From Candidatus Saccharimonadota bacterium (lineage in GTDB: Bacteria > Patescibacteriota > Saccharimonadia > Saccharimonadales > Saccharimonadaceae), in contig JAFYKF010000009.1 of assembly GCA_017537745.1 (NCBI GenBank), positions 62,001 to 126,000 of the forward strand: a DNA stretch of 64,000 nucleotides, read 5' to 3'. The notes beneath the pieces were generated by a model. The model did not search any database and was not told the DNA's origin. It saw only the letters and a list, made by a program, of their open reading frames with translations. Positions 1 to 64,000 of the stretch are shown one piece after another. The position numbers and the translations under genes were made by a program. How positions within the stretch are numbered: position 1 is the stretch's first letter; the number at the start of each line of letters is the position of its first letter.

Positions 1-3000
1 GACCAGACTATTGGGAAGTTAGTAGTATCTTCAACCCATTTAGCATAGAAAGTCACATCAGACGTAATAACAGTATCTGGCGTTACTTCTTGGAAGAATG
101 TACCATCATCGATATACCAACCAAAGAATTTATAGTTAGTTCTTGTTGCATTTGGCAAGCTACTCACTGCATCGCCAGAATCCACCTGAGCCGAATCATA
201 TTCTGAAGAACCGCCGTTAGCATTATAAGTTACAGTATATTGTACCGGTGGAGTTGCCAAAACGTCAACGGGAAGGGAGTATGTTAAACCAGACTGCGTA
301 CCAGTCATTATAATCGTAGTAGTACCAACCGAAACACCAGTAATCACACCAGTATTAGCATCGATAGAAGCAATATTTGAATCGCTTGAAGAGAAAGCGT
401 ACGGTTCGAGGCTTGCCGAATTACTCACCACTACAGTAATTTGACTACCTTCAGTCAAAGTTAAATCATTGTCTGCAATAATAGCTTGCTGCACATTCAA
501 TTTCCATTGAGCATAATAAGTATCATTGCCAGTTGGAACAGTCGAGCTAGTCACCAAAGTACCGCCACTTGACTGAGTGTACCAACCCTGGAATACATGA
601 TCAGTATAAGTAGGATCAGGAGAAGGATAATTCATGTCCAGGCTATCACCAAATATAATATATACCGGTGAAATTACAGATGAACCGCCTTGTGAATCAA
701 ATGTTATTTCATATGTAGTACTCGAATCCAATACACTAATATTAATTGTCTGCGTATCATGAGAATCAGTACCAGTCATCGTGATAGTTGTTGCTCCTAC
801 CGCTACACCAGTAACTACGCCAGTCGTTGAATCAACAGTGGCAACTGTAGTGTCATTTGAAGTAAACGTATAAGGTTCAAGTTCGGCAGAATTTACAACA
901 CCAACAGTAATCGTATTGCCATCAGTAACAGTAAGATTACTATTGGCAATCTGCGCCAAAGCAACAGATTTCTTCCACTGTGCATGATATGTTAGATCAC
1001 CATCTGGCACCGTAGCGCTAGTTACCAAAGTACCACCGGTTTCAGCAGTGTACCAACCTTGGAATACATAATTGGCATAAGTCGGATCAGTCGAAGGATA
1101 ATTGGACCCCAAAGCTTGGCCAGCAGTCACAGAAACGCTAGTGTTTGTCTCACCATTATGACGATTAAAGGTTATCGTATATGTTGTTGGTGGAGCAGAC
1201 CAAGGTTCAACGTACTCAATTGGTACTTCAATTGTGGCGCGAGCAGTATTGGCCGTAGTATTACTGGTAATTTGACGAGTTCCAGTCTGAATACGATATT
1301 TAGTCGAGCCCTCCATTGCTAGCCAAATGCCATTTCTTCTAGTCGTAGTAGTATAATTCGACTGTTCCAAAAGATAAACACAATTCCCACCATTACCAAT
1401 ATTCGTTACGGTAAGCGAGCCAGCATTACAAACCGTCTGAACTTCAGCCCTAGTCATAAACCTAGCTACACGCGTACCTTGAATAATAACGAGATTTGTA
1501 TTAGTCCAAGTGGATGTAGTCGGAAGCGCAGCGATTGCCGGATCATATTCCAAATCGCTCGTTTGTTGAGTACTTCTATAGTATACAAATTTCGCGTTAT
1601 TGCCATTCATGCCAATATAATAAAATCTTTCATCAGCCGAATCCCAAACACCATTAGCATTCACATCGCAGTTATAAGCATCGCCATATCGCATTGTCGC
1701 CGAATCCGGAATTGTGCCAAAAGTGACATCGCCAAGATAAGAATATCCTGTGCCATTTGCGTTACACCCATATCCATCATTTCTTGAACAAGTTTCCTGA
1801 TGCAAAGAATCCGCCGGAGCAATTTTACAAACGTACGAAGATGAAACCCAATAGGCATAGTATTGAGTTGGCGTATTTGAATCAAATACCGTCGAAGTAG
1901 TAAGCTTAGTGCCTGAACCATTTGTGCCGCTATACCACCCATCAAGCGCATAGTCAGTCTTGGTAGATCTTGGAAGCTCGCTAATCGTCCCGCCTTCAGC
2001 AACAGGTATATTGTTTACAGAAGTCCCACCCTGCGCATCAAAGGCAACACTATATAAATGATTGCCGACAGTAACGTTAATCGTCTGAGTTAAACCGGAA
2101 ATTGAGCCTGTCATCGTAATAGTCGTTGAGCCAGCAGATACCCCCGTTATTTCACCAGTAGTTGAATTGACTGTCGCAACAGAAGTATCATTAGAAGTAA
2201 ATGTATATGATTCAAGTTCCGCCGAATTCGAGACTACAACCGTATCCGAAGTATTAACAGCAAGCTGGACGTTAGTATTTGCAATCACCGCCTGCGATAC
2301 AGCCTTTACCCAATGCGCCCAATATTCATCATTACCAACCGGCACAGTATTTACACTTACCAAGCTACCACCACTTTGTGACGTATACCAACCGGTAAAC
2401 GCCCAATCAGTCCTCGTCACCTCAGGCAGAGCCCCAATAGCCAAACCATCAAATACAAGATATGTATTGACCGACGGTGAGCCACCATTGCCCCTAAACG
2501 TTATTTCATGCAAATTAGATTCGTCAAAATCACCAAGCCTGATATACATATTACTAAAATCAGCCTCAATATAACGTTTGGCATTCGTACAAACACCATT
2601 TGTACTATTACCGGTACAATCATCGGCGGGATAAGCCCCAAACCAAGTCGTAAGCGCAAATTGCTGGCTAAAATTAGTAATATCCTGAACTTTTTGCAAT
2701 GGTCCACCATTAAAGCGCGCATAAATGACGTGATTAATTCTATAAACGCTAACTTCCGTAGTTTGATTAGCAACAGCATATACATCTTTGTTGTTCTGAG
2801 AATCGGTACCCTGCCCAAAAGTACTCCTAACCTGAATATTATTACCACTACGTCTTACGATTACGCCTGGGGCTTTACCATTGTATGGAGGATCAACAGC
2901 ACTCGTAGCCAACTTATCGTTCACGAAGGTCTGCTGTGAATCTTCCGAATTGTTCTGTTCCGACGGTCTATAGTGTTCAATTGTGAAGTGAATTTCATAA

Positions 3001-4076
3001 TCTTTTAAATAATTTTCGTTACTATACAAGGCAATTCCAGTATCAATATACTTAACGCTAGTGTAATCCTGGCATTCTGTCCCAGTAATATTACCACTAG
3101 TAGCACCATGAAATTCACACTTCCCCATCTGGCTCCAAACAATTGGGAATTGCTCTGCTAGCCAAATTGCATACAAAGTAATATTGGCTCCAGCAGTCTG
3201 GTCAATCGGATATTGGTCGCCCGGATCATAAACTGTACCAGAACACTCATAGTTGCCAGTTGTAGAGTTTACAGTAGTAGGCACATCACACCAACCATTA
3301 AAAGTCATTTCCGCACTGGTTACAACTGGTACTGCATTACTTAAAGTGCCATAGCTTTGCGCAGCCGGCGTCCCGCCATCAACAGATAACGCTTGCGGAT
3401 TCGGGCTAGGCATATCGGTAACCGTCTCATTAGTGTTGTTATCATACGTAACATTATAAACAACCGCGTTTGCAACAACAATCAAATTATAGGTATAAGA
3501 ATACGTACCGGATGTAATACCAAAACCAATTTTTGCGCCAAAGGATACTGTGTAAGTATCAGCCGAACTGTTTGCAGCACTCGTTTTCGCAAATAGATCA
3601 CCGCTAGTGGAGGGAGCGGGCAGAAAATTCGAGTTTTGCACCGTGGTGTCGACCCCACCACTAGTAGTAACGTATTGACTTGGCTTATAACCCCATTTAT
3701 TAATATAATTACTGCCTGAAGAAAACGTCGTCGCATCAATTGCCGATGAAATTGATTCAATTTCATCATCGTATTCGTTAATTAAACTAGTAGAATCATC
3801 TGTTGCAACCATCAGGGTATAACCAGTGAAGTTGTCAGTCGTAATACTGACAGTATTATTATTCGAAGTGGCAAAAGTACCATTCGATGATGGCAGAACC
3901 GTAATTGCTAAATTGTGAGTATCAGTGGAAATTGTAAGAGTACTTTGCGTAGCAACAGCTCCCGCTGGCGGGGAGTAAATAACAGAAAATAGACCAGCCA
4001 TAAACAGGATTATAAGACCAAGTAAACGCTTCAAAAGAAGCTTTACATACAACAAACTAAACACACTGTCTGTCAT
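1..4076 (-). CDS. Large modular surface protein (InlB-type, Ig-like and lectin-like repeats), 3' end beyond window
   Basis: An open minus-strand frame runs from ATG at 4076 through the left window edge, so the C terminus is missing; at least 1358 residues are visible. Residues about 12-40 form a signal peptide. Then come an N-terminal beta module (about 40-210) shared with the other surface proteins here, repeats of the InlB B-repeat/Listeria-Bacteroides type (each ending in a GWY...YAxW-like motif), a LamG/concanavalin-like segment (near 3155-2550), Ig-like BIG2-type repeats (TITMTG motifs near 2100, 790 and 310) and a Cys-containing segment near 1850-1240 with an Asp-rich EF-hand-like loop. 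The last visible codons repeat the start of the lectin-like segment (FPIVW), so a second copy probably follows. A secreted adhesin is the likely role (inference). The start lacks a well-placed Shine-Dalgarno; GGAG lies about 17 nt upstream. Confidence 0.85.
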   Translation of the reverse strand, partial: MTDSVFSLLYVKLLLKRLLGLIILFMAGLFSVIYSPPAGAVATQSTLTISTDTHNLAITVLPSSNGTFATSNNNTVSITTDNFTGYTLMVATDDSTSLINEYDDEIESISSAIDATTFSSGSNYINKWGYKPSQYVTTSGGVDTTVQNSNFLPAPSTSGDLFAKTSAANSSADTYTVSFGAKIGFGITSGTYSYTYNLIVVANAVVYNVTYDNNTNETVTDMPSPNPQALSVDGGTPAAQSYGTLSNAVPVVTSAEMTFNGWCDVPTTVNSTTGNYECSGTVYDPGDQYPIDQTAGANITLYAIWLAEQFPIVWSQMGKCEFHGATSGNITGTECQDYTSVKYIDTGIALYSNENYLKDYEIHFTIEHYRPSEQNNSEDSQQTFVNDKLATSAVDPPYNGKAPGVIVRRSGNNIQVRSTFGQGTDSQNNKDVYAVANQTTEVSVYRINHVIYARFNGGPLQKVQDITNFSQQFALTTWFGAYPADDCTGNSTNGVCTNAKRYIEADFSNMYIRLGDFDESNLHEITFRGNGGSPSVNTYLVFDGLAIGALPEVTRTDWAFTGWYTSQSGGSLVSVNTVPVGNDEYWAHWVKAVSQAVIANTNVQLAVNTSDTVVVSNSAELESYTFTSNDTSVATVNSTTGEITGVSAGSTTITMTGSISGLTQTINVTVGNHLYSVAFDAQGGTSVNNIPVAEGGTISELPRSTKTDYALDGWYSGTNGSGTKLTTSTVFDSNTPTQYYAYWVSSSYVCKIAPADSLHQETCSRNDGYGCNANGTGYSYLGDVTFGTIPDSATMRYGDAYNCDVNANGVWDSADERFYYIGMNGNNAKFVYYRSTQQTSDLEYDPAIAALPTTSTWTNTNLVIIQGTRVARFMTRAEVQTVCNAGSLTVTNIGNGGNCVYLLEQSNYTTTTRRNGIWLAMEGSTKYRIQTGTRQITSNTTANTARATIEVPIEYVEPWSAPPTTYTITFNRHNGETNTSVSVTAGQALGSNYPSTDPTYANYVFQGWYTAETGGTLVTSATVPDGDLTYHAQWKKSVALAQIANSNLTVTDGNTITVGVVNSAELEPYTFTSNDTTVATVDSTTGVVTGVAVGATTITMTGTDSHDTQTINISVLDSSTTYEITFDSQGGSSVISPVYIIFGDSLDMNYPSPDPTYTDHVFQGWYTQSSGGTLVTSSTVPTGNDTYYAQWKLNVQQAIIADNDLTLTEGSQITVVVSNSASLEPYAFSSSDSNIASIDANTGVITGVSVGTTTIIMTGTQSGLTYSLPVDVLATPPVQYTVTYNANGGSSEYDSAQVDSGDAVSSLPNATRTNYKFFGWYIDDGTFFQEVTPDTVITSDVTFYAKWVEDTTNFPIVW

Positions 4077-4114
4077 ATCTGTTACAAATTTATCTCCACT
4101 ATTTGTATATAACC

Positions 4115-4143
4115 ATTATATATAACAAAAAATCATTACGCAA
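4115..4143 (-). promoter_or_regulatory. Candidate promoter of the large surface protein
   Basis: On the minus strand TTGCGT (4138-4143) and TATAAT (4115-4120) are separated by 17 nt. The leader to the ATG at 4076 would be about 30 nt. The -35 box is weak, so the -10 carries most of the support. Confidence 0.5.
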
Positions 4144-4197
4144 GTGCTTTTAAATATGAAATCTTAATTAAAAATATTTAACTTTTCCACAAAAAAA

Positions 4198-4283
4198 TGG
4201 AGCCGTTTGCGAAGCTCCGGCGACATTTTTGTCGAAGACAAAAAATTTTGGAGCCGTTTGCGAAGCTCCGGCGACATTTTTGT
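4198..4283 (-). repeat. Two 35-bp direct repeats downstream of tRNA-Thr
   Basis: Positions 4198-4232 and 4249-4283 are identical. Each copy contains an inverted repeat (GGAGC/GCTCC) and, read on the tRNA strand, ends in CGGCTCCA, the same eight bases that end the adjacent tRNA-Thr. The spacers form perfect 8-bp A/T-rich stems (TTTTTGTC/GACAAAAA and TTTTTGTT/AACAAAAA). The hairpins followed by T-runs may terminate the tRNA transcript. The origin is unknown; see findings. Confidence 0.75.
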
Positions 4284-4295
4284 TTTTAACAAAAA

Positions 4296-4371
4296 TGGAG
4301 CCGACTGTCAGGCTTGAACTGACGACCTACGGTTTACAAAACCGTTGCTCTACCAACTGAGCTAAGTCGGC
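4296..4371 (-). tRNA. tRNA-Thr(UGU)
   Basis: A full cloverleaf can be drawn on the minus strand: acceptor GCCGACT/AGTCGGC, D arm, anticodon stem ACGGT/ACCGT with loop TTTGTAA giving anticodon TGT, TTCAAGC T loop, discriminator T and an encoded CCA. It reads ACA codons. The promoter upstream has the extended -10 TGTTATAAT found before several genes here. Confidence 0.95.
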
Positions 4372-4397
4372 ACCTAAATTTATTATAACACAAAAAT

Positions 4398-5099
4398 TTA
4401 TTTTTTACTATCCTTCTTTCCGCAATGATCATGGTCTGGATTAGTATCAAGCGGATGATGATGATGGCGTGAAAGATGCGGAAAAATAAATTCAAAACCA
4501 ACCTTAACAATCACAAAGGCGATAACTATACTAATATACGATTCTACATTTACATGCCAAATCAAATAAATAATAACCGACAATAATACGGCAATCGATA
4601 TCCAGGCGTCATTCATTGTTTCAGCACCAGAAGCTTTTAATACCTCAGATTTAAATTGAATTCCCTTCTTTTTTAAATATAGTGCAAAAGCCCACTTTGT
4701 CACGATGCTTGCAACTAGCACTATAATAGTAGGAATCGAAAAATCGACCTCTCCTGGTGTAACTATGTTTTTAAAAGAGCCAATCAAAATATCAACACCC
4801 ACCAAGATAATAATAATAGCGATAATAACAGTTGAAATACGCTCAATTATTTTACGTCTATCAACAAAACGACGTTTTAAAGCAATCTTTTCACTAACAA
4901 TAATTAAAACGCCGGAAATCGCATCAATCAAACTGTGCGCCGCATCAGAAACAATGGCCCACGAATTCGAAAGAATACCCACAAGCATATTAAATAATGC
5001 CAACAAAAAATTGACCATAATAAACAGCCAGCCAGACCTAACAATCACGCGACTTCGTTCATCACCGACTTTGCTATTTTTATCAATATTCACACTCAT
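4398..5099 (-). CDS. Cation diffusion facilitator (CDF) family transporter
   Basis: A 233-residue membrane protein with about six hydrophobic segments. The CDF signature SDAAHSLID (51-59) supplies the TM2 metal ligands H55 and D59. The usual TM5 HxxxD appears as ExxxD (E160, D164), which may change metal choice. The usual C-terminal cytoplasmic dimerisation domain is absent; instead the protein ends in a His/Asp-rich tail (RHHHHPLDTNPDHDH) likely to bind metal. Expected role: export of Zn, Fe or Mn by cation/proton antiport. The start at 5099 is preferred because AGG lies 5-8 nt upstream; an ATG at 5117 adds six residues. It diverges from the SDR gene. Confidence 0.85.
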   Translation of the reverse strand: MSVNIDKNSKVGDERSRVIVRSGWLFIMVNFLLALFNMLVGILSNSWAIVSDAAHSLIDAISGVLIIVSEKIALKRRFVDRRKIIERISTVIIAIIIILVGVDILIGSFKNIVTPGEVDFSIPTIIVLVASIVTKWAFALYLKKKGIQFKSEVLKASGAETMNDAWISIAVLLSVIIYLIWHVNVESYISIVIAFVIVKVGFEFIFPHLSRHHHHPLDTNPDHDHCGKKDSKK

Positions 5100-5122
5100 C
5101 ACACCTAATTTTAGCATTTTTT

Positions 5123-5131
5123 TGGTATAAT
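5123..5131 (+). promoter_or_regulatory. Extended -10 promoter of the SDR-rubrerythrin pair
   Basis: TGGTATAAT at 5123-5131 is a full extended -10. No TTGACA-like box sits 17 nt upstream. A strong Shine-Dalgarno (AAAGGAG) precedes the ATG at 5153. Confidence 0.6.
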
Positions 5132-5152
5132 TAAAACAACGAAAGGAGTAAA

Positions 5153-5914
5153 ATGTTTAACTTAAAAGGAAAAGTCGCAGTTGTATCTGGTGCCTCTTCA
5201 GGCCTCGGCCAACAAATGGCTTTAGCATTCGCAAGACAAGGCGCAAAACTAGTTATACTCGCAAGACGAGTAGAACGTCTAGAAGATTTCAAACCAAAAT
5301 TGATCAAAGAAGGCGCTGAAGACGTGCTTGCACTAAAATGCGATGTTACATCAACCAATGATATAAACGGAGCAGCGAAAGCTGCAGAAAAGAAATTTGG
5401 CCGCGTAGATATACTATTGAACTGCGCAGGCTCATCAAAAGACAAAGGCATCTACGACATGACCGATGAAGAGTGGGATTTCACTATTGCCACAGACGAA
5501 ACTAGCGTATTCAAAATGACCCGCGCCTTTGCGAACATCATGAAAAAGCACAAATATGGTCGAATCATCAATATCGCATCAATGTATGGATTAGTAGGCA
5601 ATACGGAAATCCCAACTATTGCCTATCACACATCTAAAGGTGCGGTCGTAAACTTCACTCGCGCAGTAGCAGCCGAACTAGCCACCGATGGCATTACTTG
5701 CAACGCAATCTGCCCAGGCTATTTTTATACAGAGCTTACCACAGCAGTACTCGACACCGATCGCTTCCAAGAATTTGCTAAAACCCACGTGCCGATGCAA
5801 CGCTATGGCAAACAGGGCGAACTCGACGCCGCCGTTGTATTCCTCGCATCAGAAGAAGCATCATATGTTACTGGTGTCATTCTACCAGTCGATGGTGGAT
5901 ATACATGCATATAA
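5153..5914 (+). CDS. SDR-family NAD(P)-dependent oxidoreductase
   Basis: A 253-residue classical short-chain dehydrogenase/reductase. The cofactor glycine motif SGASSGLG (12-19), NCAG (90-93), catalytic Ser (about 143), and YHTSK (Y158, K162) are all present, followed by CPGYFYT. The nearest functional groups are gluconate 5-dehydrogenase and 3-oxoacyl-ACP reductase; sequence alone does not fix the substrate. The length is normal and the protein soluble. Rubrerythrin follows 17 nt downstream and is probably co-transcribed, ending at a shared terminator. Confidence 0.88.
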   Translation: MFNLKGKVAVVSGASSGLGQQMALAFARQGAKLVILARRVERLEDFKPKLIKEGAEDVLALKCDVTSTNDINGAAKAAEKKFGRVDILLNCAGSSKDKGIYDMTDEEWDFTIATDETSVFKMTRAFANIMKKHKYGRIINIASMYGLVGNTEIPTIAYHTSKGAVVNFTRAVAAELATDGITCNAICPGYFYTELTTAVLDTDRFQEFAKTHVPMQRYGKQGELDAAVVFLASEEASYVTGVILPVDGGYTCI

Positions 5915-5931
5915 TATAATAAAGGAGTAGT

Positions 5932-6477
5932 ATGAAAACTAAATATACAGGAACCAAAACCGAAGAAAACCTCAAAAAAGCCCTAGCCGGTGAATCCGAA
6001 GCCCGCAATAAATATGATTTTTATTCATCAAAGGCCAAAAAAGATGGCTACGAACAAATCGCAGCGATTTTCGCCGAAACAGCATTAAACGAAAAAGAAC
6101 ATGCCAAGATGTGGTACAAAGAGCTTCACGGTGGCGAAGTAGAATCAACCGATGTCAATCTTGAAGCCGCTGCTGATGGTGAAAACTACGAATGGACCGA
6201 CATGTATAAAGGCTTCGCAGAAACCGCCCGTGAAGAAGGCTTTGACGAACTCGCCGAGAAATTCGAGGGCGTTGCCAAAATCGAAAAGTCACACGAAGAG
6301 CGCTACCGCAAATTACTAAAGAACATCAAAGATAAAAAAGTCTTTTCAAAAGACGGCGACACAATTTGGGTTTGTCGCAATTGTGGCCACATCGTAATCG
6401 GCAAAAACGCACCAGAAGTCTGCCCTGTTTGCAATCACCCACAAGCATACTTCGAAATCAAACCTGAAAACTATTAA
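5932..6477 (+). CDS. rbr: Rubrerythrin
   Basis: A 181-residue protein with an N-terminal ferritin-like four-helix domain (ExxH-type ligands in GESEARNKY and NEKEHAKMW, then TAREEGF and EKSHEERY) and a C-terminal rubredoxin-like domain (CRNC near 149-152 and CPVC near 163-166). Rubrerythrins reduce hydrogen peroxide at a diiron site in the cytoplasm, using electrons passed through the rubredoxin iron. This suits an oxygen-sensitive fermentative cell. RBS AAGGAG lies just upstream of the start. Confidence 0.96.
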
Positions 6478-6486
6478 AAACTAAGC

Positions 6487-6520
6487 AAAAGCCCCCCGAA
6501 GAAAAAACGGGAGGCTTTTT
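6487..6520 (+). terminator. Rho-independent terminator after rubrerythrin
   Basis: AAAAGCCCCCCG and CGGGAGGCTTTTT pair with one mismatch around an A-rich loop, ending in a T-run. It lies 10 bp after the rubrerythrin stop. Confidence 0.85.
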
Positions 6521-6551
6521 GTCTAAAAAGACAAAACATTCGAAAAAGAAA

Positions 6552-7202
6552 TTACAGATTAAACAAATTACCTATTATCGGAAGAGCATTTCCATCCCTT
6601 AGTTTCTTTAAGGCACGCGATTCAATTTGTTGAACAGATCCTCTGGACAGATCATAAACTCTGCTTGTGTCCTCGATACTATGTCTTCGATCATCCTCAA
6701 AACCAAAACGATGCGCTATTATCGCATACTCCATCTCATTGAGACACGATCGTAAGGACGACCTAATAGCATCCAATTGACTATCGGAAGGATTTTTAAA
6801 CTCTTCATACTTTTCATTACCGGCACGATAATCAATACTAAATTCATCGTCTTTGTGATTCTTTTTTTCAGGCGCTTCACATAAATCATAAAAATCGCAA
6901 GGCATCGAAATAGCATCAAAAGTCGCATTAAACACTTCACGGTATAAACGGCCAATACTAAAAGAACCCGAAACAATATCATGTCGAATAAAACCACCTT
7001 TATCCAAAACCCAAATCAGTTCCAAAATAGAATCACGGCTCGTGCGCTTTGCTTCAGGATATTCAGAATTAACATAAGCCAAATAACGTCCCAACCAAAC
7101 TATTTCATCTATCGATGAATACTTTCTCATGAAATAAGAATGCGATTTTGCTGATAATCTTAAATCCTTCAAAGAAAACAAAGTATTTGCTTTAGCAACC
7201 AT
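6552..7202 (-). CDS. Sigma-70 region 4-like protein
   Basis: A 216-residue protein whose C-terminal part (about 155-205) resembles sigma-70 region 4: YAIIAHRFGF, then RHSIEDTSRVYDLS, GSVQQIESRALKKLR, with the typical helix-turn-helix and closing RALKKLR. The N-terminal 150 residues show no recognisable region 2 or -10 binding motif, so it is not a complete sigma factor. It could be an anti-sigma-like or promoter-binding regulator, or a very divergent group 4 factor (inference). It has a strong RBS (GGAGG) and its own promoter. Confidence 0.6.
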   Translation of the reverse strand: MVAKANTLFSLKDLRLSAKSHSYFMRKYSSIDEIVWLGRYLAYVNSEYPEAKRTSRDSILELIWVLDKGGFIRHDIVSGSFSIGRLYREVFNATFDAISMPCDFYDLCEAPEKKNHKDDEFSIDYRAGNEKYEEFKNPSDSQLDAIRSSLRSCLNEMEYAIIAHRFGFEDDRRHSIEDTSRVYDLSRGSVQQIESRALKKLRDGNALPIIGNLFNL

Positions 7203-7283
7203 CTTTCCCCTCCAAAAAGACTAATTTCCTTTCCAAAAACAAAAAGTGCAATCATGAAACCATGGCGGCAACACGATAAGAAT

Positions 7284-7312
7284 ATTATGGCATAATAACA
7301 GAAAAAAGTCAA
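7284..7312 (-). promoter_or_regulatory. Promoter of the sigma region 4-like gene
   Basis: TTGACT (7307-7312) and CATAAT (7284-7289) on the minus strand are 17 nt apart. This gives a leader of about 75 nt to the ATG at 7202. Confidence 0.65.
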
Positions 7313-7324
7313 CAACAAAAAAAA

Positions 7325-7400
7325 TGGAGCCGTCAACCAGGTTTGAACTGGTGACCTCATCCTTACCATGGATGCGCTCTACCAACTGAGCTATGACGGC
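7325..7400 (-). tRNA. tRNA-Thr(GGU)
   Basis: Acceptor GCCGTCA/TGACGGC, anticodon stem CATCC/GGATG with loop ATGGTAA (anticodon GGT), T arm ACCAG-TTCAAAC-CTGGT, discriminator T and encoded CCA. It reads ACC/ACU. It lies directly after tRNA-Tyr on the same strand and is probably co-transcribed with it. Confidence 0.95.
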
Positions 7401-7420
7401 AACGCCTTCTCCTGTATATT

Positions 7421-7444
7421 ATGTGGTGCTGGAAGTAGGACTCG
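7421..7444 (-). repeat. Partial copy of the tRNA-Tyr 3' end
   Basis: These 24 bp are identical to 7483-7506, which cover the last 20 or so bases of tRNA-Tyr plus its 3' flank. The copy lies 62 bp away in direct orientation, between tRNA-Tyr and tRNA-Thr. Only the 3' acceptor and part of the T arm are duplicated, so it cannot be a functional tRNA. Confidence 0.85.
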
Positions 7445-7485
7445 TTCGCATTTAGCGCCGATGTCCTGCTTTTTGATGCACAATG

Positions 7486-7570
7486 TGGTGCTGGAAGTAG
7501 GACTCGAACCTACGAAGCCCGAAGGCGAGAGATTTACAGTCTCTTGTCATTGCCACTAGACGATTCCAGC
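7486..7570 (-). tRNA. tRNA-Tyr(GUA)
   Basis: A class II tRNA of 85 nt: acceptor GCTGGAA/TTCCAGC, anticodon stem AGAGA/TCTCT with loop CTGTAAA (anticodon GTA), a long variable arm (CGCCTTCGGGCTTCG region), TTCGAGT T loop and encoded CCA. Confidence 0.95.
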
Positions 7571-7623
7571 GCCATTTTAGGCGCTGACTAAATTATATAT
7601 CAAACTAGGTAAAAAATCAATAA

Positions 7624-8307
7624 CTAACGACTAGAACTACCACCAACCGATGACCGCATTAATCTATGAGCCTTCTTCTTTTTCGCCTCATTATCACGCA
7701 TAATTTGTTCTTCAATACGAGCAGTCGTCGCCATTATAGCCTCATTATCCTGAGTTGACTCATAAATCGCCAAAATCTGGCGGAGTATCGCTACGTTAGG
7801 ATCAAGCTCATACGCGCTTTCCAAAGCATCGACCGCTTTTTTATAATTCCCCAACTTCTCTTCTGCTTTTGCAAGAGCCATATAGCGCGCCGGAACGTCG
7901 CCCTCAAGCTCAATTGCCTGGCGAAAAGCCATCGCGGCCTTTTCGTATTCACCAATTTCAAGATAAATCAAGCCGGCATTATGAATAGAAGCCGGATTAT
8001 TATCTAGTGACTGAGCAATTTCAAAACATTCCACCGCTTCATCATATCTCTGATCCTTTGCATACAAAATACCCAAACGGTTATAAGCTGAGGCATTCTT
8101 CTCGTCAAACTTCAAAATTGTCAGCAGCGCTTTTTCTGCACGAAAAGGCTTTCGCTCCCGCATCGCCGTAGTCGCCACTTGCCAAAGTTTCTTCATCTGT
8201 GCATTATGTTTAGGAGACTTCTCTTCCTTTTTCTCTGGCTTTGGCTCCAAAGGAAAAAAGAAAGCCAAATACACAGAGACAAACAGAATAACGATAATTG
8301 CTATCAT
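7624..8307 (-). CDS. Membrane-anchored TPR protein
   Basis: A 227-residue protein. Residues 1-20 form one hydrophobic N-terminal helix, so the rest is anchored at the membrane. Residues about 40-195 contain about four tetratricopeptide repeats (for example NASAYNRLGILYAKDQRYDE and PASIHNAGLIYLEIGEYEKA). TPR proteins act as assembly scaffolds; no enzymatic domain is present. The ATG is preceded 6 nt upstream by TATTAT, the leaderless arrangement seen at many genes here. Confidence 0.85.
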   Translation of the reverse strand: MIAIIVILFVSVYLAFFFPLEPKPEKKEEKSPKHNAQMKKLWQVATTAMRERKPFRAEKALLTILKFDEKNASAYNRLGILYAKDQRYDEAVECFEIAQSLDNNPASIHNAGLIYLEIGEYEKAAMAFRQAIELEGDVPARYMALAKAEEKLGNYKKAVDALESAYELDPNVAILRQILAIYESTQDNEAIMATTARIEEQIMRDNEAKKKKAHRLMRSSVGGSSSR

Positions 8308-8313
8308 ATACCT

Positions 8314-8319
8314 ATAATA
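8314..8319 (-). promoter_or_regulatory. -10 box of the leaderless TPR gene
   Basis: TATTAT on the minus strand ends 6 nt before the ATG at 8307. Transcription would start at or next to the start codon. Confidence 0.5.
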
Positions 8320-8352
8320 TCACAAATACAGAAAAAACCAAATCAAATATGC

Positions 8353-8358
8353 TATAAT
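8353..8358 (+). promoter_or_regulatory. -10 box of the leaderless glycosyltransferase gene
   Basis: GCTATAAT (TATAAT 8353-8358) ends exactly 6 nt before the ATG at 8365, and no Shine-Dalgarno precedes that ATG. It is back to back with the TPR promoter. Confidence 0.65.
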
Positions 8359-8364
8359 AAGAAT

Positions 8365-10206
8365 ATGAAAGAAGATAAAATTCTTGTAGAAATCCCAGCA
8401 TACTGCGACCATGATTTAATTAATACCGTACAAAGCGCAATAGTTCAAGCTGACAATCCCGACCGAGTGCATTTTGCAATATGCTATCAGGACGACGATT
8501 TAACCGACTTAAAACTATTACAAAAAATAAAAAATTGCAAAATTAAACATCTTAAAAAATCCGAAGCAAAGGGTACATGCTATGCCAGATATTTGTGCCA
8601 GAAAATGATTGAAGACGAAAAATATGTATACCAAACCGATTCTCACATGAGATTTACAAAGGGCTGGGACACCAAAATGATAGAACAATTACTTTCGTTA
8701 AAAGATCCGAAAGCGACAATTTCGTATTACCCACCACAATTAAAAGAAGAATTCGAAAAACTTCCAGTCAACGACAAAGTATTCAATATGCCAAGTTCGA
8801 CTAAGCCAATGATAATTGTCGCAAAAAAATTCAGAGAGGATTCTAGCTATTTTCTTTACCCCACCCAAAAATACGTTGAACCAAAACCCAATGGAGAACC
8901 ACTGAAAAGTCCATTTATCTCTGCAAATAATTTTTTCTCTTTTGCTGAAATACATAAAACAATTTTTCACAATCCAAAAATGTTTTGGTTTGGTGACGAA
9001 CTACCAATGGCAATCAGATATTATACGCACGGCTGGAACAACTATTGCCCAAATGAATCTTACATCTATCATAGATACATGCGCAAAGACCGCACAGTCC
9101 CCAGAACCAGAAAAAACGGCTTACAAGAAGAGGAATTGCTGATGGAGCAATTAATTAGGAATAAAACCAAAGATGAATACGGCCTCGGCAAAGAACGCAC
9201 TATAAAACAGTTTGAAGATTATGCAGGCATAGATTTTACTAAAAAAATAGTATACATGAAAGCAGAAATCGGTAATTTTGAAGATAATTCAATGCAAAAC
9301 AGAATCTCATTTTTGCAGTCAAAAGAGTTGCAAAAAAAGAAGCTTTTAAGGAAAAAAGAGAAAATTGAAATAATAGTAATTGACTTACAAGGAAAATATC
9401 AAAAAAGCATTGAAAGTTGTTTAAAGAATAAGGTAAAAAACGACGTCGAATTTATCGTTGGTACAGTAAATCAATTTGAGATAGATGAAAAAATGCAAAA
9501 ACAAAATCACATAAAAAAAATAATTTACTTTGATAAGAACGACAAAGATACACACTATAGTATGATGTTATCAAAATTAACAAAATACTTAAGTAATTGT
9601 TACACAGCGATAATAGACTCGAGCTTTAGATTTGCACCAGAATGGGACAAAAAAATTTGTGAAACAATTAAAGACTGTGGAGAAAACTCCGCCATTACAT
9701 GTTGGGTCACGCGCGCAAACAATAATAATACGAACATATTTTCATACTTAAATGCAGTAAAAATATTCGACAAATTTAATGATTATCTCCCAACGCTCAA
9801 ATTCAGAACTCCGGAAAACTATCACAAAGGAAAATATCCATGCAAAACACCATTCATTGCAGAAGGATTTCTATTTTGTAGTTCCAAAATCCTAAAAAAA
9901 ATTAAGCCTGACCCCAACTTAAGCTACAACGAACAAAAATACATCTATGCAGCAAGATTATGGACGTCAGGAATAGACTTATATTATTCTAAATCATCAT
10001 GTTTTGTCAGAATGACAAATGAAACAGAACTAGACAATGGTACAAAGCACTACGATGTATTGTGCGGTTTAATGGGCAGGAATAATCGTTATAGCGCAGA
10101 GCTAGATAAAGATTATAAATACACACTCGGCGACGCAAGACCGCTATGGGGTTGGTATGATTTCATCGGCTATAACTACGATAACGACCCGGAACTCACA
10201 TTATAA
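8365..10206 (+). CDS. Tandem GlcNAc-transferase-like (GlcN-type) glycosyltransferase
   Basis: A 613-residue protein. The N-terminal half (1-about 340) resembles the UDP-GlcNAc transferase family typified by Skp1 GlcNAc transferase: an opening ILVEIPAYCD strand, a metal-binding DSH (92-94) in TDSHMRF, and an FWFGDELPMAIRYY segment. The second half (about 370-610) repeats the plan with IDSSFRF (about 416) in place of TDSHMRF, then FIAEGFLF and the ARLWTSGIDLYY segment. The second unit has lost the His of the metal site and may be non-catalytic (inference). A longer frame opens at 8179, but ATG 8365 is chosen because TATAAT lies 6 nt upstream and the longer start would overlap the TPR gene. Low GC with AAA/AAT-rich codons. 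Confidence 0.75.
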   Translation: MKEDKILVEIPAYCDHDLINTVQSAIVQADNPDRVHFAICYQDDDLTDLKLLQKIKNCKIKHLKKSEAKGTCYARYLCQKMIEDEKYVYQTDSHMRFTKGWDTKMIEQLLSLKDPKATISYYPPQLKEEFEKLPVNDKVFNMPSSTKPMIIVAKKFREDSSYFLYPTQKYVEPKPNGEPLKSPFISANNFFSFAEIHKTIFHNPKMFWFGDELPMAIRYYTHGWNNYCPNESYIYHRYMRKDRTVPRTRKNGLQEEELLMEQLIRNKTKDEYGLGKERTIKQFEDYAGIDFTKKIVYMKAEIGNFEDNSMQNRISFLQSKELQKKKLLRKKEKIEIIVIDLQGKYQKSIESCLKNKVKNDVEFIVGTVNQFEIDEKMQKQNHIKKIIYFDKNDKDTHYSMMLSKLTKYLSNCYTAIIDSSFRFAPEWDKKICETIKDCGENSAITCWVTRANNNNTNIFSYLNAVKIFDKFNDYLPTLKFRTPENYHKGKYPCKTPFIAEGFLFCSSKILKKIKPDPNLSYNEQKYIYAARLWTSGIDLYYSKSSCFVRMTNETELDNGTKHYDVLCGLMGRNNRYSAELDKDYKYTLGDARPLWGWYDFIGYNYDNDPELTL

Positions 10207-10231
10207 TCTACCATATTTAAACCATTTATGG

Positions 10232-10237
10232 TAAAAT
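10232..10237 (+). promoter_or_regulatory. -10 box of the FISUMP gene at 10245
   Basis: TGGTAAAAT, with TAAAAT at 10232-10237, ends 7 nt before the ATG. No Shine-Dalgarno is visible. Confidence 0.5.
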
Positions 10238-10244
10238 AATAAAT

Positions 10245-11645
10245 ATGAAGTTATCAAGGGCTATTTATAACACACTTGCTATTGGTGCAGTCGTAATTGG
10301 CGTCGCCAATGCAGCAGATCATTCCTTTAGTGCCGAAATAACCAATGCCCTCAGTTCCAGCGTTAATTTGGGCGCCACCATCACACCATCATCAACTATT
10401 GAAATTAGCGCTAACAACGTAGCATTAGAAATTGTTCCAAGTATTAACGGCACATTCAGCAGTGATTATACTACAGTTAGTACTTATACCAATACCGACA
10501 ACACCTGCACGGTCACAATGACCACCAGCTCGACCAATCTGACTTCTGGCAACAATACAATTCCCACCTTAGACTCCGATGTGGCTGAAGCTGATTTCAC
10601 AAATGATCGTTGGGGCTTCCGCGTCGGCACAAGCGGTAATTATCGCGCTGTAGCTGCTAATAATACCATTGCGACATACTCGCAAACTACTGGCTCCACC
10701 AGCCTAGACTCCGACGTTTATTTCGCCGCCAAATTTACAGCTGCCATCAAAGCTGGAAATTATACCGACACAGTTACATTTATTAGCACATGTGCCCCAG
10801 ACCCAGTACCAGCAAGCATCAATAATCTCGTATATATGCAAGAATTCGCAACCTTAACTAGTAGCGAAAAAGCCGAGGTGCTAGATTCCATGACCCTAAA
10901 TCAACAATATCAATTAAAAGACAACCGTGATGAAAAAGACTACTATATTGCCAAACTCGCCGACGGCAATGTCTGGATGACACAAAACCTAGACCATGAT
11001 ATTGTCACTACCACAGACTTCTATACCTATGCCAATACTGATATCGGCCATGGCTCCACGCCAAATACCAATGCCACTTGGACTGCTGATACGGCAACGT
11101 ATGCTACAAATGATACAACTTGGAACTATACTACTGATGAACCAGAATCCTATGATCCGGGAAACCTCTGCTGGAATGGCACCATCCGAAATGATTATAA
11201 TGGCACAATCGCTACCGATACTGTAGCTTGCGGTAACGACAAGCACTATCATATTGGCAACTACTACAACTGGACTGCTGCTGTAGCTATGAATGATAGT
11301 AGTTCATATACTACAAATTTAACTGATGTAGATCAATCCATCTGTCCTGCCGGTTGGAGACTTCCAACGTTAAGTGGCAATAAATCCTATGCCAACTTAG
11401 TCACAACACTTAGCCTAACTTCTGGCGCTTCCGGCAATGTTCAATCCGCGCCAACGTATTTCGTGTATGGTGGGCTCTGGTACGGTGCGTCCCACTACGT
11501 TGGCGGGAGCGGCTACCACTGGTCTTCTGTAGTTAACGAAGCCAGCCGCGCGTATGACTTCGGCTTCGATAAGGTTGGCTATTTGTACCCCCAGGGCCAC
11601 GACGGTCGCGGCTACGGCATTTCGGTACGCTGTGTTGCTCGTTAG
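10245..11645 (+). CDS. Secreted FISUMP-domain surface protein
   Basis: A 466-residue protein with a signal peptide (about 1-24, cleavage near ANAADHS). Residues about 25-190 form the N-terminal beta module shared by the surface proteins in this window (NDRWGFRVG and a closing YTDTVTFI strand). Residues about 192-466 form a FISUMP domain (Fibrobacter succinogenes major paralogous domain): VYMQEF, QLKDNRDEKDYYIAKLADGNVWMTQNLDHD, then CPAGWRLPT and a C-terminal ISVRCVAR. The domain's molecular role is not established; it is typically extracellular. No sorting signal or other anchor is seen at the C terminus. Confidence 0.88.
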   Translation: MKLSRAIYNTLAIGAVVIGVANAADHSFSAEITNALSSSVNLGATITPSSTIEISANNVALEIVPSINGTFSSDYTTVSTYTNTDNTCTVTMTTSSTNLTSGNNTIPTLDSDVAEADFTNDRWGFRVGTSGNYRAVAANNTIATYSQTTGSTSLDSDVYFAAKFTAAIKAGNYTDTVTFISTCAPDPVPASINNLVYMQEFATLTSSEKAEVLDSMTLNQQYQLKDNRDEKDYYIAKLADGNVWMTQNLDHDIVTTTDFYTYANTDIGHGSTPNTNATWTADTATYATNDTTWNYTTDEPESYDPGNLCWNGTIRNDYNGTIATDTVACGNDKHYHIGNYYNWTAAVAMNDSSSYTTNLTDVDQSICPAGWRLPTLSGNKSYANLVTTLSLTSGASGNVQSAPTYFVYGGLWYGASHYVGGSGYHWSSVVNEASRAYDFGFDKVGYLYPQGHDGRGYGISVRCVAR

Positions 11646-11668
11646 TAAAAAGACCATTTACTACATTT

Positions 11669-12331
11669 TCACATCAAATCTGCCACCAAATGTAATTTCA
11701 CATGCCCATTATTTGAAATCGCCTCGTAACACGCCAGAAACTTCGGGATTTTATTCAAAAAAACATCTTTCTCAGTTTTAAAATAAGACTTATATAATAT
11801 TTCAATCGCTGCACCAACCACATTAAGCGCATAGGCCCGCACACCTTCTTTTTTCTTAGATACTTCTTCCGCCAGCGCAGGTAATTCAGTCGGCTTCGCT
11901 ACTACCAACCGTCGCGCAACATCAAGCACCTTTTTATCTGCTTCTACTGCCGAATCAAGCGATCGCGCCTCCTTCAAAAAATATACCGCCGAACGCGATA
12001 GAATCGTCGGCAACAATTGACTCGGCGCATCTGTCACCAAGACAAAATGCACTTTCTCCCCAGGCTCCTCTAGATTTTTTAACATTGCATTTGCCGCCTC
12101 AATCCCTAACGTCTCTGCTGGCCGAATCAAAACAAAAACATCACTAGTCTGCCTTACCGATAGCCGACCCAACACGTCTCGCACCTGTTCAATCGTTATT
12201 ACCGACTTAGTATCAGGTGCCAAAATCAAAGCATTTTTAATCGAAACTTCTTTATTTGAGGGCACCACAAAAACTGCACAACCTACTTTAGAAGCAATAC
12301 TAGCTATTTCGTCAACCGAATTAAAAAACAT
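11669..12331 (-). CDS. holB: DNA polymerase III delta'-like subunit
   Basis: A 220-residue AAA+-like protein, shorter than typical delta' (300-plus). The segment IEAANAMLKNLEEPGEKVHFVLVTDAPSQLLPTILSRS contains the sensor 1 region and the SRx motif that supplies the arginine finger in clamp-loader subunits. No Walker A P-loop is visible, as expected for delta'. The start at 12331 (MFFNSVDE) overlaps the end of the RluA-family gene by 11 bp; a start at 12379 would add 16 residues not resembling the family. It ends in TGA, evidence that UGA is a stop codon here. Confidence 0.75.
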   Translation of the reverse strand: MFFNSVDEIASIASKVGCAVFVVPSNKEVSIKNALILAPDTKSVITIEQVRDVLGRLSVRQTSDVFVLIRPAETLGIEAANAMLKNLEEPGEKVHFVLVTDAPSQLLPTILSRSAVYFLKEARSLDSAVEADKKVLDVARRLVVAKPTELPALAEEVSKKKEGVRAYALNVVGAAIEILYKSYFKTEKDVFLNKIPKFLACYEAISNNGHVKLHLVADLM

Positions 12332-13199
12332 CGTTGAATTTCTCCGGCATTGGCGCAGTAAAAGTCCGTCGCTCGCCACCCGGCAAAGTAATTTCTAGCT
12401 CCGTCGCATGTAAACACAATCTTTCAAATGGCTCACCATCATAGACCTTATCACCTACAATCGGATGACCAATGTATTTCATATGTACCCGAAGCTGGTG
12501 CGTCCGACCCGTTGTCGGCCTAAGCTCTAACAGCGAATGCTTACCGTCGGTCTTTAATACCTTATAAAAAGTCTCGCTCGGCTTCCCATTTGCATCAATC
12601 AAAAAAGTTGTTGGTCGTTTAAGATTCCGAATTATCGGCAAATCCAAACGCGCTTCGTTGAGCTTCGGTTGACCCGAAACAACCGCAAGATATTTCTTAT
12701 GCGCTTTGCGGTCTTGAAATTGTCGCCTCAAATACGATTGTGTTTTTTCATTCTTAGCCAAAATAATTACACCAGAAGTATCGCGATCTAACCGATGCAC
12801 AATCATCCCATACTGAGCAAGCGTCGCTTCAGGACAATACTGCCCCTTAAACTCAGATAACAATCCAGCCGGTTTATCAACCACTAACACATTGTCATCT
12901 TCATAAATCACTCGTGGTTTCAAATCAGTTTTTTGCAACTCATCCGGCACGACCAAATCAATATATACACCATCTTCAAAAGTCGCAGAGGGTTTTGTTA
13001 CTAATTCCCCATCCACTTTCACAAAACCATTCTTAATAAACTTCTGCAAAGTCGAACGATTATAGCTTTTATAAATCTCCGCCAAAATCAAATCGAGACG
13101 CTTCTTTGCGGGCTTTTCCTGCTCAACATTCAACACTTTATCGCCATTAATCACACGTGACATCTCTGGCTTGCTAAACTTTTTCCCCGTCCGTATCAT
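12321..13199 (-). CDS. RluA-family 23S rRNA pseudouridine synthase
   Basis: A 292-residue protein. An S4 RNA-binding domain (about 33-90, KKRLDLILAEIYKSYNRSTLQ) precedes the catalytic domain with HRLDRDTSG (135-143), where the first Asp (138) is the catalytic residue, and the later RTHQLRVHMKYIGHPIVGD motif. It isomerises uridine to pseudouridine in large-subunit rRNA or tRNA; the RluC/RluD group is most likely. It starts 1 nt after the trpS stop (TAATATG), so translation is probably coupled. Confidence 0.9.
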   Translation of the reverse strand: MIRTGKKFSKPEMSRVINGDKVLNVEQEKPAKKRLDLILAEIYKSYNRSTLQKFIKNGFVKVDGELVTKPSATFEDGVYIDLVVPDELQKTDLKPRVIYEDDNVLVVDKPAGLLSEFKGQYCPEATLAQYGMIVHRLDRDTSGVIILAKNEKTQSYLRRQFQDRKAHKKYLAVVSGQPKLNEARLDLPIIRNLKRPTTFLIDANGKPSETFYKVLKTDGKHSLLELRPTTGRTHQLRVHMKYIGHPIVGDKVYDGEPFERLCLHATELEITLPGGERRTFTAPMPEKFNDVF

Positions 13200-13200
13200 A

Positions 13201-14211
13201 TTATCTTAGTCCAAAAGCCTTTTGTACTTCAAGTAACTTAGCATTTGCTATCTTGTTAGCATATTCTTCACCTTCTTCAAGCAAAGTAAGCACTTGTTCA
13301 TCAGAAATCGCAGCCAATCGCTCTTGAAATTCCGCCAGCATCGTCGAAACACTTGAAGCAACTTGCTTCTTTAATTCGCCATAACGCGTATCACCAGACC
13401 ACTTCGCCACTACATCATCGAGTGGTACATCAGTCACCAAAGATTCAATCACGAGCAAGTTTGAAATACCTGGCTGTCCCCACATGTCAAATTTCACTTT
13501 CCCTAACGAATCCGTCGTCGCCGACATAATCTTTTTTGCCGCCTTTTCCGGCGCATCATCAAGCATAATCTTTGAATTTTCAGCCTTAGTCGACTTGCTC
13601 ATTTTCTTCTCAGGATTTAATAAATCGCGAATCCGAATGCCCTGGTCCACTTCCATAAACTTCACCTGCTCAGCAGTATTCTCAGGCACCACAAAAATCT
13701 CACCAAATCGATTATTAAACCGCATCGCCAAGTTCCGCGTTAGTTCGATGTGCTGGAATTGGTCTTCACCAAGTGGAATATATTGCGCCGAATAAAGCAA
13801 AATATCCGCCGCCATCAAAACAGGGTAATCAAAAATACCAACATTACACGAAGCCTTGCCCTCGGATTTTTCTTTATACTGCGTCATTCGCCCCATCTCA
13901 CCCATCGTGGCAATACAGTTAAGAATCCAACACAGTTCCGAATGTGCCGGCACATGACTCTGCCGATAAATATGCACATTCCTGTTCAGCTCCAACCCAG
14001 AAGCAAGATAGTATTTAAGTGAACGAATTGTGTTAGCGTGCAAATTACCATCCACATCCGAAATAATCGAGTGCAAATCCGGCACAAAAATATTTACATT
14101 CATTTCTTTGGAGTGCTTATTTGCTAACCTCACCATCGGCAACAGTGCACCAAGATAATTACCCAAAGTTAATTCTGAATTTGCTCTTATCCCTGTTAAA
14201 ATCGTTTTCAT
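13201..14211 (-). CDS. trpS: Tryptophanyl-tRNA synthetase
   Basis: A 336-residue class Ic synthetase of normal length. The HIGH-like motif is TLGNYLGAL (15-23), followed by GEDQFQHIELTR and the KMSKS loop KKMSKSTKAEN (about 199-209). It charges tRNA-Trp in the cytoplasm. It is the first gene of a trpS-rluA-holB unit and has a leaderless-type start with TGGTAAAAT ending 6 nt upstream of the ATG. Confidence 0.97.
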   Translation of the reverse strand: MKTILTGIRANSELTLGNYLGALLPMVRLANKHSKEMNVNIFVPDLHSIISDVDGNLHANTIRSLKYYLASGLELNRNVHIYRQSHVPAHSELCWILNCIATMGEMGRMTQYKEKSEGKASCNVGIFDYPVLMAADILLYSAQYIPLGEDQFQHIELTRNLAMRFNNRFGEIFVVPENTAEQVKFMEVDQGIRIRDLLNPEKKMSKSTKAENSKIMLDDAPEKAAKKIMSATTDSLGKVKFDMWGQPGISNLLVIESLVTDVPLDDVVAKWSGDTRYGELKKQVASSVSTMLAEFQERLAAISDEQVLTLLEEGEEYANKIANAKLLEVQKAFGLR

Positions 14212-14217
14212 ACTTCC

Positions 14218-14223
14218 ATTTTA
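14218..14223 (-). promoter_or_regulatory. -10 box of trpS
   Basis: TGGTAAAAT on the minus strand (TAAAAT 14218-14223) ends 6 nt before the trpS ATG. The intervening GGAAGT is too close to the start to be a Shine-Dalgarno. Confidence 0.5.
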
Positions 14224-14298
14224 CCACATTTTATGATAAAATAAAAACACACGTGCTAGCCTAAAAACTAAACGCTAGACGCGAATACTATTATGAAC

Positions 14299-14374
14299 GG
14301 GGCGTTAGCTCAGCTGATAGAGCGCGGCATTCGCATTGCCGAGGTCGCGGGTTTGATTCCCGCACGCTCCACCA
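14299..14374 (+). tRNA. tRNA-Ala(CGC)
   Basis: Acceptor GGGGCGT/ACGCTCC carries the G3:U70 wobble that identifies alanine tRNAs. Anticodon stem CGGCA/TGCCG with loop TTCGCAT (anticodon CGC), T arm GCGGG-TTTGATT-CCCGC, discriminator A and encoded CCA. It reads GCG. Confidence 0.95.
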
Positions 14375-14375
14375 C

Positions 14376-14394
14376 AGCCATGATGGCTTTTTTT
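14376..14394 (+). terminator. Terminator after tRNA-Ala(CGC)
   Basis: AGCCA-TGA-TGGCT hairpin followed by seven T, starting 1 nt after the encoded CCA. Confidence 0.75.
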
Positions 14395-14454
14395 AATTGT
14401 CAAAATTGTGGAAAAAATTGTTATGTTTTTTTAACACAAAACGAAAAAGTGTGT

Positions 14455-14460
14455 TATAAT
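14455..14460 (+). promoter_or_regulatory. Extended -10 of the 1102-aa FISUMP gene
   Basis: GTGTTATAAT, with TATAAT at 14455-14460, is an extended -10. The leader is about 18 nt and carries AAAGG as a Shine-Dalgarno before ATG 14485. Confidence 0.55.
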
Positions 14461-14484
14461 AGAGAGCATAAAGGTCATACATAA

Positions 14485-17400
14485 ATGGAAGTGTTTAGAA
14501 ACAATTGTTGTTTCGTTGATGCGGAACATAAAAATATTCAAAAAAATGGCAACTGTTTAAAAAAACAAATTGTCATTACTCGTATAACACGATCAACTGG
14601 GATTACGTCCATTTTGATACTAATTCTATTATCACTTGCTACAATTAATCCAATATATATTAAATCAGAATATGCCGAAGCCACAACCGGTACAGCCACA
14701 GAGTCAATGCTGACATTTAATAGCACCAGCACCACAGCTTCTGTAAATTTAGCAATCAGCTCCAAAACTGGTACTTTTGCCACAAGTGGCACAAACGAAA
14801 AAGCAGCGTTTAGCATCAGCACCAACAACTACACCGGCTACACACTTACTCTAAAATCAACCGGCAGCGACACAAATCTAACAAGTAATGATAATAATTC
14901 AATTACCACGTTACCATCTTCCACCACCTACGATGTCTTTTCATCATCCGAAGCCACCGGACAAACCCTAAACAACAGGTGGGGATTCATTCCAAACTAC
15001 TATAATTCAATTGCCAACACCACCAATTATTATCCAGCGCCCACAAGCTCTGATGTCGCCGTCATAAATAGCACCATTGAAGCAAACAGCGTAGATGGTA
15101 TCAGCAATGCAGATACATATACTATCGGGCTAGGAATTAGAGCAAACTACGCTAGCGCAGCTGGAACATACACCAATGATACTTTTATACTAGAATACAT
15201 TGCCAATCCAATTACATATAGTATCACGTTTAGCGACAACACTAGTGACAGCACAGTAGCTAATTTACCAAGCACCATGAGTAGTAGCACACTGCAAACC
15301 AGCGTAACGCTACCCAGTGCAGCACCAACAAGAACCGGTTATACATTTAACAAATGGTGTCTCGGCACCGTGTCCGACAACGGAACAACCTGCACTGGTA
15401 CAGAATATGTTAGTAGCGCCAGCTTTGGCATCGATCAAACTATTGATAATACAAATATAACACTATATGCAACATGGACTCTTAATTGTATCGCCCTTCC
15501 ATCTGGCACTGGTATTATGCAAACCTACACGATCACACCAGAAGTTTTAGCAAGCGTATGTGAAGGTTCCTCCACAACCTTAACAGACCGTCGCGACAAT
15601 AATACCTACACAGTAACTAAAATTCAAGGCACGCTCTGGATGACCCAAAATCTTCGCATCACGGGCGTAGTTTCATCCCTAGACTCAAATTTTACTACAT
15701 ATGACAGTGTAAACGTCTGTAAAAGTGATTTAACTTCCGGTAACAGCTACACCGAACCAAGGTGTCACGATTCCGGCAATAATACAAATGGTGTCTGGTA
15801 TAACTATGCTGCAGCATCAGCCGAAACAATCGTCGGCGATACAAACAACACGACAACTAAAGAAGATATCTGTCCAGCTGGTTGGAGATTGCCAGATTAC
15901 AACACCAACAACACGGCAGGTTCTATTAATAGTTTATTCGTAACGTCTGCAGCATCAACTGATTATTTCACACCAGTTGCCGGTGGCTACTATGGGGACG
16001 AGACGCTCAATAATACAAGCTACGGTTTATGGTGGTCCAATGCCGCAAATGATTCCATCAATCGTTATTATTTGTATTCTAATGGCAACAGCCTCACCAT
16101 CAACGTCAATGATGGACGACGATATGACGGATTCTATATCCGCTGCGTCTTAGAGACCCGCACCATTGAAGATATCACTTATATGCAAGACATTACACCA
16201 AGAATCATTGCAAACACACCAGCTGGAACCGCCACAACTCTGCTAGACAATCGCGACAACAAAGAATACAACGTTGCTAAGCTCGCAGACGACAACATCT
16301 GGATGACACAGAATCTAGATCACGATATTGTTACAACAAACGGCTTCTATACCTTTGCCAATACCGATCTTGGTCACGGCTCAACGCCAAACACCTCTGC
16401 CACCTGGACCGCCAATACTGCTACCTATGCCACCGACGATACGACTTGGAATTACAGGACGAACGAGCCAGAATCTTATAATCCAGGAGACCTTTGTTGG
16501 AATGGCACTCTAGGAAACTACAACTTAACAACTGGCACCACAGCTTGTGGCAACGACAAGCATATGCACATTGGTAACTACTACAACTGGACCGCCGCAG
16601 TGGCCATGAATAATTCCTCAAGTTACACCACAGGCGAAGAAGATGTAGATCAATCCATCTGCCCTGCTGGCTGGAGACTCCCAACTCTTGATGGTGACAA
16701 ATCCTACGATAACTTAGTTACAACACTTGGTCTAACCCCCGGTACTTCAGGCAATATCCAAAACGCACCAGCATATTTTGTGTATGGCGGCGAAAGGTCC
16801 GGTTCATCCGGCGTCGTTGGTGGGCGCGGCAATTACTGGTCTTCTGTAATTAGCGATAACAGCTACGCGTATGAATTAGGCTTTGATAGCAACGACAGCA
16901 TAAGTACCATCATCCGTCGCTACTACGGCATTTCAATACGCTGTGTAGCTCGCACCAAAACCATCAAAAACCTCGTATATATGCAAGACTTTTCCACGCT
17001 CACATCAAGTGAAAAAACAGATATACTTAATTACATGACAACAAACACCCAATATCAACTAAAAGACAACCGCGACGGGAAGGCCTATTACGTTGCCAAG
17101 CTCGCAGACGGCAACATCTGGATGACGCAAAATCTCGACCATGATATTGTTACCACTACAGATTTTTATACCCCACAAAATACAGATATCCAATCCAACT
17201 GGACTGCGTCTATAGCAACCTACGCTTCCAACACGACAACGTGGGCTTTGCATGGCTCAACTCCAACAGGATATGACGTACCACAGTCTTATGATCCAGG
17301 AGATGTCTGTTGGAATGGAGCTATTAGGAATGATTGGAATGGAACTATCGCCTCAGAAACCACAGTCTGCGACAATAATAGACACTATCAAATAGGTAAT

Positions 17401-17793
17401 TATTATAATTTAAATGCAGCCTTTGCGATGAACACCAATCATAGCTATGATGCAATTGGAACTAGGATTAATCAATCTATTTGTCCTGCCGGTTGGCGCC
17501 TCCCTGCTAATAGCGGGGACCAATCCTACGAAAGCCTTGTTGCTAATCTCAATCTTACTGCTGGGAATTCCGGGAACATTCACGCCTCGCCAACATATTT
17601 TACATATACCGGTACATGGAACGGCTATTCGTCATCTACAAGCGCCCGTGGCTTCTATTGGTCCAACGAAATCTATGATCAAAGTGGTACAGACATATTA
17701 TACTTTGACAAAGATGGCAACATCATCGAAGAGGGTTTGGGAATGCATCAAGAAAATACATCAGGCACCCCTATACGTTGCATGGTTAGATAA
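14485..17793 (+). CDS. Secreted surface protein with three FISUMP domains
   Basis: An 1102-residue protein. A 30-residue N-terminal extension precedes a hydrophobic signal segment (about 33-60). Residues about 65-245 are the shared N-terminal beta module (NYTGYTLTLKSTGS, NNRWGFIPNYYN). One InlB-type repeat follows (about 245-335, GYTFNKWC...YATW). Then come three FISUMP domains at about 342-555, 558-824 and 826-1102, each with a RDN...WMTQNL core and CPAGWRLP. The second domain is close to the single domain of the 10245 gene, so recent duplication or conversion between the two loci is likely. Probably an extracellular adhesin or ligand-binding protein. Confidence 0.88.
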   Translation: MEVFRNNCCFVDAEHKNIQKNGNCLKKQIVITRITRSTGITSILILILLSLATINPIYIKSEYAEATTGTATESMLTFNSTSTTASVNLAISSKTGTFATSGTNEKAAFSISTNNYTGYTLTLKSTGSDTNLTSNDNNSITTLPSSTTYDVFSSSEATGQTLNNRWGFIPNYYNSIANTTNYYPAPTSSDVAVINSTIEANSVDGISNADTYTIGLGIRANYASAAGTYTNDTFILEYIANPITYSITFSDNTSDSTVANLPSTMSSSTLQTSVTLPSAAPTRTGYTFNKWCLGTVSDNGTTCTGTEYVSSASFGIDQTIDNTNITLYATWTLNCIALPSGTGIMQTYTITPEVLASVCEGSSTTLTDRRDNNTYTVTKIQGTLWMTQNLRITGVVSSLDSNFTTYDSVNVCKSDLTSGNSYTEPRCHDSGNNTNGVWYNYAAASAETIVGDTNNTTTKEDICPAGWRLPDYNTNNTAGSINSLFVTSAASTDYFTPVAGGYYGDETLNNTSYGLWWSNAANDSINRYYLYSNGNSLTINVNDGRRYDGFYIRCVLETRTIEDITYMQDITPRIIANTPAGTATTLLDNRDNKEYNVAKLADDNIWMTQNLDHDIVTTNGFYTFANTDLGHGSTPNTSATWTANTATYATDDTTWNYRTNEPESYNPGDLCWNGTLGNYNLTTGTTACGNDKHMHIGNYYNWTAAVAMNNSSSYTTGEEDVDQSICPAGWRLPTLDGDKSYDNLVTTLGLTPGTSGNIQNAPAYFVYGGERSGSSGVVGGRGNYWSSVISDNSYAYELGFDSNDSISTIIRRYYGISIRCVARTKTIKNLVYMQDFSTLTSSEKTDILNYMTTNTQYQLKDNRDGKAYYVAKLADGNIWMTQNLDHDIVTTTDFYTPQNTDIQSNWTASIATYASNTTTWALHGSTPTGYDVPQSYDPGDVCWNGAIRNDWNGTIASETTVCDNNRHYQIGNYYNLNAAFAMNTNHSYDAIGTRINQSICPAGWRLPANSGDQSYESLVANLNLTAGNSGNIHASPTYFTYTGTWNGYSSSTSARGFYWSNEIYDQSGTDILYFDKDGNIIEEGLGMHQENTSGTPIRCMVR

Positions 17794-17819
17794 AATACTG
17801 AACGATATTAAAACTTAAA

Positions 17820-18554
17820 TTATTTCTTATATCTCAAACCTTCAATTCCCACCGCAGAGTTAATCACATTCATGTCAATATATTTTTCACCAATGTAACC
17901 ACTTAGCTCGCCTTTGTCATTATACTGCCAAACTGTCCACTCATTACCAATATCAATAAACACCGGATAAAACACATTCCTCGCCCACCTTGGATAACTA
18001 GCAAAATCCGCCGCTAAATATTTATCGTAATAGTCTTTTTGTGAATAGATCAACGGTTTTACACCATATTTCTCTTCCACCACCGCAAGAAAAGCCTTCA
18101 AACCACGAATAACTTCATCAATAGCAGGAGGATTTTGCACTTCTGCCATCGTCAATTCCATATCAACCGCTGGAATCAAACGCTCACCATCCAATTCTCC
18201 AACTGTTTTGATAAAATTCTCTGCCTGTTCTGCTCCACTTACGCCATAGATAAAATAGTGGTACGCACCAGCCACTACCCCAGCCTCACGTGCGGCGGCC
18301 CACTTCTCTTTAAAACTCGAATCGACATGAGTAGAGCCCTCAGTAGCTTTAATATAAGCAAATTCTATTCCCTGTTTTTTTAGCTCGCTAAAATCAACAT
18401 CTATCTGATAAGATGACACATCTACCCCCATCACCTGCCCGCTCAAAAACCACTTATTGATATTTATTTCACGATTTATTACCGCATTATACCCCCAAAA
18501 GCCCAACCCCACGAGAATCGCAAAAAGCAAAATCGTGCGAATCAGTTTTTTCAT
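17820..18554 (-). CDS. GH25 lysozyme-like muramidase
   Basis: A 244-residue protein with an N-terminal membrane segment (about 6-24) and a GH25 domain (about 41-235). The catalytic pattern is visible: GVDVSS with D45, then the DME motif (D131, E133), and a WQY near the end. GH25 enzymes cut the MurNAc-GlcNAc bond of peptidoglycan outside the membrane. In an episymbiont the target could be its own wall or the host's (inference). It begins 1 nt after the stop of the acylase gene, forming an operon. Confidence 0.9.
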   Translation of the reverse strand: MKKLIRTILLFAILVGLGFWGYNAVINREININKWFLSGQVMGVDVSSYQIDVDFSELKKQGIEFAYIKATEGSTHVDSSFKEKWAAAREAGVVAGAYHYFIYGVSGAEQAENFIKTVGELDGERLIPAVDMELTMAEVQNPPAIDEVIRGLKAFLAVVEEKYGVKPLIYSQKDYYDKYLAADFASYPRWARNVFYPVFIDIGNEWTVWQYNDKGELSGYIGEKYIDMNVINSAVGIEGLRYKK

Positions 18555-18555
18555 G

Positions 18556-19506
18556 CTATACCTGCACTAACTTCGACGAATCCAAATCATAATCAGACAT
18601 CGCCACAGATTGGATAGCCGGATTCTCATAAGTATTATAATAATAGGTCTTAGATGCTGACGAATATCCACCAGTATAAACCGTTATCTCACATTTGCCA
18701 TCCGCCATCTGAGCTGCACCATCAATCATCGCCACACCAGTTAACGTATGGAACAAACGCGAAACGTTTTCTGCTTCAGTCGTTTTTACTGGATAATGCG
18801 AATTAAGGTAAGCTACTCGCACAAATCTCGAAGGTGCATAATAATCACCTGGCATACCTCTCATCAAAGAACCACTACCAAACGGAGTCAATTTCTCCTT
18901 ATTCCAATAGACTCTTTTCGGCATATGCGGAATTACATTCATATAATTACGCAAATTTTCCCGATGCCAAGCATAACCAGGCTGGTTAGTCAGAACATCG
19001 ACATTATTCTCGAAAATCTCCATCCCTGCCGCGGTATATTCTACTACAATCGAACGCTTACCATCTCCAATAATAAAATGCAACTCCGATACCGGAAATT
19101 GCTCATTAATTGGCTTTGCAACAATCGCCACATCACGCAATGCTTTCTCAGCCTCATCTACTGTCGCAAAATTCATCGCCACCCAAAGTGGAAATTCATA
19201 AGCTGCCACGTTAGTTTTACCCTCAACAGCCTCAGGTTCATACTTAGCATAACCCGGGAAGTTCAAACCAGCAATTGCAAGACCAGACTCATTAGCACAA
19301 TCAAAATAAAGCGGCGTATTTTCTTCGACAATCGCCATCCCGATAATCGCACCCTGTTTTGACACCTGAGCACCCAAAAAAGGCGAAGCATACAAGAACT
19401 TACGCGGAGTAATTACGACTTTTTGGCCATAGCCAGTTGACCAATCCAAATTCCGACCAAAATACATATTCCCTTTATCGTCGCTAAATCTCACCCCTGT
19501 ACACAT
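18556..19506 (-). CDS. Choloylglycine hydrolase / penicillin V acylase family protein
   Basis: A 316-residue Ntn hydrolase. MCTG places the nucleophile Cys at position 2, exposed by removal of Met1. R18 and D21 in RNLDW match the family's positions, and NQPGYAWHRENLRNY contains the conserved Asn region. Family members cleave linear amides: conjugated bile salts, penicillin V or N-acyl homoserine lactones. No signal peptide, so it acts inside the cell. It is normally found in gut and other host-associated bacteria; the substrate here is open. RBS AAGGAG. Co-transcribed with the GH25 gene. Confidence 0.9.
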   Translation of the reverse strand: MCTGVRFSDDKGNMYFGRNLDWSTGYGQKVVITPRKFLYASPFLGAQVSKQGAIIGMAIVEENTPLYFDCANESGLAIAGLNFPGYAKYEPEAVEGKTNVAAYEFPLWVAMNFATVDEAEKALRDVAIVAKPINEQFPVSELHFIIGDGKRSIVVEYTAAGMEIFENNVDVLTNQPGYAWHRENLRNYMNVIPHMPKRVYWNKEKLTPFGSGSLMRGMPGDYYAPSRFVRVAYLNSHYPVKTTEAENVSRLFHTLTGVAMIDGAAQMADGKCEITVYTGGYSSASKTYYYNTYENPAIQSVAMSDYDLDSSKLVQV

Positions 19507-19531
19507 ATTTACTCCTTATATTAATATAACC

Positions 19532-19537
19532 ATTATA
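19532..19537 (-). promoter_or_regulatory. Extended -10 of the acylase-lysozyme operon
   Basis: TGTTATAAT on the minus strand, with TATAAT at 19532-19537, about 26 nt before the ATG and followed by AAGGAG. Confidence 0.5.
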
Positions 19538-19551
19538 ACATAAATCCAAAC

Positions 19552-19581
19552 AAAAATAGTCCCATAAGCAGGACTATTTTT
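19552..19581 (-). terminator. Terminator after the secreted sortase-fold gene
   Basis: AAAAATAGTCC and GGACTATTTTT pair perfectly around an 8-nt loop. It lies just past the stop at 19595 and could work in both directions. Confidence 0.85.
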
Positions 19582-19594
19582 GTAAAATCAAATA

Positions 19595-20290
19595 TTAATT
19601 CGCATAAAGCACAAGACGTTGCGCGCTACCGTTATAACAAGTCATAATAGTCATACGGTAGTAAGTACCATCAAGCTTGGCATTTACAATTGGATACATA
19701 CTAAAAGTATCACCATTATAACCAAGCGTATAGGCATCTAAACGATCATATACACGGTGTGTAGCAACGGTATAATAGCTAGCCACACCGTTCATTACTA
19801 CCGTAAATGGCATACCATCAAGATAGCCGCCATCATGCGCCCAATCCAACGAACCAAACACATAGTCAAGATTATGACCATAGATATGCTTACCAGTTTT
19901 GTAATACCAAGCTAATTGCGCATCACCAGCATTTTCAGCGGTAGTATCAGTATATTCAAGAGGAACGGTTAATCCATTAATCTGAATATAATTAGCAGGC
20001 AACTGATAAACTGGCTCTTCCGGAGCCGACTCAACATAAACTGGCTCAGCGTAAACCGGTTCAGAATAACCAACTTCTTCAGTAATAGTCTGAACAGGCT
20101 CAACCGGCTCATCTATTTCTTCACCAACATTGGCCACCACAGGCTCTTGCTTTATAACAGTTTCAACAACCTTATTGTTATCCAAATCGAGCACTGCAAC
20201 AGAATCCGATGCTGCTAGCATCTCCGGATTCGACATTATGCCGATAAAACTAGCGGCAAATATCGCCAATAAAACTCTACTTTTTCGCAT
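19595..20290 (-). CDS. Secreted sortase-fold protein
   Basis: A 231-residue protein with a signal peptide (about 1-28, RKSRVLLAIFAASFIGIM). A Glu/Pro/Val-rich linker (about 45-100, repeated EPVYAEPVYVE) leads to a sortase-like domain: GHN with the likely catalytic His, a long spacer, then MTCYNGSAQRLVLYA with Cys and Arg in the usual TC...R order. The order His-Cys-Arg matches sortases. Being exported rather than membrane-anchored at the C terminus is less usual. Start 20290 is preferred over 20302 because GGGAG lies 5-6 nt upstream. Confidence 0.7.
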   Translation of the reverse strand: MRKSRVLLAIFAASFIGIMSNPEMLAASDSVAVLDLDNNKVVETVIKQEPVVANVGEEIDEPVEPVQTITEEVGYSEPVYAEPVYVESAPEEPVYQLPANYIQINGLTVPLEYTDTTAENAGDAQLAWYYKTGKHIYGHNLDYVFGSLDWAHDGGYLDGMPFTVVMNGVASYYTVATHRVYDRLDAYTLGYNGDTFSMYPIVNAKLDGTYYRMTIMTCYNGSAQRLVLYAN

Positions 20291-20313
20291 AATAACTCCC
20301 AATGCTTACTTAA

Positions 20314-20343
20314 ATTATAACACAAACATTTTCACGTTTGCAA
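20314..20343 (-). promoter_or_regulatory. Promoter of the secreted sortase-fold gene
   Basis: TTGCAA (20338-20343) and TATAAT (20314-20319) on the minus strand, 18 nt apart, with an extended TG. The leader is about 20 nt. Confidence 0.6.
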
Positions 20344-20412
20344 TACTTTTATTATATCATACATACCTCAAAAAGTCAACGCTTATATCATATTTATAAG
20401 AGGTGCCTGCGC

Positions 20413-20441
20413 TTGCAAACTCCCTATAAGTTTGCTATACT
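20413..20441 (+). promoter_or_regulatory. Promoter of thyA-folA-glyA with an internal inverted repeat
   Basis: TTGCAA (20413-20418), 17-nt spacer, TATACT (20436-20441). The spacer is bracketed by a perfect inverted repeat GCAAACT (20415-20421) / AGTTTGC (20429-20435), a plausible repressor operator. GGAGG precedes the thyA ATG. Confidence 0.65.
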
Positions 20442-20459
20442 GTAAAAAACGGAGGTAAA

Positions 20460-21425
20460 ATGAGCAAATTTGATGACCAATACATTGATTTATGTAGGCG
20501 CATCCTGAAACAGGGGGAGAAAATCACCAATTACAAAAAATCCGACCATCGTGGCAAAACCGCCGCTTCAGCTATTCCAGATCACGCCGCCCAGGGGTCA
20601 TCCGAAGCCAAAACCATCCGACTCCCTCATCAAATATTGCAGTTTGACCTCGAAGAAGAGTTCCCAATTCTCACCTCTAAACAAGTAGCTTTTAAAACCG
20701 CTACTCTAGAAATCCTCTGGATTTATCAGGTCGCTAGCAATGACGTCCGTTGGCTCCAGGAACGTAATATCAAAATCTGGAACGAATGGGAAATAAATGA
20801 GGACGGCACCTATCTTGGTCGCGATATAAACAAAATCTTTGCTAAGAACCACCCCAATGAGCCAAAACCTGATTTTGCCCATACTATCGGTACCGCCTAT
20901 GGCTGGATCGTTAACAGATACCATCTCATTGATAATCTAATAGAAACCCTAAAGCAAAATCCCGGCAACCGCCGGATGGTTCTGTCACTCTGGCAAAATG
21001 AGTGGCTTGAAACTGCCGCATTACCATCCTGCGTCTGGAATTCACAATGGAATTTAACAGACGGCCGGCTTAATCTCCTAGTTACTTCTCGTTCCTCTGA
21101 TGTACCTCTTGGGTTACCGTTCAACGTCTCGCAATACGCTGTCCTCTGTTATCTAATTGCCCAATGTGTCGGGGCGCGCCCTGGCCAGTTTACCTTTATT
21201 ACAAACGACGCCCATATCTATGAAAATCAAATTGATGGCATCAAAGAACAGATTTCACGCTGTGACGAAGCTATTAAAAATGGCACCCTGCCGCCAGCTC
21301 CAACTCTTTGGCTCAACCCCGAAATTAAAGATTTTCACTCTTTTGACAATTCTCGCGCGCTGAAAGATATCAAACTTGAAAATTATAAGAACCTCGGCAT
21401 CATTAAAATGCCAGTTACGGAGTAG
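20460..21425 (+). CDS. thyA: Thymidylate synthase
   Basis: A 321-residue ThyA-type enzyme converting dUMP to dTMP with methylene-tetrahydrofolate. The nucleophile Cys (about 191) sits in LPSCVW; the SSDVPLGLPFNVSQYA motif and the ITNDAHIYENQ substrate segment are intact. It has a small insert near residues 40-50. It heads a three-gene unit with folA (1-nt gap) and glyA (2-nt gap), which completes the thymidylate cycle: ThyA makes dihydrofolate, FolA reduces it, GlyA recharges it. Confidence 0.97.
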   Translation: MSKFDDQYIDLCRRILKQGEKITNYKKSDHRGKTAASAIPDHAAQGSSEAKTIRLPHQILQFDLEEEFPILTSKQVAFKTATLEILWIYQVASNDVRWLQERNIKIWNEWEINEDGTYLGRDINKIFAKNHPNEPKPDFAHTIGTAYGWIVNRYHLIDNLIETLKQNPGNRRMVLSLWQNEWLETAALPSCVWNSQWNLTDGRLNLLVTSRSSDVPLGLPFNVSQYAVLCYLIAQCVGARPGQFTFITNDAHIYENQIDGIKEQISRCDEAIKNGTLPPAPTLWLNPEIKDFHSFDNSRALKDIKLENYKNLGIIKMPVTE

Positions 21426-21426
21426 A

Positions 21427-21903
21427 ATGTTTAGTATTATTGCAGCAATTGGCAAAAATCACGAATTAGGACGCAAAAACGAGCTAATTTTTCACCTCAA
21501 AGACGACATGAAATTTTTCCGCGATACCACCACTGGCCATAAAGTAGTGATGGGTCACAAAACTTGGGATTCTCTCCCTGGAAAGCTCAAAAACCGTACC
21601 AATATCGTCGTCTCTAGGCACGACGTTCCTGAAGCCGACCAAACCATCACCGACTTGCAATCCTACATCGATAAAAATAAAGATGCCGATGAAGAAATAT
21701 TTATCATCGGCGGTGGCACTGTTTATCATCAATTCCTGCCCTATGCTAAAAAACTCTATCTCACCGAAGTCGACGCCACCGAGCCCCAAGCCGACACTTA
21801 TTTCCCTGATTTCGACCCCAACAACTACTCCCGCGAAACAATCAAGGCAGGCACCGAAAATGAATTAAAATACACTATCAATAAATATACAAGAAAGGAT
21901 TAA
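21427..21903 (+). CDS. folA: Dihydrofolate reductase
   Basis: A 158-residue enzyme of standard length. MFSIIAAIGKNHELGRKNELIFHLKDDMKFF is replaced here by its key parts: the N-terminal IIAAIGKN strand, an active-site acid in the HLKDDMKFF helix, the GHKTWDSLPG cofactor loop and the IIGGGTVYHQF glycine motif. It reduces dihydrofolate to tetrahydrofolate. A longer frame opens at 21376 but would overlap thyA; ATG 21427 follows the thyA stop by 1 nt. Confidence 0.96.
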   Translation: MFSIIAAIGKNHELGRKNELIFHLKDDMKFFRDTTTGHKVVMGHKTWDSLPGKLKNRTNIVVSRHDVPEADQTITDLQSYIDKNKDADEEIFIIGGGTVYHQFLPYAKKLYLTEVDATEPQADTYFPDFDPNNYSRETIKAGTENELKYTINKYTRKD

Positions 21904-21905
21904 AA

Positions 21906-23279
21906 ATGAAAGATTTAGTATTTAATTTAATTGATGAAGAAAAAATTCGACAGAGCGAGGGGCTAGAGCTAATTCCTAGCGAAAATTATGTTTCTGCCGC
22001 TGTTTTAAAGGCTATGGGGAGCATATTAACCAACAAATATTCCGAAGGCTACCCCAGTTTTAAAGGCATAAATGAGTGGAGTGAAGACAAAATCGCCCAG
22101 GAAATTTTACCAAATTACCGCTATTATGGTGGACAAATCAATATTGACCGCATCGAGCGTCTCGCTATCGAACGCGCTTGCAAATTATTCCACGCCGACC
22201 ACGCCAACGTCCAACCACACTCTGGTGCACAAGCTAACACCGCAGTTTACTACGCATGGCTTGAACCAGGAGATACAGTTCTTGGCATGTCACTACCCGC
22301 CGGTGGTCATTTAACTCACGGCGCCCCTGTTACTCTATCCGCCCATGTCTATAATTTCATCGGCTACGGCGTAAAAGAAGATGGTGATATCAACTACGAA
22401 GAATTAGAAGAAAAAGCCCTGGGCGAAGACCCCAAAATCATCCTAATCGGCTATTCTGCTTTCATGAAAATCCCGGATTTCAAGCGCGTCGCTGCCATCC
22501 GAAAAAAAGCAGAGCAAAAACATGGCCACGAAATACTATTAATGGCCGATATGGCACATGTCGCCGGCCTTATCGCCGGTGGAGTCCACGATAATCCACT
22601 CGATTTCGGTTTTGATGTCATGACTACTACCACCCACAAAACACTTCGCGGTCCACGCGGTGGGCTCATCCTCTCTAAAGGTAACGTCGCTTCACCTCTA
22701 AAAAAGCCAGAAAAAACCCTCAAAAATATCCCTATTTTGATTGACCGTGCTGTCTTCCCTGGTACTCAAGGTGGTCCATTAGAGCATATTATCGCTGCCA
22801 AAGCCGTCGCCTTCGGTGAAGCTCTGAAACCATCCTTCAAGAAATACGTCAAAAACATCGTTAATAATGCCAAAGTCTTAGCCGATGAATTAATGAACTA
22901 CGGCTTCACGCTTCAAGGCGGTGGTACCGAAAACCACCTTATCCTTGTCGATATGCAAAAATCCTTCTCTATTGACGGCAAAATCTACGAAAAAGCCCTC
23001 GACGAAGTCGGCCTTACCCTTAACGCCAATGCACTCCCCACAGACAAAGGAGGCGCCTTCCGCCCATCCGGCGTGCGTCTTGGCACTCCAGCCATCACTA
23101 CTCGTGGCCTCGGCGAAAACGAAATGAAAGAAATTGCCAAATATATGAAACAAGTTGCCGACCTCTGTGTCAAAGCCAAAACCGAAGATCACCTAGCAGA
23201 CTACGCTACAGAATTTACCAAAATCCACAAAAACGTCAAATCTCTTGCTACCAGCTTCCCAGTTCCTGGAATAAAATAA
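21906..23279 (+). CDS. glyA: Serine hydroxymethyltransferase
   Basis: A 457-residue PLP enzyme. The cofactor lysine lies in the TTTTHKTLRGPRGG motif (Lys near 244), and ENYVS, GGHLTHG and PSGVRLGTPA motifs are present. It moves the hydroxymethyl of serine to tetrahydrofolate, giving glycine and methylene-THF for ThyA. It is the last gene of the thyA-folA-glyA unit. Some 30 residues longer than the bacterial norm, mainly through small inserts. Confidence 0.97.
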   Translation: MKDLVFNLIDEEKIRQSEGLELIPSENYVSAAVLKAMGSILTNKYSEGYPSFKGINEWSEDKIAQEILPNYRYYGGQINIDRIERLAIERACKLFHADHANVQPHSGAQANTAVYYAWLEPGDTVLGMSLPAGGHLTHGAPVTLSAHVYNFIGYGVKEDGDINYEELEEKALGEDPKIILIGYSAFMKIPDFKRVAAIRKKAEQKHGHEILLMADMAHVAGLIAGGVHDNPLDFGFDVMTTTTHKTLRGPRGGLILSKGNVASPLKKPEKTLKNIPILIDRAVFPGTQGGPLEHIIAAKAVAFGEALKPSFKKYVKNIVNNAKVLADELMNYGFTLQGGGTENHLILVDMQKSFSIDGKIYEKALDEVGLTLNANALPTDKGGAFRPSGVRLGTPAITTRGLGENEMKEIAKYMKQVADLCVKAKTEDHLADYATEFTKIHKNVKSLATSFPVPGIK

Positions 23280-23281
23280 TC

Positions 23282-23301
23282 AAAAAAAGCCAGCCGGCTT
23301 T
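23282..23301 (-). terminator. Terminator after the tRNA-Ala(GGC) region
   Basis: AAAGCC-GGCT-GGCTTT followed by a T-run on the minus strand. On the plus strand the same hairpin lies just after the glyA stop but with a weaker T tract. Confidence 0.65.
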
Positions 23302-23329
23302 ACGTTAATGGTGGAGTGTGCGAGGCTCG
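23302..23329 (-). repeat. Partial copy of the tRNA-Ala(GGC) 3' end
   Basis: These 28 bp are identical to 23362-23389, which cover the tRNA 3' end with its CCA and a short flank. The direct copies are 60 bp apart. The 32 bp between them contain their own inverted repeat (GGCTCG/CGAGCC in combination with the copy). Only the acceptor and half the T arm are duplicated. Confidence 0.85.
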
Positions 23330-23368
23330 CACCGAAGGTTCGAGCCGCCATCGCACCGATGACGTTAA

Positions 23369-23444
23369 TGGTGGAGTGTGCGAGGCTCGAACTCGCCACC
23401 TCAGCTATGCCATAGCTGCGCTCTACCAGATGAGCTAACACCCC
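23369..23444 (-). tRNA. tRNA-Ala(GGC)
   Basis: Acceptor GGGGTGT/ACACTCC with the alanine G3:U70 pair, anticodon stem CAGCT/AGCTG with loop ATGGCAT (anticodon GGC), T arm GCGAG-TTCGAGC-CTCGC, discriminator A and encoded CCA. It reads GCC/GCU. Confidence 0.95.
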
Positions 23445-23483
23445 AAACTACAAAGTACTACTCATATTATATCACATTTTCAG

Positions 23484-23514
23484 GAAAAACCTCCCAAATT
23501 CATCATTCGGGAGG
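23484..23514 (-). terminator. Terminator after the HD hydrolase gene
   Basis: CCTCCC/GGGAGG hairpin, followed on the minus strand by GTTTTTCC. It lies 18 bp past the stop at 23532. Confidence 0.75.
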
Positions 23515-23531
23515 CTCCAAGGTAGGAGTGA

Positions 23532-24317
23532 TTATCTTTTTAACCTTTCAAACGGCAAGATATCTCTTTTGCGCCACGGAAAAGGCGCACCGCGCACATC
23601 CGTTACGGCTGCATCAAGCAAAGCCAACACCGGACGCTTAATCGAATCCGGAAACTTCCGAATATGTGCACACATATGGGCCGCCCAGCAATCAGCCGCC
23701 GTATTAGAACGAGTCACACGCATATAATACTTGTCCGCCTCAGTCGGTTCGACCTTTGCGGTAGTCATGCCTGTGCGGCCAAATTTCTCATAATAAAGCA
23801 GCGTCAATACCGCCTCAAGCTTATCGAGAGCATAAATCGCCCGGCCATTATGACCATCCAAATCCTGAAAGCTCCAGAAATCAAGCTGCATCGGGATAGA
23901 ATAATCAGTCGGCAAAAACCGCAGCATATCACCGAAAACAGCGCGCTCCTTTTCGGCCTTTGCCATGTGCGAGACGCTACCGTCATCCGGTACATCGCCC
24001 ATCTCGGCTTCTCCGATGTCATGGCAAAGCCCAGTCATCATAATCGCCCAAAGTTCTACAAACGAATTGGGTTCATAAAGCTGGAAAAAATCATTACCGA
24101 AGCACGCAACAAAAGTTGCCACTAGCCACGCAACCTTGGCCTGATGTTCCAAATCTGACTCCCCACGGAAAAAAATCGCATCCTTTGGCTCCGGCACACC
24201 ATCTGGTGTCATCGGCGTTACACCCACAAGTTCAATTCCCTTACGTCGAATTGCACTAGTGGTCGCAAATTGCTGATAGGCCTGCCAAATCCCCGCCACA
24301 TCAGTATACTTAACCAA
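23532..24317 (-). CDS. HD-domain hydrolase (5'-deoxynucleotidase YfbR-like)
   Basis: About 261 residues. The HD metal site is visible: ESDLEHQAKVAWL supplies the first His, LCHDIGEAEMGDVP the HD pair, and LDKLEAVL the distal Asp. This pattern fits the YfbR/YfdR group that dephosphorylates nucleotides. The frame opens with GTG at 24326, but the Shine-Dalgarno GAGGGAG almost touches it; TTG at 24317 has proper spacing and is preferred. The gene is richer in G+C than its neighbours, with its own promoter and terminator, which may mean separate acquisition (inference). Confidence 0.75.
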   Translation of the reverse strand: MVKYTDVAGIWQAYQQFATTSAIRRKGIELVGVTPMTPDGVPEPKDAIFFRGESDLEHQAKVAWLVATFVACFGNDFFQLYEPNSFVELWAIMMTGLCHDIGEAEMGDVPDDGSVSHMAKAEKERAVFGDMLRFLPTDYSIPMQLDFWSFQDLDGHNGRAIYALDKLEAVLTLLYYEKFGRTGMTTAKVEPTEADKYYMRVTRSNTAADCWAAHMCAHIRKFPDSIKRPVLALLDAAVTDVRGAPFPWRKRDILPFERLKR

Positions 24318-24364
24318 AAAAATCACTCCCTCTCAAAGAACTCCCACCTTATCTATATTATACC

Positions 24365-24405
24365 ATAAAAAAACGAACCGGGATTGCATTCTCGGTTCGT
24401 TTTTC
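24365..24405 (-). terminator. Terminator of the infA-to-rpsI operon
   Basis: AACGAACCG (24372-24380) pairs with CGGTTCGTT (24393-24401), followed by T-rich sequence on the minus strand. It lies 10-50 bp beyond the rpsI stop. The HD gene's TATAAT (24357-24362) follows at once. Confidence 0.85.
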
Positions 24406-24415
24406 TCTGCAAATT

Positions 24416-24817
24416 TTAACGCTTACTAAACTGTTCTTTCTTACGAGCAGAGCGAAGACCGTATTTCTTGCGCTCTTTCTCACGTGGATCACGCGAAGTG
24501 AATCCAGCTTTCTTAAGAACTGGACGAAGATCTGGTGCTTCAAGCACGAGAGCTTTCGAAATTGCAAGTTTAATTGCGTCTACCTGACCAGACAAACCAC
24601 CACCTTTAACCACGATAGTAATATCATAGTTTTTCTGCTTTTCAGTGATAGCTAACGGATCAGTAATCTCAGCAAGATAAGTTTTGTTACCAGAAAGGTA
24701 TTCCAAAGCTGGCTTACCATTAATAGTAATTTCGCCCTTACCCTTATAGAGACGAGCTGAGGCAGTCGCAGATTTACGACGACCTAGTCCATAAATATAT
24801 TTCTTTGCGTCTGCCAT
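24416..24817 (-). CDS. rpsI: 30S ribosomal protein S9
   Basis: A 133-residue protein ending in the family signature RDPREKERKKYGLRSARKKEQFSKR-like tail, with GLGRRKSATA at the N terminus and GKPALEYL and KGGGLSGQVDAIKL in the core. The basic C-terminal tail reaches the P-site tRNA. Its start overlaps the rplM stop (TAATG). Confidence 0.97.
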   Translation of the reverse strand: MADAKKYIYGLGRRKSATASARLYKGKGEITINGKPALEYLSGNKTYLAEITDPLAITEKQKNYDITIVVKGGGLSGQVDAIKLAISKALVLEAPDLRPVLKKAGFTSRDPREKERKKYGLRSARKKEQFSKR

Positions 24818-25242
24818 TACTTAATCTCCTTTGGGTTTTGTGCTACGTGAGCATGTTCCGCTCCGTCAAAGATACGAAGACGAGCCATTCTATCAGCAGC
24901 CAATTTATTCTTCGGAATCATTCCCTTTACAGCCTCACGAATTGCTACTGCAGGATTTTTTTCAATCACTTCCTCAAGCTTTAGCTCGGTAAGACCACCC
25001 GGGAATTGGCTATGACGATAATACTTCTTCTGAAGCATCTTTTCGCCAGTCACCTTGATATTCTTGGCATTCACTACCACCACATAGTCACCGTTGTCGA
25101 TGTGTGGAGTATAGGTAATTTTACTCTTGCCCATCAACTTGTCAGCAATAACTACCGCAAGTTTGCCAAGTGGCAGACTTGAAGCGTCGACCACCCACCA
25201 TTCGCGCTTAATCTCGGAAGATTTTTGTGAATAAGTTTTCAT
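24817..25242 (-). CDS. rplM: 50S ribosomal protein L13
   Basis: A 141-residue protein with WWVVDASSLPLGKLA, the GDYVVVVNAKNIKVTG core and the AVKGMIPKNKLA motif. It is an early-assembling 50S protein that binds 23S rRNA. It overlaps rpsI by 1 nt and abuts rplQ. Confidence 0.97.
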   Translation of the reverse strand: MKTYSQKSSEIKREWWVVDASSLPLGKLAVVIADKLMGKSKITYTPHIDNGDYVVVVNAKNIKVTGEKMLQKKYYRHSQFPGGLTELKLEEVIEKNPAVAIREAVKGMIPKNKLAADRMARLRIFDGAEHAHVAQNPKEIK

Positions 25243-25706
25243 TACTTCTCCTCCTTCTTAGCAGTCTTGGCAGCCTTGGCTGGTTTTTCAGCTTTTGCAA
25301 CTACCTTTTTAGACTCTTTCTTTTCTGGTTTTGCAAACTTCTCAAAATCGATTTCGTCTACAAAACTAATTGTACCCATCTCGGCATTATCACCACGGCG
25401 GAATCCTGCTTTCTCAATTTTGAGATAGCCAGAATTACGCGTAATCTGTGGAGCCACCACATCCATCAGAAGATTTGCGGTTTCAATGTCATTAAGACGT
25501 GAAATAACTAGACGTCTATTAGCAAGGCCACCCTTCTTTGCTATCGTCACCAACTTCTCAGTTATGCGGCGAATTTCCTTCGCACGCGCCAGAGTCGTGG
25601 TGATACTTTGCTCTCTAATAAGGGAGCAAACCAGAGCGCGCCTTAGCGCCAATCTCTGGTCAGTTTCACGACCAAATTTTCGGCCTTTATAACTATGGCG
25701 ATGCAT
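25242..25706 (-). CDS. rplQ: 50S ribosomal protein L17 with Lys/Ala-rich tail
   Basis: A 154-residue protein. Residues 1-about 118 match L17 (GRKFGRETDQRLALRRALV, then AKEIRRITEKLVTIAKKG and the NSGYLKIEK-type end). The last 35 residues are a Lys/Ala/Glu-rich low-complexity tail beyond the family's normal length. It directly follows rpoA, as in most bacteria. Confidence 0.96.
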   Translation of the reverse strand: MHRHSYKGRKFGRETDQRLALRRALVCSLIREQSITTTLARAKEIRRITEKLVTIAKKGGLANRRLVISRLNDIETANLLMDVVAPQITRNSGYLKIEKAGFRRGDNAEMGTISFVDEIDFEKFAKPEKKESKKVVAKAEKPAKAAKTAKKEEK

Positions 25707-25707
25707 A

Positions 25708-26658
25708 TTAAATATTTAACTCCGTTAACTTTTCTTTAACTTCGTCTAGCGCCTTGCTACCAAAACCTTTGAGATCCTTCAAATCACTTTCAGACAAAGT
25801 GACAAGGTCACGAATGGTTTTAATATCATTATTAAGCAATGCGTTAGCCGTACGAGCAGAAAGATTGAGTTCATCAATTGGAAGCATCAAACCTGCATCT
25901 TCCTCCTCTTTGTTACTACCAGGAGCCGGAGTAGACTCTAAACGAGTTGAACCAGCAAGTGCAGTATATTGATTGATAAGAATTGCTGCCGCTTCTTCAA
26001 AAGCTTCCCGCGGAGTAATCGTACCATCAGTATCCACCGTGATAGTAAGTTGTTGTAAATTGGTATCCTGACCCACACGCGTATTCTCAACTTTGTAGCG
26101 AACCCTGAGCACTGGCGTAAATACTGCATCCACAGCAATCATGTCAGAGTGGATCCTTTCTTCTGAAGCCTTGTCAATCGTGAGATAACCACGACCAGCC
26201 TCAACTACAAAATGCATTTTAAGCGTATATTTTGGATCATCAATATGACAAATCACTTGATTTGGGTTGGAAATCTCCACCTCAGCTGGCAATTTAATGT
26301 CACCAGCCACCACGCGCTTGTCGCCATCTTTTTCAGATTGGTTGGCGCCCTTCATTTCAAGCGTAAGTTCAACTGGATTATCAGTGTGCACCTTGAAACG
26401 AATGTTTTTGAGGTTGAGCATGATATCCACCACATCCTCACGTACACCCGGAATAGATGTAAATTCATGAGTTGTGCCTTCAATCGAAAACGCTGTAATC
26501 GCTGCACCCTTCACGCTAGAGAGAAGTACACGGCGAAGCGAGTTACCAAGCGTATTACCATACCCAGGGTAAAGTGGCTTGATTACAAATTCAGCACTAT
26601 TTTCGCCAATTTCCTTGACATCTGCTAAACTTGCTTCGTGAATATTTTTTGTTGTCAT
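25708..26658 (-). CDS. rpoA: RNA polymerase subunit alpha
   Basis: A 316-residue protein. The N-terminal dimerisation domain includes PLYPGYGNTLGNSLRRVLLSS-type residues near 30-50; a Glu-rich linker (about 240-255) leads to a complete C-terminal domain (LSARTANALLNNDIKTIRDL, then LKGFGSKALDEVKEKL) that can contact UP elements and activators. Order rpsD-rpoA-rplQ is conserved. Confidence 0.97.
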   Translation of the reverse strand: MTTKNIHEASLADVKEIGENSAEFVIKPLYPGYGNTLGNSLRRVLLSSVKGAAITAFSIEGTTHEFTSIPGVREDVVDIMLNLKNIRFKVHTDNPVELTLEMKGANQSEKDGDKRVVAGDIKLPAEVEISNPNQVICHIDDPKYTLKMHFVVEAGRGYLTIDKASEERIHSDMIAVDAVFTPVLRVRYKVENTRVGQDTNLQQLTITVDTDGTITPREAFEEAAAILINQYTALAGSTRLESTPAPGSNKEEEDAGLMLPIDELNLSARTANALLNNDIKTIRDLVTLSESDLKDLKGFGSKALDEVKEKLTELNI

Positions 26659-26669
26659 TTATATCCTCC

Positions 26670-27287
26670 TTAACGTGAGTAGTACTCAACGATTAATTGT
26701 TCATTTATACCAGCCTCAGCTTCTTCACGCTTTGGCAAACCAGTAATTTCAATTTTCATTTTCTTGCCATCAGCTTTTAGCCATGACAAAGGAGTAGCTC
26801 CTGCCGCACCCATAATATTAGGAAGATTCTTGAAATATTCAGTCTTTTGTGCTTTAGGACGAACCTCTAGGACATCACCTGGATTCAAGCGAATTGATGG
26901 AACATCAATTCTTTTACCATTCAAGGTAAAATGTCCGTGAGAAACTAGCTGTCTAGCTTGACGACGAGTTGTCGCAAAACCAGCGCGGAACACCACGTTA
27001 TCAGCCCTTCTCTCAAGAAATTCTAGCAACTTTTCGCCAGTCAAACCTTCAACTCTAACAGCCTCACGCATAAGCTTGGCGAATTGTTTTTCAAGTAAAC
27101 CATACATTCGGCGTACTTTTTGCTTCTCACGAAGCTGTGTTAGATATAGACTTCCGCCTCTTGCACGCATATCGCCATGTTCACCTGGAATTCCAGATTT
27201 CTTGGCCATTATTTTATGTGCTTTTGGCGCAAGCGCAAAACCTTCACGTCGGCTCTGCTTACCAATTGGAGAATTATCGCGTGCCAT
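26670..27287 (-). CDS. rpsD: 30S ribosomal protein S4 (zinc-free form)
   Basis: A 205-residue primary 16S rRNA-binding protein. The N-terminal region lacks the Cys ligands of zinc-type S4, so it is the zinc-free form. The S4 domain (FLERRADNVVFRAGFATTRRQARQLVSHGHF) is intact, and the C-terminal QLIVEYYSR is canonical. The stop of rpsK abuts its start. Confidence 0.97.
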   Translation of the reverse strand: MARDNSPIGKQSRREGFALAPKAHKIMAKKSGIPGEHGDMRARGGSLYLTQLREKQKVRRMYGLLEKQFAKLMREAVRVEGLTGEKLLEFLERRADNVVFRAGFATTRRQARQLVSHGHFTLNGKRIDVPSIRLNPGDVLEVRPKAQKTEYFKNLPNIMGAAGATPLSWLKADGKKMKIEITGLPKREEAEAGINEQLIVEYYSR

Positions 27288-27733
27288 TATGGTTTCCTTT
27301 CTCCCTTAGGACGCACGCCACCGTGCGCAATCGGGGTTACATCTGTTATTGAATCAATTTTAATGCCAACTGTCGAAACAGCACGTACTGCCGCATCGCG
27401 ACCCAAACCGATACCAGATACAAACACATCTACAGAGTTGAGCGCGTGATTTTTCTTGGCATAGTCTAACGCTTTTTCTGCTGCGACACCAGCCGCAAAT
27501 GCTGTACCTTTCTTGGAGCCACGAAAACCGTTTGCGCCAGCACTTGAAGCTGCTAGCACAGCACCAGTTTTATCGGTGACACTAATAATTGTATTATTGA
27601 AGGTAGCCTGAATGTGTACCTGACCGGCATTGACAATCCTTTTACCTTTTTTATTTGCAGCTTTTGACTTTGGAGCGGTTGCTTCAACAGTAGTTTCAGC
27701 TGCAGTAGTAGTTTTGACTTCTTCTTCTGCCAT
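27287..27733 (-). CDS. rpsK: 30S ribosomal protein S11
   Basis: A 148-residue protein. An Ala/Thr/Glu-rich N-terminal extension (about 1-30) precedes the S11 domain with VHIQATFNNTIISVTD, GANGFRGSKKGTAFAAG and the C-terminal TPIAHGGVRPKGERKP. It forms part of the 30S platform. Confidence 0.97.
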   Translation of the reverse strand: MAEEEVKTTTAAETTVEATAPKSKAANKKGKRIVNAGQVHIQATFNNTIISVTDKTGAVLAASSAGANGFRGSKKGTAFAAGVAAEKALDYAKKNHALNSVDVFVSGIGLGRDAAVRAVSTVGIKIDSITDVTPIAHGGVRPKGERKP

Positions 27734-27742
27734 ATTTTACTC

Positions 27743-28129
27743 CTATGTCTTACTTGCTGCTTTTGGTTGTGTACCACCGACCGCGATCGCCTTACCCTTA
27801 CGAGTACGTGCATTCGTACGAGTACGTTGGCCGTTGACTGGTAATTTAGCCTTGTGGCGGATACCTTTATATGAATTGATATCCTTTAAACGTTTAATAT
27901 TGTTACTCACGAGACGTCTGAGATCACCCTCAACATGATATTTCGCGGAAATAATGTCGTTGATTTTTTGTTCTTCAGCCTCGGTGAGATCTTTCACCCG
28001 AGTGGTAGGCTCGATTTTAGCCTCCGCAAGGATTTTTTTACTTGTTGTGCGACCAATCCCATAAACATAAGTGAGTGCAATCCACACTTGTTTTTCGGAA
28101 GGTATCACAACGCTAGCTATTCTAGCCAT
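27743..28129 (-). CDS. rpsM: 30S ribosomal protein S13
   Basis: A 128-residue protein with [14 protein letters not shown] (helix-hairpin-helix), [23 protein letters not shown] and [13 protein letters not shown], the last being the conserved basic tail that contacts P-site tRNA. It follows rpmJ in the conserved infA-rpmJ-rpsM-rpsK order. Confidence 0.97.
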
Positions 28130-28131
28130 CT

Positions 28132-28248
28132 TTAACCCTGCCTTTGCTTATTCTTAGGTTTTTTCTTGTTGATGACCCTTAGTACACCCTTCCGGCGGAC
28201 TATGATGTCATCAGGTGAGATTTTTTTAACACTTGCACGTACTTTCAT
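28132..28248 (-). CDS. rpmJ: 50S ribosomal protein L36 (cysteine-free form)
   Basis: A 38-codon gene found by reading the gap between infA and rpsM. The product starts [15 protein letters not shown] and ends [12 protein letters not shown], clearly L36. The CxxC...CxxxxH zinc site of standard L36 is replaced throughout (no Cys), so it is the zinc-independent type. Confidence 0.93.
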
Positions 28249-28301
28249 AGTGTCAAAATACCCTTTCCTGTTATTGTTGTAAAAAAATACAACAGTTAAT
28301 A

Positions 28302-28526
28302 TTAATCTTTGAGTCGGAAGCTGATTCTACCCTTTGTAAGATCGTAAGGGGTTAACTCAACCTCTACTCTGTCACCCGGGACGAGACGAATATAGTTTTT
28401 TCGCATCTTCCCACTCATATGGGCAACAATAACATGACCATTCTCGAGTTCAACCCGAAACTGGGTATTCGGCAATGCTTCAACAACAGTACCTGTGAGC
28501 TTAATCACTTCCTTTTGACTAGCCAT
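28302..28526 (-). CDS. infA: Translation initiation factor IF-1
   Basis: A 74-residue OB-fold protein: [57 protein letters not shown]. It occupies the ribosomal A site during initiation. It is the first gene of the nine-gene ribosomal/rpoA operon. A small GTTGTA/TACAAC hairpin (28275-28294) sits in the gap before rpmJ. Confidence 0.97.
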
Positions 28527-28539
28527 AAATTACCAGTTC

Positions 28540-28568
28540 ATTATAGCACATTTAAAGCACATTTTCAA
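28540..28568 (-). promoter_or_regulatory. Promoter of the infA-rpsI operon
   Basis: TTGAAA (28563-28568), 17-nt spacer, TATAAT (28540-28545) with extended TGC on the minus strand. The leader to the infA ATG is only about 8-10 nt, so infA may be nearly leaderless. Confidence 0.7.
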
Positions 28569-28601
28569 TAGATTTTTTCCACATTTTTTATAAATTTTTA
28601 T

Positions 28602-28630
28602 TTGCAAAATAGTAATAAATATGGTATAAC
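28602..28630 (+). promoter_or_regulatory. Promoter of the alarmone-hydrolase-like gene
   Basis: TTGCAA (28602-28607), 17-nt spacer, TATAAC (28625-28630) with extended TGG. The leader is about 40 nt and carries AAGGTGG as a Shine-Dalgarno. Confidence 0.65.
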
Positions 28631-28674
28631 AATACCAAAGGTAGGGAGAACTTTAAAAAGGTGGTGATATCCAA

Positions 28675-29298
28675 ATGCCAAGCGCTTATGAACCAAACGT
28701 CGAAAAGATGTTTACTTATCTCCGTGGCAGACTAGACGGCCCCGGTTTCGAGCAATCACAAACCGCACTGGCCTTCGCCTGGAAAGCGCACGCAGGACAA
28801 ATCCGCAAAAATGGCGCACCCTACATCGTGCATCCGCTAGCTATGGCATGCGATGCCATTGCCTGCAAAGGCGCAACCGACGAAATCATTGCGACCATTT
28901 TACTCCACGACGTTTGTGAAGACTGCAACATCCCGCTTTCCGCATTGCCGGTGAATGAAACTGTCAGGCATGGTGTCAAAATGATGACCATTCGGCCGTT
29001 CCAGGGCGAAGAAAAGCCCGAAACCAAGCGACGCTACTTTCACGAGCTATTAGATTCAAAAGAAGCGATCATTTGCAAGGCGTTTGACCGCTATGCCAAC
29101 CTCAACGACGCCGAAGGCGCGCTGACCGAAGAGGCCATCAAAAAGAACATCATCGAAACCCACGAGCTATTAATGCCGGTTTTAAAAGAAGCAAAGTACG
29201 AATACCCCGAGTTATCAGACATGCTCCATACCGTACGCACGATGCTCAAGCGGACCGTCAAAATGATGGCTAGATATCACAATGTGGAACTCAAATAA
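28675..29298 (+). CDS. HD-domain protein resembling the SpoT/MESH1 alarmone hydrolase
   Basis: A 207-residue single-domain HD protein. The (p)ppGpp hydrolase pattern is visible: AGQIRKNGAPYIVHPLA (first His), LLHDVCED (HD pair then ED) and KAFDRYANLND, comparable to the KLADRLHN of RelA/SpoT. No synthetase or regulatory domains follow, so it would be a small alarmone hydrolase or another nucleotide pyrophosphohydrolase. Its codons are clearly more G+C-rich than the ribosomal genes beside it, and it stands alone on the plus strand. Confidence 0.72.
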   Translation: MPSAYEPNVEKMFTYLRGRLDGPGFEQSQTALAFAWKAHAGQIRKNGAPYIVHPLAMACDAIACKGATDEIIATILLHDVCEDCNIPLSALPVNETVRHGVKMMTIRPFQGEEKPETKRRYFHELLDSKEAIICKAFDRYANLNDAEGALTEEAIKKNIIETHELLMPVLKEAKYEYPELSDMLHTVRTMLKRTVKMMARYHNVELK

Positions 29299-29323
29299 AA
29301 AACAGCACTCCCCACCTTTATCA

Positions 29324-29350
29324 AAAAACAGCCCCGAGTAATCGGGGGCC
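29324..29350 (-). terminator. Terminator of the secY-sortase unit
   Basis: CCCCGA/TCGGGG hairpin with a T-run (CTGTTTTTTG) on the minus strand, just past the sortase stop at 29359. Confidence 0.75.
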
Positions 29351-29358
29351 AAAGCATT

Positions 29359-30075
29359 TTAACTATGCCATATTAGCAAGGCTCTCGTAAACTGTCTAGA
29401 CAAATAAGTATATCTAAGATCAGACCACTCACCAGTACAAGTGATTAATGTCAAGGACTCGGTCCCTGGCTCCGGCGAACGTAATGCTGTAGCCATATAT
29501 TTATCAGCCTCCTCCAGAGGGACCGAAATATTCTCTACAACCGAATAATGGAATATCACACCGTCACCACGTTCGATAATAATGATATCTCCATTTTCTA
29601 GTAAAGGTAATCGTTTAAATACACCATAAACGTTCGGACCACCATTATGCCCATCGATTAAGAGCGTCCCTCCCGAACCCGGCTTGCCAGAAGACTCATA
29701 CCATCCAACATCGAAAATATTATTAGGTGTAGCAAGTTCACCAGTAGGATTAATACCCACCTGAAGAATTCTCGCATCATATATCCCTAATTTATCGATT
29801 GACAAATATCTTGGCAAATCAGGCGCCACCCAGTACTCGTAGACTTCCTCTTCTGTAGGCGGTTCCTCAATTAGCGGTTCCTCTTCTTTTTTCTCGGCTA
29901 CCGCATTAGCAACTACATCCCGCTCACTCCCCTCCATTTCGCGGTAATAATTATCTTCCCAAACCATTAATCTGGTAAAACAGGCGGCGACGAAAACCAC
30001 CACAGCGGTTATCACCACCCATTGAATAATTCTTTTCCAGCTCACACCCAATTTAAGACTCATTTTTAAAATCAT
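29359..30075 (-). CDS. Membrane-anchored sortase (class E/D-like)
   Basis: A 238-residue protein with one N-terminal membrane helix (about 15-35), an acidic Glu/Pro linker (about 55-80) and a sortase domain. The domain has LSIDKLGIYDARI, then the catalytic His in LIDGHN, Cys in LITCTGEW and Arg in SRQFTRALLI. It should cleave a sorting signal and join proteins to a surface acceptor. The start overlaps the secY end by 23 nt; ATG 30063 is an alternative. It sits directly behind secY, linking export and anchoring. Confidence 0.85.
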   Translation of the reverse strand: MILKMSLKLGVSWKRIIQWVVITAVVVFVAACFTRLMVWEDNYYREMEGSERDVVANAVAEKKEEEPLIEEPPTEEEVYEYWVAPDLPRYLSIDKLGIYDARILQVGINPTGELATPNNIFDVGWYESSGKPGSGGTLLIDGHNGGPNVYGVFKRLPLLENGDIIIIERGDGVIFHYSVVENISVPLEEADKYMATALRSPEPGTESLTLITCTGEWSDLRYTYLSRQFTRALLIWHS

Positions 30076-31480
30076 CGTAAGTTATCATTAGAGCTCTAGA
30101 ATCCACCGACCTTAGATTCTCCAACGCCACCGTCACTACGATAAGAAGTCCAGTACCCGAGATTGAAAGTCCCACCGGATAACCAATCGCCATTATAAAT
30201 ACAAAGTCCGTTACAAATGGAAGCATCGCAATGAGTCCAAGCGCCAAAGCGCCAAACAAATCAAGGCGATTCACAACCTTGCCCAAATAATCTGCTGTTT
30301 TAATACCAGGACGCACACCTTCGATAAATGCACCCTGCTTTTGCAAATTATCGGCAATTTCCTTAGTGTTAAATATAATTGAAGTATAGAAATACGTAAA
30401 TGCAAACACCAAGACAAAATACACCGCTGGATAAATAAACCACTGCGCCGTCAACCCATCTGGATACTGCGTAGCGAAGTTTGAAGCACTCGGCGCCGAG
30501 AAAATCGAAACCAACTTCGAACCAATTTCATTACCAGAATCAATTGAAGTAATCACCTGGCCCACCAACGCCGGCAAAGACAAGAAAGCTGTCGCAAAAA
30601 TCACCGGAATTACACCCGCCGCAATCAACTTAATTGGCAATATCGAACGAATTCCTCCATAAGACGAATTGCCATGCACACGCTTTGCATAATTAATCGT
30701 GATAATTCTTTGTGCTTCATTAAGCTTCACCAATATATAAATCACCACAATCAGCGCAATAACAAATCCGAGCACAATCCAAAATGCTACACCATTGACC
30801 GGAAACTCCACACCAAATAAATTCAATTTTCCATAGGTCTCCGTATCAGCAAGCATTGAGCCAAGCGAAGCAAATGTTGTTGGCATTTGTGAAATAATCG
30901 AAGCAAAGATAATCATCGAAATACCATTGCCAATCCCCTGCTCAGTGATAAGTTCACCCATCCACATCAAGATCACTGAACCAGCGGTCATTGCCACCAC
31001 TGACAAAATCCAGTCACCAGTTGTTGGCACAAAATTCGTCGAAATATTCGCCGAAATGGTTGTTTGATAGAGAATAAAAATATAAGCGACAGACTGAATA
31101 ATCGCTAGAGGCACAGTGAGCATTCTCGTCCACTGATTAATCTTGCGACGACCAGTCTCACCATCATTTGATAATTCTTCCAAACGTGGAATCGCTTTCG
31201 TAAGTAACTGAATCACAATCGACCCGGTAATATATGGTGAAAGACCCACCAAAATAATGCTAAACGACGCCAAACCACCGCCCGAAATCAAATTCAAGAA
31301 ATTCGAAAAATCAGACTTCTGCATCAAATTAGAAACTGCTTCCTTAAACGTAGCAGCATCACCCATCGGAACCGGAATCTGCGCTAACAATCTATAAGCA
31401 ACCAAAATACCAAGAATAATCAGCACTCTCTTCAGCATGTCTTTGTTTTTTAGGGATTTGAAAATCGTCGTAAAATGCAT
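30053..31480 (-). CDS. secY: Preprotein translocase subunit SecY
   Basis: A 475-residue membrane protein with ten hydrophobic segments. Family motifs include the GGGLASFSIILVGLSPYITGSIVIQLL region of TM2, GIGNGISMIIF, YAKRVHGNSSYGG and the C-terminal SGTGLLIVVTVALE. It forms the Sec channel for the many secreted proteins here. The frame opens at 31516, but ATG 31480 has GAGAGG 4 nt upstream and gives the usual N terminus. It lies outside the usual spc operon context, after rpoC. Confidence 0.96.
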   Translation of the reverse strand: MHFTTIFKSLKNKDMLKRVLIILGILVAYRLLAQIPVPMGDAATFKEAVSNLMQKSDFSNFLNLISGGGLASFSIILVGLSPYITGSIVIQLLTKAIPRLEELSNDGETGRRKINQWTRMLTVPLAIIQSVAYIFILYQTTISANISTNFVPTTGDWILSVVAMTAGSVILMWMGELITEQGIGNGISMIIFASIISQMPTTFASLGSMLADTETYGKLNLFGVEFPVNGVAFWIVLGFVIALIVVIYILVKLNEAQRIITINYAKRVHGNSSYGGIRSILPIKLIAAGVIPVIFATAFLSLPALVGQVITSIDSGNEIGSKLVSIFSAPSASNFATQYPDGLTAQWFIYPAVYFVLVFAFTYFYTSIIFNTKEIADNLQKQGAFIEGVRPGIKTADYLGKVVNRLDLFGALALGLIAMLPFVTDFVFIMAIGYPVGLSISGTGLLIVVTVALENLRSVDSRALMITYDDFKNES

Positions 31481-31530
31481 AAAACCTCTCAATCTGTCTA
31501 CATACAATATTAGCATACTTTGTTACAAAA

Positions 31531-31647
31531 AACAACTAAAAAAGTACCTGCAGTGGCATTCCGGAGCGCGGCAGCGCGAGGTATAGCGCCGGTCACCCGT
31601 GGCGACGGGATGACCGGACGCGGCCACGAAGGTACTTTTTAGTTGTT
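31531..31647 (-). terminator. Expanded rpoBC terminator carrying a GC-rich multi-stem insert
   Basis: Outer arms AACAACTAAAAAAGTACC (31531-31548) and 31631-31647 pair almost perfectly and are followed by a T-run on the minus strand, the form of a terminator just past the rpoC stop. The 82 bp between the arms are strongly GC-rich, unlike the surroundings, and hold further stems: CCGGTCA/TGACCGG enclosing CCCGT/ACGGG, and GTGG/CCAC. A compact terminator seems to have received a structured insert in its loop (inference). Confidence 0.7.
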
Positions 31648-31655
31648 ATTTGTTG

Positions 31656-34600
31656 TTACAAGTTTTCCAAATCTTGTTCTGTTGGCATATGACTATCAGG
31701 AGTTTCAAGTGATTCGATTGGCGCCACACCAGTTCCTACTGGAATCTTGCGACCAATAATCACATTTTCCTTCAAACCTCTCAAGCGATCCACGCGGCCA
31801 TTAATAGCAGCGTTGATGAGCACACGAGTTGTATCCTGGAATGATGCTGCCGATAAGAACGAATCGGAGAAAATTGAAACTTTGGTAATACCAAGCAACA
31901 ATTGCGTATAAGTTGCTGGGGTTTTGCCTTCAGCTTCAAGCTCACGATTTGCGCTTGTCACCGATGCCTTAGAAGTAATATCACCCGAAACGAATTCCGA
32001 ATCACCAGGTTCTTCAATTCGTACTCTAGAGAACATCTGGCGAACCAAAATTTCCAAGTGCTTCGGCGAAATTTCATGGCCTTGAGCCGAATACACAGCC
32101 AAGACTTCATTCATGATATAACGCTCAGTCTCTTCGATGCCTTTATATTTCATCAAATCTTGCAAGTTCAAAGAACCAGTCGTCAGTCTGTCACCAGCCT
32201 TTACTGAATCATTGGACTTCACCACGAGTTCAGCTTCACCAGGAATCTCAATCCTTGAAGTTGCGCCAGTAGATTCAACTAGTATTACAGCATCTTTTAC
32301 AAGTTGGATCACGCCATCATGTGGAGCCTTGATAGTTGGCTTATCGCCAGACTTGCGGGCTAGCACATCACCAGCCTTCACGGTCGCACCATCTTTTACA
32401 GAAGGTTTACGTCCATCAAGCTCAAACTTCTCCGAGCCACCAGCTTGTGAAGAAACTTGTACCACATAGTGATTACCATCTTCCCAAACTTCCACTACAC
32501 CGTCAATTGGCGAGATGTAAGCCTGGCCCTTTGGCGTACGAGCCTCTAGAAGCTCTTCCACACGAGGAAGACCGCGTGCGATAGCACCAGAACCTGCCAC
32601 GCCAGAACCATGTTTCGTATCAAGCGTCAGCTGCGTACCTGGCTCGCCAAGAGATTGTGCCGCAATAACACCCACAGGCTCATTAGCTGCAACTAATTCA
32701 CGGGTAGCCATGTCCACACCATAAGCCTTACGCGGTACACCTTCAGTAGCGGTAGTAGTAAGTACAGATTGAATCTTCACTGATTCAATTGCTGGGTCAG
32801 CATCAATCTGTTCTGCAACTTCTTTAGTAATCAACTGGTCAGCTTCCAAGTAGCCTGGCACCACGTCAGCCGTATAACGACCAGCGATGCGAGCCACAAA
32901 GTTAATACCAGAAAGTTCACTTTCATTCTTGTAAACGTCAAATCCTGGGTCTTCAGCTTCTTCATCAGTTGTAAACACATCTTGTGACACGTCTACAAGA
33001 CGACGAGTGAGATATCCAGAGTCTGCAGTACGTAGAGCCGTTGACACCTGACCCTGACGAGCACCTCGCGTTGCAATGAATGATTCAAGCGTGTTAAGAC
33101 CCTTCTTGTAAGAAGACTTAACAGGAAGCTCGATTTCATTGTTGTTAATATCCACCATGATACCAATCTCTGCCGAAGCGAGCTTGATGTTGGAAATATT
33201 ACCACGAGCGCCAGAGTTCACCATTACTGCGATGTCGGTATCCATCTCGGCAAGCTTATCTTGCAAGAATTCAGAAATTTTCTTATCGATATCTCGCCAG
33301 TTGGCAATCGTGAGCTTATAACGCTCATCGTCAGTTACAAGACCATCGTTGTATTGTTCCTGAATAAGAGCAGTTTTCGCGTCACCCTCTGCGATAAAGT
33401 CATCAATTTCGTCATAGGTTGGATAATCATCCTTTGCCGTTGAAATTGAAGCAATCGTCTCATACTCAAATGCCAAGTCCTTCAAAGCATCTGCAGTCTT
33501 CACCATTACCTCTGCACCATAAAGGTCAAAGATATCAGCCATTACTTTAGATAAATGCTTCTTATTTTGTACCGAGTTATCATAAGGATAATCCTTTGGC
33601 AAAATCTCGTTGAAGATTACACGTCCAAGGGTGGTATTACGAATTTCCTTCTTTGCAAACACCCGAATCGGAGTCTGAAGTCTAATGATTCCCTGGTCGT
33701 ATGCCATTTCTGCTTCATAGACTGAAGAGAAGGCCTTTGGATCACCAGTATCTGTACCAGGCTTATCATAAGTCAAATAATAAGCACCGAGCACCACATC
33801 CTGGTAAATAGCTAGCACAGGCGCGCCATCCGCCGGCTTCAACAAGTTCTTCGAAGCAGACATCAGTTCCTTAGCTTCTTTTTGTGCCGCATCAGACAAA
33901 GGTAGATGCACAGCCATCTGGTCACCATCGTAGTCAGCGTTAAAGCCTGATGCCACCAATGGGTGAAGCTTAATTGCCTTACCTTCAATCAAACGTGGCT
34001 GGAATGCTTGTACCGACAAACGGTGAAGCGACGGAGCACGGTTAAGAAGTACATATTTACCTTGAATCACCTCATCGAGCGCATCCCAAACTACAGTTTC
34101 TTTTGCCTCAATCAATCTAGAAGCTGAACGAATATTAGTCGCATGCTCATGACCAATCAACCATGAAATCACGAATGGCTTAAATAATTCAAGTGCCATC
34201 TGCTTTGGTAAACCGCATTCGTTTAGAGTAAGTTCTGGACCTACCACAATCACTGAACGACCAGAGTAGTCTACGCGCTTACCAAGAAGGTTCTGGCGGA
34301 AACGACCCTGCTTGCCTTTCAAAAGATCAGACAATGATTTAAGCTTACGACGCCCATTTGAAGAACTGGCGCCACGGCTACCGTGAGCCGCCGAGTTATC
34401 GATCAAAGCGTCCACAGCTTCCTGTAGCATTCTCATTTCGTTACGGCAGATCACTTCCGGAGCATTCAAATCAATTAACTTCTTCAAACGATTATTACGG
34501 TTAATCACCCGGCGATACAAATCGTTCAAATCCGAAGTCGCAAATCGACCACCAGGAAGTGCAATCATCGGACGAAGATCTGGCGGAATAACTGGGATTA

Positions 34601-35489
34601 CAGTCAAGACCAAATCTTCTGGCCGAATTCCAGCCGCCTGCATACCTTCAAGAGTTTTCAAACGTTTTTGAATCTTTTTCTCTTTCTGGCCCTTAGCTTC
34701 GGCACCTTCAGCACGCAAATCCTCAATCAACTTGTCAAGATCAATCTCGTCAAGCATCTTTTTGATAGCAGTTGCGCCCATTTCCACCGTAATCAAATCT
34801 TCATATTCTTCAGGAAGATTACGATAATCTACTTCGGTAATAACATTGCCCTTCTTAAATGATTCTAGCAAGCCTTTACGGAATTTATAATCATTCTCAA
34901 GCTCCGTTAATTCTTTTTCTTCAGCATCTTCAAGTGCCTTCACGTCAGCATCTTTTGCTTCTTTCTCTTTCTTGTAGCGCAAAGTGATTGCTTCACGTGC
35001 CGCAGCAGTCGTATTTTCAAGCTCACCAAGAATCTTCGTGACTTCGTCAGACTTGACATCTGTCATTAAATATGTTGCAAAATAAACTACCTTTTCAATA
35101 TTTTTAACAGTCATGTCAAGTAGCAAACTAAGTGCCGAAGGAATCCCTCTCATGAACCAAATGTGTGCCACCGGCGCAGCAAGAGCAATGTGCCCCATAC
35201 GCTCACGACGTGTAATCGACTTGGTAACAAGGTTACCTTCCTTGTCGACCGCCGCTTCACGGCTTCTCACACCCTTGATTTTAGAATCATGTGGGTTAAT
35301 ATCCTTAGTTGGACCAAAAATCCTTTCACAGAACAAACCGTCCCGTTCTGGTTTTTGAGTCCGATAATTAATCGTTTCCGGCTTAGTTACTTCACCATAG
35401 CTCCAATTCAAAATGTCATCACGACTTGCTACCGACAAACGAATTGAGTCGAAATCTGAAGCGCTAATAAAATTATCCATCCACGCCAT
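31656..35489 (-). CDS. rpoC: RNA polymerase subunit beta' lacking both zinc-site cysteine sets
   Basis: About 1277 residues. Catalytic NADYDGDQM (about 515), [25 protein letters not shown]-type lid/rudder residues, the bridge helix region and the C-terminal [16 protein letters not shown] are present. The N-terminal zinc ribbon (normally CxCx12-15CxxC after FGPxKD) has no cysteines: after [13 protein letters not shown] comes an Asp/Lys/Glu-rich stretch up to RRERMGHI. The second site (normally C...CxxC before YGxDLA) reads [20 protein letters not shown], again without Cys. Both losses point to a zinc-independent fold. A longer frame opens at 35525; ATG 35489 follows the rpoB stop by 1 nt. Confidence 0.97.
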   Translation of the reverse strand: [1277 protein letters not shown]

Positions 35490-35490
35490 A

Positions 35491-38400
35491 TTAGAACTCC
35501 TCTCCGAGGTCAACAATGCCCTCATCTAATTCTTCGGCCCCCACATCCGTGTCATCTTCCAGGTCATCTGCCTCTGTTATTTCGATACCCTCCTCTGCCA
35601 TCATTGCCTCAGCCTCTTCATCATCGAGGTCAAGAATTTCCGGCTTGGTATCTTTTTTATGTTGGTCATAAATTGCCGCATCATCTTTGTCTTTTTCAAT
35701 TTCGCGCGAGGTCTTTTCAATCACATCGCCTGCATCTGCAGATTCACCGTGATCCAAGAGGTCAACCTTAAGACCAAGACCTTGAAGCTCTTTCACAAGC
35801 ACGTTAAAGCCTTCTGGGAGTTTTGGCCCCTCAATTGGCTCGTGTTTGATGATTGCTTCATAAGCCTTCGCACGTCCATAAACGTCATCTGACTTAATGG
35901 TCAACATTTCCTGCAAGGTTGTAGCTGCACCATAAGCCTCAAGTGCCCAGACCTCCATTTCCCCAAACCGCTGGCCACCATTTTGTGCCTTACCACCTAG
36001 CGGCTGTTGTGTCACCATCGTGTAAGGACCAGTTGAACGGGCATGAATCTTATCTTCCACCATGTGGTGAAGCTTAAGCATGTGCATCACACCGACAGAA
36101 GTTCTTTCATTAAACGGCTCACCAGTAAGACCATCGTAAAGTTGAATTCTACCATCACGTGAGAAACCTGCTTTCTCGAGTTCATCACTAATCACTTCAT
36201 CAGGTACACCGTTAAATGATGGCGTTGCCACTGTATAGCCAAGTGCTCTTGCTGCCATACCAAGGTGGGTTTCAAACAACTGTCCGAGGTTCATACGGCT
36301 TGGCACGCCCATTGGTGACAAAACGATATCAATCGGTGTACCGTCTGCCATAAATGGCATATCTTCCACTGGAAGCACTCTGGATACCACACCTTTGTTA
36401 CCATGACGACCAGCCAACTTATCGCCTACGCCGATTTTGCGCATCTCTGCCACGAAAATCTTGATTTGCATAATCACGCCAGCTTTTAATTCATGACCTT
36501 GTTCACGAGTGTAGATACGTACATCCACAACCTTGCCAGTCGAAGAACCGTTCATACGAATTGAGGTATCGCGTACATCCTTAGCCTTTTCACCGAAGAT
36601 TGCACGGAGCAAACGCTCTTCGCTTGAAAGCTCTTGTTCACCCTTTGGCGTAATCTTACCAACTAGGATATCACCATTCTTTACCTCAGCACCAACAGTC
36701 ACGATACCATCTTCACCAAGATGCCTCAATGAATGTTCAGATACATTTGGAATATCGCGCGTCACTTGCTCTGGGCCAAGCTTAGTCTCACGCACTTCAA
36801 CGTCAAAATCCTTAATATTAATGGATGTCAAAGTGTCATCCTCAACCAAACGATTCGAAATTACGATTGCGTCATCCATGTTGTAACCACGCCACGGCAT
36901 AAATGCAACTAGCAAATCACGTCCAAGCGCAAGCTCGCCATTGTGAATCGAGGCACCTTCAATAAGAGTGTCGCCTTTTTTCACTTTTTGTCCACGAGCC
37001 ACAACACAGCGTTGATTGTAACAACGATCATCATTGGTCTTTTCAAAATGTTGCAACTTGTATTCTTTATCACCGCCCTTATCGTAAGTTACAATTACCG
37101 ATACGCCATCGGCTTTCTTCACCACGCCAGTTCCCTCAGCAGTAATTAGCTGTGAAGTGTTCTTAGCGACTTCACGCTCAATACCAGTACCAACGATTGG
37201 ATTATCCTGACGAAGCAAAGGCACTGCCTGTTTCTGCATTGCGCAAGCCATGAGCGAGCGGTCAACACGGTTTTTCTCAACAAATGGAATCAATGACGCT
37301 GAAACGCCCAAAATTTCCTTATGGGCCGCATCAATATGGGTAACTCTTTTTGCTTCCACATGTGCTGGCGCTCCATGCACACGAGCCGATACCCAATCTT
37401 CTACAAATTTACCATTCTTGTCTAGCTTCACTGATGCATCGGCGATAATCATATCGTTTTCAGTTTCGGCATCAACATAAACAATCTCATCCGTCACTTT
37501 ACCGTTCTTAACTACACGATATGGAGCCTCAATGAAACCATATTTATTAATACGAGCATAGGTTGCAAAGTTCAACACCAAACCCACGTTACCACCTTCC
37601 GGTGTTTCTACGGTACAAATACGACCATAGTGAGTTGGGTGAGCATCACGCACATCAAACCCTGCACGTTCACGCGTCAAACCACCAGGACCCATTGAAG
37701 ACAAACGCCTCTTGTGAGCAAGCTCTGAAAATGGGTTAACTTCATCCATTAACTGCGAAAGTTGTGAGGTAGAAAAGAATTCCTTTACCGCAGCCACTAC
37801 TGGACGAGCATTCAAAAGTTGTGATGGTGTAACATCAGCTGGGTTTGCCATTGACATCCGGTCAAGAATGTTACGTTGCAAACGAAGCATACCAAGACGG
37901 AATTGTCTTTGTACCAACTCACCGACCAACTTCACCCGACGATTCGAAAGCGAATCGATATCGTCTGGCGCTTCCTGAGTATTGTTAAGTCGGATAATTT
38001 CCGAGATAATCGCTACCAAGTCAGCCATTTGAAGCGTACGATATTGTGGTTTGTTTGGAGCATCAAGCTTAAGTCTACGATTAATCTTAAAACGCCCAAC
38101 CTCAGAATAATCATAACGCTTTGGATCAAAGAACATTCGCTCAATCATTGATTTTGCGTTCTCAACCGTAGCAAGATCACCTGGACGAATACGACGGTAA
38201 ACTTCCAACAAAGCTTCGCCTTGACTTGAAGTTGTGTCCTTTTCAAGCGTCGTATCAATATATTTAGTATCACCAACGTCAACTTTTTCAAAGCTCTTTT
38301 TGATGTCAGACTTGCTCATACCAAGAGCTCGGAGGAATGTTGTAATTGGGAGCTTGCGGCGGCGGTCAATTTTCACATTGATCGAACCGTTCACCGCAGT

Positions 38401-38907
38401 TTCAAACTCTAGCCACGCACCACGACCAGGAATAATCTTAGCGCCATAATAGCGCCTCACTCCGATCGTTTCAGCGTTAAAGAATACACCAGCAGAACGA
38501 ATCAACTGCGAAACAATTACACGCTCTGTACCGTTAATCACAAAAGTTGCACGCTCGGTCATCCAAGGATAATCACCAAAGTAAATATCCTGTTCTTTCT
38601 TTTCGCCCGTAACTTTGTTTTCGAGTTCCACCAAGACATGTAGCGGTGCCTCGTAAGTCGCCAAATTGTACTTTGCAACTTGCTCAGTCTCCTTTGGCTC
38701 TTTAAAATAATAATCTTTAAACCGAAGAGACAATTTTTGACCCGTATAGTCATCTATCGGGTTTAGTTCGGCAAAAACTTCTCTCAGGCCATTTTTGACA
38801 AAGTCATCCCAACTATCCTTTTGATGTGCAATCAAATCAGGAATTGGGAGAGCTTGGTCACCTTCGGTGAAAAATACTCTCTCACCTACCTTTTTTGTTG
38901 TAGCCAT
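35491..38907 (-). CDS. rpoB: RNA polymerase subunit beta
   Basis: About 1138 residues from MATTKKVGERVFF, the usual family start, with GAGG well placed; in-frame ATG 38961 (GAGGAAAAC upstream) and TTG 38976 are alternatives adding an N-terminal extension. Motifs include SQLSQLMDEVNPFSELAHKRRLSSMGPGG (rifampicin region; the N518-equivalent is Val and F514-equivalent Leu), GDKLAGRHGNKGVVS and QQPLGGKAQNGGQRFGEMEVWALEAYGAA in outline. The last 60 residues form a very acidic tail (DLDDEEAEAMMAEEG). It is co-transcribed with rpoC (1-nt gap). Confidence 0.97.
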   Translation of the reverse strand: MATTKKVGERVFFTEGDQALPIPDLIAHQKDSWDDFVKNGLREVFAELNPIDDYTGQKLSLRFKDYYFKEPKETEQVAKYNLATYEAPLHVLVELENKVTGEKKEQDIYFGDYPWMTERATFVINGTERVIVSQLIRSAGVFFNAETIGVRRYYGAKIIPGRGAWLEFETAVNGSINVKIDRRRKLPITTFLRALGMSKSDIKKSFEKVDVGDTKYIDTTLEKDTTSSQGEALLEVYRRIRPGDLATVENAKSMIERMFFDPKRYDYSEVGRFKINRRLKLDAPNKPQYRTLQMADLVAIISEIIRLNNTQEAPDDIDSLSNRRVKLVGELVQRQFRLGMLRLQRNILDRMSMANPADVTPSQLLNARPVVAAVKEFFSTSQLSQLMDEVNPFSELAHKRRLSSMGPGGLTRERAGFDVRDAHPTHYGRICTVETPEGGNVGLVLNFATYARINKYGFIEAPYRVVKNGKVTDEIVYVDAETENDMIIADASVKLDKNGKFVEDWVSARVHGAPAHVEAKRVTHIDAAHKEILGVSASLIPFVEKNRVDRSLMACAMQKQAVPLLRQDNPIVGTGIEREVAKNTSQLITAEGTGVVKKADGVSVIVTYDKGGDKEYKLQHFEKTNDDRCYNQRCVVARGQKVKKGDTLIEGASIHNGELALGRDLLVAFMPWRGYNMDDAIVISNRLVEDDTLTSINIKDFDVEVRETKLGPEQVTRDIPNVSEHSLRHLGEDGIVTVGAEVKNGDILVGKITPKGEQELSSEERLLRAIFGEKAKDVRDTSIRMNGSSTGKVVDVRIYTREQGHELKAGVIMQIKIFVAEMRKIGVGDKLAGRHGNKGVVSRVLPVEDMPFMADGTPIDIVLSPMGVPSRMNLGQLFETHLGMAARALGYTVATPSFNGVPDEVISDELEKAGFSRDGRIQLYDGLTGEPFNERTSVGVMHMLKLHHMVEDKIHARSTGPYTMVTQQPLGGKAQNGGQRFGEMEVWALEAYGAATTLQEMLTIKSDDVYGRAKAYEAIIKHEPIEGPKLPEGFNVLVKELQGLGLKVDLLDHGESADAGDVIEKTSREIEKDKDDAAIYDQHKKDTKPEILDLDDEEAEAMMAEEGIEITEADDLEDDTDVGAEELDEGIVDLGEEF

Positions 38908-39029
38908 TCTACCTCTTTTTTTAGTGTTGTTATTAATCTTAGCGCCGAAGATTACTGCCATGTTTTCCTCTGACAAGTCGCCAGCTCGCCCATAGTATTA
39001 AAAACAAGGCACACCACTTCTTATAACCA

Positions 39030-39058
39030 ATTATATATCAGCATTCCAAAAAAATCAA
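39030..39058 (-). promoter_or_regulatory. Promoter of rpoBC
   Basis: TTGATT (39053-39058), 17-nt spacer, TATAAT (39030-39035) on the minus strand. The leader to rpoB would be about 115 nt; no rplJL genes precede rpoB here. Confidence 0.7.
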
Positions 39059-39087
39059 TAGAAATTTAACAACAAATTAACAAATAA

Positions 39088-39540
39088 TTATATGTCCAAA
39101 TCGTCCAAATCAGCTAACTCTGCACGGGTTTTTTCAGCAAGATCGGAAGTCTCCTCAGACGGCTCTTCCTCATCTTCGACTTCTTCTTCAACCTCGGCCT
39201 CTTCGGCCTCTTCCGGCTCTTCAGCAGGAGCTTCTTCTTCAGCCTTTGACTCTGGCGCTGGAGCTTTGCGCCTCTCGCGCGGCTCACCATCTTCATCAGT
39301 GTTGACAATCTTCAAATTATAGCGCGCATCTTGCTTGGTGCCAAGCGCCCTAAGAAGCATTCTAATAGATTGCGCCGTCACACCGCGCTTACCAATCACT
39401 CTACCTACATCTTCTGGATCAACGGTAAGCGACAGCAAAACGCCTTTCTCATCAATTTTTCGGTCCACCGATACTTTATCTGGATTGTTGACTAAGGTTT
39501 TTACGATATATTCTACGAATTGTTGGTCAATAGTAGCCAT
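39088..39540 (-). CDS. khpA: KhpA-type KH RNA-binding protein with acidic tail
   Basis: A 150-residue protein. Residues 1-about 78 are a single KH domain with VGRVIGKRGVTAQSIRMLLRAL (GxxG loop GKRG) and the VEYIVKTLVNNPDKV lead seen in KhpA. The remaining 70 residues are almost pure Glu/Ala/Pro, roughly doubling the family's length. KhpA binds RNA, usually with KhpB, and is commonly next to rpsP as here. RBS GGAG is upstream, with an AGTTGTGTTATAAT promoter block also found before rpsP. Confidence 0.88.
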   Translation of the reverse strand: MATIDQQFVEYIVKTLVNNPDKVSVDRKIDEKGVLLSLTVDPEDVGRVIGKRGVTAQSIRMLLRALGTKQDARYNLKIVNTDEDGEPRERRKAPAPESKAEEEAPAEEPEEAEEAEVEEEVEDEEEPSEETSDLAEKTRAELADLDDLDI

Positions 39541-39646
39541 AATTTCTCCATTGTTAAAGTTATTTAAAAATATTATAACACAACTTGTAAAGTAAACATA
39601 CCATTTTGGTGTGGAAAACTATTTCAAAAAAAGTGCAGATTTTCTA

Positions 39647-39675
39647 TTGACAGCTCCTAAGTGCTCATGTATAAT
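39647..39675 (+). promoter_or_regulatory. Consensus sigma-70 promoter of a candidate small RNA
   Basis: TTGACA (39647-39652), exactly 17 nt, TATAAT (39670-39675): a perfect consensus on the plus strand between khpA and rpsP, both of which point the other way. No gene start follows. Confidence 0.8.
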
Positions 39676-39681
39676 AAAACA

Positions 39682-39778
39682 TAAGCTAACTAACTGCGAG
39701 TCAGCTTGAAAAGTTACAAACACAAAAAGTTGAGAGCTTGTATATGTCTAAAAAATCACCTCGTTGCGGTGATTTTTT
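39682..39778 (+). ncRNA. Candidate small RNA of about 97 nt
   Basis: Transcription from the consensus promoter should start near 39682 and stop at the strong hairpin 39750-39778. The RNA would have a 5' hairpin (AAGCT-A-ACT with AGT-C-AGCTT, 39683-39707), an A-rich single-stranded middle with GAAAAGTTACAAACAC, and the terminator. An ATG at 39745 opens a frame that runs through the terminator with no Shine-Dalgarno, so coding is unlikely. It does not look like 6S, 4.5S, tmRNA or RNase P RNA by length or known motifs. Function unknown. Confidence 0.6.
39750..39778 (+). terminator. Terminator of the candidate small RNA
   Basis: AAAAAATCACC and GGTGATTTTTT form a perfect 11-bp stem around TCGTTGC, with the T-run on the plus strand. 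Confidence 0.85.
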
Positions 39779-39784
39779 GGTGAT

Positions 39785-39814
39785 AAAAAAGACCCCCTTA
39801 ACTGGGGGTCTTTT
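39785..39814 (-). terminator. Terminator of rpsP
   Basis: AAAAGACCCCC pairs with GGGGGTCTTTT around TTAACT. It abuts the rpsP stop, and has T-runs on both strands. Confidence 0.85.
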
Positions 39815-40198
39815 CTATGCCTCAGCTGGCGCTTCCTCAGCAGGAGCTGCCTCAGCTGGCGCTTCAGACGCCGGAGCTTCCTCTTTTGGCTGATTTTTAC
39901 GAAGTTTATCGGCATGTTTAGCCTTAACAGACTTCGCTGGAGCTTTTTTATACCAATCTGGTAGTTTGATGCCATTCTTTTCAAGAATGAGCGCTACACG
40001 AGAAGATGGATGAGCACCATTTTTTAGATATTTGTTTACCGCCTCTTTATCAAGGACGAGCGCCTTGGTGGCTGGGTTGTAATTACCGACCTCAGCTACA
40101 ACGCGCCCAGACAAAGGGTGACGCTGCGCTTCTTGGACGATTATCCGATACATCGGGAGATGTGATCGGCCATTACGCTGCATACGAATCGCAAGCAT
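39815..40198 (-). CDS. rpsP: 30S ribosomal protein S16 with Ala/Glu tail
   Basis: A 127-residue protein. Residues 1-about 85 match S16 (MLAIRMQRNGRSHLPMYRIIVQ, GRVVAEVGNYNP, GAHPSSRVALILEKNGI). The remaining 40 residues are Lys- then Ala/Glu/Pro-rich low complexity (APAEAAPAEEAPAEA), beyond the normal length. RBS AAGGAG. Confidence 0.96.
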   Translation of the reverse strand: MLAIRMQRNGRSHLPMYRIIVQEAQRHPLSGRVVAEVGNYNPATKALVLDKEAVNKYLKNGAHPSSRVALILEKNGIKLPDWYKKAPAKSVKAKHADKLRKNQPKEEAPASEAPAEAAPAEEAPAEA

Positions 40199-40250
40199 AT
40201 TTTCTCCTTAAAATTAATAACCATCCAATTATAACACAACTTTTACAAAA

Positions 40251-40277
40251 AAGAAAGGGGGAGCCTCACGGCTCCCC
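40251..40277 (-). terminator. Terminator of the two-gene unit 40266-41334
   Basis: GGGGAGCC/GGCTCCCC hairpin followed by a T-rich run on the minus strand. The stop codon of the upstream gene lies inside the loop. Confidence 0.8.
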
Positions 40278-40877
40278 ACGATTCTCTTCCTTTTTGAGGA
40301 GAACTGATTCCTTCTGTTTGGTATTCATGATACGCAGCACACCCTGCATGGACATGCGGCGATGCTCGCGCATCACTTTCTGAAGCTCGTTCCAGAACAG
40401 ACGCCGATTCTCGTCGTCATGGAAGATGACTACGGGGCTCCGGTAAGGCTTATCTAGAAGCGGCTTGCCTTCATGGTCCACAACCGCCTCACAGTCAAAC
40501 GTGAGCCAATCGATAAACTTTTCGGGTTCCACCGTCCGCAGCCCATCACGAGCCAAAGCTTCATTCAGCTCATTCACGAGGCTCAAACACCGCGCATAAC
40601 AGCCGATGGGCTTTTTGAAATTCCTACCAACAGCACAGTCCAGCTTCTTAAAACCTTCTTCGAGCGTCCGAAAAGACGCCTGATCACAACGCGCTCCCTT
40701 CAGGAAACGCTCAGAGAAATACCGTTTAACTTTCGATGAAATTTCCGTCAGCGGCACATCGTACTGCAGCCAGAGATTCATCTCGTATTGTGCCTTCCGG
40801 ACCTTAGCGAGCTTATTGATTGCCGAGCCAACGCCAGCAAACAAGTCTTTCACTATGTCTTCATACTCTCTTGCCAT
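40266..40877 (-). CDS. Hypothetical protein
   Basis: A 203-residue protein that I do not recognise. It is soluble, mainly helical in appearance, with Lys/Arg/Glu-rich stretches and a basic C terminus (MNTKQKESVLLKKEENRGEP). No signal peptide or membrane segment and no known catalytic motif. It starts 4 nt after the stop of the gene at 40882 with a GGGGTGAAATA-like leader and shares that gene's G+C-rich codon use. The two genes form a self-contained unit with a consensus promoter and terminator. Confidence 0.65.
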   Translation of the reverse strand: MAREYEDIVKDLFAGVGSAINKLAKVRKAQYEMNLWLQYDVPLTEISSKVKRYFSERFLKGARCDQASFRTLEEGFKKLDCAVGRNFKKPIGCYARCLSLVNELNEALARDGLRTVEPEKFIDWLTFDCEAVVDHEGKPLLDKPYRSPVVIFHDDENRRLFWNELQKVMREHRRMSMQGVLRIMNTKQKESVLLKKEENRGEP

Positions 40878-40881
40878 TATT

Positions 40882-41334
40882 TCACCCCTTCACCACATGA
40901 TTGGCAGATGTCTGGCTCTTGCGCATGAATTTCCGTTCCAAACTCTGAAGCGGAACGATTTTACCCTGAGAAAGCAGCTTCTTCGCCTCACGAACATAAT
41001 GTTTTCTCCGGTCCGCATTATGCAAAAGACCGAGCAAATTCATCGGCTCCGTGATTTGCGGAAGCTCCCTCTGGGCGCAAATGGCATTGATTTTGTCAAC
41101 GTTTGCGTTGAATTGGTCCAAAAGTCCATAAATGACAGAATAGAGATTTTCCATCGACCCCTTGTGTTCTTTCTCAAAATTCTGATCGGCCCTCTGGGTA
41201 TGATTGGTATTTCTGAGACAATCACGAAGCCAAATCTTCGCCTTATAATCAGAAGCGCAATTAATCAACTTCAAAACCGTCTCCCAGTATTCCAATGCCT
41301 CCTGAGGAACCTTATGCTTGTTTGGAATGTTCAT
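40882..41334 (-). CDS. Hypothetical protein
   Basis: A 150-residue protein without a recognised family. It is soluble and probably helical (ALEYWETVLKLINCASDYK, LYSVIYGLLDQFNANVDKINAI) with a basic C terminus. A TTG start at 41352 is possible but ATG 41334 with GGGGGAG 8 nt upstream is preferred. It is the first gene of a pair with 40266-40877. Codon use is richer in G+C than in the neighbouring rnc and rpsP, which fits later acquisition (inference). Confidence 0.65.
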   Translation of the reverse strand: MNIPNKHKVPQEALEYWETVLKLINCASDYKAKIWLRDCLRNTNHTQRADQNFEKEHKGSMENLYSVIYGLLDQFNANVDKINAICAQRELPQITEPMNLLGLLHNADRRKHYVREAKKLLSQGKIVPLQSLERKFMRKSQTSANHVVKG

Positions 41335-41372
41335 AGCGTATCTCCCCCTCAAAAAATAATACCTACAAAAAA

Positions 41373-41401
41373 ATTATAACATACTCAAGCTAAAAAGTCA
41401 A
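41373..41401 (-). promoter_or_regulatory. Promoter of the hypothetical gene pair
   Basis: TTGACT (41396-41401), 17 nt, TATAAT (41373-41378) on the minus strand. The leader is about 35 nt with a strong Shine-Dalgarno. Confidence 0.7.
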
Positions 41402-41407
41402 ACGCAC

Positions 41408-42145
41408 TTATTTCTTCGTGTTTTTCTGCCGCTTTTTATAAACCTTCACTGCCTCACGCGCCGCTTCAGTTTGCGCATCCTGTTTCGAATGGCCCGCCCC
41501 CATCGCAACCATCTTATCATTCACAAAAATCCCTACCTGGAACATCTTATCATGATCCGGCCCCTCCTCATGCAAAGTGTGATAAACCGGCGTTGCCCCA
41601 TCCAATTTCTGCGCCAATTCCTGCACATAAGATTTCGCATCACGCCAAGTTCCCTCTTCGATTATTTCATCAATCTTTACAATAATATGTTTATAAATAA
41701 AATCCTTCGCCACATCATAGCCCTGATCCAAATAAATCGCACCAATCACAGCCTCAAAACAATCTGCCATAATTACATCATGTGCCCGCTCCAAGCCCTT
41801 TTTCTCTCCATGAGACAAACGCACCAGTGGCTCATATCCCAAGGCATACCCAGAATCGCCAATCGATTCAGTCCGCACCAAAGCCGAACGCAGTGCCGTC
41901 ATTACACCCTCAGGCTCATCATAATTTCGATACAAAAAATCCGACGTTACGAGTTCTAGCACCGCATCACCAAGAAATTCCAACCTTTCATTATGGGCTC
42001 GTACTGTTGCCCGATGCTCATTGACATAACTCCGGTGAGTTAACGCCGTCACCAAAAGCGAAATGTCATTAAAATCAAATCCCAATTTCTCGCGCGCAAA
42101 TTCTTGATAAGGCGCCACATCAATATTCTTTATGCTTTCTTTCAT
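41408..42145 (-). CDS. rnc: Ribonuclease III
   Basis: A 245-residue enzyme with the RNase III signature ERLEFLGDAVLEL, the downstream acidic pair in DCFEAVIGAIYLDQG, and a C-terminal double-stranded RNA-binding domain (AKSYVQELAQK to AREAVKVYKK). It cuts double-stranded RNA during rRNA and mRNA processing. The frame opens at 42160, but ATG 42145 lies 6 nt after TATAAT and has no Shine-Dalgarno, so a leaderless start is preferred. Confidence 0.96.
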   Translation of the reverse strand: MKESIKNIDVAPYQEFAREKLGFDFNDISLLVTALTHRSYVNEHRATVRAHNERLEFLGDAVLELVTSDFLYRNYDEPEGVMTALRSALVRTESIGDSGYALGYEPLVRLSHGEKKGLERAHDVIMADCFEAVIGAIYLDQGYDVAKDFIYKHIIVKIDEIIEEGTWRDAKSYVQELAQKLDGATPVYHTLHEEGPDHDKMFQVGIFVNDKMVAMGAGHSKQDAQTEAAREAVKVYKKRQKNTKK

Positions 42146-42151
42146 AGCTTT

Positions 42152-42157
42152 ATTATA
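42152..42157 (-). promoter_or_regulatory. -10 box of leaderless rnc
   Basis: TATAAT on the minus strand (42152-42157), 6 nt before ATG 42145. Confidence 0.6.
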
Positions 42158-42181
42158 CACTTTTTTAGCACAAAATAAACC

Positions 42182-43003
42182 CTAAAAATCGCCAGCCCGC
42201 ACCCGTTTTTTGGCAATTAGCATCAGCTTTTCAATATCTTCATATTCTATTAAATTAAGAGCTTCCGCAAAAGGAAACCATTGTATCCCCTTCATCCATT
42301 TTTCACCCATCGGACGCTCCTTGACATCCATTGCCTGTACCAAATAAATTTGTGTTGTCATCAATACCAATTTGTCCGCCCGACGGTATTTAAAATGAAT
42401 TTTACCAAGCCAAGACAAGACGTTCACGTTCTTAAGGCCAGTTTCTTCCTCAATTTCACGCCGAGCTGTCATTTTGGCCGTCTCACCGGGCTCAATATGC
42501 CCTTTTGGAATAGTCCAACGCCCTTTTGAATCCTGAATCAACAAAACCTCTATATCCTTCTCATCCGACGTCATGCGAAAAACTATCCCACCAGAAGTAG
42601 GTTCACGCACAATTTCTTGAATAGGAACTTTTTTGCGAAAAACCGCTGAAGTCAGCTTCTTAAAAGGTGACTCTTTCACCTCGTCTTCGGTCGGCAAAGC
42701 CTCCGGCACTTTCAATCTAGCCGTACGTGGCTCAGCCTCTTCTTGCAAGTGCGCCGAAGCCACGCGTTGATTCATCGCCCGCGCCTTTGCTTCTCGTAAC
42801 CGTTGTTGGTTAGCAAGAAGTAACCTACGCCTGCGCTCCGCTTGCTCCCTCAGCCGCTGGTTCACCAGCCTCTGTCGCTCCATCATCTGTCGCTGATTCA
42901 ACTTCTGTTGATTCAGCTTCTGCTGGTTTAGCTTTTTTTGCTGATTTTGCTCGTTCGCTATGTTCCTCACCGCCTTTTCCAGCGGATTTGTTTCTTGGTT
43001 CAT
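42182..43003 (-). CDS. NUDIX hydrolase with N-terminal coiled coil
   Basis: A 273-residue protein. The Nudix box [22 protein letters not shown] (about 165-187) is complete, inside a domain (about 125-270) that begins SGGIVFRM. The N-terminal 75 residues are a Gln/Arg/Leu-rich low-complexity coiled coil with KLNQQ repeats. Nudix enzymes cleave nucleoside diphosphate-X compounds; the substrate (for example Ap4A or an oxidised nucleotide) is not evident. The start at 43003 lies 179 bp inside nusB in another frame; a frame from 43087 is also open but unlikely. Confidence 0.82.
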
Positions 43004-43448
43004 GATTATCTTCTTCTGTAATTCCGAGCTCTTTATATGCCGTACCGAGCACCCCGTTAATAAACTTCGAGGAATTCTCGGACCCAAATGCTTTCGCGAG
43101 CTCTACCGCCTCATTTATGGCTACCCTTGGCGGGATACTATCCCCGCATTCTGATAACTCATAAAGTCCCATCCTGAGTATATTTCTATCAATTGCCGAA
43201 ATCGAACTAATCGGCCACTCCGGCGCCATTGGCTGTAATGCTTTGTCCAAAGTTTCAAAATTATCTTTAACTTTGTGCGCCAAACCATATACAAACTCCG
43301 TATCGCCGAGAGTTTTCTCATAAGGCTCGATGTCCTTTGCAATGATATTATCAAGATCGACTTCCGGGTCACCAGCAAGCTCCCTAAGCTCATATTCATA
43401 TAAGCTTTGAAGAACTATTACTCTACCTAAATGTCGATTACTTGCCAT
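42825..43448 (-). CDS. nusB: Transcription antitermination protein NusB with long low-complexity tail
   Basis: A 207-residue protein. Residues 1-about 138 are NusB ([15 protein letters not shown] at the start, [42 protein letters not shown] at the end in outline). The last 65-70 residues (Glu/Lys/Ala-rich) are additional and are encoded by DNA that also encodes the start of the NUDIX gene. NusB joins NusE on boxA RNA for rRNA antitermination. It begins 1 nt after rpmF. Confidence 0.93.
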
Positions 43449-43449
43449 C

Positions 43450-43620
43450 TTATGACTCTTTTTTCTTAACTGTTTTTACTTTAAGATTTGGGGTCTTTTT
43501 CTTTGTTTCAAAGACCTTCACTGGGGATGTCTTATTCACCCGTCGTGCCAATTTCAATCGTAAATGACTACGACGAAGCCCCGTCTTCCGTGGGCTACTC
43601 TGTTTTTTAGGTTCAGGCAT
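43450..43620 (-). CDS. rpmF: 50S ribosomal protein L32 (cysteine-free form)
   Basis: A 56-residue protein found in the gap before nusB: it starts [20 protein letters not shown], the L32 signature, and ends in a Lys-rich tail. The usual zinc-binding Cys pairs are absent. AAGGAG precedes the ATG; its stop is 1 nt before the nusB start, so rpmF-nusB-NUDIX form an operon. Confidence 0.88.
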
Positions 43621-43714
43621 TTTAGCTCCTTAATTAATAGATACTTTGGTCCATTATACCACATTTTTACAAGTTCGCAAGAACAAATTTTAGAAACATT
43701 TTGAAATACTATGC

Positions 43715-43720
43715 TATAAT
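43715..43720 (+). promoter_or_regulatory. Extended -10 of the gene at 43746
   Basis: ATGCTATAAT with TATAAT 43715-43720, followed by a leader of about 20 nt with AAGGAACGGG before the ATG. Confidence 0.5.
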
Positions 43721-43745
43721 AAAAATAAGCATTAAAAGGAACGGG

Positions 43746-44753
43746 ATGGAAAACAATAATAATAACTATGAACAAACACCTGTCGGCCAGAATACCGGCA
43801 CTCTTCTAACAACTGAGCCAAACTTGGCAGCAGGAATGAAACCAGAAAAACAAGTCATAGCAAGTGAATCAGACAATTCTAGCCGAAAAATCATTATACT
43901 AAGCATCACTACCGGTCTTTTCGCTCTCCTTGCTATCGTTCTTGGCATAGTATTATTCTTACCCAAAAAAGACAGCCCAACCAGCGGTATCCCAACACAA
44001 ACCACCGACGATGATTCGGATAACGGCTATACTCATAATATTGACATCAACACAGTTGAAGGCAACGAAGAAGTAACCGAGATTCTCAATATTCTTGCGA
44101 CAAATGTCGAAAAAAATTCTTCTGCCATCACCACCAATAGCAATCTCGAAATATTCTATATACCAGAAGGCTTTAACACTCATATCAATCTACGGCTAAG
44201 CTTTGCCCGTACCATCGCCACAAATTTAGAAAAGGTGAAAGCCACACTCGTAGAAAATGGCTACGAACTAGTCGGCGAAATGCCACACGCTAGCTCCGCA
44301 CCAATGCCCACAACCTACGAATATGTCAATAAAGAAAAAGAAATTGTTTGCGGCATTTACGCCATCACCAACGAAAGCACAGGTGCCGAAAATGTCTATG
44401 CATCCTGCGCCAAAACCAGTTGGACTTGGCTGACCGAGGAAGAAAAAGCTTTGCTCAGCGCACTTGAAACAGCCTATTACAAAAAGACCAATAAATACCC
44501 AGAAAAAATGATTAGCCTAGGTATCAAAATCAAAGACAGTGAATACAAACCATATCAGACCACCTACGTTTCAACAGACGGAGGAAGCTCCCAATTCTTC
44601 CGAACCAGCCCTTATTCCGAATGGCAGTATTTTAGGACTTCATATATGGCACCATCCTGTGAAGAGTTTGACACTGAAGACTTGAAAAAAGCCTACCTCG
44701 GCGAAATCTGCTATGATTTCGAGAACGAAGCCCAATCCACAGTCCAGCTCTAA
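43746..44753 (+). CDS. Single-pass membrane protein with extracellular domain, unknown function
   Basis: A 335-residue protein. The first 55 residues are Asn/Thr-rich and cytoplasmic, then one membrane helix (about 57-78, ending LFLPKK), an Asp/Thr-rich linker and an exported domain of about 230 residues with several Cys (VCGIYAI, ASCAKTSW, SCEEFD, GEICYDF). I do not recognise the domain. Similar architecture (disordered N terminus, one helix, exported Cys domain) is common for CPR surface proteins of unknown role. Start 43746 is preferred over 43701 because of the Shine-Dalgarno. Confidence 0.7.
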   Translation: MENNNNNYEQTPVGQNTGTLLTTEPNLAAGMKPEKQVIASESDNSSRKIIILSITTGLFALLAIVLGIVLFLPKKDSPTSGIPTQTTDDDSDNGYTHNIDINTVEGNEEVTEILNILATNVEKNSSAITTNSNLEIFYIPEGFNTHINLRLSFARTIATNLEKVKATLVENGYELVGEMPHASSAPMPTTYEYVNKEKEIVCGIYAITNESTGAENVYASCAKTSWTWLTEEEKALLSALETAYYKKTNKYPEKMISLGIKIKDSEYKPYQTTYVSTDGGSSQFFRTSPYSEWQYFRTSYMAPSCEEFDTEDLKKAYLGEICYDFENEAQSTVQL

Positions 44754-45307
44754 TTAATTTCACTGAGTTTCAAATCACCTTGGCGAATAATTTTTGGCGT
44801 ATCACCAGAAAAATCCACAATTGTAGAAGGTTTATGCCCGGTAATTGATTTCGGCGTTCCACCACGCGGATTAGCCGATGTTAAAATCACTGGGCCAACA
44901 ACCTCCCCAATCGTCTTAAATAAATCATAATCCGGAATTCTAATACCAACAGTCTTAAAATGATCATAATAAAAATGATAGAAATCCGGATTTTTTGGCA
45001 ATATAAGTGTTAGTTCACCCGGAATATAATTATTAATTAAAACCTCTGCCGCCTTCGGTACCACTACATATTTAGAAATCGCCCCCTTGGATTCCGGCAC
45101 CAACGTAAAAACCTTCCCCGAATTAAAATCTCGGTCTTTCATTTGCATTAACTTACGAATACCCTCTTCAGACTCTAAAGCCACCGCATATCCCTCCACC
45201 GTCTCAGTCGGCACAGTCACTACCTGCCCCTTCAAAAGCTCACCAATAATCTCAGTATCTTCCACCAAAATACCGTAATCTAAAGGCTCAAATAGTTGCT
45301 TTTTCAT
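44750..45307 (-). CDS. tsaC: Sua5/YciO/YrdC-family threonylcarbamoyl-AMP synthase
   Basis: A 185-residue protein. The YrdC fold motifs are present: KGQVVTVPTETVEGYAVAL (near 28-46, the ATP/bicarbonate site), KMRDRDFNSGKVFTLVP-like KxR segment, PGELTLILPKN and VGIRIPDYDLF with ILTSANPRGGTP. It makes threonylcarbamoyl-AMP for the t6A modification of tRNAs reading ANN codons. The ATG lies 7 nt after TATAAT, a leaderless arrangement. Its last bases overlap the end of the convergent 43746 gene by 4 bp. Confidence 0.88.
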   Translation of the reverse strand: MKKQLFEPLDYGILVEDTEIIGELLKGQVVTVPTETVEGYAVALESEEGIRKLMQMKDRDFNSGKVFTLVPESKGAISKYVVVPKAAEVLINNYIPGELTLILPKNPDFYHFYYDHFKTVGIRIPDYDLFKTIGEVVGPVILTSANPRGGTPKSITGHKPSTIVDFSGDTPKIIRQGDLKLSEIN

Positions 45308-45314
45308 GAAAAAT

Positions 45315-45324
45315 ATTATATCAT
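45315..45324. promoter_or_regulatory. Overlapping divergent -10 boxes of tsaC and the SpoU-family gene
   Basis: Minus-strand TATAAT at 45315-45320 ends 7 nt before the tsaC ATG; plus-strand TATCAT at 45319-45324 ends 7 nt before ATG 45332. The two boxes overlap by 2 bp and the start codons are only 24 bp apart. Confidence 0.5.
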
Positions 45325-45331
45325 ATGTGAT

Positions 45332-45838
45332 ATGGAATTCATAGTGGTTTTACACAATATCCGCTCTTGTTACAATGTTGGCGCAATTCTACGCACCGCA
45401 GAGGGTTTTGGCGCCAAAAAAGTCATTTTATCAGGTTACACACCAAGAATACACGACCAAAAACTGCTCCCACATTTAAGAGATAAATTAGATAAAGAAA
45501 TTCACAAAACCGCTCTTGATGCCGAAAATTTGCTAGATATATATGCATCCGATGATATAATTTCAACCCTCAAAAAACTTCATCAACAGGGGTGGCAAAT
45601 CATCGGCCTCGAAAATAACATTAATGTACCAAATATATACCGTCTTGGAAGTCCAGATTTAAAACAAATTTTATCAGATAAAATAATATTGGTGCTTGGC
45701 GAAGAAGTAAAAGGCATAAATAATTCGCTCTATGATATAATTGACCTGTTTATCGAAATCCCAATGCGCGGCCAAAAAGAATCCTTCAACGTCTCCGTCG
45801 CCGCCGGCATCGCCATGTATGGTATAATAAGTATATGA
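45332..45838 (+). CDS. SpoU/TrmH-family RNA methyltransferase
   Basis: A 168-residue SPOUT-fold protein. Motif 1 NIRSCYNVGAILRTAEGFG, motif 2 LVLGEEVKGI and motif 3 IPMRGQKESFNVSVAAGIAMY are all present, the last holding the deep-knot SAM-binding site. It methylates 2'-O of rRNA or tRNA; the exact site is not inferable. The frame opens at 45296, but ATG 45332 fits the family and the promoter. Its TGA stop overlaps the glutaredoxin ATG. Confidence 0.9.
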   Translation: MEFIVVLHNIRSCYNVGAILRTAEGFGAKKVILSGYTPRIHDQKLLPHLRDKLDKEIHKTALDAENLLDIYASDDIISTLKKLHQQGWQIIGLENNINVPNIYRLGSPDLKQILSDKIILVLGEEVKGINNSLYDIIDLFIEIPMRGQKESFNVSVAAGIAMYGIISI

Positions 45839-46044
45839 TTAAAGTTTATACAACCCCAACATGTATCTATTGTCACGCTTTGATGGATTGGCTCGACGAC
45901 CTTGGCGTCGAATATGAGGAACTCGACGCCTCTTCACGAGATGATATTTCAGCTGTCCCAGTCACAATCATTGGCGACACAAAAATCGTCGGTTTCGACC
46001 GCCCAGCCATCAAAAAAGCCCTCAAAGCCGAAAATCTATTATAA
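45835..46044 (+). CDS. Glutaredoxin-like protein
   Basis: A 69-residue thioredoxin-fold protein with active site TCIYC (C11-C14) and the cis-Pro motif SAVPVTIIG, then GFDRPAIKKAL. It reduces disulfides in the cytoplasm, and is closest to NrdH/Grx. ATG overlaps the upstream stop (ATGA). A TATAAT ends 6 nt upstream within the SpoU coding sequence, so it might also have its own leaderless transcript. Confidence 0.85.
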   Translation: MIKVYTTPTCIYCHALMDWLDDLGVEYEELDASSRDDISAVPVTIIGDTKIVGFDRPAIKKALKAENLL

Positions 46045-46103
46045 TTAGACTCAAAATCCCACGCTAATCCACCCTTATTTTTTTATTTTCTCCGAAAAAA
46101 TGG

Positions 46104-46109
46104 TATAAT
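46104..46109 (+). promoter_or_regulatory. -10 box of leaderless leuS
   Basis: TGGTATAAT (TATAAT 46104-46109) ends 6 nt before the leuS ATG; no Shine-Dalgarno. Confidence 0.65.
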
Positions 46110-46115
46110 ATAGAA

Positions 46116-48530
46116 ATGGAAAGATACGAACCGCTCAAAATCGAACAAAAATGGCAAAAAATTTGGGCCAAAGAAAAAACTTTCAAGGCCACCGAAAAAC
46201 CAGACACCCTAAAAATGTACATCGCCGAGATGTTCCCTTACCCATCTGGTGCCGGCCTTCATGTTGGGCACGTTCGTAATTTTACTATCGTTGACGTCCT
46301 CGCCAGATTCTACGCACAGCAAGGTTTTAATGTTATGCGTCCATTCGGCTACGACACCTTTGGCCTCCCAGCCGAAAATTACGCCATCAAAACCGGTATC
46401 GCACCTCAAGAAGTGACCAAAACCAACATCGCCAACTTCCGCAAACAAGCCAAACGCCTTGGCTATGCCATCGACTGGGACCGCGAAGTCAACACTTCCG
46501 ATCCAGAATACTACAAATGGACCCAATGGTGCTTCCTTCAGCTTTACAAAAAAGGCCTCGCCTATCAAAAAGAATCCTATCAATGGTGGTGTCCAGAAGA
46601 TCAGACTGTCCTCGCCAACGAACAAGTCGAAAACGGCAAGTGCTGGCGCTGTGGTCACGAAGTTGAAAAGAAAAAGATGAAACAGTGGTTCTTTAAAATC
46701 ACCGAATATGCCGATGAGCTATTAGATGAAATCGACAGTCTCGATTGGCCAGACAAAATTAAGACCATGCAGAAAAACTGGATTGGTCGCTCCGCTGGCG
46801 CCGAGATAGACTTCCCGATTGCTAGAGCGGAAGGGCAAAGTTCTTTCGAAGGGCCTAAGACTTGGGCGAGCGCCCCGGAGCGGCCCGAGAAAGAAGCTTT
46901 GCCTTCCGCGCTCCGAATCAAAGTCTTTACTACGCGCCCAGACACGATCAAGGGAGCCACCTTCCTCGTGGTCGCCCCAGAATATCCTGGCCTCGAGCCA
47001 TTGCTCACCGACGATACTCGCGAAAAAGTTCTCGATTACAAAGCAAAATCCCTCAAAAAATCCGAGATCGAACGCCAAGAAAATAAAGAAAAAACCGGCG
47101 TCTTCACTGGTTCGTATGCCATCAACCCAGCTACCAAAGAAAAAATCCCGATTTGGGTCGCCGATTACGTTCTAGCCGGCTACGGCACCGGCGCCATTAT
47201 GGCTGTACCAGCCATGGATGAACGCGACCATGAGTTTGCCGAAGCATTTGATTTGCCAATTGTCGAAACAGAACTCGTTGACCGCGACCTCTACGGTACA
47301 CCAAAAGTCACCTACAAGATGCGCGACTGGCTAATTTCTCGTCAACGCTATTGGGGCTGTCCAATCCCAATCGCCTACGACAAAGACGGCAATCCTCACC
47401 CAATTCCAGAAGATCAACTCCCTGTCCTAATCCCAGAAATCAAAGATTTCAAACCTGATAATTCCGGCCACTCTGCCCTCGCTAAAGCCAAAGATTGGCT
47501 CAAAGTCACCATCGACGGCGAAGAAATGACCCGCGAAACCGACACGTTGGACGGCTACGCCTGCTCAAGCTGGTACCTCTGGCGCTACGCTTCCCCACAC
47601 GACAAAAAACAAGCCTGGAACCCCAAGGCAATCAAATATTGGGAGCCAGTCGATATCTACGTTGGCGCCGATCACGCCGTTGCTCACCTCTTATATGTGC
47701 GTTTCTGGTGCAAATTCTTCGCTGACGAAGGCTTTTTGCCATTCCGCGAACCAATCAAAAAGCTCATCTATCACGGCTACATTAACGCCCCAGATGGCAA
47801 GAAAATGAGCAAATCCAAAGGCAACGTTATCGACCCACTCGACGTAATCAACGATGGCTACGGAGCTGATACTCTCCGCACTTACGAAATGTTCATCGGC
47901 CCAGTCGAGCTCGATGCCGCTTGGGACCCCCGTTCCGTCGGCGGCGTCTACCGCTTTTTGAACCGTTGTTGGAGCTTAGTGTTCAATACGAATGCTAATA
48001 TTCTTTCTCGGGGCATGCGCGACGACGGGAGCGTACGCAGCGAGGAGCCCCGCGACGGCGGGCGCGACGAAGCGTCCCGAGAAAGTAATATTAGCATTCG
48101 GAATAGGACGATCAAGAAAGTCACCACCGATATTTACAAAAACCAATTCAACACCGCCGTCGCAGCCTTGATGGAATACGTCAACGAACTCTACAAACAA
48201 GGTGCATGCAAAGAAGATTTAGTCGTACTGGCAAAACTTTTGAAGCCTTTCGCCCCTCACCTCGCCTCTGAAATGCTCGAAAAATTAGGCACAAACGACG
48301 AATGGCCAAAATGGGATGAAAAATATCTCACCTCTGATACGGTCGAAATCATCGTCCAAGTAAATGGCAAATTACGCGCCAAACTCAGAGTAGAAGCCGC
48401 AGACATCGAAGACGAAGAAAAAATCACCGAATTAGCAAAAAACGACGAAAAAGTCGCCAAATTTATCAAAAATGGCATCAAAAAGACTATTTACGTCAAA
48501 AAAGCCCACCTCTTAAACATAGTGGCCTAA
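46116..48530 (+). CDS. leuS: Leucyl-tRNA synthetase with two palindromic in-frame inserts
   Basis: An 804-residue class Ia synthetase. HIGH is HVGH (48-51) in PYPSGAGLHVGHVRNF; KMSKS is KKMSKSKGN (about 562); the zinc-type CPED...CWRC is at about 163-185. The CP1 editing domain keeps GYGTGAIMAVPAMDERDHEFA but runs quickly to YKMRDWLISRQRYWG, so its second half is shortened. Residues about 236-267 and 624-664 are inserts encoded by long inverted repeats (46825-46914; 47989-48100) and their composition (Arg/Glu/Asp/Ser/Pro-rich) differs from the rest. The frame stays open through both. Confidence 0.96.
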   Translation: MERYEPLKIEQKWQKIWAKEKTFKATEKPDTLKMYIAEMFPYPSGAGLHVGHVRNFTIVDVLARFYAQQGFNVMRPFGYDTFGLPAENYAIKTGIAPQEVTKTNIANFRKQAKRLGYAIDWDREVNTSDPEYYKWTQWCFLQLYKKGLAYQKESYQWWCPEDQTVLANEQVENGKCWRCGHEVEKKKMKQWFFKITEYADELLDEIDSLDWPDKIKTMQKNWIGRSAGAEIDFPIARAEGQSSFEGPKTWASAPERPEKEALPSALRIKVFTTRPDTIKGATFLVVAPEYPGLEPLLTDDTREKVLDYKAKSLKKSEIERQENKEKTGVFTGSYAINPATKEKIPIWVADYVLAGYGTGAIMAVPAMDERDHEFAEAFDLPIVETELVDRDLYGTPKVTYKMRDWLISRQRYWGCPIPIAYDKDGNPHPIPEDQLPVLIPEIKDFKPDNSGHSALAKAKDWLKVTIDGEEMTRETDTLDGYACSSWYLWRYASPHDKKQAWNPKAIKYWEPVDIYVGADHAVAHLLYVRFWCKFFADEGFLPFREPIKKLIYHGYINAPDGKKMSKSKGNVIDPLDVINDGYGADTLRTYEMFIGPVELDAAWDPRSVGGVYRFLNRCWSLVFNTNANILSRGMRDDGSVRSEEPRDGGRDEASRESNISIRNRTIKKVTTDIYKNQFNTAVAALMEYVNELYKQGACKEDLVVLAKLLKPFAPHLASEMLEKLGTNDEWPKWDEKYLTSDTVEIIVQVNGKLRAKLRVEAADIEDEEKITELAKNDEKVAKFIKNGIKKTIYVKKAHLLNIVA
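46825..46914 (+). repeat. In-frame palindromic element 1 in leuS
   Basis: Left arm 46825-46848 and right arm 46886-46914 are near-perfect reverse complements with a few single-base differences. The interior adds GGGCC/GGCCC and GGGCG/CGCCC stems. It encodes about 30 residues near the editing domain entry. The right arm contains CCCGAGAAAG, also in element 2. Confidence 0.8.
47989..48100 (+). repeat. In-frame palindromic element 2 in leuS
   Basis: Arms 47989-48012 and 48076-48100 match over 24 bp with one bulged T. The 63-nt loop is GC-rich and includes GGAGCGTACGCAGCGAGG. It encodes about 40 residues rich in Arg, Asp, Glu and Ser between the catalytic core and the anticodon-binding domain. 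Confidence 0.85.
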
Positions 48531-48583
48531 TTCCACCCCTGTTCTAAACCCACCCCACCCCTGTTATTTAAGCATAACCGCTA

Positions 48584-48612
48584 TTGACAATTTGATTAAT
48601 GTGTGATATAAT
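48584..48612 (+). promoter_or_regulatory. Consensus promoter of the small membrane protein gene
   Basis: TTGACA (48584-48589), 17 nt, TATAAT (48607-48612) with TGA extension; leader of about 35 nt with GGGAGG. Confidence 0.8.
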
Positions 48613-48650
48613 TAAGTCATAATCGCACATTAAAAAGGGAGGATAAAAGA

Positions 48651-49049
48651 ATGGACAACAGCAAGATTTTCAATCTCTACGTGGACGAGGTCAAGGAAAT
48701 GACTACCGACAAGGTGGTTTTCGACTTCACCGGTGAGCTCACCCAGCTGCGGACGAAAATCCGCAAGAAAAAGATGGGAGCCCACAGAAGAATCGTCGCC
48801 GCCGGCATAATCTGCGCCATCTACGGATGGCTGACATCAATCCTGATGCTACTCACCTGGCACGGGCCCACCGTCACCGTATGGGGAAACCTCGTCGGCT
48901 GGCTGATCCACACCTGTATCGCCGCTGCATTTGGCATCGGTGGCGCCTGGCTCATCAAAAACCTGATTGTCTCCGAGGTCGATGACCTCGAAAACATGCT
49001 TCAGGAGAAGATGAACCCCGTCTACGATTCCTGTATCGACAACGAGTAA
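48651..49049 (+). CDS. Small membrane protein, unknown function
   Basis: A 132-residue protein. A cytoplasmic N-terminal part (1-45, ending RKKKMGAHRR) leads to two membrane helices (about 48-70 and 80-106) and a short acidic C-terminal tail. No known family is recognised. Codons are clearly G+C-rich relative to leuS upstream, with consensus promoter, strong Shine-Dalgarno (GGGAGG) and its own terminator; like three other genes in the window it looks like a self-contained accessory cassette. Confidence 0.65.
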   Translation: MDNSKIFNLYVDEVKEMTTDKVVFDFTGELTQLRTKIRKKKMGAHRRIVAAGIICAIYGWLTSILMLLTWHGPTVTVWGNLVGWLIHTCIAAAFGIGGAWLIKNLIVSEVDDLENMLQEKMNPVYDSCIDNE

Positions 49050-49066
49050 TCCCTATCCCCCGCAAC

Positions 49067-49106
49067 GCGGGCACCAATGTCATCACGACAAAGGCGCCCG
49101 CTTTTT
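49067..49106 (+). terminator. Terminator of the small membrane protein gene
   Basis: GCGGGC (49067-49072) pairs with GCCCGC (49096-49101), followed by five T. It lies between two convergent genes. Confidence 0.75.
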
Positions 49107-50374
49107 CATTCCGCAGAATCCGATTTTTTTACTTTAATCACACGTTTATAAATATTCGTGAACTTATCCAAAGTCGTTTCAAAATCATGTTCAGACGCAA
49201 ATTCAACCGACTTCTTAGAAAATTTAGCGCGTAATTTATCATCACTCAAAATCTTCACCATTGCCTGACTTATCCCCTCAATATCGCCCGGCTCACACAA
49301 AAACCCATTCTCATTATTTACACAAATCTCACTCACGGCACCCTTATCTACCGCAATCAAAGGCAACCCAGACGCTGCCGCTTCCACCAACACAATTCCC
49401 TGTGTCTCTATTTCAGAAGCTGTCGCGAACACCGAGCCCAACCGATACATCTCATACAAATCAGGCGGCACTACTCGTCCTGCAAAAATCACCGACTTCT
49501 TCAATAACGCATCCTCTTCTACCAATCCCATCAAACGTACTTTGTCTACACCATCACCAACAATCAAAAGCACCGCCGATGGCACCTTAGCAAGCGTCAA
49601 TCTAAACGCCTCTATCACCGAACCAACATTCTTCTCTGGGTCCACCCTCCCAACATACAAAACCACTGGCCGCCCCGAAGGCACGCCATATTTTTTATAA
49701 AACACGCTCGAAACTTTGCCAGGTTTAAAAAACGACAAGTCCACTCCATTCGATACCGCCGCCACCGGCACATTAAACTCACGCCCCTTACTATACAACA
49801 AATACTGAATCGCCTTCTTGGTTGGCATCGTCACAAAGTCACTTTTGCTTTGCCGATTTACAAAATAAGCCGACAGTAATGCATCCACTGGCTTTTTTAC
49901 CAGCTTTGGTACCCGCAAAGGCTCAGTCAAAACCTCCGGCTGATTATGCTCCGTTGTTACTACTGGTATATTATTCTTTCGTGCATACGCCGCCACCGAC
50001 AATCCAATCGGATCAGAAACCTGAATATGCACCACATCCGGCTGAAATTCATCCAAGATTTTCCGCACCTCCACCGCCGGAAATACCGACACTCTAAACC
50101 CGTGCCGATACAAAGTAGGCAACTTTATACCCAAAATTTTTTTCTTTTCTGGCACATCATGAATTTGATCCGGATAAACTTTCACTTGCACCGATCGCAA
50201 AAAATGCACCTTTACACCATCTTCAACCCGCGTATAATTCTTACCGGTTCGCGACGGACAAATCACTACCACCTCATTACCACGTCGAACTAGCCCCATC
50301 GCAAGATTATGCGCAAACACTGCCACCCCGTTTATCATTGGGTGATATACTGCCGTGGCAATTACAATTCGCAC
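49106..50374 (-). CDS. GT4-family glycosyltransferase
   Basis: A 422-residue GT-B enzyme. The N-terminal domain has GVAVFAHNLAMGLVRRGNEV and VVHIQVSDPIGLSV; the C-terminal domain has VLYVGRVDPEKN and the donor-binding ETQGIVLVEAAASGLPLIA (EX7E motif). It is similar in outline to glucosyl/mannosyl transferases for glycolipids (alpha-monoglucosyldiacylglycerol synthase type). No membrane helix; likely peripheral. It follows the CtpA-like protease on the same strand with adjoining stop and start, so co-transcription is likely. Confidence 0.9.
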   Translation of the reverse strand: MRIVIATAVYHPMINGVAVFAHNLAMGLVRRGNEVVVICPSRTGKNYTRVEDGVKVHFLRSVQVKVYPDQIHDVPEKKKILGIKLPTLYRHGFRVSVFPAVEVRKILDEFQPDVVHIQVSDPIGLSVAAYARKNNIPVVTTEHNQPEVLTEPLRVPKLVKKPVDALLSAYFVNRQSKSDFVTMPTKKAIQYLLYSKGREFNVPVAAVSNGVDLSFFKPGKVSSVFYKKYGVPSGRPVVLYVGRVDPEKNVGSVIEAFRLTLAKVPSAVLLIVGDGVDKVRLMGLVEEDALLKKSVIFAGRVVPPDLYEMYRLGSVFATASEIETQGIVLVEAAASGLPLIAVDKGAVSEICVNNENGFLCEPGDIEGISQAMVKILSDDKLRAKFSKKSVEFASEHDFETTLDKFTNIYKRVIKVKKSDSAE

Positions 50375-51562
50375 TTAAAGCTCCTTAGCCTTATCTAGCT
50401 GTGGATCAAGCATCTTATTAATATCATCATAAGTCCGCTCCACCACAATATCCGGCGTTATTCCAGCTTGGTTGATTGAATTTCCATTTGGCGTATACCA
50501 ATCAGCCGTCGTCACTTTGAGCGTAGCACCATTTGAAAGATTCATCAAACTCTGCACCACACCCTTGCCATAGCTCTGCTCACCCACAATTGTAGCTTTA
50601 CCATAATCTTGTAGAGCACCCGCCACAATCTCGCTCGCCGAAGCCGTCGAACCATTAATCAACACAATAGTCTTCATATCCTTCAAAAGTGCCTTACCGC
50701 TCGACGCATAGCTCACCGTGTCACCAGAGTTTTTAGACTTTTGCCGATAAACAATCTGACCGTCAATCCAAAGACTAAGTAATTCTTGTGCCGCCGACAC
50801 ATATCCACCACCATTATTACGCAAATCCAAAATCACCTTATCTATACCCTTTTCAGCAAATTTCTCAACTTCGTTCTGAACCAACTTGCCAGTATCGCTA
50901 TCAAATCTTGTCAAAGTTATAATTGCAGTCGAACCATCAAATTCCACATATTCCGAAACGTTATTAATAGTTTCCCGCTTCATCGTGTAGCTTAGCTCTT
51001 CACCATCACGCACCACAGTTACCGTCACTTCGCTTCCCTCGGCACCACGTACGCGGTTTGCAATTTCGTCCGAAGACAACTCCCAAACTTCTTCTCCGTC
51101 AACCTTATAAATAATATCACCTGCCAAAAGTCCAGCCTTACGCGCCGGATTGTCTGGCAGAGTTCTGAGAACCCTTACATAACCATCACGAAGCCCCATC
51201 TCAATGCCAATACCACTTCCAACGTTTCCATGCAAATCATCCATGAAACTCTGATTCTCTTCCGGTGTCATATAAATCGTATATTGATCGCCCAACGCCT
51301 CAACCATTCCTTTTTTAGCACCTTCCACCACAACACCAAAATCAATCTCCCCGTTGTAGTTGTTCATCAATCGGCTGTATACTTCATCTAATTGCGACCA
51401 ATTACCTTTATACGACTCTTCACCAAAACCGAACAATGACAATGCATCAAAGTTTTGTATCGTCATTCCGAGTGCAACACCCATCACGGCACACACTGCA
51501 GCAATAACAATCGCACCACCAAGATTAATATTCTTTGCTTTCCACTCTACTTTATTACTCAT
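50375..51562 (-). CDS. ctpA: C-terminal processing peptidase (S41 family)
   Basis: A 395-residue protease with an N-terminal membrane helix (about 12-32), a PDZ domain (about 110-200, GIGIEMGLRDGYVRV, PARKAGLLAGDIIYKVDG) and the catalytic core: Ser in GSTASASEIVAGAL (about 302) and Lys in SYGKGVVQ (about 328). It is exported and cuts C termini of periplasm-side proteins, in other bacteria peptidoglycan hydrolases, which suits its place beside a CHAP hydrolase. Start ATG 51562 follows TATAAT by 7 nt. Confidence 0.93.
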   Translation of the reverse strand: MSNKVEWKAKNINLGGAIVIAAVCAVMGVALGMTIQNFDALSLFGFGEESYKGNWSQLDEVYSRLMNNYNGEIDFGVVVEGAKKGMVEALGDQYTIYMTPEENQSFMDDLHGNVGSGIGIEMGLRDGYVRVLRTLPDNPARKAGLLAGDIIYKVDGEEVWELSSDEIANRVRGAEGSEVTVTVVRDGEELSYTMKRETINNVSEYVEFDGSTAIITLTRFDSDTGKLVQNEVEKFAEKGIDKVILDLRNNGGGYVSAAQELLSLWIDGQIVYRQKSKNSGDTVSYASSGKALLKDMKTIVLINGSTASASEIVAGALQDYGKATIVGEQSYGKGVVQSLMNLSNGATLKVTTADWYTPNGNSINQAGITPDIVVERTYDDINKMLDPQLDKAKEL

Positions 51563-51569
51563 GTATATA

Positions 51570-51575
51570 ATTATA
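51570..51575 (-). promoter_or_regulatory. -10 box of leaderless ctpA
   Basis: TGCTATAAT on the minus strand (TATAAT 51570-51575) ends 7 nt before the ATG. Confidence 0.55.
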
Positions 51576-51583
51576 GCACAAGA

Positions 51584-52846
51584 CTATCTGAAATGGACAT
51601 AATTATATTGCGCTGCCACTGCCGCCGACATCGTACGAGAACCAAAATCACCAGACGGATATTCCCAGTAATGATAGCCACAATAAGTCAAATCCCCACC
51701 TGTTTGATAAAGACAAGTTGCATACGGATTATTATATTCTGTAATATTCACAGAACCGTCACCATTTACACTCTCCACCCACCATACATGACCAAAATCA
51801 CCATCCGAAGACTGACCCAAAGAATCAGCTTCTGGAATATTATCTACCCTATATCCGTCATTCGCCGCCGCCCTATCCCAAGCATATGCGTGATTCCAAC
51901 CCCAGTTCACCGCGATTCGATATCTATCCCAAACTTTCCAACCGGCATAACTCGTACATTGGCACATTGCACCTAACGCATAAGAGCCACCACCCGGAAC
52001 ATAGACCGCATTCTCTAGATAAGCAATACCAACTAAATTATTTTCTGGGCAAATATCTTGCCAAGGAAAAGTATTATAACCAGTATAACCACCACCCTGA
52101 TAGAGCTCTGGGTGTTTTTCAATTTCGGCCAACTCTGCTTCACGCTGAGCATCAATCGCCGCTAGAGCTGCCTGTTCGTAGGCCGCCGCATCGCTTGCAT
52201 ATTTCGCCACCAACTGTTGCTGCTCTGCTCGCGTAGCAGCCAACTGTTCTTTCATTTCCTTTTGTGATTCAAGTTGCGTCTCAACTTCCATTTTATCAAT
52301 TTCAAGCTTTGCTTTCGCTTCCTTAATCTTTGTAGCCGTTGCGCTTATTTGCTGTTTTACTACTTCTGCACGCGCTTGCTTCTCAGCCAAGTCTGAAATC
52401 GAATTTGCGCCTGCCAAAATCGTAATCGGTTCGGAATCACCTTCAAAATGTGTATTAATCAACAGCTCCGCAAGCGCTTCTTGTTCTTCAAGCAATTTAG
52501 CCTCAGTCTCCTTAATCTGCTCAGTCAATTCTTCAACCCGTGCTTGCGATTCCGCAATCATTCTTTCCGTATAAGCAATTTGCGACGTCAACTCATTAAC
52601 CTTAATCTGGTACATATTAGAAGCTTCTTGCGCTGCTGCCGCATTCGCATTTGCCTCTTCTTCAGCTTTCACTGCCGCCATACAATCATCACTATTATAA
52701 CAAGCTGGCGAAATCGCGTCAGCACTCAAGTTATAATTATAATTTGCCCCCAACGTTACCACAGCAACTACTGCAAAAATCCCCACGAGCAAAGCAGCTC
52801 GTCGTCCGACTTTGTACCTCACTTTGTCAGTAGTTTTTGTTTTCAT
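51584..52846 (-). CDS. PcsB-like coiled-coil CHAP peptidoglycan hydrolase
   Basis: A 420-residue exported protein. Signal/anchor helix at about 16-36, long coiled coil at about 58-235 (Ala/Glu/Gln-rich, with an LISHTHFEG-type hinge at LLINTHFEGDSEPI), then a CHAP amidase/endopeptidase domain (about 270-420) with Cys in MCQCTSYAGWK (about 294) and His in FGHVWWVE (about 349). The coiled coil plus CHAP layout is that of PcsB, which is switched on by FtsEX at division. ftsX lies directly upstream on the same strand. Confidence 0.88.
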   Translation of the reverse strand: MKTKTTDKVRYKVGRRAALLVGIFAVVAVVTLGANYNYNLSADAISPACYNSDDCMAAVKAEEEANANAAAAQEASNMYQIKVNELTSQIAYTERMIAESQARVEELTEQIKETEAKLLEEQEALAELLINTHFEGDSEPITILAGANSISDLAEKQARAEVVKQQISATATKIKEAKAKLEIDKMEVETQLESQKEMKEQLAATRAEQQQLVAKYASDAAAYEQAALAAIDAQREAELAEIEKHPELYQGGGYTGYNTFPWQDICPENNLVGIAYLENAVYVPGGGSYALGAMCQCTSYAGWKVWDRYRIAVNWGWNHAYAWDRAAANDGYRVDNIPEADSLGQSSDGDFGHVWWVESVNGDGSVNITEYNNPYATCLYQTGGDLTYCGYHYWEYPSGDFGSRTMSAAVAAQYNYVHFR

Positions 52847-52852
52847 ATTTTT

Positions 52853-52858
52853 ATTATA
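52853..52858 (-). promoter_or_regulatory. -10 box of the leaderless CHAP hydrolase gene
   Basis: TATAAT on the minus strand ends exactly 6 nt before the ATG at 52846. Confidence 0.6.
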
Positions 52859-52875
52859 TCATAACCAGAATAATA

Positions 52876-53901
52876 TTACGAACTTTTATGCAAATATTTC
52901 CCTACTGCAAGGTGTGCCGACGCTCGTCCAATCACGACGCCGAGCCCAACAAACACCAAGTACACAAAAATTAGTTTATTCGATTCTAGAATATCTGATA
53001 TGGCCGCCACATCAATTCCGTAACCAGCCAACTTCGGAGCCAAGAACTTAAATCCAAAATACGAAACCGTCGCTGCAAGCACCCCAGCAACGATACCGCA
53101 AATCTCTGCCTCAACCAAGAATGGCCCACGCACAAACCTTTTGTCTGCACCAACCAATCTCATCATGTAAATCTCCTCACGCCGCGAGAAAATTGCCATT
53201 CGAATCGTTGAGAAAATAATCAAAATCGAAATTGCCAAGAAAACCCCAGCCAGTATTAAGCCACCCATTCTTGCAATCCGCGCCCATTTCGTAATCGTAG
53301 CAATCTCCGCCTGGTTCACGTCATATGTTGGCGACATTTCCGGATCAAGCGCCGCTTGGAAAGTCTCATCGGTCTCTACAATTTCACGAACGCTGTCAAG
53401 GTTATCTACATCGTAAACTTTTATTCTCATCGTCGCTTGCATCTTTGAAATCATCAAAGCTTTCATTTCATCGTCTAAAATCTCTAGAATGTCATCGCTA
53501 TCCGCATTTTCCTCAACAAATTTATCATACTCCTGCTCTGACGTAGACAAGACTACACTTTTAATATTCGAATCCTTACTAATAATATCAGACAATTGAT
53601 TCAAAACTTTTTCCGACGTATTTGGTTTAAAATAAATCGTAATATCAATTTTGTCTCGCATCATTTCGGCAGTATTTGTTAAAATCACACTCGCGACTAC
53701 AGTTACAAACAAAATAACCAAAGTAATTGTCATCACAATCGTTGCTGCCACCGAAAGCCAAATATTTCTCGCGAAACCCTTTGTACCATATTTCAAAATC
53801 CGCCCCTCTTCGCGTATTGGATGCTTGGCATTGGTCTTCCGAATCGTTCTCAGACTCTTTTTGGTAGACTTTTTTAGTTCTTTATCTTCTTGTTTGCTCA
53901 C
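52876..53901 (-). CDS. ftsX: Cell-division ABC-type permease FtsX
   Basis: A 341-residue protein: a basic cytoplasmic N terminus, TM1 (about 50-75), an extracellular domain (about 80-205) including DKIDITIYFKPNTSEKVLNQL, and three further helices (about 215-335) with the FTSX signature FSTIRMAIFSRREEIYMMRLVGA. It transmits ATP-driven change from FtsE to an extracellular hydrolase. It overlaps the ftsE stop by 1 bp. Confidence 0.95.
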   Translation of the reverse strand: MSKQEDKELKKSTKKSLRTIRKTNAKHPIREEGRILKYGTKGFARNIWLSVAATIVMTITLVILFVTVVASVILTNTAEMMRDKIDITIYFKPNTSEKVLNQLSDIISKDSNIKSVVLSTSEQEYDKFVEENADSDDILEILDDEMKALMISKMQATMRIKVYDVDNLDSVREIVETDETFQAALDPEMSPTYDVNQAEIATITKWARIARMGGLILAGVFLAISILIIFSTIRMAIFSRREEIYMMRLVGADKRFVRGPFLVEAEICGIVAGVLAATVSYFGFKFLAPKLAGYGIDVAAISDILESNKLIFVYLVFVGLGVVIGRASAHLAVGKYLHKSS

Positions 53902-54827
53902 TATATTATCCTCCGTTTCGGGGTCTTCTTAGTTTTTTGTTTTGCCGTCGAACTTACTTTCGGCTTCGAACTAGCCTTTGATGCTGGAGCAGTAGGTTTA
54001 GCAGTAGGTTTTGCCACCGGAGCAGCTGGCTTGGTTGTCGGAGCGACAGTTATCTGAATCGGTCTTGCTACAATGTCTTGTTTCAATGCATGTCCAGGCG
54101 TCTGAATTATCCGCTGTGGTTTCTGCGGCGCCTGAGCTTCATCTAACTTATAAATACCACCGTTCTTCTGGTCATCAACGATTTTACCACCCTTCATCGT
54201 CACCACACGTTTTTGTAAATTATTAACAATGTTTTCATTGTGTGTCGTCACTAGCAATGTCGTACCAAAATCGTTAATTTTCTTCAACAAATCAATTATC
54301 TCCGCCGTCGTCAACTTATCAAGGTTTGCCGTCGGCTCATCTGCAATCAAAATCTTTGGTTGTCTTGCCACACTTCTCGCAATTGCCACCCTCTGCATCT
54401 GACCACCAGACAATTGGTCAGGAAACTTCCGCGCCTGGTCCAATAAATCAACTAATTCCAAAACTTTCGGCACAGTATTTCGAATCTCTCGACCACTCAT
54501 CCCCGCAATTTCAAGCGCAAACGCTACATTCTCATAAACCGTCCGCCTTGGCAAAAGTTTGAAATCCTGAAATACCACACCAAGTCGTCGCCGATATCCA
54601 GGGATATGGCGCTTCTTCACATAATCAAGGTCAATTCCACCGACAATAATTTTGCCACTGTCAGGAATTTCTTCCTTTGTAATCATCTTCATTAAAGTCG
54701 ACTTGCCAGCACCAGATTTACCCACCAAAAACACGAATTCATTTGGCTCGATATGAAGCGACACATCATCAAGCGCCGGCTCTTTATCACCAGGGTAAAC
54801 TTTCGTAACAGAATCAAACAAAATCAT
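53901..54827 (-). CDS. ftsE: Cell-division ATPase FtsE with long basic tail
   Basis: A 308-residue ABC ATPase. Walker A GKSGAGKST (about 36-44), signature LSGGQMQRVAIARS, Walker B ILIADEPTANLD and the H-loop TTHNE are complete in residues 1-about 225. The last 80 residues are a Pro/Ala/Lys-rich tail (KPTAKPTAPASKASSKPK) not found in ordinary FtsE. With FtsX it forms the divisome ABC complex; the tail might bind the nucleoid or FtsZ region (speculative). The start has TAAACT 6 nt upstream, a weak leaderless-like box. Confidence 0.95.
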   Translation of the reverse strand: MILFDSVTKVYPGDKEPALDDVSLHIEPNEFVFLVGKSGAGKSTLMKMITKEEIPDSGKIIVGGIDLDYVKKRHIPGYRRRLGVVFQDFKLLPRRTVYENVAFALEIAGMSGREIRNTVPKVLELVDLLDQARKFPDQLSGGQMQRVAIARSVARQPKILIADEPTANLDKLTTAEIIDLLKKINDFGTTLLVTTHNENIVNNLQKRVVTMKGGKIVDDQKNGGIYKLDEAQAPQKPQRIIQTPGHALKQDIVARPIQITVAPTTKPAAPVAKPTAKPTAPASKASSKPKVSSTAKQKTKKTPKRRII

Positions 54828-54866
54828 AAACTAAGTTTACCATAAACAACATCAAAACACAACCAC

Positions 54867-56735
54867 CTATGAAGTCCTTTCGGGTACAACGAACTTGCCA
54901 CCACCCAAAGAAGAAGTAACTGGTCGAGCAATACAACGGACCGAGTAGCCATAATGACGATTCCTTCCGCTGCCAGACGAACTCAAATAACCATATGTAG
55001 TAAAGTCGGCATTACCAGCAGAATCGTCACCGTGCACATTAGCAGACCAGTAACTACCAATATCCCCAACGCCATCCAAATATCCACTCCAGTAACCACT
55101 AGCATTAAAGTAGAGCGGGGTAGTCCACAATGCATCATCTCCATTTCTTGCCCAACCGCCGAATCCATAGTACTTCCACAGAGAATAAAACGAATCATTA
55201 CCCATCGATGCTCTAGGCAGAGTCCATCCCGCCGGGCAGATCGACTGCTCAATCAGTTGGTAATCGTCAAACCCAGAAGTATCGTTCATCGCAATGGCTG
55301 CAGCCCAGTTATAATAATTTCCTAGGTGATATTGTGAAATACCAGTTGAAGAAATGAAGTGGGATTTAGGGTTAAGCGACTCATCGCAGTTGTATGGCTT
55401 ATCATTTGAATCCCAATCGCAAGTTCGATAGTAAGCAGACCAATTAGCATTGAGGTCTTCTCTGCTACTCCAATATAAATTTCCAATATCATATGACTCT
55501 GGAGTATAATTCGTCTCACAATAGCTAAATTCACTATTCCATATGCCACCTACACACCAGTCAGAATTTGTGGACTTATATGTTGAACGGATCGGCGTCC
55601 AAGAAGCAACTTCATATTGTTGGGTTTCTGGATTATAGCCCAAGTCGGTATCCTCGTTAGTATATGTAATATTAGAATCTAGGTCTAAATCTAGATTTTG
55701 AGTCATCCAGACAGCATAAGTTTCTGGCCGGCCTACCGTGCGTCCGTCATCGGATATATATTGATACAACTTTGCAATAGTATAGCTCTTCTCATCACGC
55801 ATGTCCATAAGTGTATATTGGGTTTCTGGTGTCATAGAATCCACGATTTGGTCACGATTAGGACCGGCAAAGTCTTGTAAGCATTTAGCTTCTTGTATGG
55901 TGGTAGCATTTGGATTACATGGTCCGGCATAGTTGGCAATTGCGATATAAGTAATAGTGGTACCAGAATAAGTACCATAGTCTAGGTCTGGAGTAATGTA
56001 GGTGCCGTAGTAGAAGGTAGATTTGTCATTAGCAGTTGTAGCTTCGTCTGTAATTTTTAATGTGATGGCTTCTTCTAGTGTAGTAGTAAGACCAGTAAAG
56101 ACTTCACTGGTTTGGCTGGTTGGTTTAGCAGTAGCAACACCCCAAGTGTTTTCCGCAAGAGCTACAGGATTCTTAAAATCTGTAGTGCCTAGCATTTTAA
56201 TAGTACTTTTGGAGGATTTGTTTGTTTCATTTGTCAGATCCGTGGTACTACTATCTACATAGGCCATTAATGTATATCCAGCTTCAGTAGCAGAACTTAC
56301 TGTTACTGTACTTTCTCCAGTAGCAAATACTGCTTTATCGTTTAAATCTACGTCTATTTTAATATCACTAGCGGTAATAGTAAGTGTGTCTTCTTCTGAA
56401 TTATCTGCTGCATTAACCATACTGGTTAATTTATCTGCGTTCATTACTCCAAGTGCGCCTAATAACACTACAATAGATAAAGCAGAAAGTTTAGCTACTA
56501 AATGCTTATTAGTATGGGTAGTAAAACGATTTACTTTCTTACGACGAGAGATTGCCACAATAATACCAGCAATCACAACAATACTAAGCGTCGTAATACC
56601 AATGATTGGTAGTACCATAGAAATACCATTATCATGCGCTAGATTAGTGCTGAGTGCTGATGTATTGCCACCAGTATCTGGTATTATGACACTAGGGGTA
56701 GCGTCATTAACATTTATTAATAATTTCGATGACAT
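54867..56735 (-). CDS. FISUMP surface protein with sorting-signal-like N terminus
   Basis: A 622-residue protein. It begins with IPDTG (18-22), a hydrophobic helix (about 41-62) and RRKK (64-67), which is the layout of an LPxTG sorting signal but at the N terminus; a second helix (about 84-97) follows and probably acts as the export signal. Residues about 110-290 are the shared N-terminal beta module. Residues about 290-610 form one large FISUMP domain (KCLQDFAGPNRDQ, YAVWMTQNLDLDL, CPAGWTLPRA). It is downstream of pheT and upstream of ftsE on the same strand. Probably an exposed adhesin. Confidence 0.85.
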   Translation of the reverse strand: MSSKLLINVNDATPSVIIPDTGGNTSALSTNLAHDNGISMVLPIIGITTLSIVVIAGIIVAISRRKKVNRFTTHTNKHLVAKLSALSIVVLLGALGVMNADKLTSMVNAADNSEEDTLTITASDIKIDVDLNDKAVFATGESTVTVSSATEAGYTLMAYVDSSTTDLTNETNKSSKSTIKMLGTTDFKNPVALAENTWGVATAKPTSQTSEVFTGLTTTLEEAITLKITDEATTANDKSTFYYGTYITPDLDYGTYSGTTITYIAIANYAGPCNPNATTIQEAKCLQDFAGPNRDQIVDSMTPETQYTLMDMRDEKSYTIAKLYQYISDDGRTVGRPETYAVWMTQNLDLDLDSNITYTNEDTDLGYNPETQQYEVASWTPIRSTYKSTNSDWCVGGIWNSEFSYCETNYTPESYDIGNLYWSSREDLNANWSAYYRTCDWDSNDKPYNCDESLNPKSHFISSTGISQYHLGNYYNWAAAIAMNDTSGFDDYQLIEQSICPAGWTLPRASMGNDSFYSLWKYYGFGGWARNGDDALWTTPLYFNASGYWSGYLDGVGDIGSYWSANVHGDDSAGNADFTTYGYLSSSGSGRNRHYGYSVRCIARPVTSSLGGGKFVVPERTS

Positions 56736-56785
56736 AATTTTCGGCCTTTTATTTTATGTTTTTATGTTTATAAACTTATGCTTTA

Positions 56786-56813
56786 ATTATACCACACCAA
56801 AAAGTTACGTCAA
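56786..56813 (-). promoter_or_regulatory. Promoter of the FISUMP gene at 56735
   Basis: TTGACG (56808-56813), 16 nt, TATAAT (56786-56791) with extended TGG on the minus strand. Leader about 45 nt. Confidence 0.65.
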
Positions 56814-56834
56814 TCACAACAATAACATCAACCA

Positions 56835-59210
56835 CTAATACTTCTCAATATGGAAAGTAATATTCTTTTTGCTAACACCTTCCGGCTGATAAATCGACGC
56901 CGGCGTAATAACCGCACCTGGATATTTCTCGCTTACCTCAGCCAAAACATCGGCATAATTCTTATCAGTCGTAACAGTTTCATCAATTTGATCTTTGATT
57001 TCAAAATCATTTTTCACTGCCCGAATACCAGCTAATTTATTAATCACATCAACGCTTAATTCGAACCCAGCTAAATATTCCGCCAGTTTGAAATTTCTTC
57101 GCACCGAATTCTTAAATTCCCCCACCACCCCAACATATTGATCATCAAGCGTCCAAATCTCCGCTGCACGCTTATTCTCGAACGGCAAAGCGTCTGCAGC
57201 CCTACTCTTCAACGGCAAAAACTTCACAGCGATATTCAACTCTTCCAACAATTTTTCCGCATAGAATTTTGCCTTATAATAAGCATCACCCGTAGTCTTT
57301 CTTTCAGCCACCACAAAACCCATTTGCATTTTCTCAACTGGCACATTTTCATCATTCATTCCCCAACCCTTTTGATAAACCTTATTCATTTCAAAAATCG
57401 CAAATTTATCTACTGGCAATTTCTGATTTAAATAAGCCTTATCAAGCAAGCTCGGCACAATAGTCTGCCTCACATATTGCAAATCCGGCGAAATCGAGTT
57501 AACAATCTTATATGAATTTGCCACGTCAAGACCAGCCTTTTTCAACAACCTTTCGCTCACAAAGCTATATGCCAGCACCTCATTCGCACCATATTCCTTC
57601 ATGATTTCACGAATTTGTGTCTTCAAACTAAGCATCTTATTTCGCTCTGCCGTCGCGTGTCGTGGCAATGTCGGCGTGATATTATCATATCCGAGTAGTC
57701 TCCCCACTTCTTCAATGATATCCTCTTTGATATGGATATCCGTCCGCCAAATTTTTGCCCAAACCGTCAAAACATCACCATTATTCTCAACATCGAATCC
57801 GACATTAGAAAGCGTCTGCATAATCAATTTCTTACTATAGTCTGTACCAAGCAATTCGTTTATTTCGCCAACAGAAACAATTATCGGCTGCGGCTTTTTC
57901 CATCCCACAAACGCATCGCAAGCATCAAGCGGCTTACCATTAATTTCTTTAATTGCTTCCGCCAAAACGTTAAATGTACCACCCGCCGGCACACCTTTTG
58001 TGAATCTCGTAATAGCCTCGCTAAAAATGCCATGTTCCATCTGCGTTTTACGAAGATTAAACAAACTAAACGTTGCCGATTCCAACAACACATTATTTGT
58101 ATTTTCGTCTATTTCTGTACTCTTTCCACCCATCGCGCCAGCCATTGCCACCGGCACATCATTCGATGTAATTAAAATATCACTTGGAATACAAGAAACT
58201 TCTTTGCCATCCAACAGCTCAAGCTTTTCACCTTCACGCGCCAACCTCACATTAATAATCGGCTTTTCGCTTCCACCTACGCTCAAGAATTTATCATAGT
58301 CAAAAGCATGCAACGGTTGCCCAGTAAGCAACATTAAATAATTTGTCACATCAACTATTTTCGAAATACTTTGCATTCCAGACTTTGCCAAAAGTATTTG
58401 CATTTCCGACAAATACTTATTTCCCTCAACCGGATCAACCACTTTAATAACCGCGCAACTATATCTTGGACAAATCTCCGGGTCTGCAATCTCTACAGTT
58501 AGTTCAGATTTTTTCGCCTTAATTCCATCTCCCCATCTAACGAAAAATCCTTTCGGAAATACCTTCTCAACAGTCAAAAACTCTGGTTCAGCAAATTTCT
58601 CACCCAATATACCTGCCACTTCCCTGGCAAAACCAATAATACCAAAGCAATCCGGCCGGTGTGTCAAAGATTTATTCTCAATTTCCAAAATCAAATCATT
58701 TAATTCAAATACATCAGACAGCAAATCACCTGGCTGCGCCATTGTTGGATCAATCTCAACAATTCCCGAATGGTCGCCACCAAAATCCAATTCATCCGCA
58801 CCAGCCAACATACCAAAGGAATCATATTTTCCGAGCATTTTGCGTTTGCCAATCACAAACGGGGCATCTTCATGGACCGAAGCCGGCACAATTGCCCCCG
58901 GCGCAATCCAAGCCGCCAACATTCCAACATGTACATTTGGCGCCCCACACACCACCTGCACTAATCCATCCGCGTCTTTCTCAACTTTTTCAATATTTTT
59001 ATCACCAACATAAACTTGACAGAGTGTCAAATGTGTGTCAGGTATCTTTTCGGCATTTACTACCTTTGCAACATATATATTATTATATTTAGCGCTCTCA
59101 TCAATCACACCCTCGACTTCCACCAACCTAGCACCAATCAAGCGTATCAGCTCTTCATTAGAGACCGGTATCGAAACATATTTTTTAAGCCAATTTAACG
59201 AAATTCTCAT
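56835..59210 (-). CDS. pheT: Phenylalanyl-tRNA synthetase beta subunit
   Basis: A 791-residue protein with an N-terminal tRNA-binding OB domain (about 40-150), B3/B4 editing region, B5 and the catalytic-like core (YDNITPTLPRHA; EVLAYSFVSERLL). The C-terminal FDX-ACB anticodon domain is cut short: it ends after the SIYQPEGVSKKNITFHIEK strand, missing the final helix-strand part. It forms the alpha2beta2 enzyme with pheS, 13 nt upstream. RBS AGGAGG. Confidence 0.95.
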   Translation of the reverse strand: MRISLNWLKKYVSIPVSNEELIRLIGARLVEVEGVIDESAKYNNIYVAKVVNAEKIPDTHLTLCQVYVGDKNIEKVEKDADGLVQVVCGAPNVHVGMLAAWIAPGAIVPASVHEDAPFVIGKRKMLGKYDSFGMLAGADELDFGGDHSGIVEIDPTMAQPGDLLSDVFELNDLILEIENKSLTHRPDCFGIIGFAREVAGILGEKFAEPEFLTVEKVFPKGFFVRWGDGIKAKKSELTVEIADPEICPRYSCAVIKVVDPVEGNKYLSEMQILLAKSGMQSISKIVDVTNYLMLLTGQPLHAFDYDKFLSVGGSEKPIINVRLAREGEKLELLDGKEVSCIPSDILITSNDVPVAMAGAMGGKSTEIDENTNNVLLESATFSLFNLRKTQMEHGIFSEAITRFTKGVPAGGTFNVLAEAIKEINGKPLDACDAFVGWKKPQPIIVSVGEINELLGTDYSKKLIMQTLSNVGFDVENNGDVLTVWAKIWRTDIHIKEDIIEEVGRLLGYDNITPTLPRHATAERNKMLSLKTQIREIMKEYGANEVLAYSFVSERLLKKAGLDVANSYKIVNSISPDLQYVRQTIVPSLLDKAYLNQKLPVDKFAIFEMNKVYQKGWGMNDENVPVEKMQMGFVVAERKTTGDAYYKAKFYAEKLLEELNIAVKFLPLKSRAADALPFENKRAAEIWTLDDQYVGVVGEFKNSVRRNFKLAEYLAGFELSVDVINKLAGIRAVKNDFEIKDQIDETVTTDKNYADVLAEVSEKYPGAVITPASIYQPEGVSKKNITFHIEKY

Positions 59211-59223
59211 TTTCCTCCTAACC

Positions 59224-60183
59224 CTATTTAAATTCCCTTAAGAATCTAAGATCCCCCGACTCAAAATGCCGCACATCCATCAAACCATAGCGCAACATCA
59301 CTAGTCTATCAATTCCGCCACCCCAAGCAAAACCATGGTATTCGTTTGGATCAATCCCGGCCATCTTCAAAACGTTTGGATGAATCATCCCGCAACCCAG
59401 CATCTCCAAATAGTCACCTTTCTTGCCACCCAAAGCTTTTGGCTTTTCAATCAAAAACTCCAGCGAAGGCTCCGTAAATGGGAAATACCCTGGTTGCGTC
59501 CGAATATTCAACTTTTGTTCATAATATTTCTCAAAGAATTCTCTTAAAATTCCAAGCATATCACCCAATGTACAACTACGCGACACATATACACCTTCAC
59601 ACTGATAAAAAGTATGTTCATGTGTTGCATCTACGTCCTCGTTTCGGTACACTCTACCCGGCACCACCACGGCAATCTCCTCACCTTTAGCCAATTTGTC
59701 TCGATATGCCTTCAGCACCCGATGTTGCATCGTAGACGTATGCGCTGGCGGTATCAAACCTTCCTCAGTCCGGAAAGTGTCATAACCATCTCGCGCTGGA
59801 TGCTCTTTAGCAAAGTTCAAGGAATCAAACATATGGAACTCATCGTCCAGCTGACGCGATTCCATCACATCAAACCCCATCAATTGGTAAATTGAAACAA
59901 CTCTATCGAGCTCCGTCATCAAAGGGTGTCTAGAACCTTGAAACACAGGGTAAACCGTCGGCAAAGCTTCGTTCACGCCACAGGGCGCAGTAATATCAAG
60001 AGGCTCCACCGCCACATCGAGTGCAGCTTCTTCAGCAACGCGAATCTTTTCTAAAATCGCCATCTTCCGCTCATTTAATTCACGCCCAAAAGCACCCCGC
60101 TTCTCTGGCGCAATATCACGAATCTGAGCATATTGTGTATTTAATTCTTTTAATTCTTTCTTTAAAGACTCCAACTCGTTCAT
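59224..60183 (-). CDS. pheS: Phenylalanyl-tRNA synthetase alpha subunit
   Basis: A 319-residue class II catalytic subunit: motif 2 in HEHTFYQCEGVYV, FTEPSLEFLIE and motif 3 in GFAWGGGIDRLVMLRYG. The N-terminal coiled coil is short (about 1-45). ATG 60183 lies exactly 6 nt after TATAAT with no Shine-Dalgarno, so translation is probably leaderless, whereas pheT downstream uses AGGAGG. Confidence 0.96.
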   Translation of the reverse strand: MNELESLKKELKELNTQYAQIRDIAPEKRGAFGRELNERKMAILEKIRVAEEAALDVAVEPLDITAPCGVNEALPTVYPVFQGSRHPLMTELDRVVSIYQLMGFDVMESRQLDDEFHMFDSLNFAKEHPARDGYDTFRTEEGLIPPAHTSTMQHRVLKAYRDKLAKGEEIAVVVPGRVYRNEDVDATHEHTFYQCEGVYVSRSCTLGDMLGILREFFEKYYEQKLNIRTQPGYFPFTEPSLEFLIEKPKALGGKKGDYLEMLGCGMIHPNVLKMAGIDPNEYHGFAWGGGIDRLVMLRYGLMDVRHFESGDLRFLREFK

Positions 60184-60189
60184 ATATAT

Positions 60190-60195
60190 ATTATA
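60190..60195 (-). promoter_or_regulatory. -10 box of leaderless pheST
   Basis: TGGTATAAT on the minus strand (TATAAT 60190-60195), 6 nt before the pheS ATG. Confidence 0.65.
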
Positions 60196-60201
60196 CCATA
60201 T

Positions 60202-60366
60202 TTATACCTTAATATTCTTCAAAAAATCCTCCATGTAGGCCGAACCATCTACAAAATCCGGGTCCTCCATTTTAGATTGCGCATCCATTTTGGCGCGCAA
60301 GTCTGCATTGATTCGTCGCGACAAATCAGCGTTTTTATCATCTTCCTTAGTCAACATTATTCCCAT
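60202..60366 (-). CDS. Small charged protein, unknown function (54 aa)
   Basis: An intact frame upstream of pheS encodes 54 residues starting MGIMLTKEDDKNADLSRRIN and ending YMEDFLKNIKV. It is acidic, soluble and probably helical, with no known motif. ATG 60366 lies 6 nt after TATAAT, matching the leaderless pattern of its neighbours, which raises the chance that it is real. A start at ATG 60357 would give 51 residues. Found by reading the gap; too short for ordinary gene calling. Confidence 0.6.
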   Translation of the reverse strand: MGIMLTKEDDKNADLSRRINADLRAKMDAQSKMEDPDFVDGSAYMEDFLKNIKV

Positions 60367-60372
60367 TTTTTC

Positions 60373-60378
60373 ATTATA
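60373..60378 (-). promoter_or_regulatory. -10 box of the 54-aa ORF
   Basis: TGTTATAAT on the minus strand (TATAAT 60373-60378), 6 nt before ATG 60366. Confidence 0.5.
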
Positions 60379-60393
60379 ACATAAATAGTGTGC

Positions 60394-60399
60394 TATAAT
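60394..60399 (+). promoter_or_regulatory. Extended -10 of the aquaporin-like gene
   Basis: TGCTATAAT with TATAAT 60394-60399; leader of about 22 nt with AAGGAGG before ATG 60427. Confidence 0.55.
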
Positions 60400-60426
60400 A
60401 GAGTAAATATTATTTAAGGAGGAAAG

Positions 60427-61362
60427 ATGGCAACAAAAAAGCCTAAGACGTCGTCAAAGACTGCAAAAGCCAAAACGACCAAACCCAAAACTGCCACGAA
60501 AACTGTCGACAAACCAGTATCCGAGGCTGTCAAAACCAATACGGTAGAAAAAGATGTCACTACAGAACCAAAAGCCAAAAAGTCCTGTCTTAGTGGTTTC
60601 TTTGCCAAGAAATACGAAGAAAAAGAGAGCATTCTCACTATCTTCAAAAATCACAAATTTTACGGTGCTTTACTCGGCGAAATATTAGGTACAGCATTAA
60701 TTACGTTGCTCCTATTCTCATTCGCGCTAATCGGCATCCACAACATGGCAATGTATGCCTTTGCCTTGATCGCAATCTTTATTGCAATTTATGCCTTCTC
60801 GGGTGCCTGTCTTAATCCACTCGTAGCTGTCGGTATGATGGCATCTCGACGCATCTCAGTAATCCGCGGTTTCATGTATATCATTGCGGAAGTTGTCGGC
60901 GCTTGGCTCGGCTGGCTCATCTTCAACTCGTTCCACGTTGCTGGTGGCGAAGCAGCCATGGATGTCCCAACTATGACCGCTGTCGGCGAAAACCAATTCT
61001 GGATTTTCACCATGGTAGAATTACTCGGCGCAATTATCATCGGGTTCTTCTTCGCGCGTGGCCTCAAATACAAGCGCAGCGTATTCACTTTTGCTACAAC
61101 TGTAGTAGGTGGTATGGTATTAGCAAGCTTTATTGGCTACATCGTATCCGCAGCATTCTTCGGCAACCTCACTGGTAATTTTGTATTCAACCCAGCAGCT
61201 GCCTTGATGCTACAAATCTTCCCAACTGCAGGTGAGAACTTCGGCGAGATTCTTGGTGGCGTTTGCCAAGCACTATCAATCTACGCCCTCTTCCCAATGA
61301 TTGGCGGCGTCGTCGGCTTCTATCTATCCGACTTCACTTCCAAGCTTTCCGGCGAAGAATAA
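60427..61362 (+). CDS. MIP/aquaporin-family channel with Lys-rich N-terminal extension
   Basis: A 311-residue membrane protein. Residues 1-about 75 are a Lys/Thr/Pro-rich cytoplasmic extension. Six membrane segments follow. The two half-helix motifs are SGACLNPLVA (about 128-137; NPL replaces NPA) and FNPAAALM (about 253-260; normal NPA). MIP channels pass water, glycerol or small neutral solutes. The altered first motif could change selectivity (inference). A strong Shine-Dalgarno (AAGGAGG) precedes the ATG; a bidirectional terminator follows. Confidence 0.85.
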   Translation: MATKKPKTSSKTAKAKTTKPKTATKTVDKPVSEAVKTNTVEKDVTTEPKAKKSCLSGFFAKKYEEKESILTIFKNHKFYGALLGEILGTALITLLLFSFALIGIHNMAMYAFALIAIFIAIYAFSGACLNPLVAVGMMASRRISVIRGFMYIIAEVVGAWLGWLIFNSFHVAGGEAAMDVPTMTAVGENQFWIFTMVELLGAIIIGFFFARGLKYKRSVFTFATTVVGGMVLASFIGYIVSAAFFGNLTGNFVFNPAAALMLQIFPTAGENFGEILGGVCQALSIYALFPMIGGVVGFYLSDFTSKLSGEE

Positions 61363-61391
61363 AAAATAGCCCCACCAAAGGGGCTATTTTT
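61363..61391. terminator. Bidirectional terminator between aquaporin and metG
   Basis: AAAAATAGCCCC/GGGGCTATTTTT hairpin around ACCAAA with T-runs on both strands, at the convergent gene ends. Confidence 0.85.
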
Positions 61392-62807
61392 TTATTGTTT
61401 TGGGAACAAAGGTATTTCGGGCGGTGTTATCGGATTAGCAAATACTGCCGATACTTTCTCAGTCGCATTGGGCAAAAACGGCGAAAGTAGATAATTGGCA
61501 TTGAGTAATTCACAGATTAAACTTTTTAGACACTTGTCCAATTCTTCCTTTTTGCCGTCCTTGGCAAGACTCCAAGGCTTTTCCTCATCAATCTTACGAT
61601 TCAATCCTTGTAACTTTTCCCACACATAGTCCATCGCTTTTGAATATTCAAAACTATCCATCAATTCCTTATATTCTTGCGGTATCACAGGCTCAAAAGC
61701 TTCACCAAGCTCAAAGTTATTCTTTGACGCCAAGGTTGCAAGCCTCTGCACTAAATTACCCAAATCATTTGCGAGTTCATTATTGTAAGCCTCATCAAAC
61801 TTTTCCCATGTAAAATCCGAATCTGCAAAAGTATCAATGTGACGCAAGAAATAATAACGAAATCCATCTATGCCATGCCTATTTAAGACTTCCATTGGAT
61901 CAACCACGTTGCCAATCGACTTTGACATCTTTTGCCCATTTGCAAGCACCATTCCATGTGACACCAAGTGACGAGGCAAAGGCAAACCAAGCCCGATTAG
62001 CATAGCTGGCCAAATTATAGCATGAAATCTTAGGATATCTTTACCCACAAATTGAGCCTGTGCTGGCCACCAATCATCAATCGAAGTCTCTGGATATCCC
62101 AAAACAGTAAGATAATTTGACAATGCATCTATCCACACATACATCACTTGCGATTCATCGCCCGGTACTGGCACGCCCCAAGTTAATTGTTCCACCGAAC
62201 GCGAAACCGACACATCGGGTGATTCATCCAAAAGTTTCAGCACCTCTTTCTTACGAAAATCCGGCAAAACCAACATCTCGCCCAATTCAATAGACCGAAC
62301 GATTTGTTCCTTAAAATCTGAAATTCGAAAATAATAATTCTCTTCCGAAAGTTGCTCATACGGCTTCTGATGGTCAGGACAAACCCCATGATTTTCTTCC
62401 ACTTCTTTATCGGTCACAAACCTTTCACACCCAGTGCAATACCAGCCCTCATATTTTGCTTTATAGATATGCGATTCCAGACGCTTCCAAATTTCCTGAC
62501 ATCGTTTTTGATGCTCCGCATCCGTCGTCCGCACAAAATCCGTGTATTCCACGCCCAAAGAATGGATGAAATCTTGGAATTTCTTTGCGTTTTCCGACAC
62601 ATATTGTTCTACGGGCTTACCAAGTTCTTCAGCTTTTTTAAAAATCTTCCCGCCATGTTCATCGGTACCAGCCTGCAAACGCACTTCATTCCCAATTAAT
62701 CTATTATAGCGCACACAAACATCTGCAAGACAATAATCCATTGCATGTCCAATGTGTGGCTGACCATTTACGTACGGAATCGCCGTCGTAATATAAACTT
62801 TACTCAT
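61392..62807 (-). CDS. metG: Methionyl-tRNA synthetase
   Basis: A 471-residue class Ia synthetase: HIGH is PHIGH (17-21), KMSKS is KMSKSIGNV (about 293), and the connective zinc knuckle keeps YCTGCERF and GVCPDHQ. It lacks the C-terminal EMAP-like tRNA-binding domain, as the shorter bacterial form does. RBS AGGAGG. It follows the Pro/Ala-rich protein gene by 12 nt and may share its transcript. Confidence 0.97.
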   Translation of the reverse strand: MSKVYITTAIPYVNGQPHIGHAMDYCLADVCVRYNRLIGNEVRLQAGTDEHGGKIFKKAEELGKPVEQYVSENAKKFQDFIHSLGVEYTDFVRTTDAEHQKRCQEIWKRLESHIYKAKYEGWYCTGCERFVTDKEVEENHGVCPDHQKPYEQLSEENYYFRISDFKEQIVRSIELGEMLVLPDFRKKEVLKLLDESPDVSVSRSVEQLTWGVPVPGDESQVMYVWIDALSNYLTVLGYPETSIDDWWPAQAQFVGKDILRFHAIIWPAMLIGLGLPLPRHLVSHGMVLANGQKMSKSIGNVVDPMEVLNRHGIDGFRYYFLRHIDTFADSDFTWEKFDEAYNNELANDLGNLVQRLATLASKNNFELGEAFEPVIPQEYKELMDSFEYSKAMDYVWEKLQGLNRKIDEEKPWSLAKDGKKEELDKCLKSLICELLNANYLLSPFLPNATEKVSAVFANPITPPEIPLFPKQ

Positions 62808-62819
62808 TGTCCTCCTAAA

Positions 62820-63635
62820 TTATTTGCCCGAACCCAACATCTGAATTAATACTACTACCAAAACAGCAATTATAACTACACCGAGCACACCCAAGAGTAT
62901 CAAAGTAGACTTGCTCATTTTCTTTTTTCCAGACTTACTGCCCGCCTTATTCTGTTCGTTGTAAGCCATGCTTGAAGTTGCCAAACCTTGGGCTGCCCCA
63001 ATCGCTCCACTTTCAGAAGGTACTGAAATTGCACTACCAATTGAACCAGGCACTGGCTCTGCCGCTTTTAGTGGCGCCTTTAGTTCTTCTTCTTCAGGAT
63101 TTGGTGCTTTAGCCGGAGTTGGCATCGTAATCGGGTCCATTGCACCAAATGTGGTATTAGCACCAGATTCCACAGGCGCCGCAGCAGCATTTGTCGGGTT
63201 AAGCGGAGCGGCAGATGGCTCAGTTGAAGCGGCCACCGGAGCTTCCGGGGTCACAGCTTGTTCAGCAGTTGATGTTTGAAGTGTCTCTAGCACCTCGGAG
63301 GCCTCTGGCACTACATCCGACAAATCAGGAGCCGTAGCTGGTGCTTCCGGAGCTACAGGAGCTTCAGGCACAGCAGGCATTTCAGGAGCCACAGGCGCAA
63401 CTGGTGCTTCCGGAGCCACAGGAGCTTCTGGCGCAGCAGGCATTTCAGGCGCAACAGGAGCCTCAGGTGTAGCAGGAGCTGCAGGAGCAACCGGTTCAGC
63501 CGGAGCAAGCGATTCTGCTGGCGAAATCGGATTCAAAGCTGGAGCCTCAGGTGGCAAAGAAGGTAATTCTGGCGGTAAAGGCAAATCAGATGGCGTATTA
63601 GATGTTGCTGGTGTTGTTGTATTTGTTGGCTCCAT
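62820..63635 (-). CDS. Pro/Ala-rich membrane protein with C-terminal anchor
   Basis: A 271-residue protein dominated by imperfect APEAPVAPE-type repeats (about 15-170), then a linker and a C-terminal membrane helix (about 243-267, LILLGVLGVVIIAVLVVVLI) preceded by a Lys-rich patch (KSGKKKMSKS). No signal peptide. Orientation is N-terminus inside by the positive-inside rule, so the repeats may lie in the cytoplasm. Function unknown. RBS AAGGAAG. Confidence 0.7.
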   Translation of the reverse strand: MEPTNTTTPATSNTPSDLPLPPELPSLPPEAPALNPISPAESLAPAEPVAPAAPATPEAPVAPEMPAAPEAPVAPEAPVAPVAPEMPAVPEAPVAPEAPATAPDLSDVVPEASEVLETLQTSTAEQAVTPEAPVAASTEPSAAPLNPTNAAAAPVESGANTTFGAMDPITMPTPAKAPNPEEEELKAPLKAAEPVPGSIGSAISVPSESGAIGAAQGLATSSMAYNEQNKAGSKSGKKKMSKSTLILLGVLGVVIIAVLVVVLIQMLGSGK

Positions 63636-63681
63636 TTTTTCTTCCTTATTTTATTTGACAATTATTATTATATATATTATA

Positions 63682-64000
63682 TCACATCTTAACAGATTTA
63701 ATTGCTTTAGATAACACATTTATTGACTTTTGCAAATCAATATTCTCCTTTTCAGATAGCTTCACATCCAAACGTCGCACCACACCTTCACGCCCCACCA
63801 CAGTTGGCCAACCATAATATGTGTCCGTAAAACTATCGAGTGACGAAACTGGCAAAACTCTTAACTCGTCATTCAAAATCGAATTAATAATTTGCACTGC
63901 ACAAGTTGCAATACCATATTGTGTAGCACCTTTTTTCTCGATAATATCATATGCCTCATTCCGCACGTAATCCGAAATCCCCTTCAGAGTTTCGCGCGGT
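63682..64000 (-). CDS. ldh: L-lactate dehydrogenase, C-terminal part (5' end beyond window)
   Basis: The frame is open to the right edge, so only the last 106 residues or so are seen. IIEKKGATQYGIATCAVQIINSILNDELRVLPVS is split here by key parts: the KKGAT...YGIA helix, the LNDE and VLPVS strand, and YYGWPTVVGREGV, all typical of the LDH/MDH C-terminal domain. The KGAT-type helix favours lactate over malate dehydrogenase, but the active-site His and the specificity loop are outside the window. It fits fermentation of pyruvate to lactate. Confidence 0.85.
   Translation of the reverse strand, partial: PRETLKGISDYVRNEAYDIIEKKGATQYGIATCAVQIINSILNDELRVLPVSSLDSFTDTYYGWPTVVGREGVVRRLDVKLSEKENIDLQKSINVLSKAIKSVKM

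What the first reader, a model, noticed from the sequence alone, without database searches (positions are those of the whole stretch)
39647..39778. Orphan consensus promoter and terminator: a new small RNA
A perfect TTGACA-17-TATAAT and a perfect 11-bp terminator lie about 75 nt apart on the strand opposite to both flanking genes (khpA, rpsP) with no ORF. The best promoter in the window drives about 97 nt of non-coding sequence with a 5' hairpin and an A-rich single-stranded centre, next to the gene of an RNA-binding protein (KhpA). I cannot match it to a known RNA class.
Basis: partly seen in the sequence, partly recalled or inferred. Interest (0 to 1): 0.7.

Follow-up and report, generated by a model that had tools for sequence, protein, structure and literature searches.

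The report
Small RNA family of Saccharibacteria
The orphan promoter and terminator mark a real small non-coding RNA gene, of a family not in Rfam, that Saccharibacteria have kept across a whole order, nearly always right behind the gene of the RNA-binding protein KhpA, so it gives a concrete handle on RNA-based regulation in these tiny parasitic bacteria.

Summary
Window 39647-39675 (+) is a perfect TTGACA-17-TATAAT and 39748-39780 an intrinsic terminator; about 97 nt of non-coding RNA lies between, on the strand opposite khpA and rpsP. Perfect promoters are real in this genome (40 found, 0.7 expected). A covariance model finds the RNA, one copy per genome, in 102 of 110 good genomes of the genus (Ca. 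Nanosyncoccus) and in sister genera; a second model follows it through the order. In other genera it starts directly behind khpA on the same strand (model start within 100 nt of the khpA stop in 46 of 53 loci), and in 37 of 54 its -10 box overlaps the stop codon; in the window it has moved to the rpsP side and inverted. The ancestral core is a helix AAGCUC/GAGCUU, a bulge AUGCGAG and a second helix with strong covariation (177 of 180 cells paired; shuffles at most 145). Loop AACUGCGAGU and GUUGAGAG are invariant in the genus. No Rfam family matches and no paper describing it was found. Most likely it is a trans-acting sRNA that works with KhpA/KhpB; that last step is inference. The loop motif recurs in a second sRNA and, sometimes as its complement, in a few terminator loops.

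The parts
39647..39675 (+). sigma-70 promoter TTGACA-17-TATAAT
   Evidence: 12/12 consensus; -10 is TATAAT in 90 of 111 distinct homologues, -35 TTGACA or TTGACT in 59
39682..39778 (+). predicted sRNA, about 97 nt (start inferred from -10 position, end inferred from the U run)
   Evidence: conserved unit in 111 distinct sequences; CM R1 match 1-96, 100.5 bits (this sequence is one of the 14 the model was built from)
39683..39707 (+). 5' hairpin AAGCU...AGCUU; the 3' arm can also pair with 39727-39732 (CAGCUU/AAGUUG), and the 5' arm with AGCUU further down
   Evidence: alignment and fold; alternative pairing seen in the MFE; which form dominates is not settled
39692..39701 (+). invariant loop AACTGCGAGT
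   Evidence: all 86 aligned sequences
39729..39736 (+). invariant GTTGAGAG; in the other genera the GUUG half is the 3' arm of helix P2b and GAG the start of the P2a 3' arm
   Evidence: all 86 aligned sequences; order-wide core
39748..39780 (+). intrinsic terminator hairpin, loop TCGTTGC, A/U-rich base, conserved TTTTTTGG
   Evidence: helix with compensatory changes at 6 of 13 pairs
39087..39092 (-). TATAAT overlapping the khpA stop codon: probable relic of the ancestral promoter position, no sRNA behind it here
   Evidence: sequence; same overlap is the working arrangement in 37 of 54 loci of other genera
39088..39540 (-). khpA, KH-domain RNA-binding protein
   Evidence: Pfam PF13083, 76.9 bits
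39815..40198 (-). rpsP, ribosomal protein S16
   Evidence: Pfam PF00886, 48.9 bits

Best explanation
A single-copy gene for a structured small RNA (about 85-140 nt by species, 97 nt here), transcribed from its own sigma-70 promoter and ended by its own terminator. It acts in trans. Most likely it forms a ribonucleoprotein with KhpA (and its partner KhpB, whose gene is also in this genome): the exposed UGCGAG in the loop or bulge and the GAGAGCUU segment are held out by helices as the contact site, and the RNA either titrates KhpA/KhpB or is delivered by it to mRNAs. Shown: gene, promoter, terminator, conservation, helices, linkage to khpA, independence of position and strand. Inferred: transcription, binding by KhpA, regulatory outcome.
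For: R1 hits in 102 of 110 good genomes of the genus, single copy, and in sister genera; R2, built without the genus, in 287 of 393 order genomes (about 9% background outside the order). In other genera the RNA lies on the khpA strand behind khpA, model start within 100 nt of the khpA stop in 46 of 53 loci, with TATAAT overlapping the stop in 37 of 54. The gene behind the RNA falls into 24 similarity clusters while khpA stays in front. P2b helix: 177 of 180 cells paired, 18 arm combinations, shuffle maximum 145. Strand and place flip within the genus. UGCGAG is over-represented in intergenic hairpin loops of the genus: AACTGCGAG 5 of 9 occurrences against 0.017 per permuted word, including a second conserved sRNA with the same loop. 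KhpA/KhpB bind RNAs, sRNAs included, in other bacteria (PMC10117718, PMC12456014).
Against: No RNA-seq, CLIP or binding datum. Linkage to khpA is lost or loosened in some lineages (L096, L097, L229; L210 of another family has khpA on the other strand), which an obligate partnership does not forbid but does not predict. The loop motif was not enriched in the one other genus tested (G444), and in several terminators it may be read as its complement. Of eight congeners without an R1 match, three with an intact khpA locus show no copy near khpA (L353-L355).
Confidence: 0.45

Rival explanations
1. Antisense sRNA: the invariant loop CUAACUGCGAG pairs by loop-loop contact with mRNA 3' terminator loops or another sRNA that show CUCGCAGUUAG, without needing KhpA as the reader.
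For: In mRNA sense, CUCGCA sits in terminator loops of rpsJ (S10), a 228-aa membrane protein and rpmE (L31) in the own genome (3 of 75 genes, 0.034 expected) and of tsf in G035 (loop CCUCGCAGUUAGGA). An orphan transcript with a perfect promoter ends in a terminator with loop UUUCCUCGCAGUUAG, 11 nt complementary.
Against: Few cases; two of them are convergent terminators that can be read either way; congeners give 1 of 92 for CUCGCA; G444 gives none. No strong complementarity at start codons was found.
Confidence: 0.28
2. A housekeeping structural RNA (6S-like polymerase decoy, or part of a stable particle) that merely sits behind khpA by conserved gene order.
For: Near-universal in the genus, single copy; rnc-rpsP-khpA order is itself conserved.
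Against: No 6S, SRP, RNase P or tmRNA match in cmscan of the locus even at E up to 10; no long bulged rod as in 6S; neighbours on the other side are not conserved.
Confidence: 0.13
3. A cis-acting element: insulator, terminator or 3' UTR stabiliser of khpA, or a leader of the next gene.
For: In 20 of 54 loci it lies between khpA and trmD in the same direction.
Against: Own promoter in nearly all lineages; in Nanosyncoccus the unit is inverted or moved to other gaps with promoter and loops intact; downstream gene varies.
Confidence: 0.06
4. Chance: an idle promoter next to a bidirectional terminator of the minus-strand genes.
For: The hairpin has A and T runs on both sides.
Against: Conserved sequence and covarying helices over an order.
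Confidence: 0.02
5. A tiny mRNA: AUGUCUAAAAAAUC... at 39744 read as a leader peptide.
For: AUG with GAGAG a few nt in front in most congeners.
Against: AUG is UUG or CUG in several species, codon 3 is a stop in L085, hairpin lengths are not multiples of three.
Confidence: 0.02

Closest known systems
CsrB/RsmZ-type protein-titrating RNAs
   Same: Short RNA with a repeated short motif shown in loops (UGCGAG/UGAGAG two to three times here), own promoter and terminator
   Different: Motif is not GGA; only one to three copies; no CsrA tested or implied; titration not shown
KhpA/KhpB-associated sRNAs of Firmicutes and Fusobacterium
   Same: Small RNAs in bacteria that carry the KhpA-KhpB pair; KhpB is present here too (G000:C3:44317, R3H domain)
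   Different: Those were found by co-purification; here the evidence is genomic linkage only
3'-end sRNAs transcribed from a promoter inside the upstream gene (type I 3' UTR sRNAs)
   Same: -35 lies in khpA codons and -10 overlaps the khpA stop in most other genera
   Different: In the window's genus it exists as a detached gene, away from or inverted relative to khpA
Kissing-loop antisense RNAs (RNAI/RNAII kind)
   Same: Invariant loop whose 10-11 nt complement is found in other hairpin loops of the same genome
   Different: Trans-encoded, chromosomal, complement in terminator loops of mRNAs; interaction untested

Membership tests
Independently transcribed bacterial sRNA | own promoter | tested here: met
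   perfect in window; TATAAT in 90 of 111 homologues
Independently transcribed bacterial sRNA | own intrinsic terminator with compensatory changes | tested here: met
Independently transcribed bacterial sRNA | no conserved open reading frame | tested here: met
   start codon and frame not kept
Independently transcribed bacterial sRNA | a transcript of the predicted size | not testable with these tools
   no RNA-seq available
Any Rfam 15 family | match above gathering score | tested here: not met
   none in the window locus or in 20 relatives; weak matches at E up to 10 all far below gathering score
KhpA-dependent sRNA | binds KhpA or KhpB | not testable with these tools
   only linkage: same strand, model start within 100 nt of the khpA stop in 46 of 53 loci of other genera
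CsrB/RsmZ type sponge | several GGA loops | tested here: not met
   no GGA in the window RNA
CsrB/RsmZ type sponge | a CsrA/RsmA protein in the genome | not tested
   not searched
Kissing-loop antisense RNA | loop complement in a target loop | tested here: inconclusive
   present, few, orientation partly ambiguous, not seen in G444
6S RNA | Rfam RF00013 match | tested here: not met

The most novel reading that the evidence does not exclude
Saccharibacteria have an order-wide sRNA gene fused to the khpA gene (promoter inside its last codons), whose UGCGAG loop is the common recognition element of a KhpA/KhpB RNA network that also includes a second sRNA and the terminator loops of ribosomal-protein and elongation-factor mRNAs: a post-transcriptional control system of an ultra-small episymbiont with an sRNA chaperone other than Hfq or ProQ.
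Probability: 0.22. Interest if true: 0.82.

Novelty: new variant of a known kind. Interest (0 to 1): 0.66.

Why it matters
No regulatory sRNA of Saccharibacteria was found in the papers searched (titles and abstracts). This RNA is nearly universal in the genus and present across the order, so it can be looked for at once in RNA-seq of cultured episymbionts. Its place behind khpA makes an open question, what RNAs KhpA and KhpB act on and how they are recognised, directly testable in a minimal genome.

Tried and rejected
Rfam at gathering and at E up to 10: nothing; weak hits are shared terminators. RNAalifold on the MAFFT alignment of both subtypes: only 2 pairs, because long and short hairpins were put out of register; replaced by hand-set structures. 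The MAFFT order alignment A5 also slipped one column in P2b; pairs were counted per sequence instead. Extra 5' pairing ACAU/AUGU in the window type was dropped because those bases lie before the likely +1. Hits of R2 outside the order (class and phylum) are treated as background: the one read, L245, was only a terminator next to another hairpin. Search for start-codon targets of the invariant segments: chance level. Viral contigs: no match.

Full report
OBSERVATION. Window 39647-39675 (+) is TTGACA-17-TATAAT with all twelve consensus bases. 39750-39778 is an 11-bp hairpin AAAAAATCACC/GGTGATTTTTT with loop TCGTTGC followed by GG, which can also pair (to C39748 and T39749). Both flanking genes, khpA (39088-39540) and rpsP (39815-40198), are on the minus strand. 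In the 838-kb genome perfect promoters with 16-18 nt spacing occur 40 times, 0.69 expected from dinucleotide frequencies, so such a site is very likely a working promoter. A second perfect one lies in the window at 48584.

CONSERVATION IN THE GENUS. blastn finds the element only in the same genus; record titles name rumen and gut Saccharibacteria, among them Ca. Nanosyncoccus alces. 111 distinct sequences were read. Invariant in all 86 aligned: AACTGCGAGT and GTTGAGAG. The -10 box is TATAAT in 90 of 111. The centre between the two invariant blocks is A-rich and variable in length. The terminator stem changes with compensation: 6 of 13 pairs change on both sides, 22 such cells in the structure against 5.5 in shuffles. 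Two subtypes exist: the window's, with the hairpin at the 5' end, and one with a shorter hairpin preceded by an extra one. Model R1 finds it in 149 of 174 genomes, 102 of 110 good ones, nearly always one copy. Eight congeners without an R1 match were looked at: three gave no khpA match at all, one had khpA cut off, in one the RNA was there but diverged (L352), three showed no copy near khpA.

ORDER-WIDE FAMILY. R1 reaches sister genera. R2, built from 14 sequences of other genera, matches 287 of 393 order genomes and the window's own locus at E = 4.4e-5. E-values of these short calibrations are rough and the background is real: 10 of 115 genomes outside the order match at E up to 0.01, and the one such locus read (L245, E = 4.9e-5) is a false match. 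So the order claim rests on loci read individually. 60 loci outside the first set were fetched; L245 (false), L210 (khpA on the other strand) and L228-L231 (four congeners of the window, RNA elsewhere) are set aside. In all 54 remaining loci the RNA lies behind khpA on the same strand; measured from the khpA stop to the model start, 46 of the 53 where the stop was located are within 100 nt, and in 37 of 54 TATAAT overlaps the stop codon (GAT ATA TAA T). The gene on the far side is trmD (by its sequence, own reading) in 20 of 54 and otherwise mixed, 24 similarity clusters: the constant neighbour is khpA.

CORE FOLD. Outside the genus the core reads AAAGCUC(U)-[AUGCGAG]-P2b-(A)GAGCUUUAUGUG. GCGAGC and GAG are invariant. 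The P2b arms pair in 177 of 180 cells over 36 sequences with 18 arm combinations; 2000 shuffles reach at most 145. Two sequences change the P2a extension from A-U to G-C (L236, L242), which supports the long-range form; a local GCUC/GAGC hairpin is possible in nearly all and competes with it. In the window the same elements are recognisable (AAGCU ... AACUGCGAG ... CAGCUU/AAGUUG ... GAGAGCUU) but which pairing dominates is open.

POSITION IN THE WINDOW. In most congeners the RNA lies between khpA and rpoB on their strand (103 of 145 loci, some contigs counted twice), in 16 it is inverted there, and in a few it sits elsewhere. In the window it lies between khpA and rpsP on the opposite strand, while khpA still ends in DLDDLDI-stop with a TATAAT over the stop (39087-39092, minus) and nothing behind it. 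The gene unit has therefore moved as a whole, with promoter and terminator: strong evidence that it is an independent gene acting in trans.

FUNCTION. The genome carries KhpA and KhpB (KH plus R3H, behind rnpA-yidC). KhpA and KhpB bind RNAs including sRNAs in other bacteria (PMC10117718, PMC12456014). Long-kept linkage of an sRNA gene to khpA is the main reason to propose a KhpA ribonucleoprotein; it is inference. An independent hint is that the loop word is special in this genus: outside the RNA itself AACTGCGAG occurs 9 times in 1.24 Mb of two further species and the own genome, and 5 of these are in intergenic hairpin loops, against 0.017 for permuted words; UGCGAG 9 against 1.25. Two of the five belong to a second sRNA with its own perfect promoter, hairpin loop AACUGCGAG, block UAUGUAUGACCUG and terminator, found in 25 of 174 congeners by a strict pattern. 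The others are terminator-like hairpins, and read in the sense of the nearest gene some show the complement CUCGCA (rpsJ, rpmE, tsf, an orphan transcript), which would fit a loop-loop antisense mechanism. Numbers are small, two terminators are convergent, and G444 of another genus shows nothing. I therefore put a KhpA-linked trans-acting RNA first and base-pairing second; they do not exclude each other.

KNOWN OR NOT. No Rfam 15 family matches. Literature searches for sRNAs of Saccharibacteria, Patescibacteria and TM7x gave nothing relevant, judged from titles and abstracts; two large ncRNA discovery papers do not mention the searched words for Saccharibacteria or rpsP. Subscription papers are not in that library.

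CERTAINTY. A real conserved sRNA gene: about 0.95. Trans-acting: about 0.85. Working through KhpA/KhpB: about 0.45.

Noticed in passing
G000:C1 minus strand about 11407-11290 (own genome, outside the window); L340-L351: A second putative sRNA family: perfect TTGACA-17-TATAAT with a partly conserved spacer, hairpin with loop AACUGCGAG, block UAUGUAUGACCUG, terminator; strict pattern in 25 of 174 congeners.
   Followed up: partly
G000:C7 minus strand 11603 to about 11460 (outside the window): Another orphan transcript unit with a perfect promoter and no ORF, ending in a terminator whose loop UUUCCUCGCAGUUAG is complementary over 11 nt to the invariant loop of the window RNA.
   Followed up: partly
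G000:C2:19787, G000:C11:8943; G035:C9:99078: Terminator loops behind rpsJ, rpmE and tsf carry CUCGCA(GUUA), the complement of the sRNA loop.
   Followed up: partly
window 48584-48612 +: A second perfect sigma-70 promoter of the window, in front of a 133-codon ORF (MDNSKIFNLYVDEVKEMTTDKVVFD...).
   Followed up: no
window 40266-40877 -: 203-aa ORF between rpsP and rnc without a Pfam match, kept in part of the genus.
   Followed up: no
G000:C2, C6, C8, C11 (outside the window): Several perfect promoters stand before genes starting MSSKLLINVNDATP... or MSSKLLVNLIDP..., a multi-copy family of roughly 580-1150-aa proteins with similar 5' leaders.
   Followed up: no
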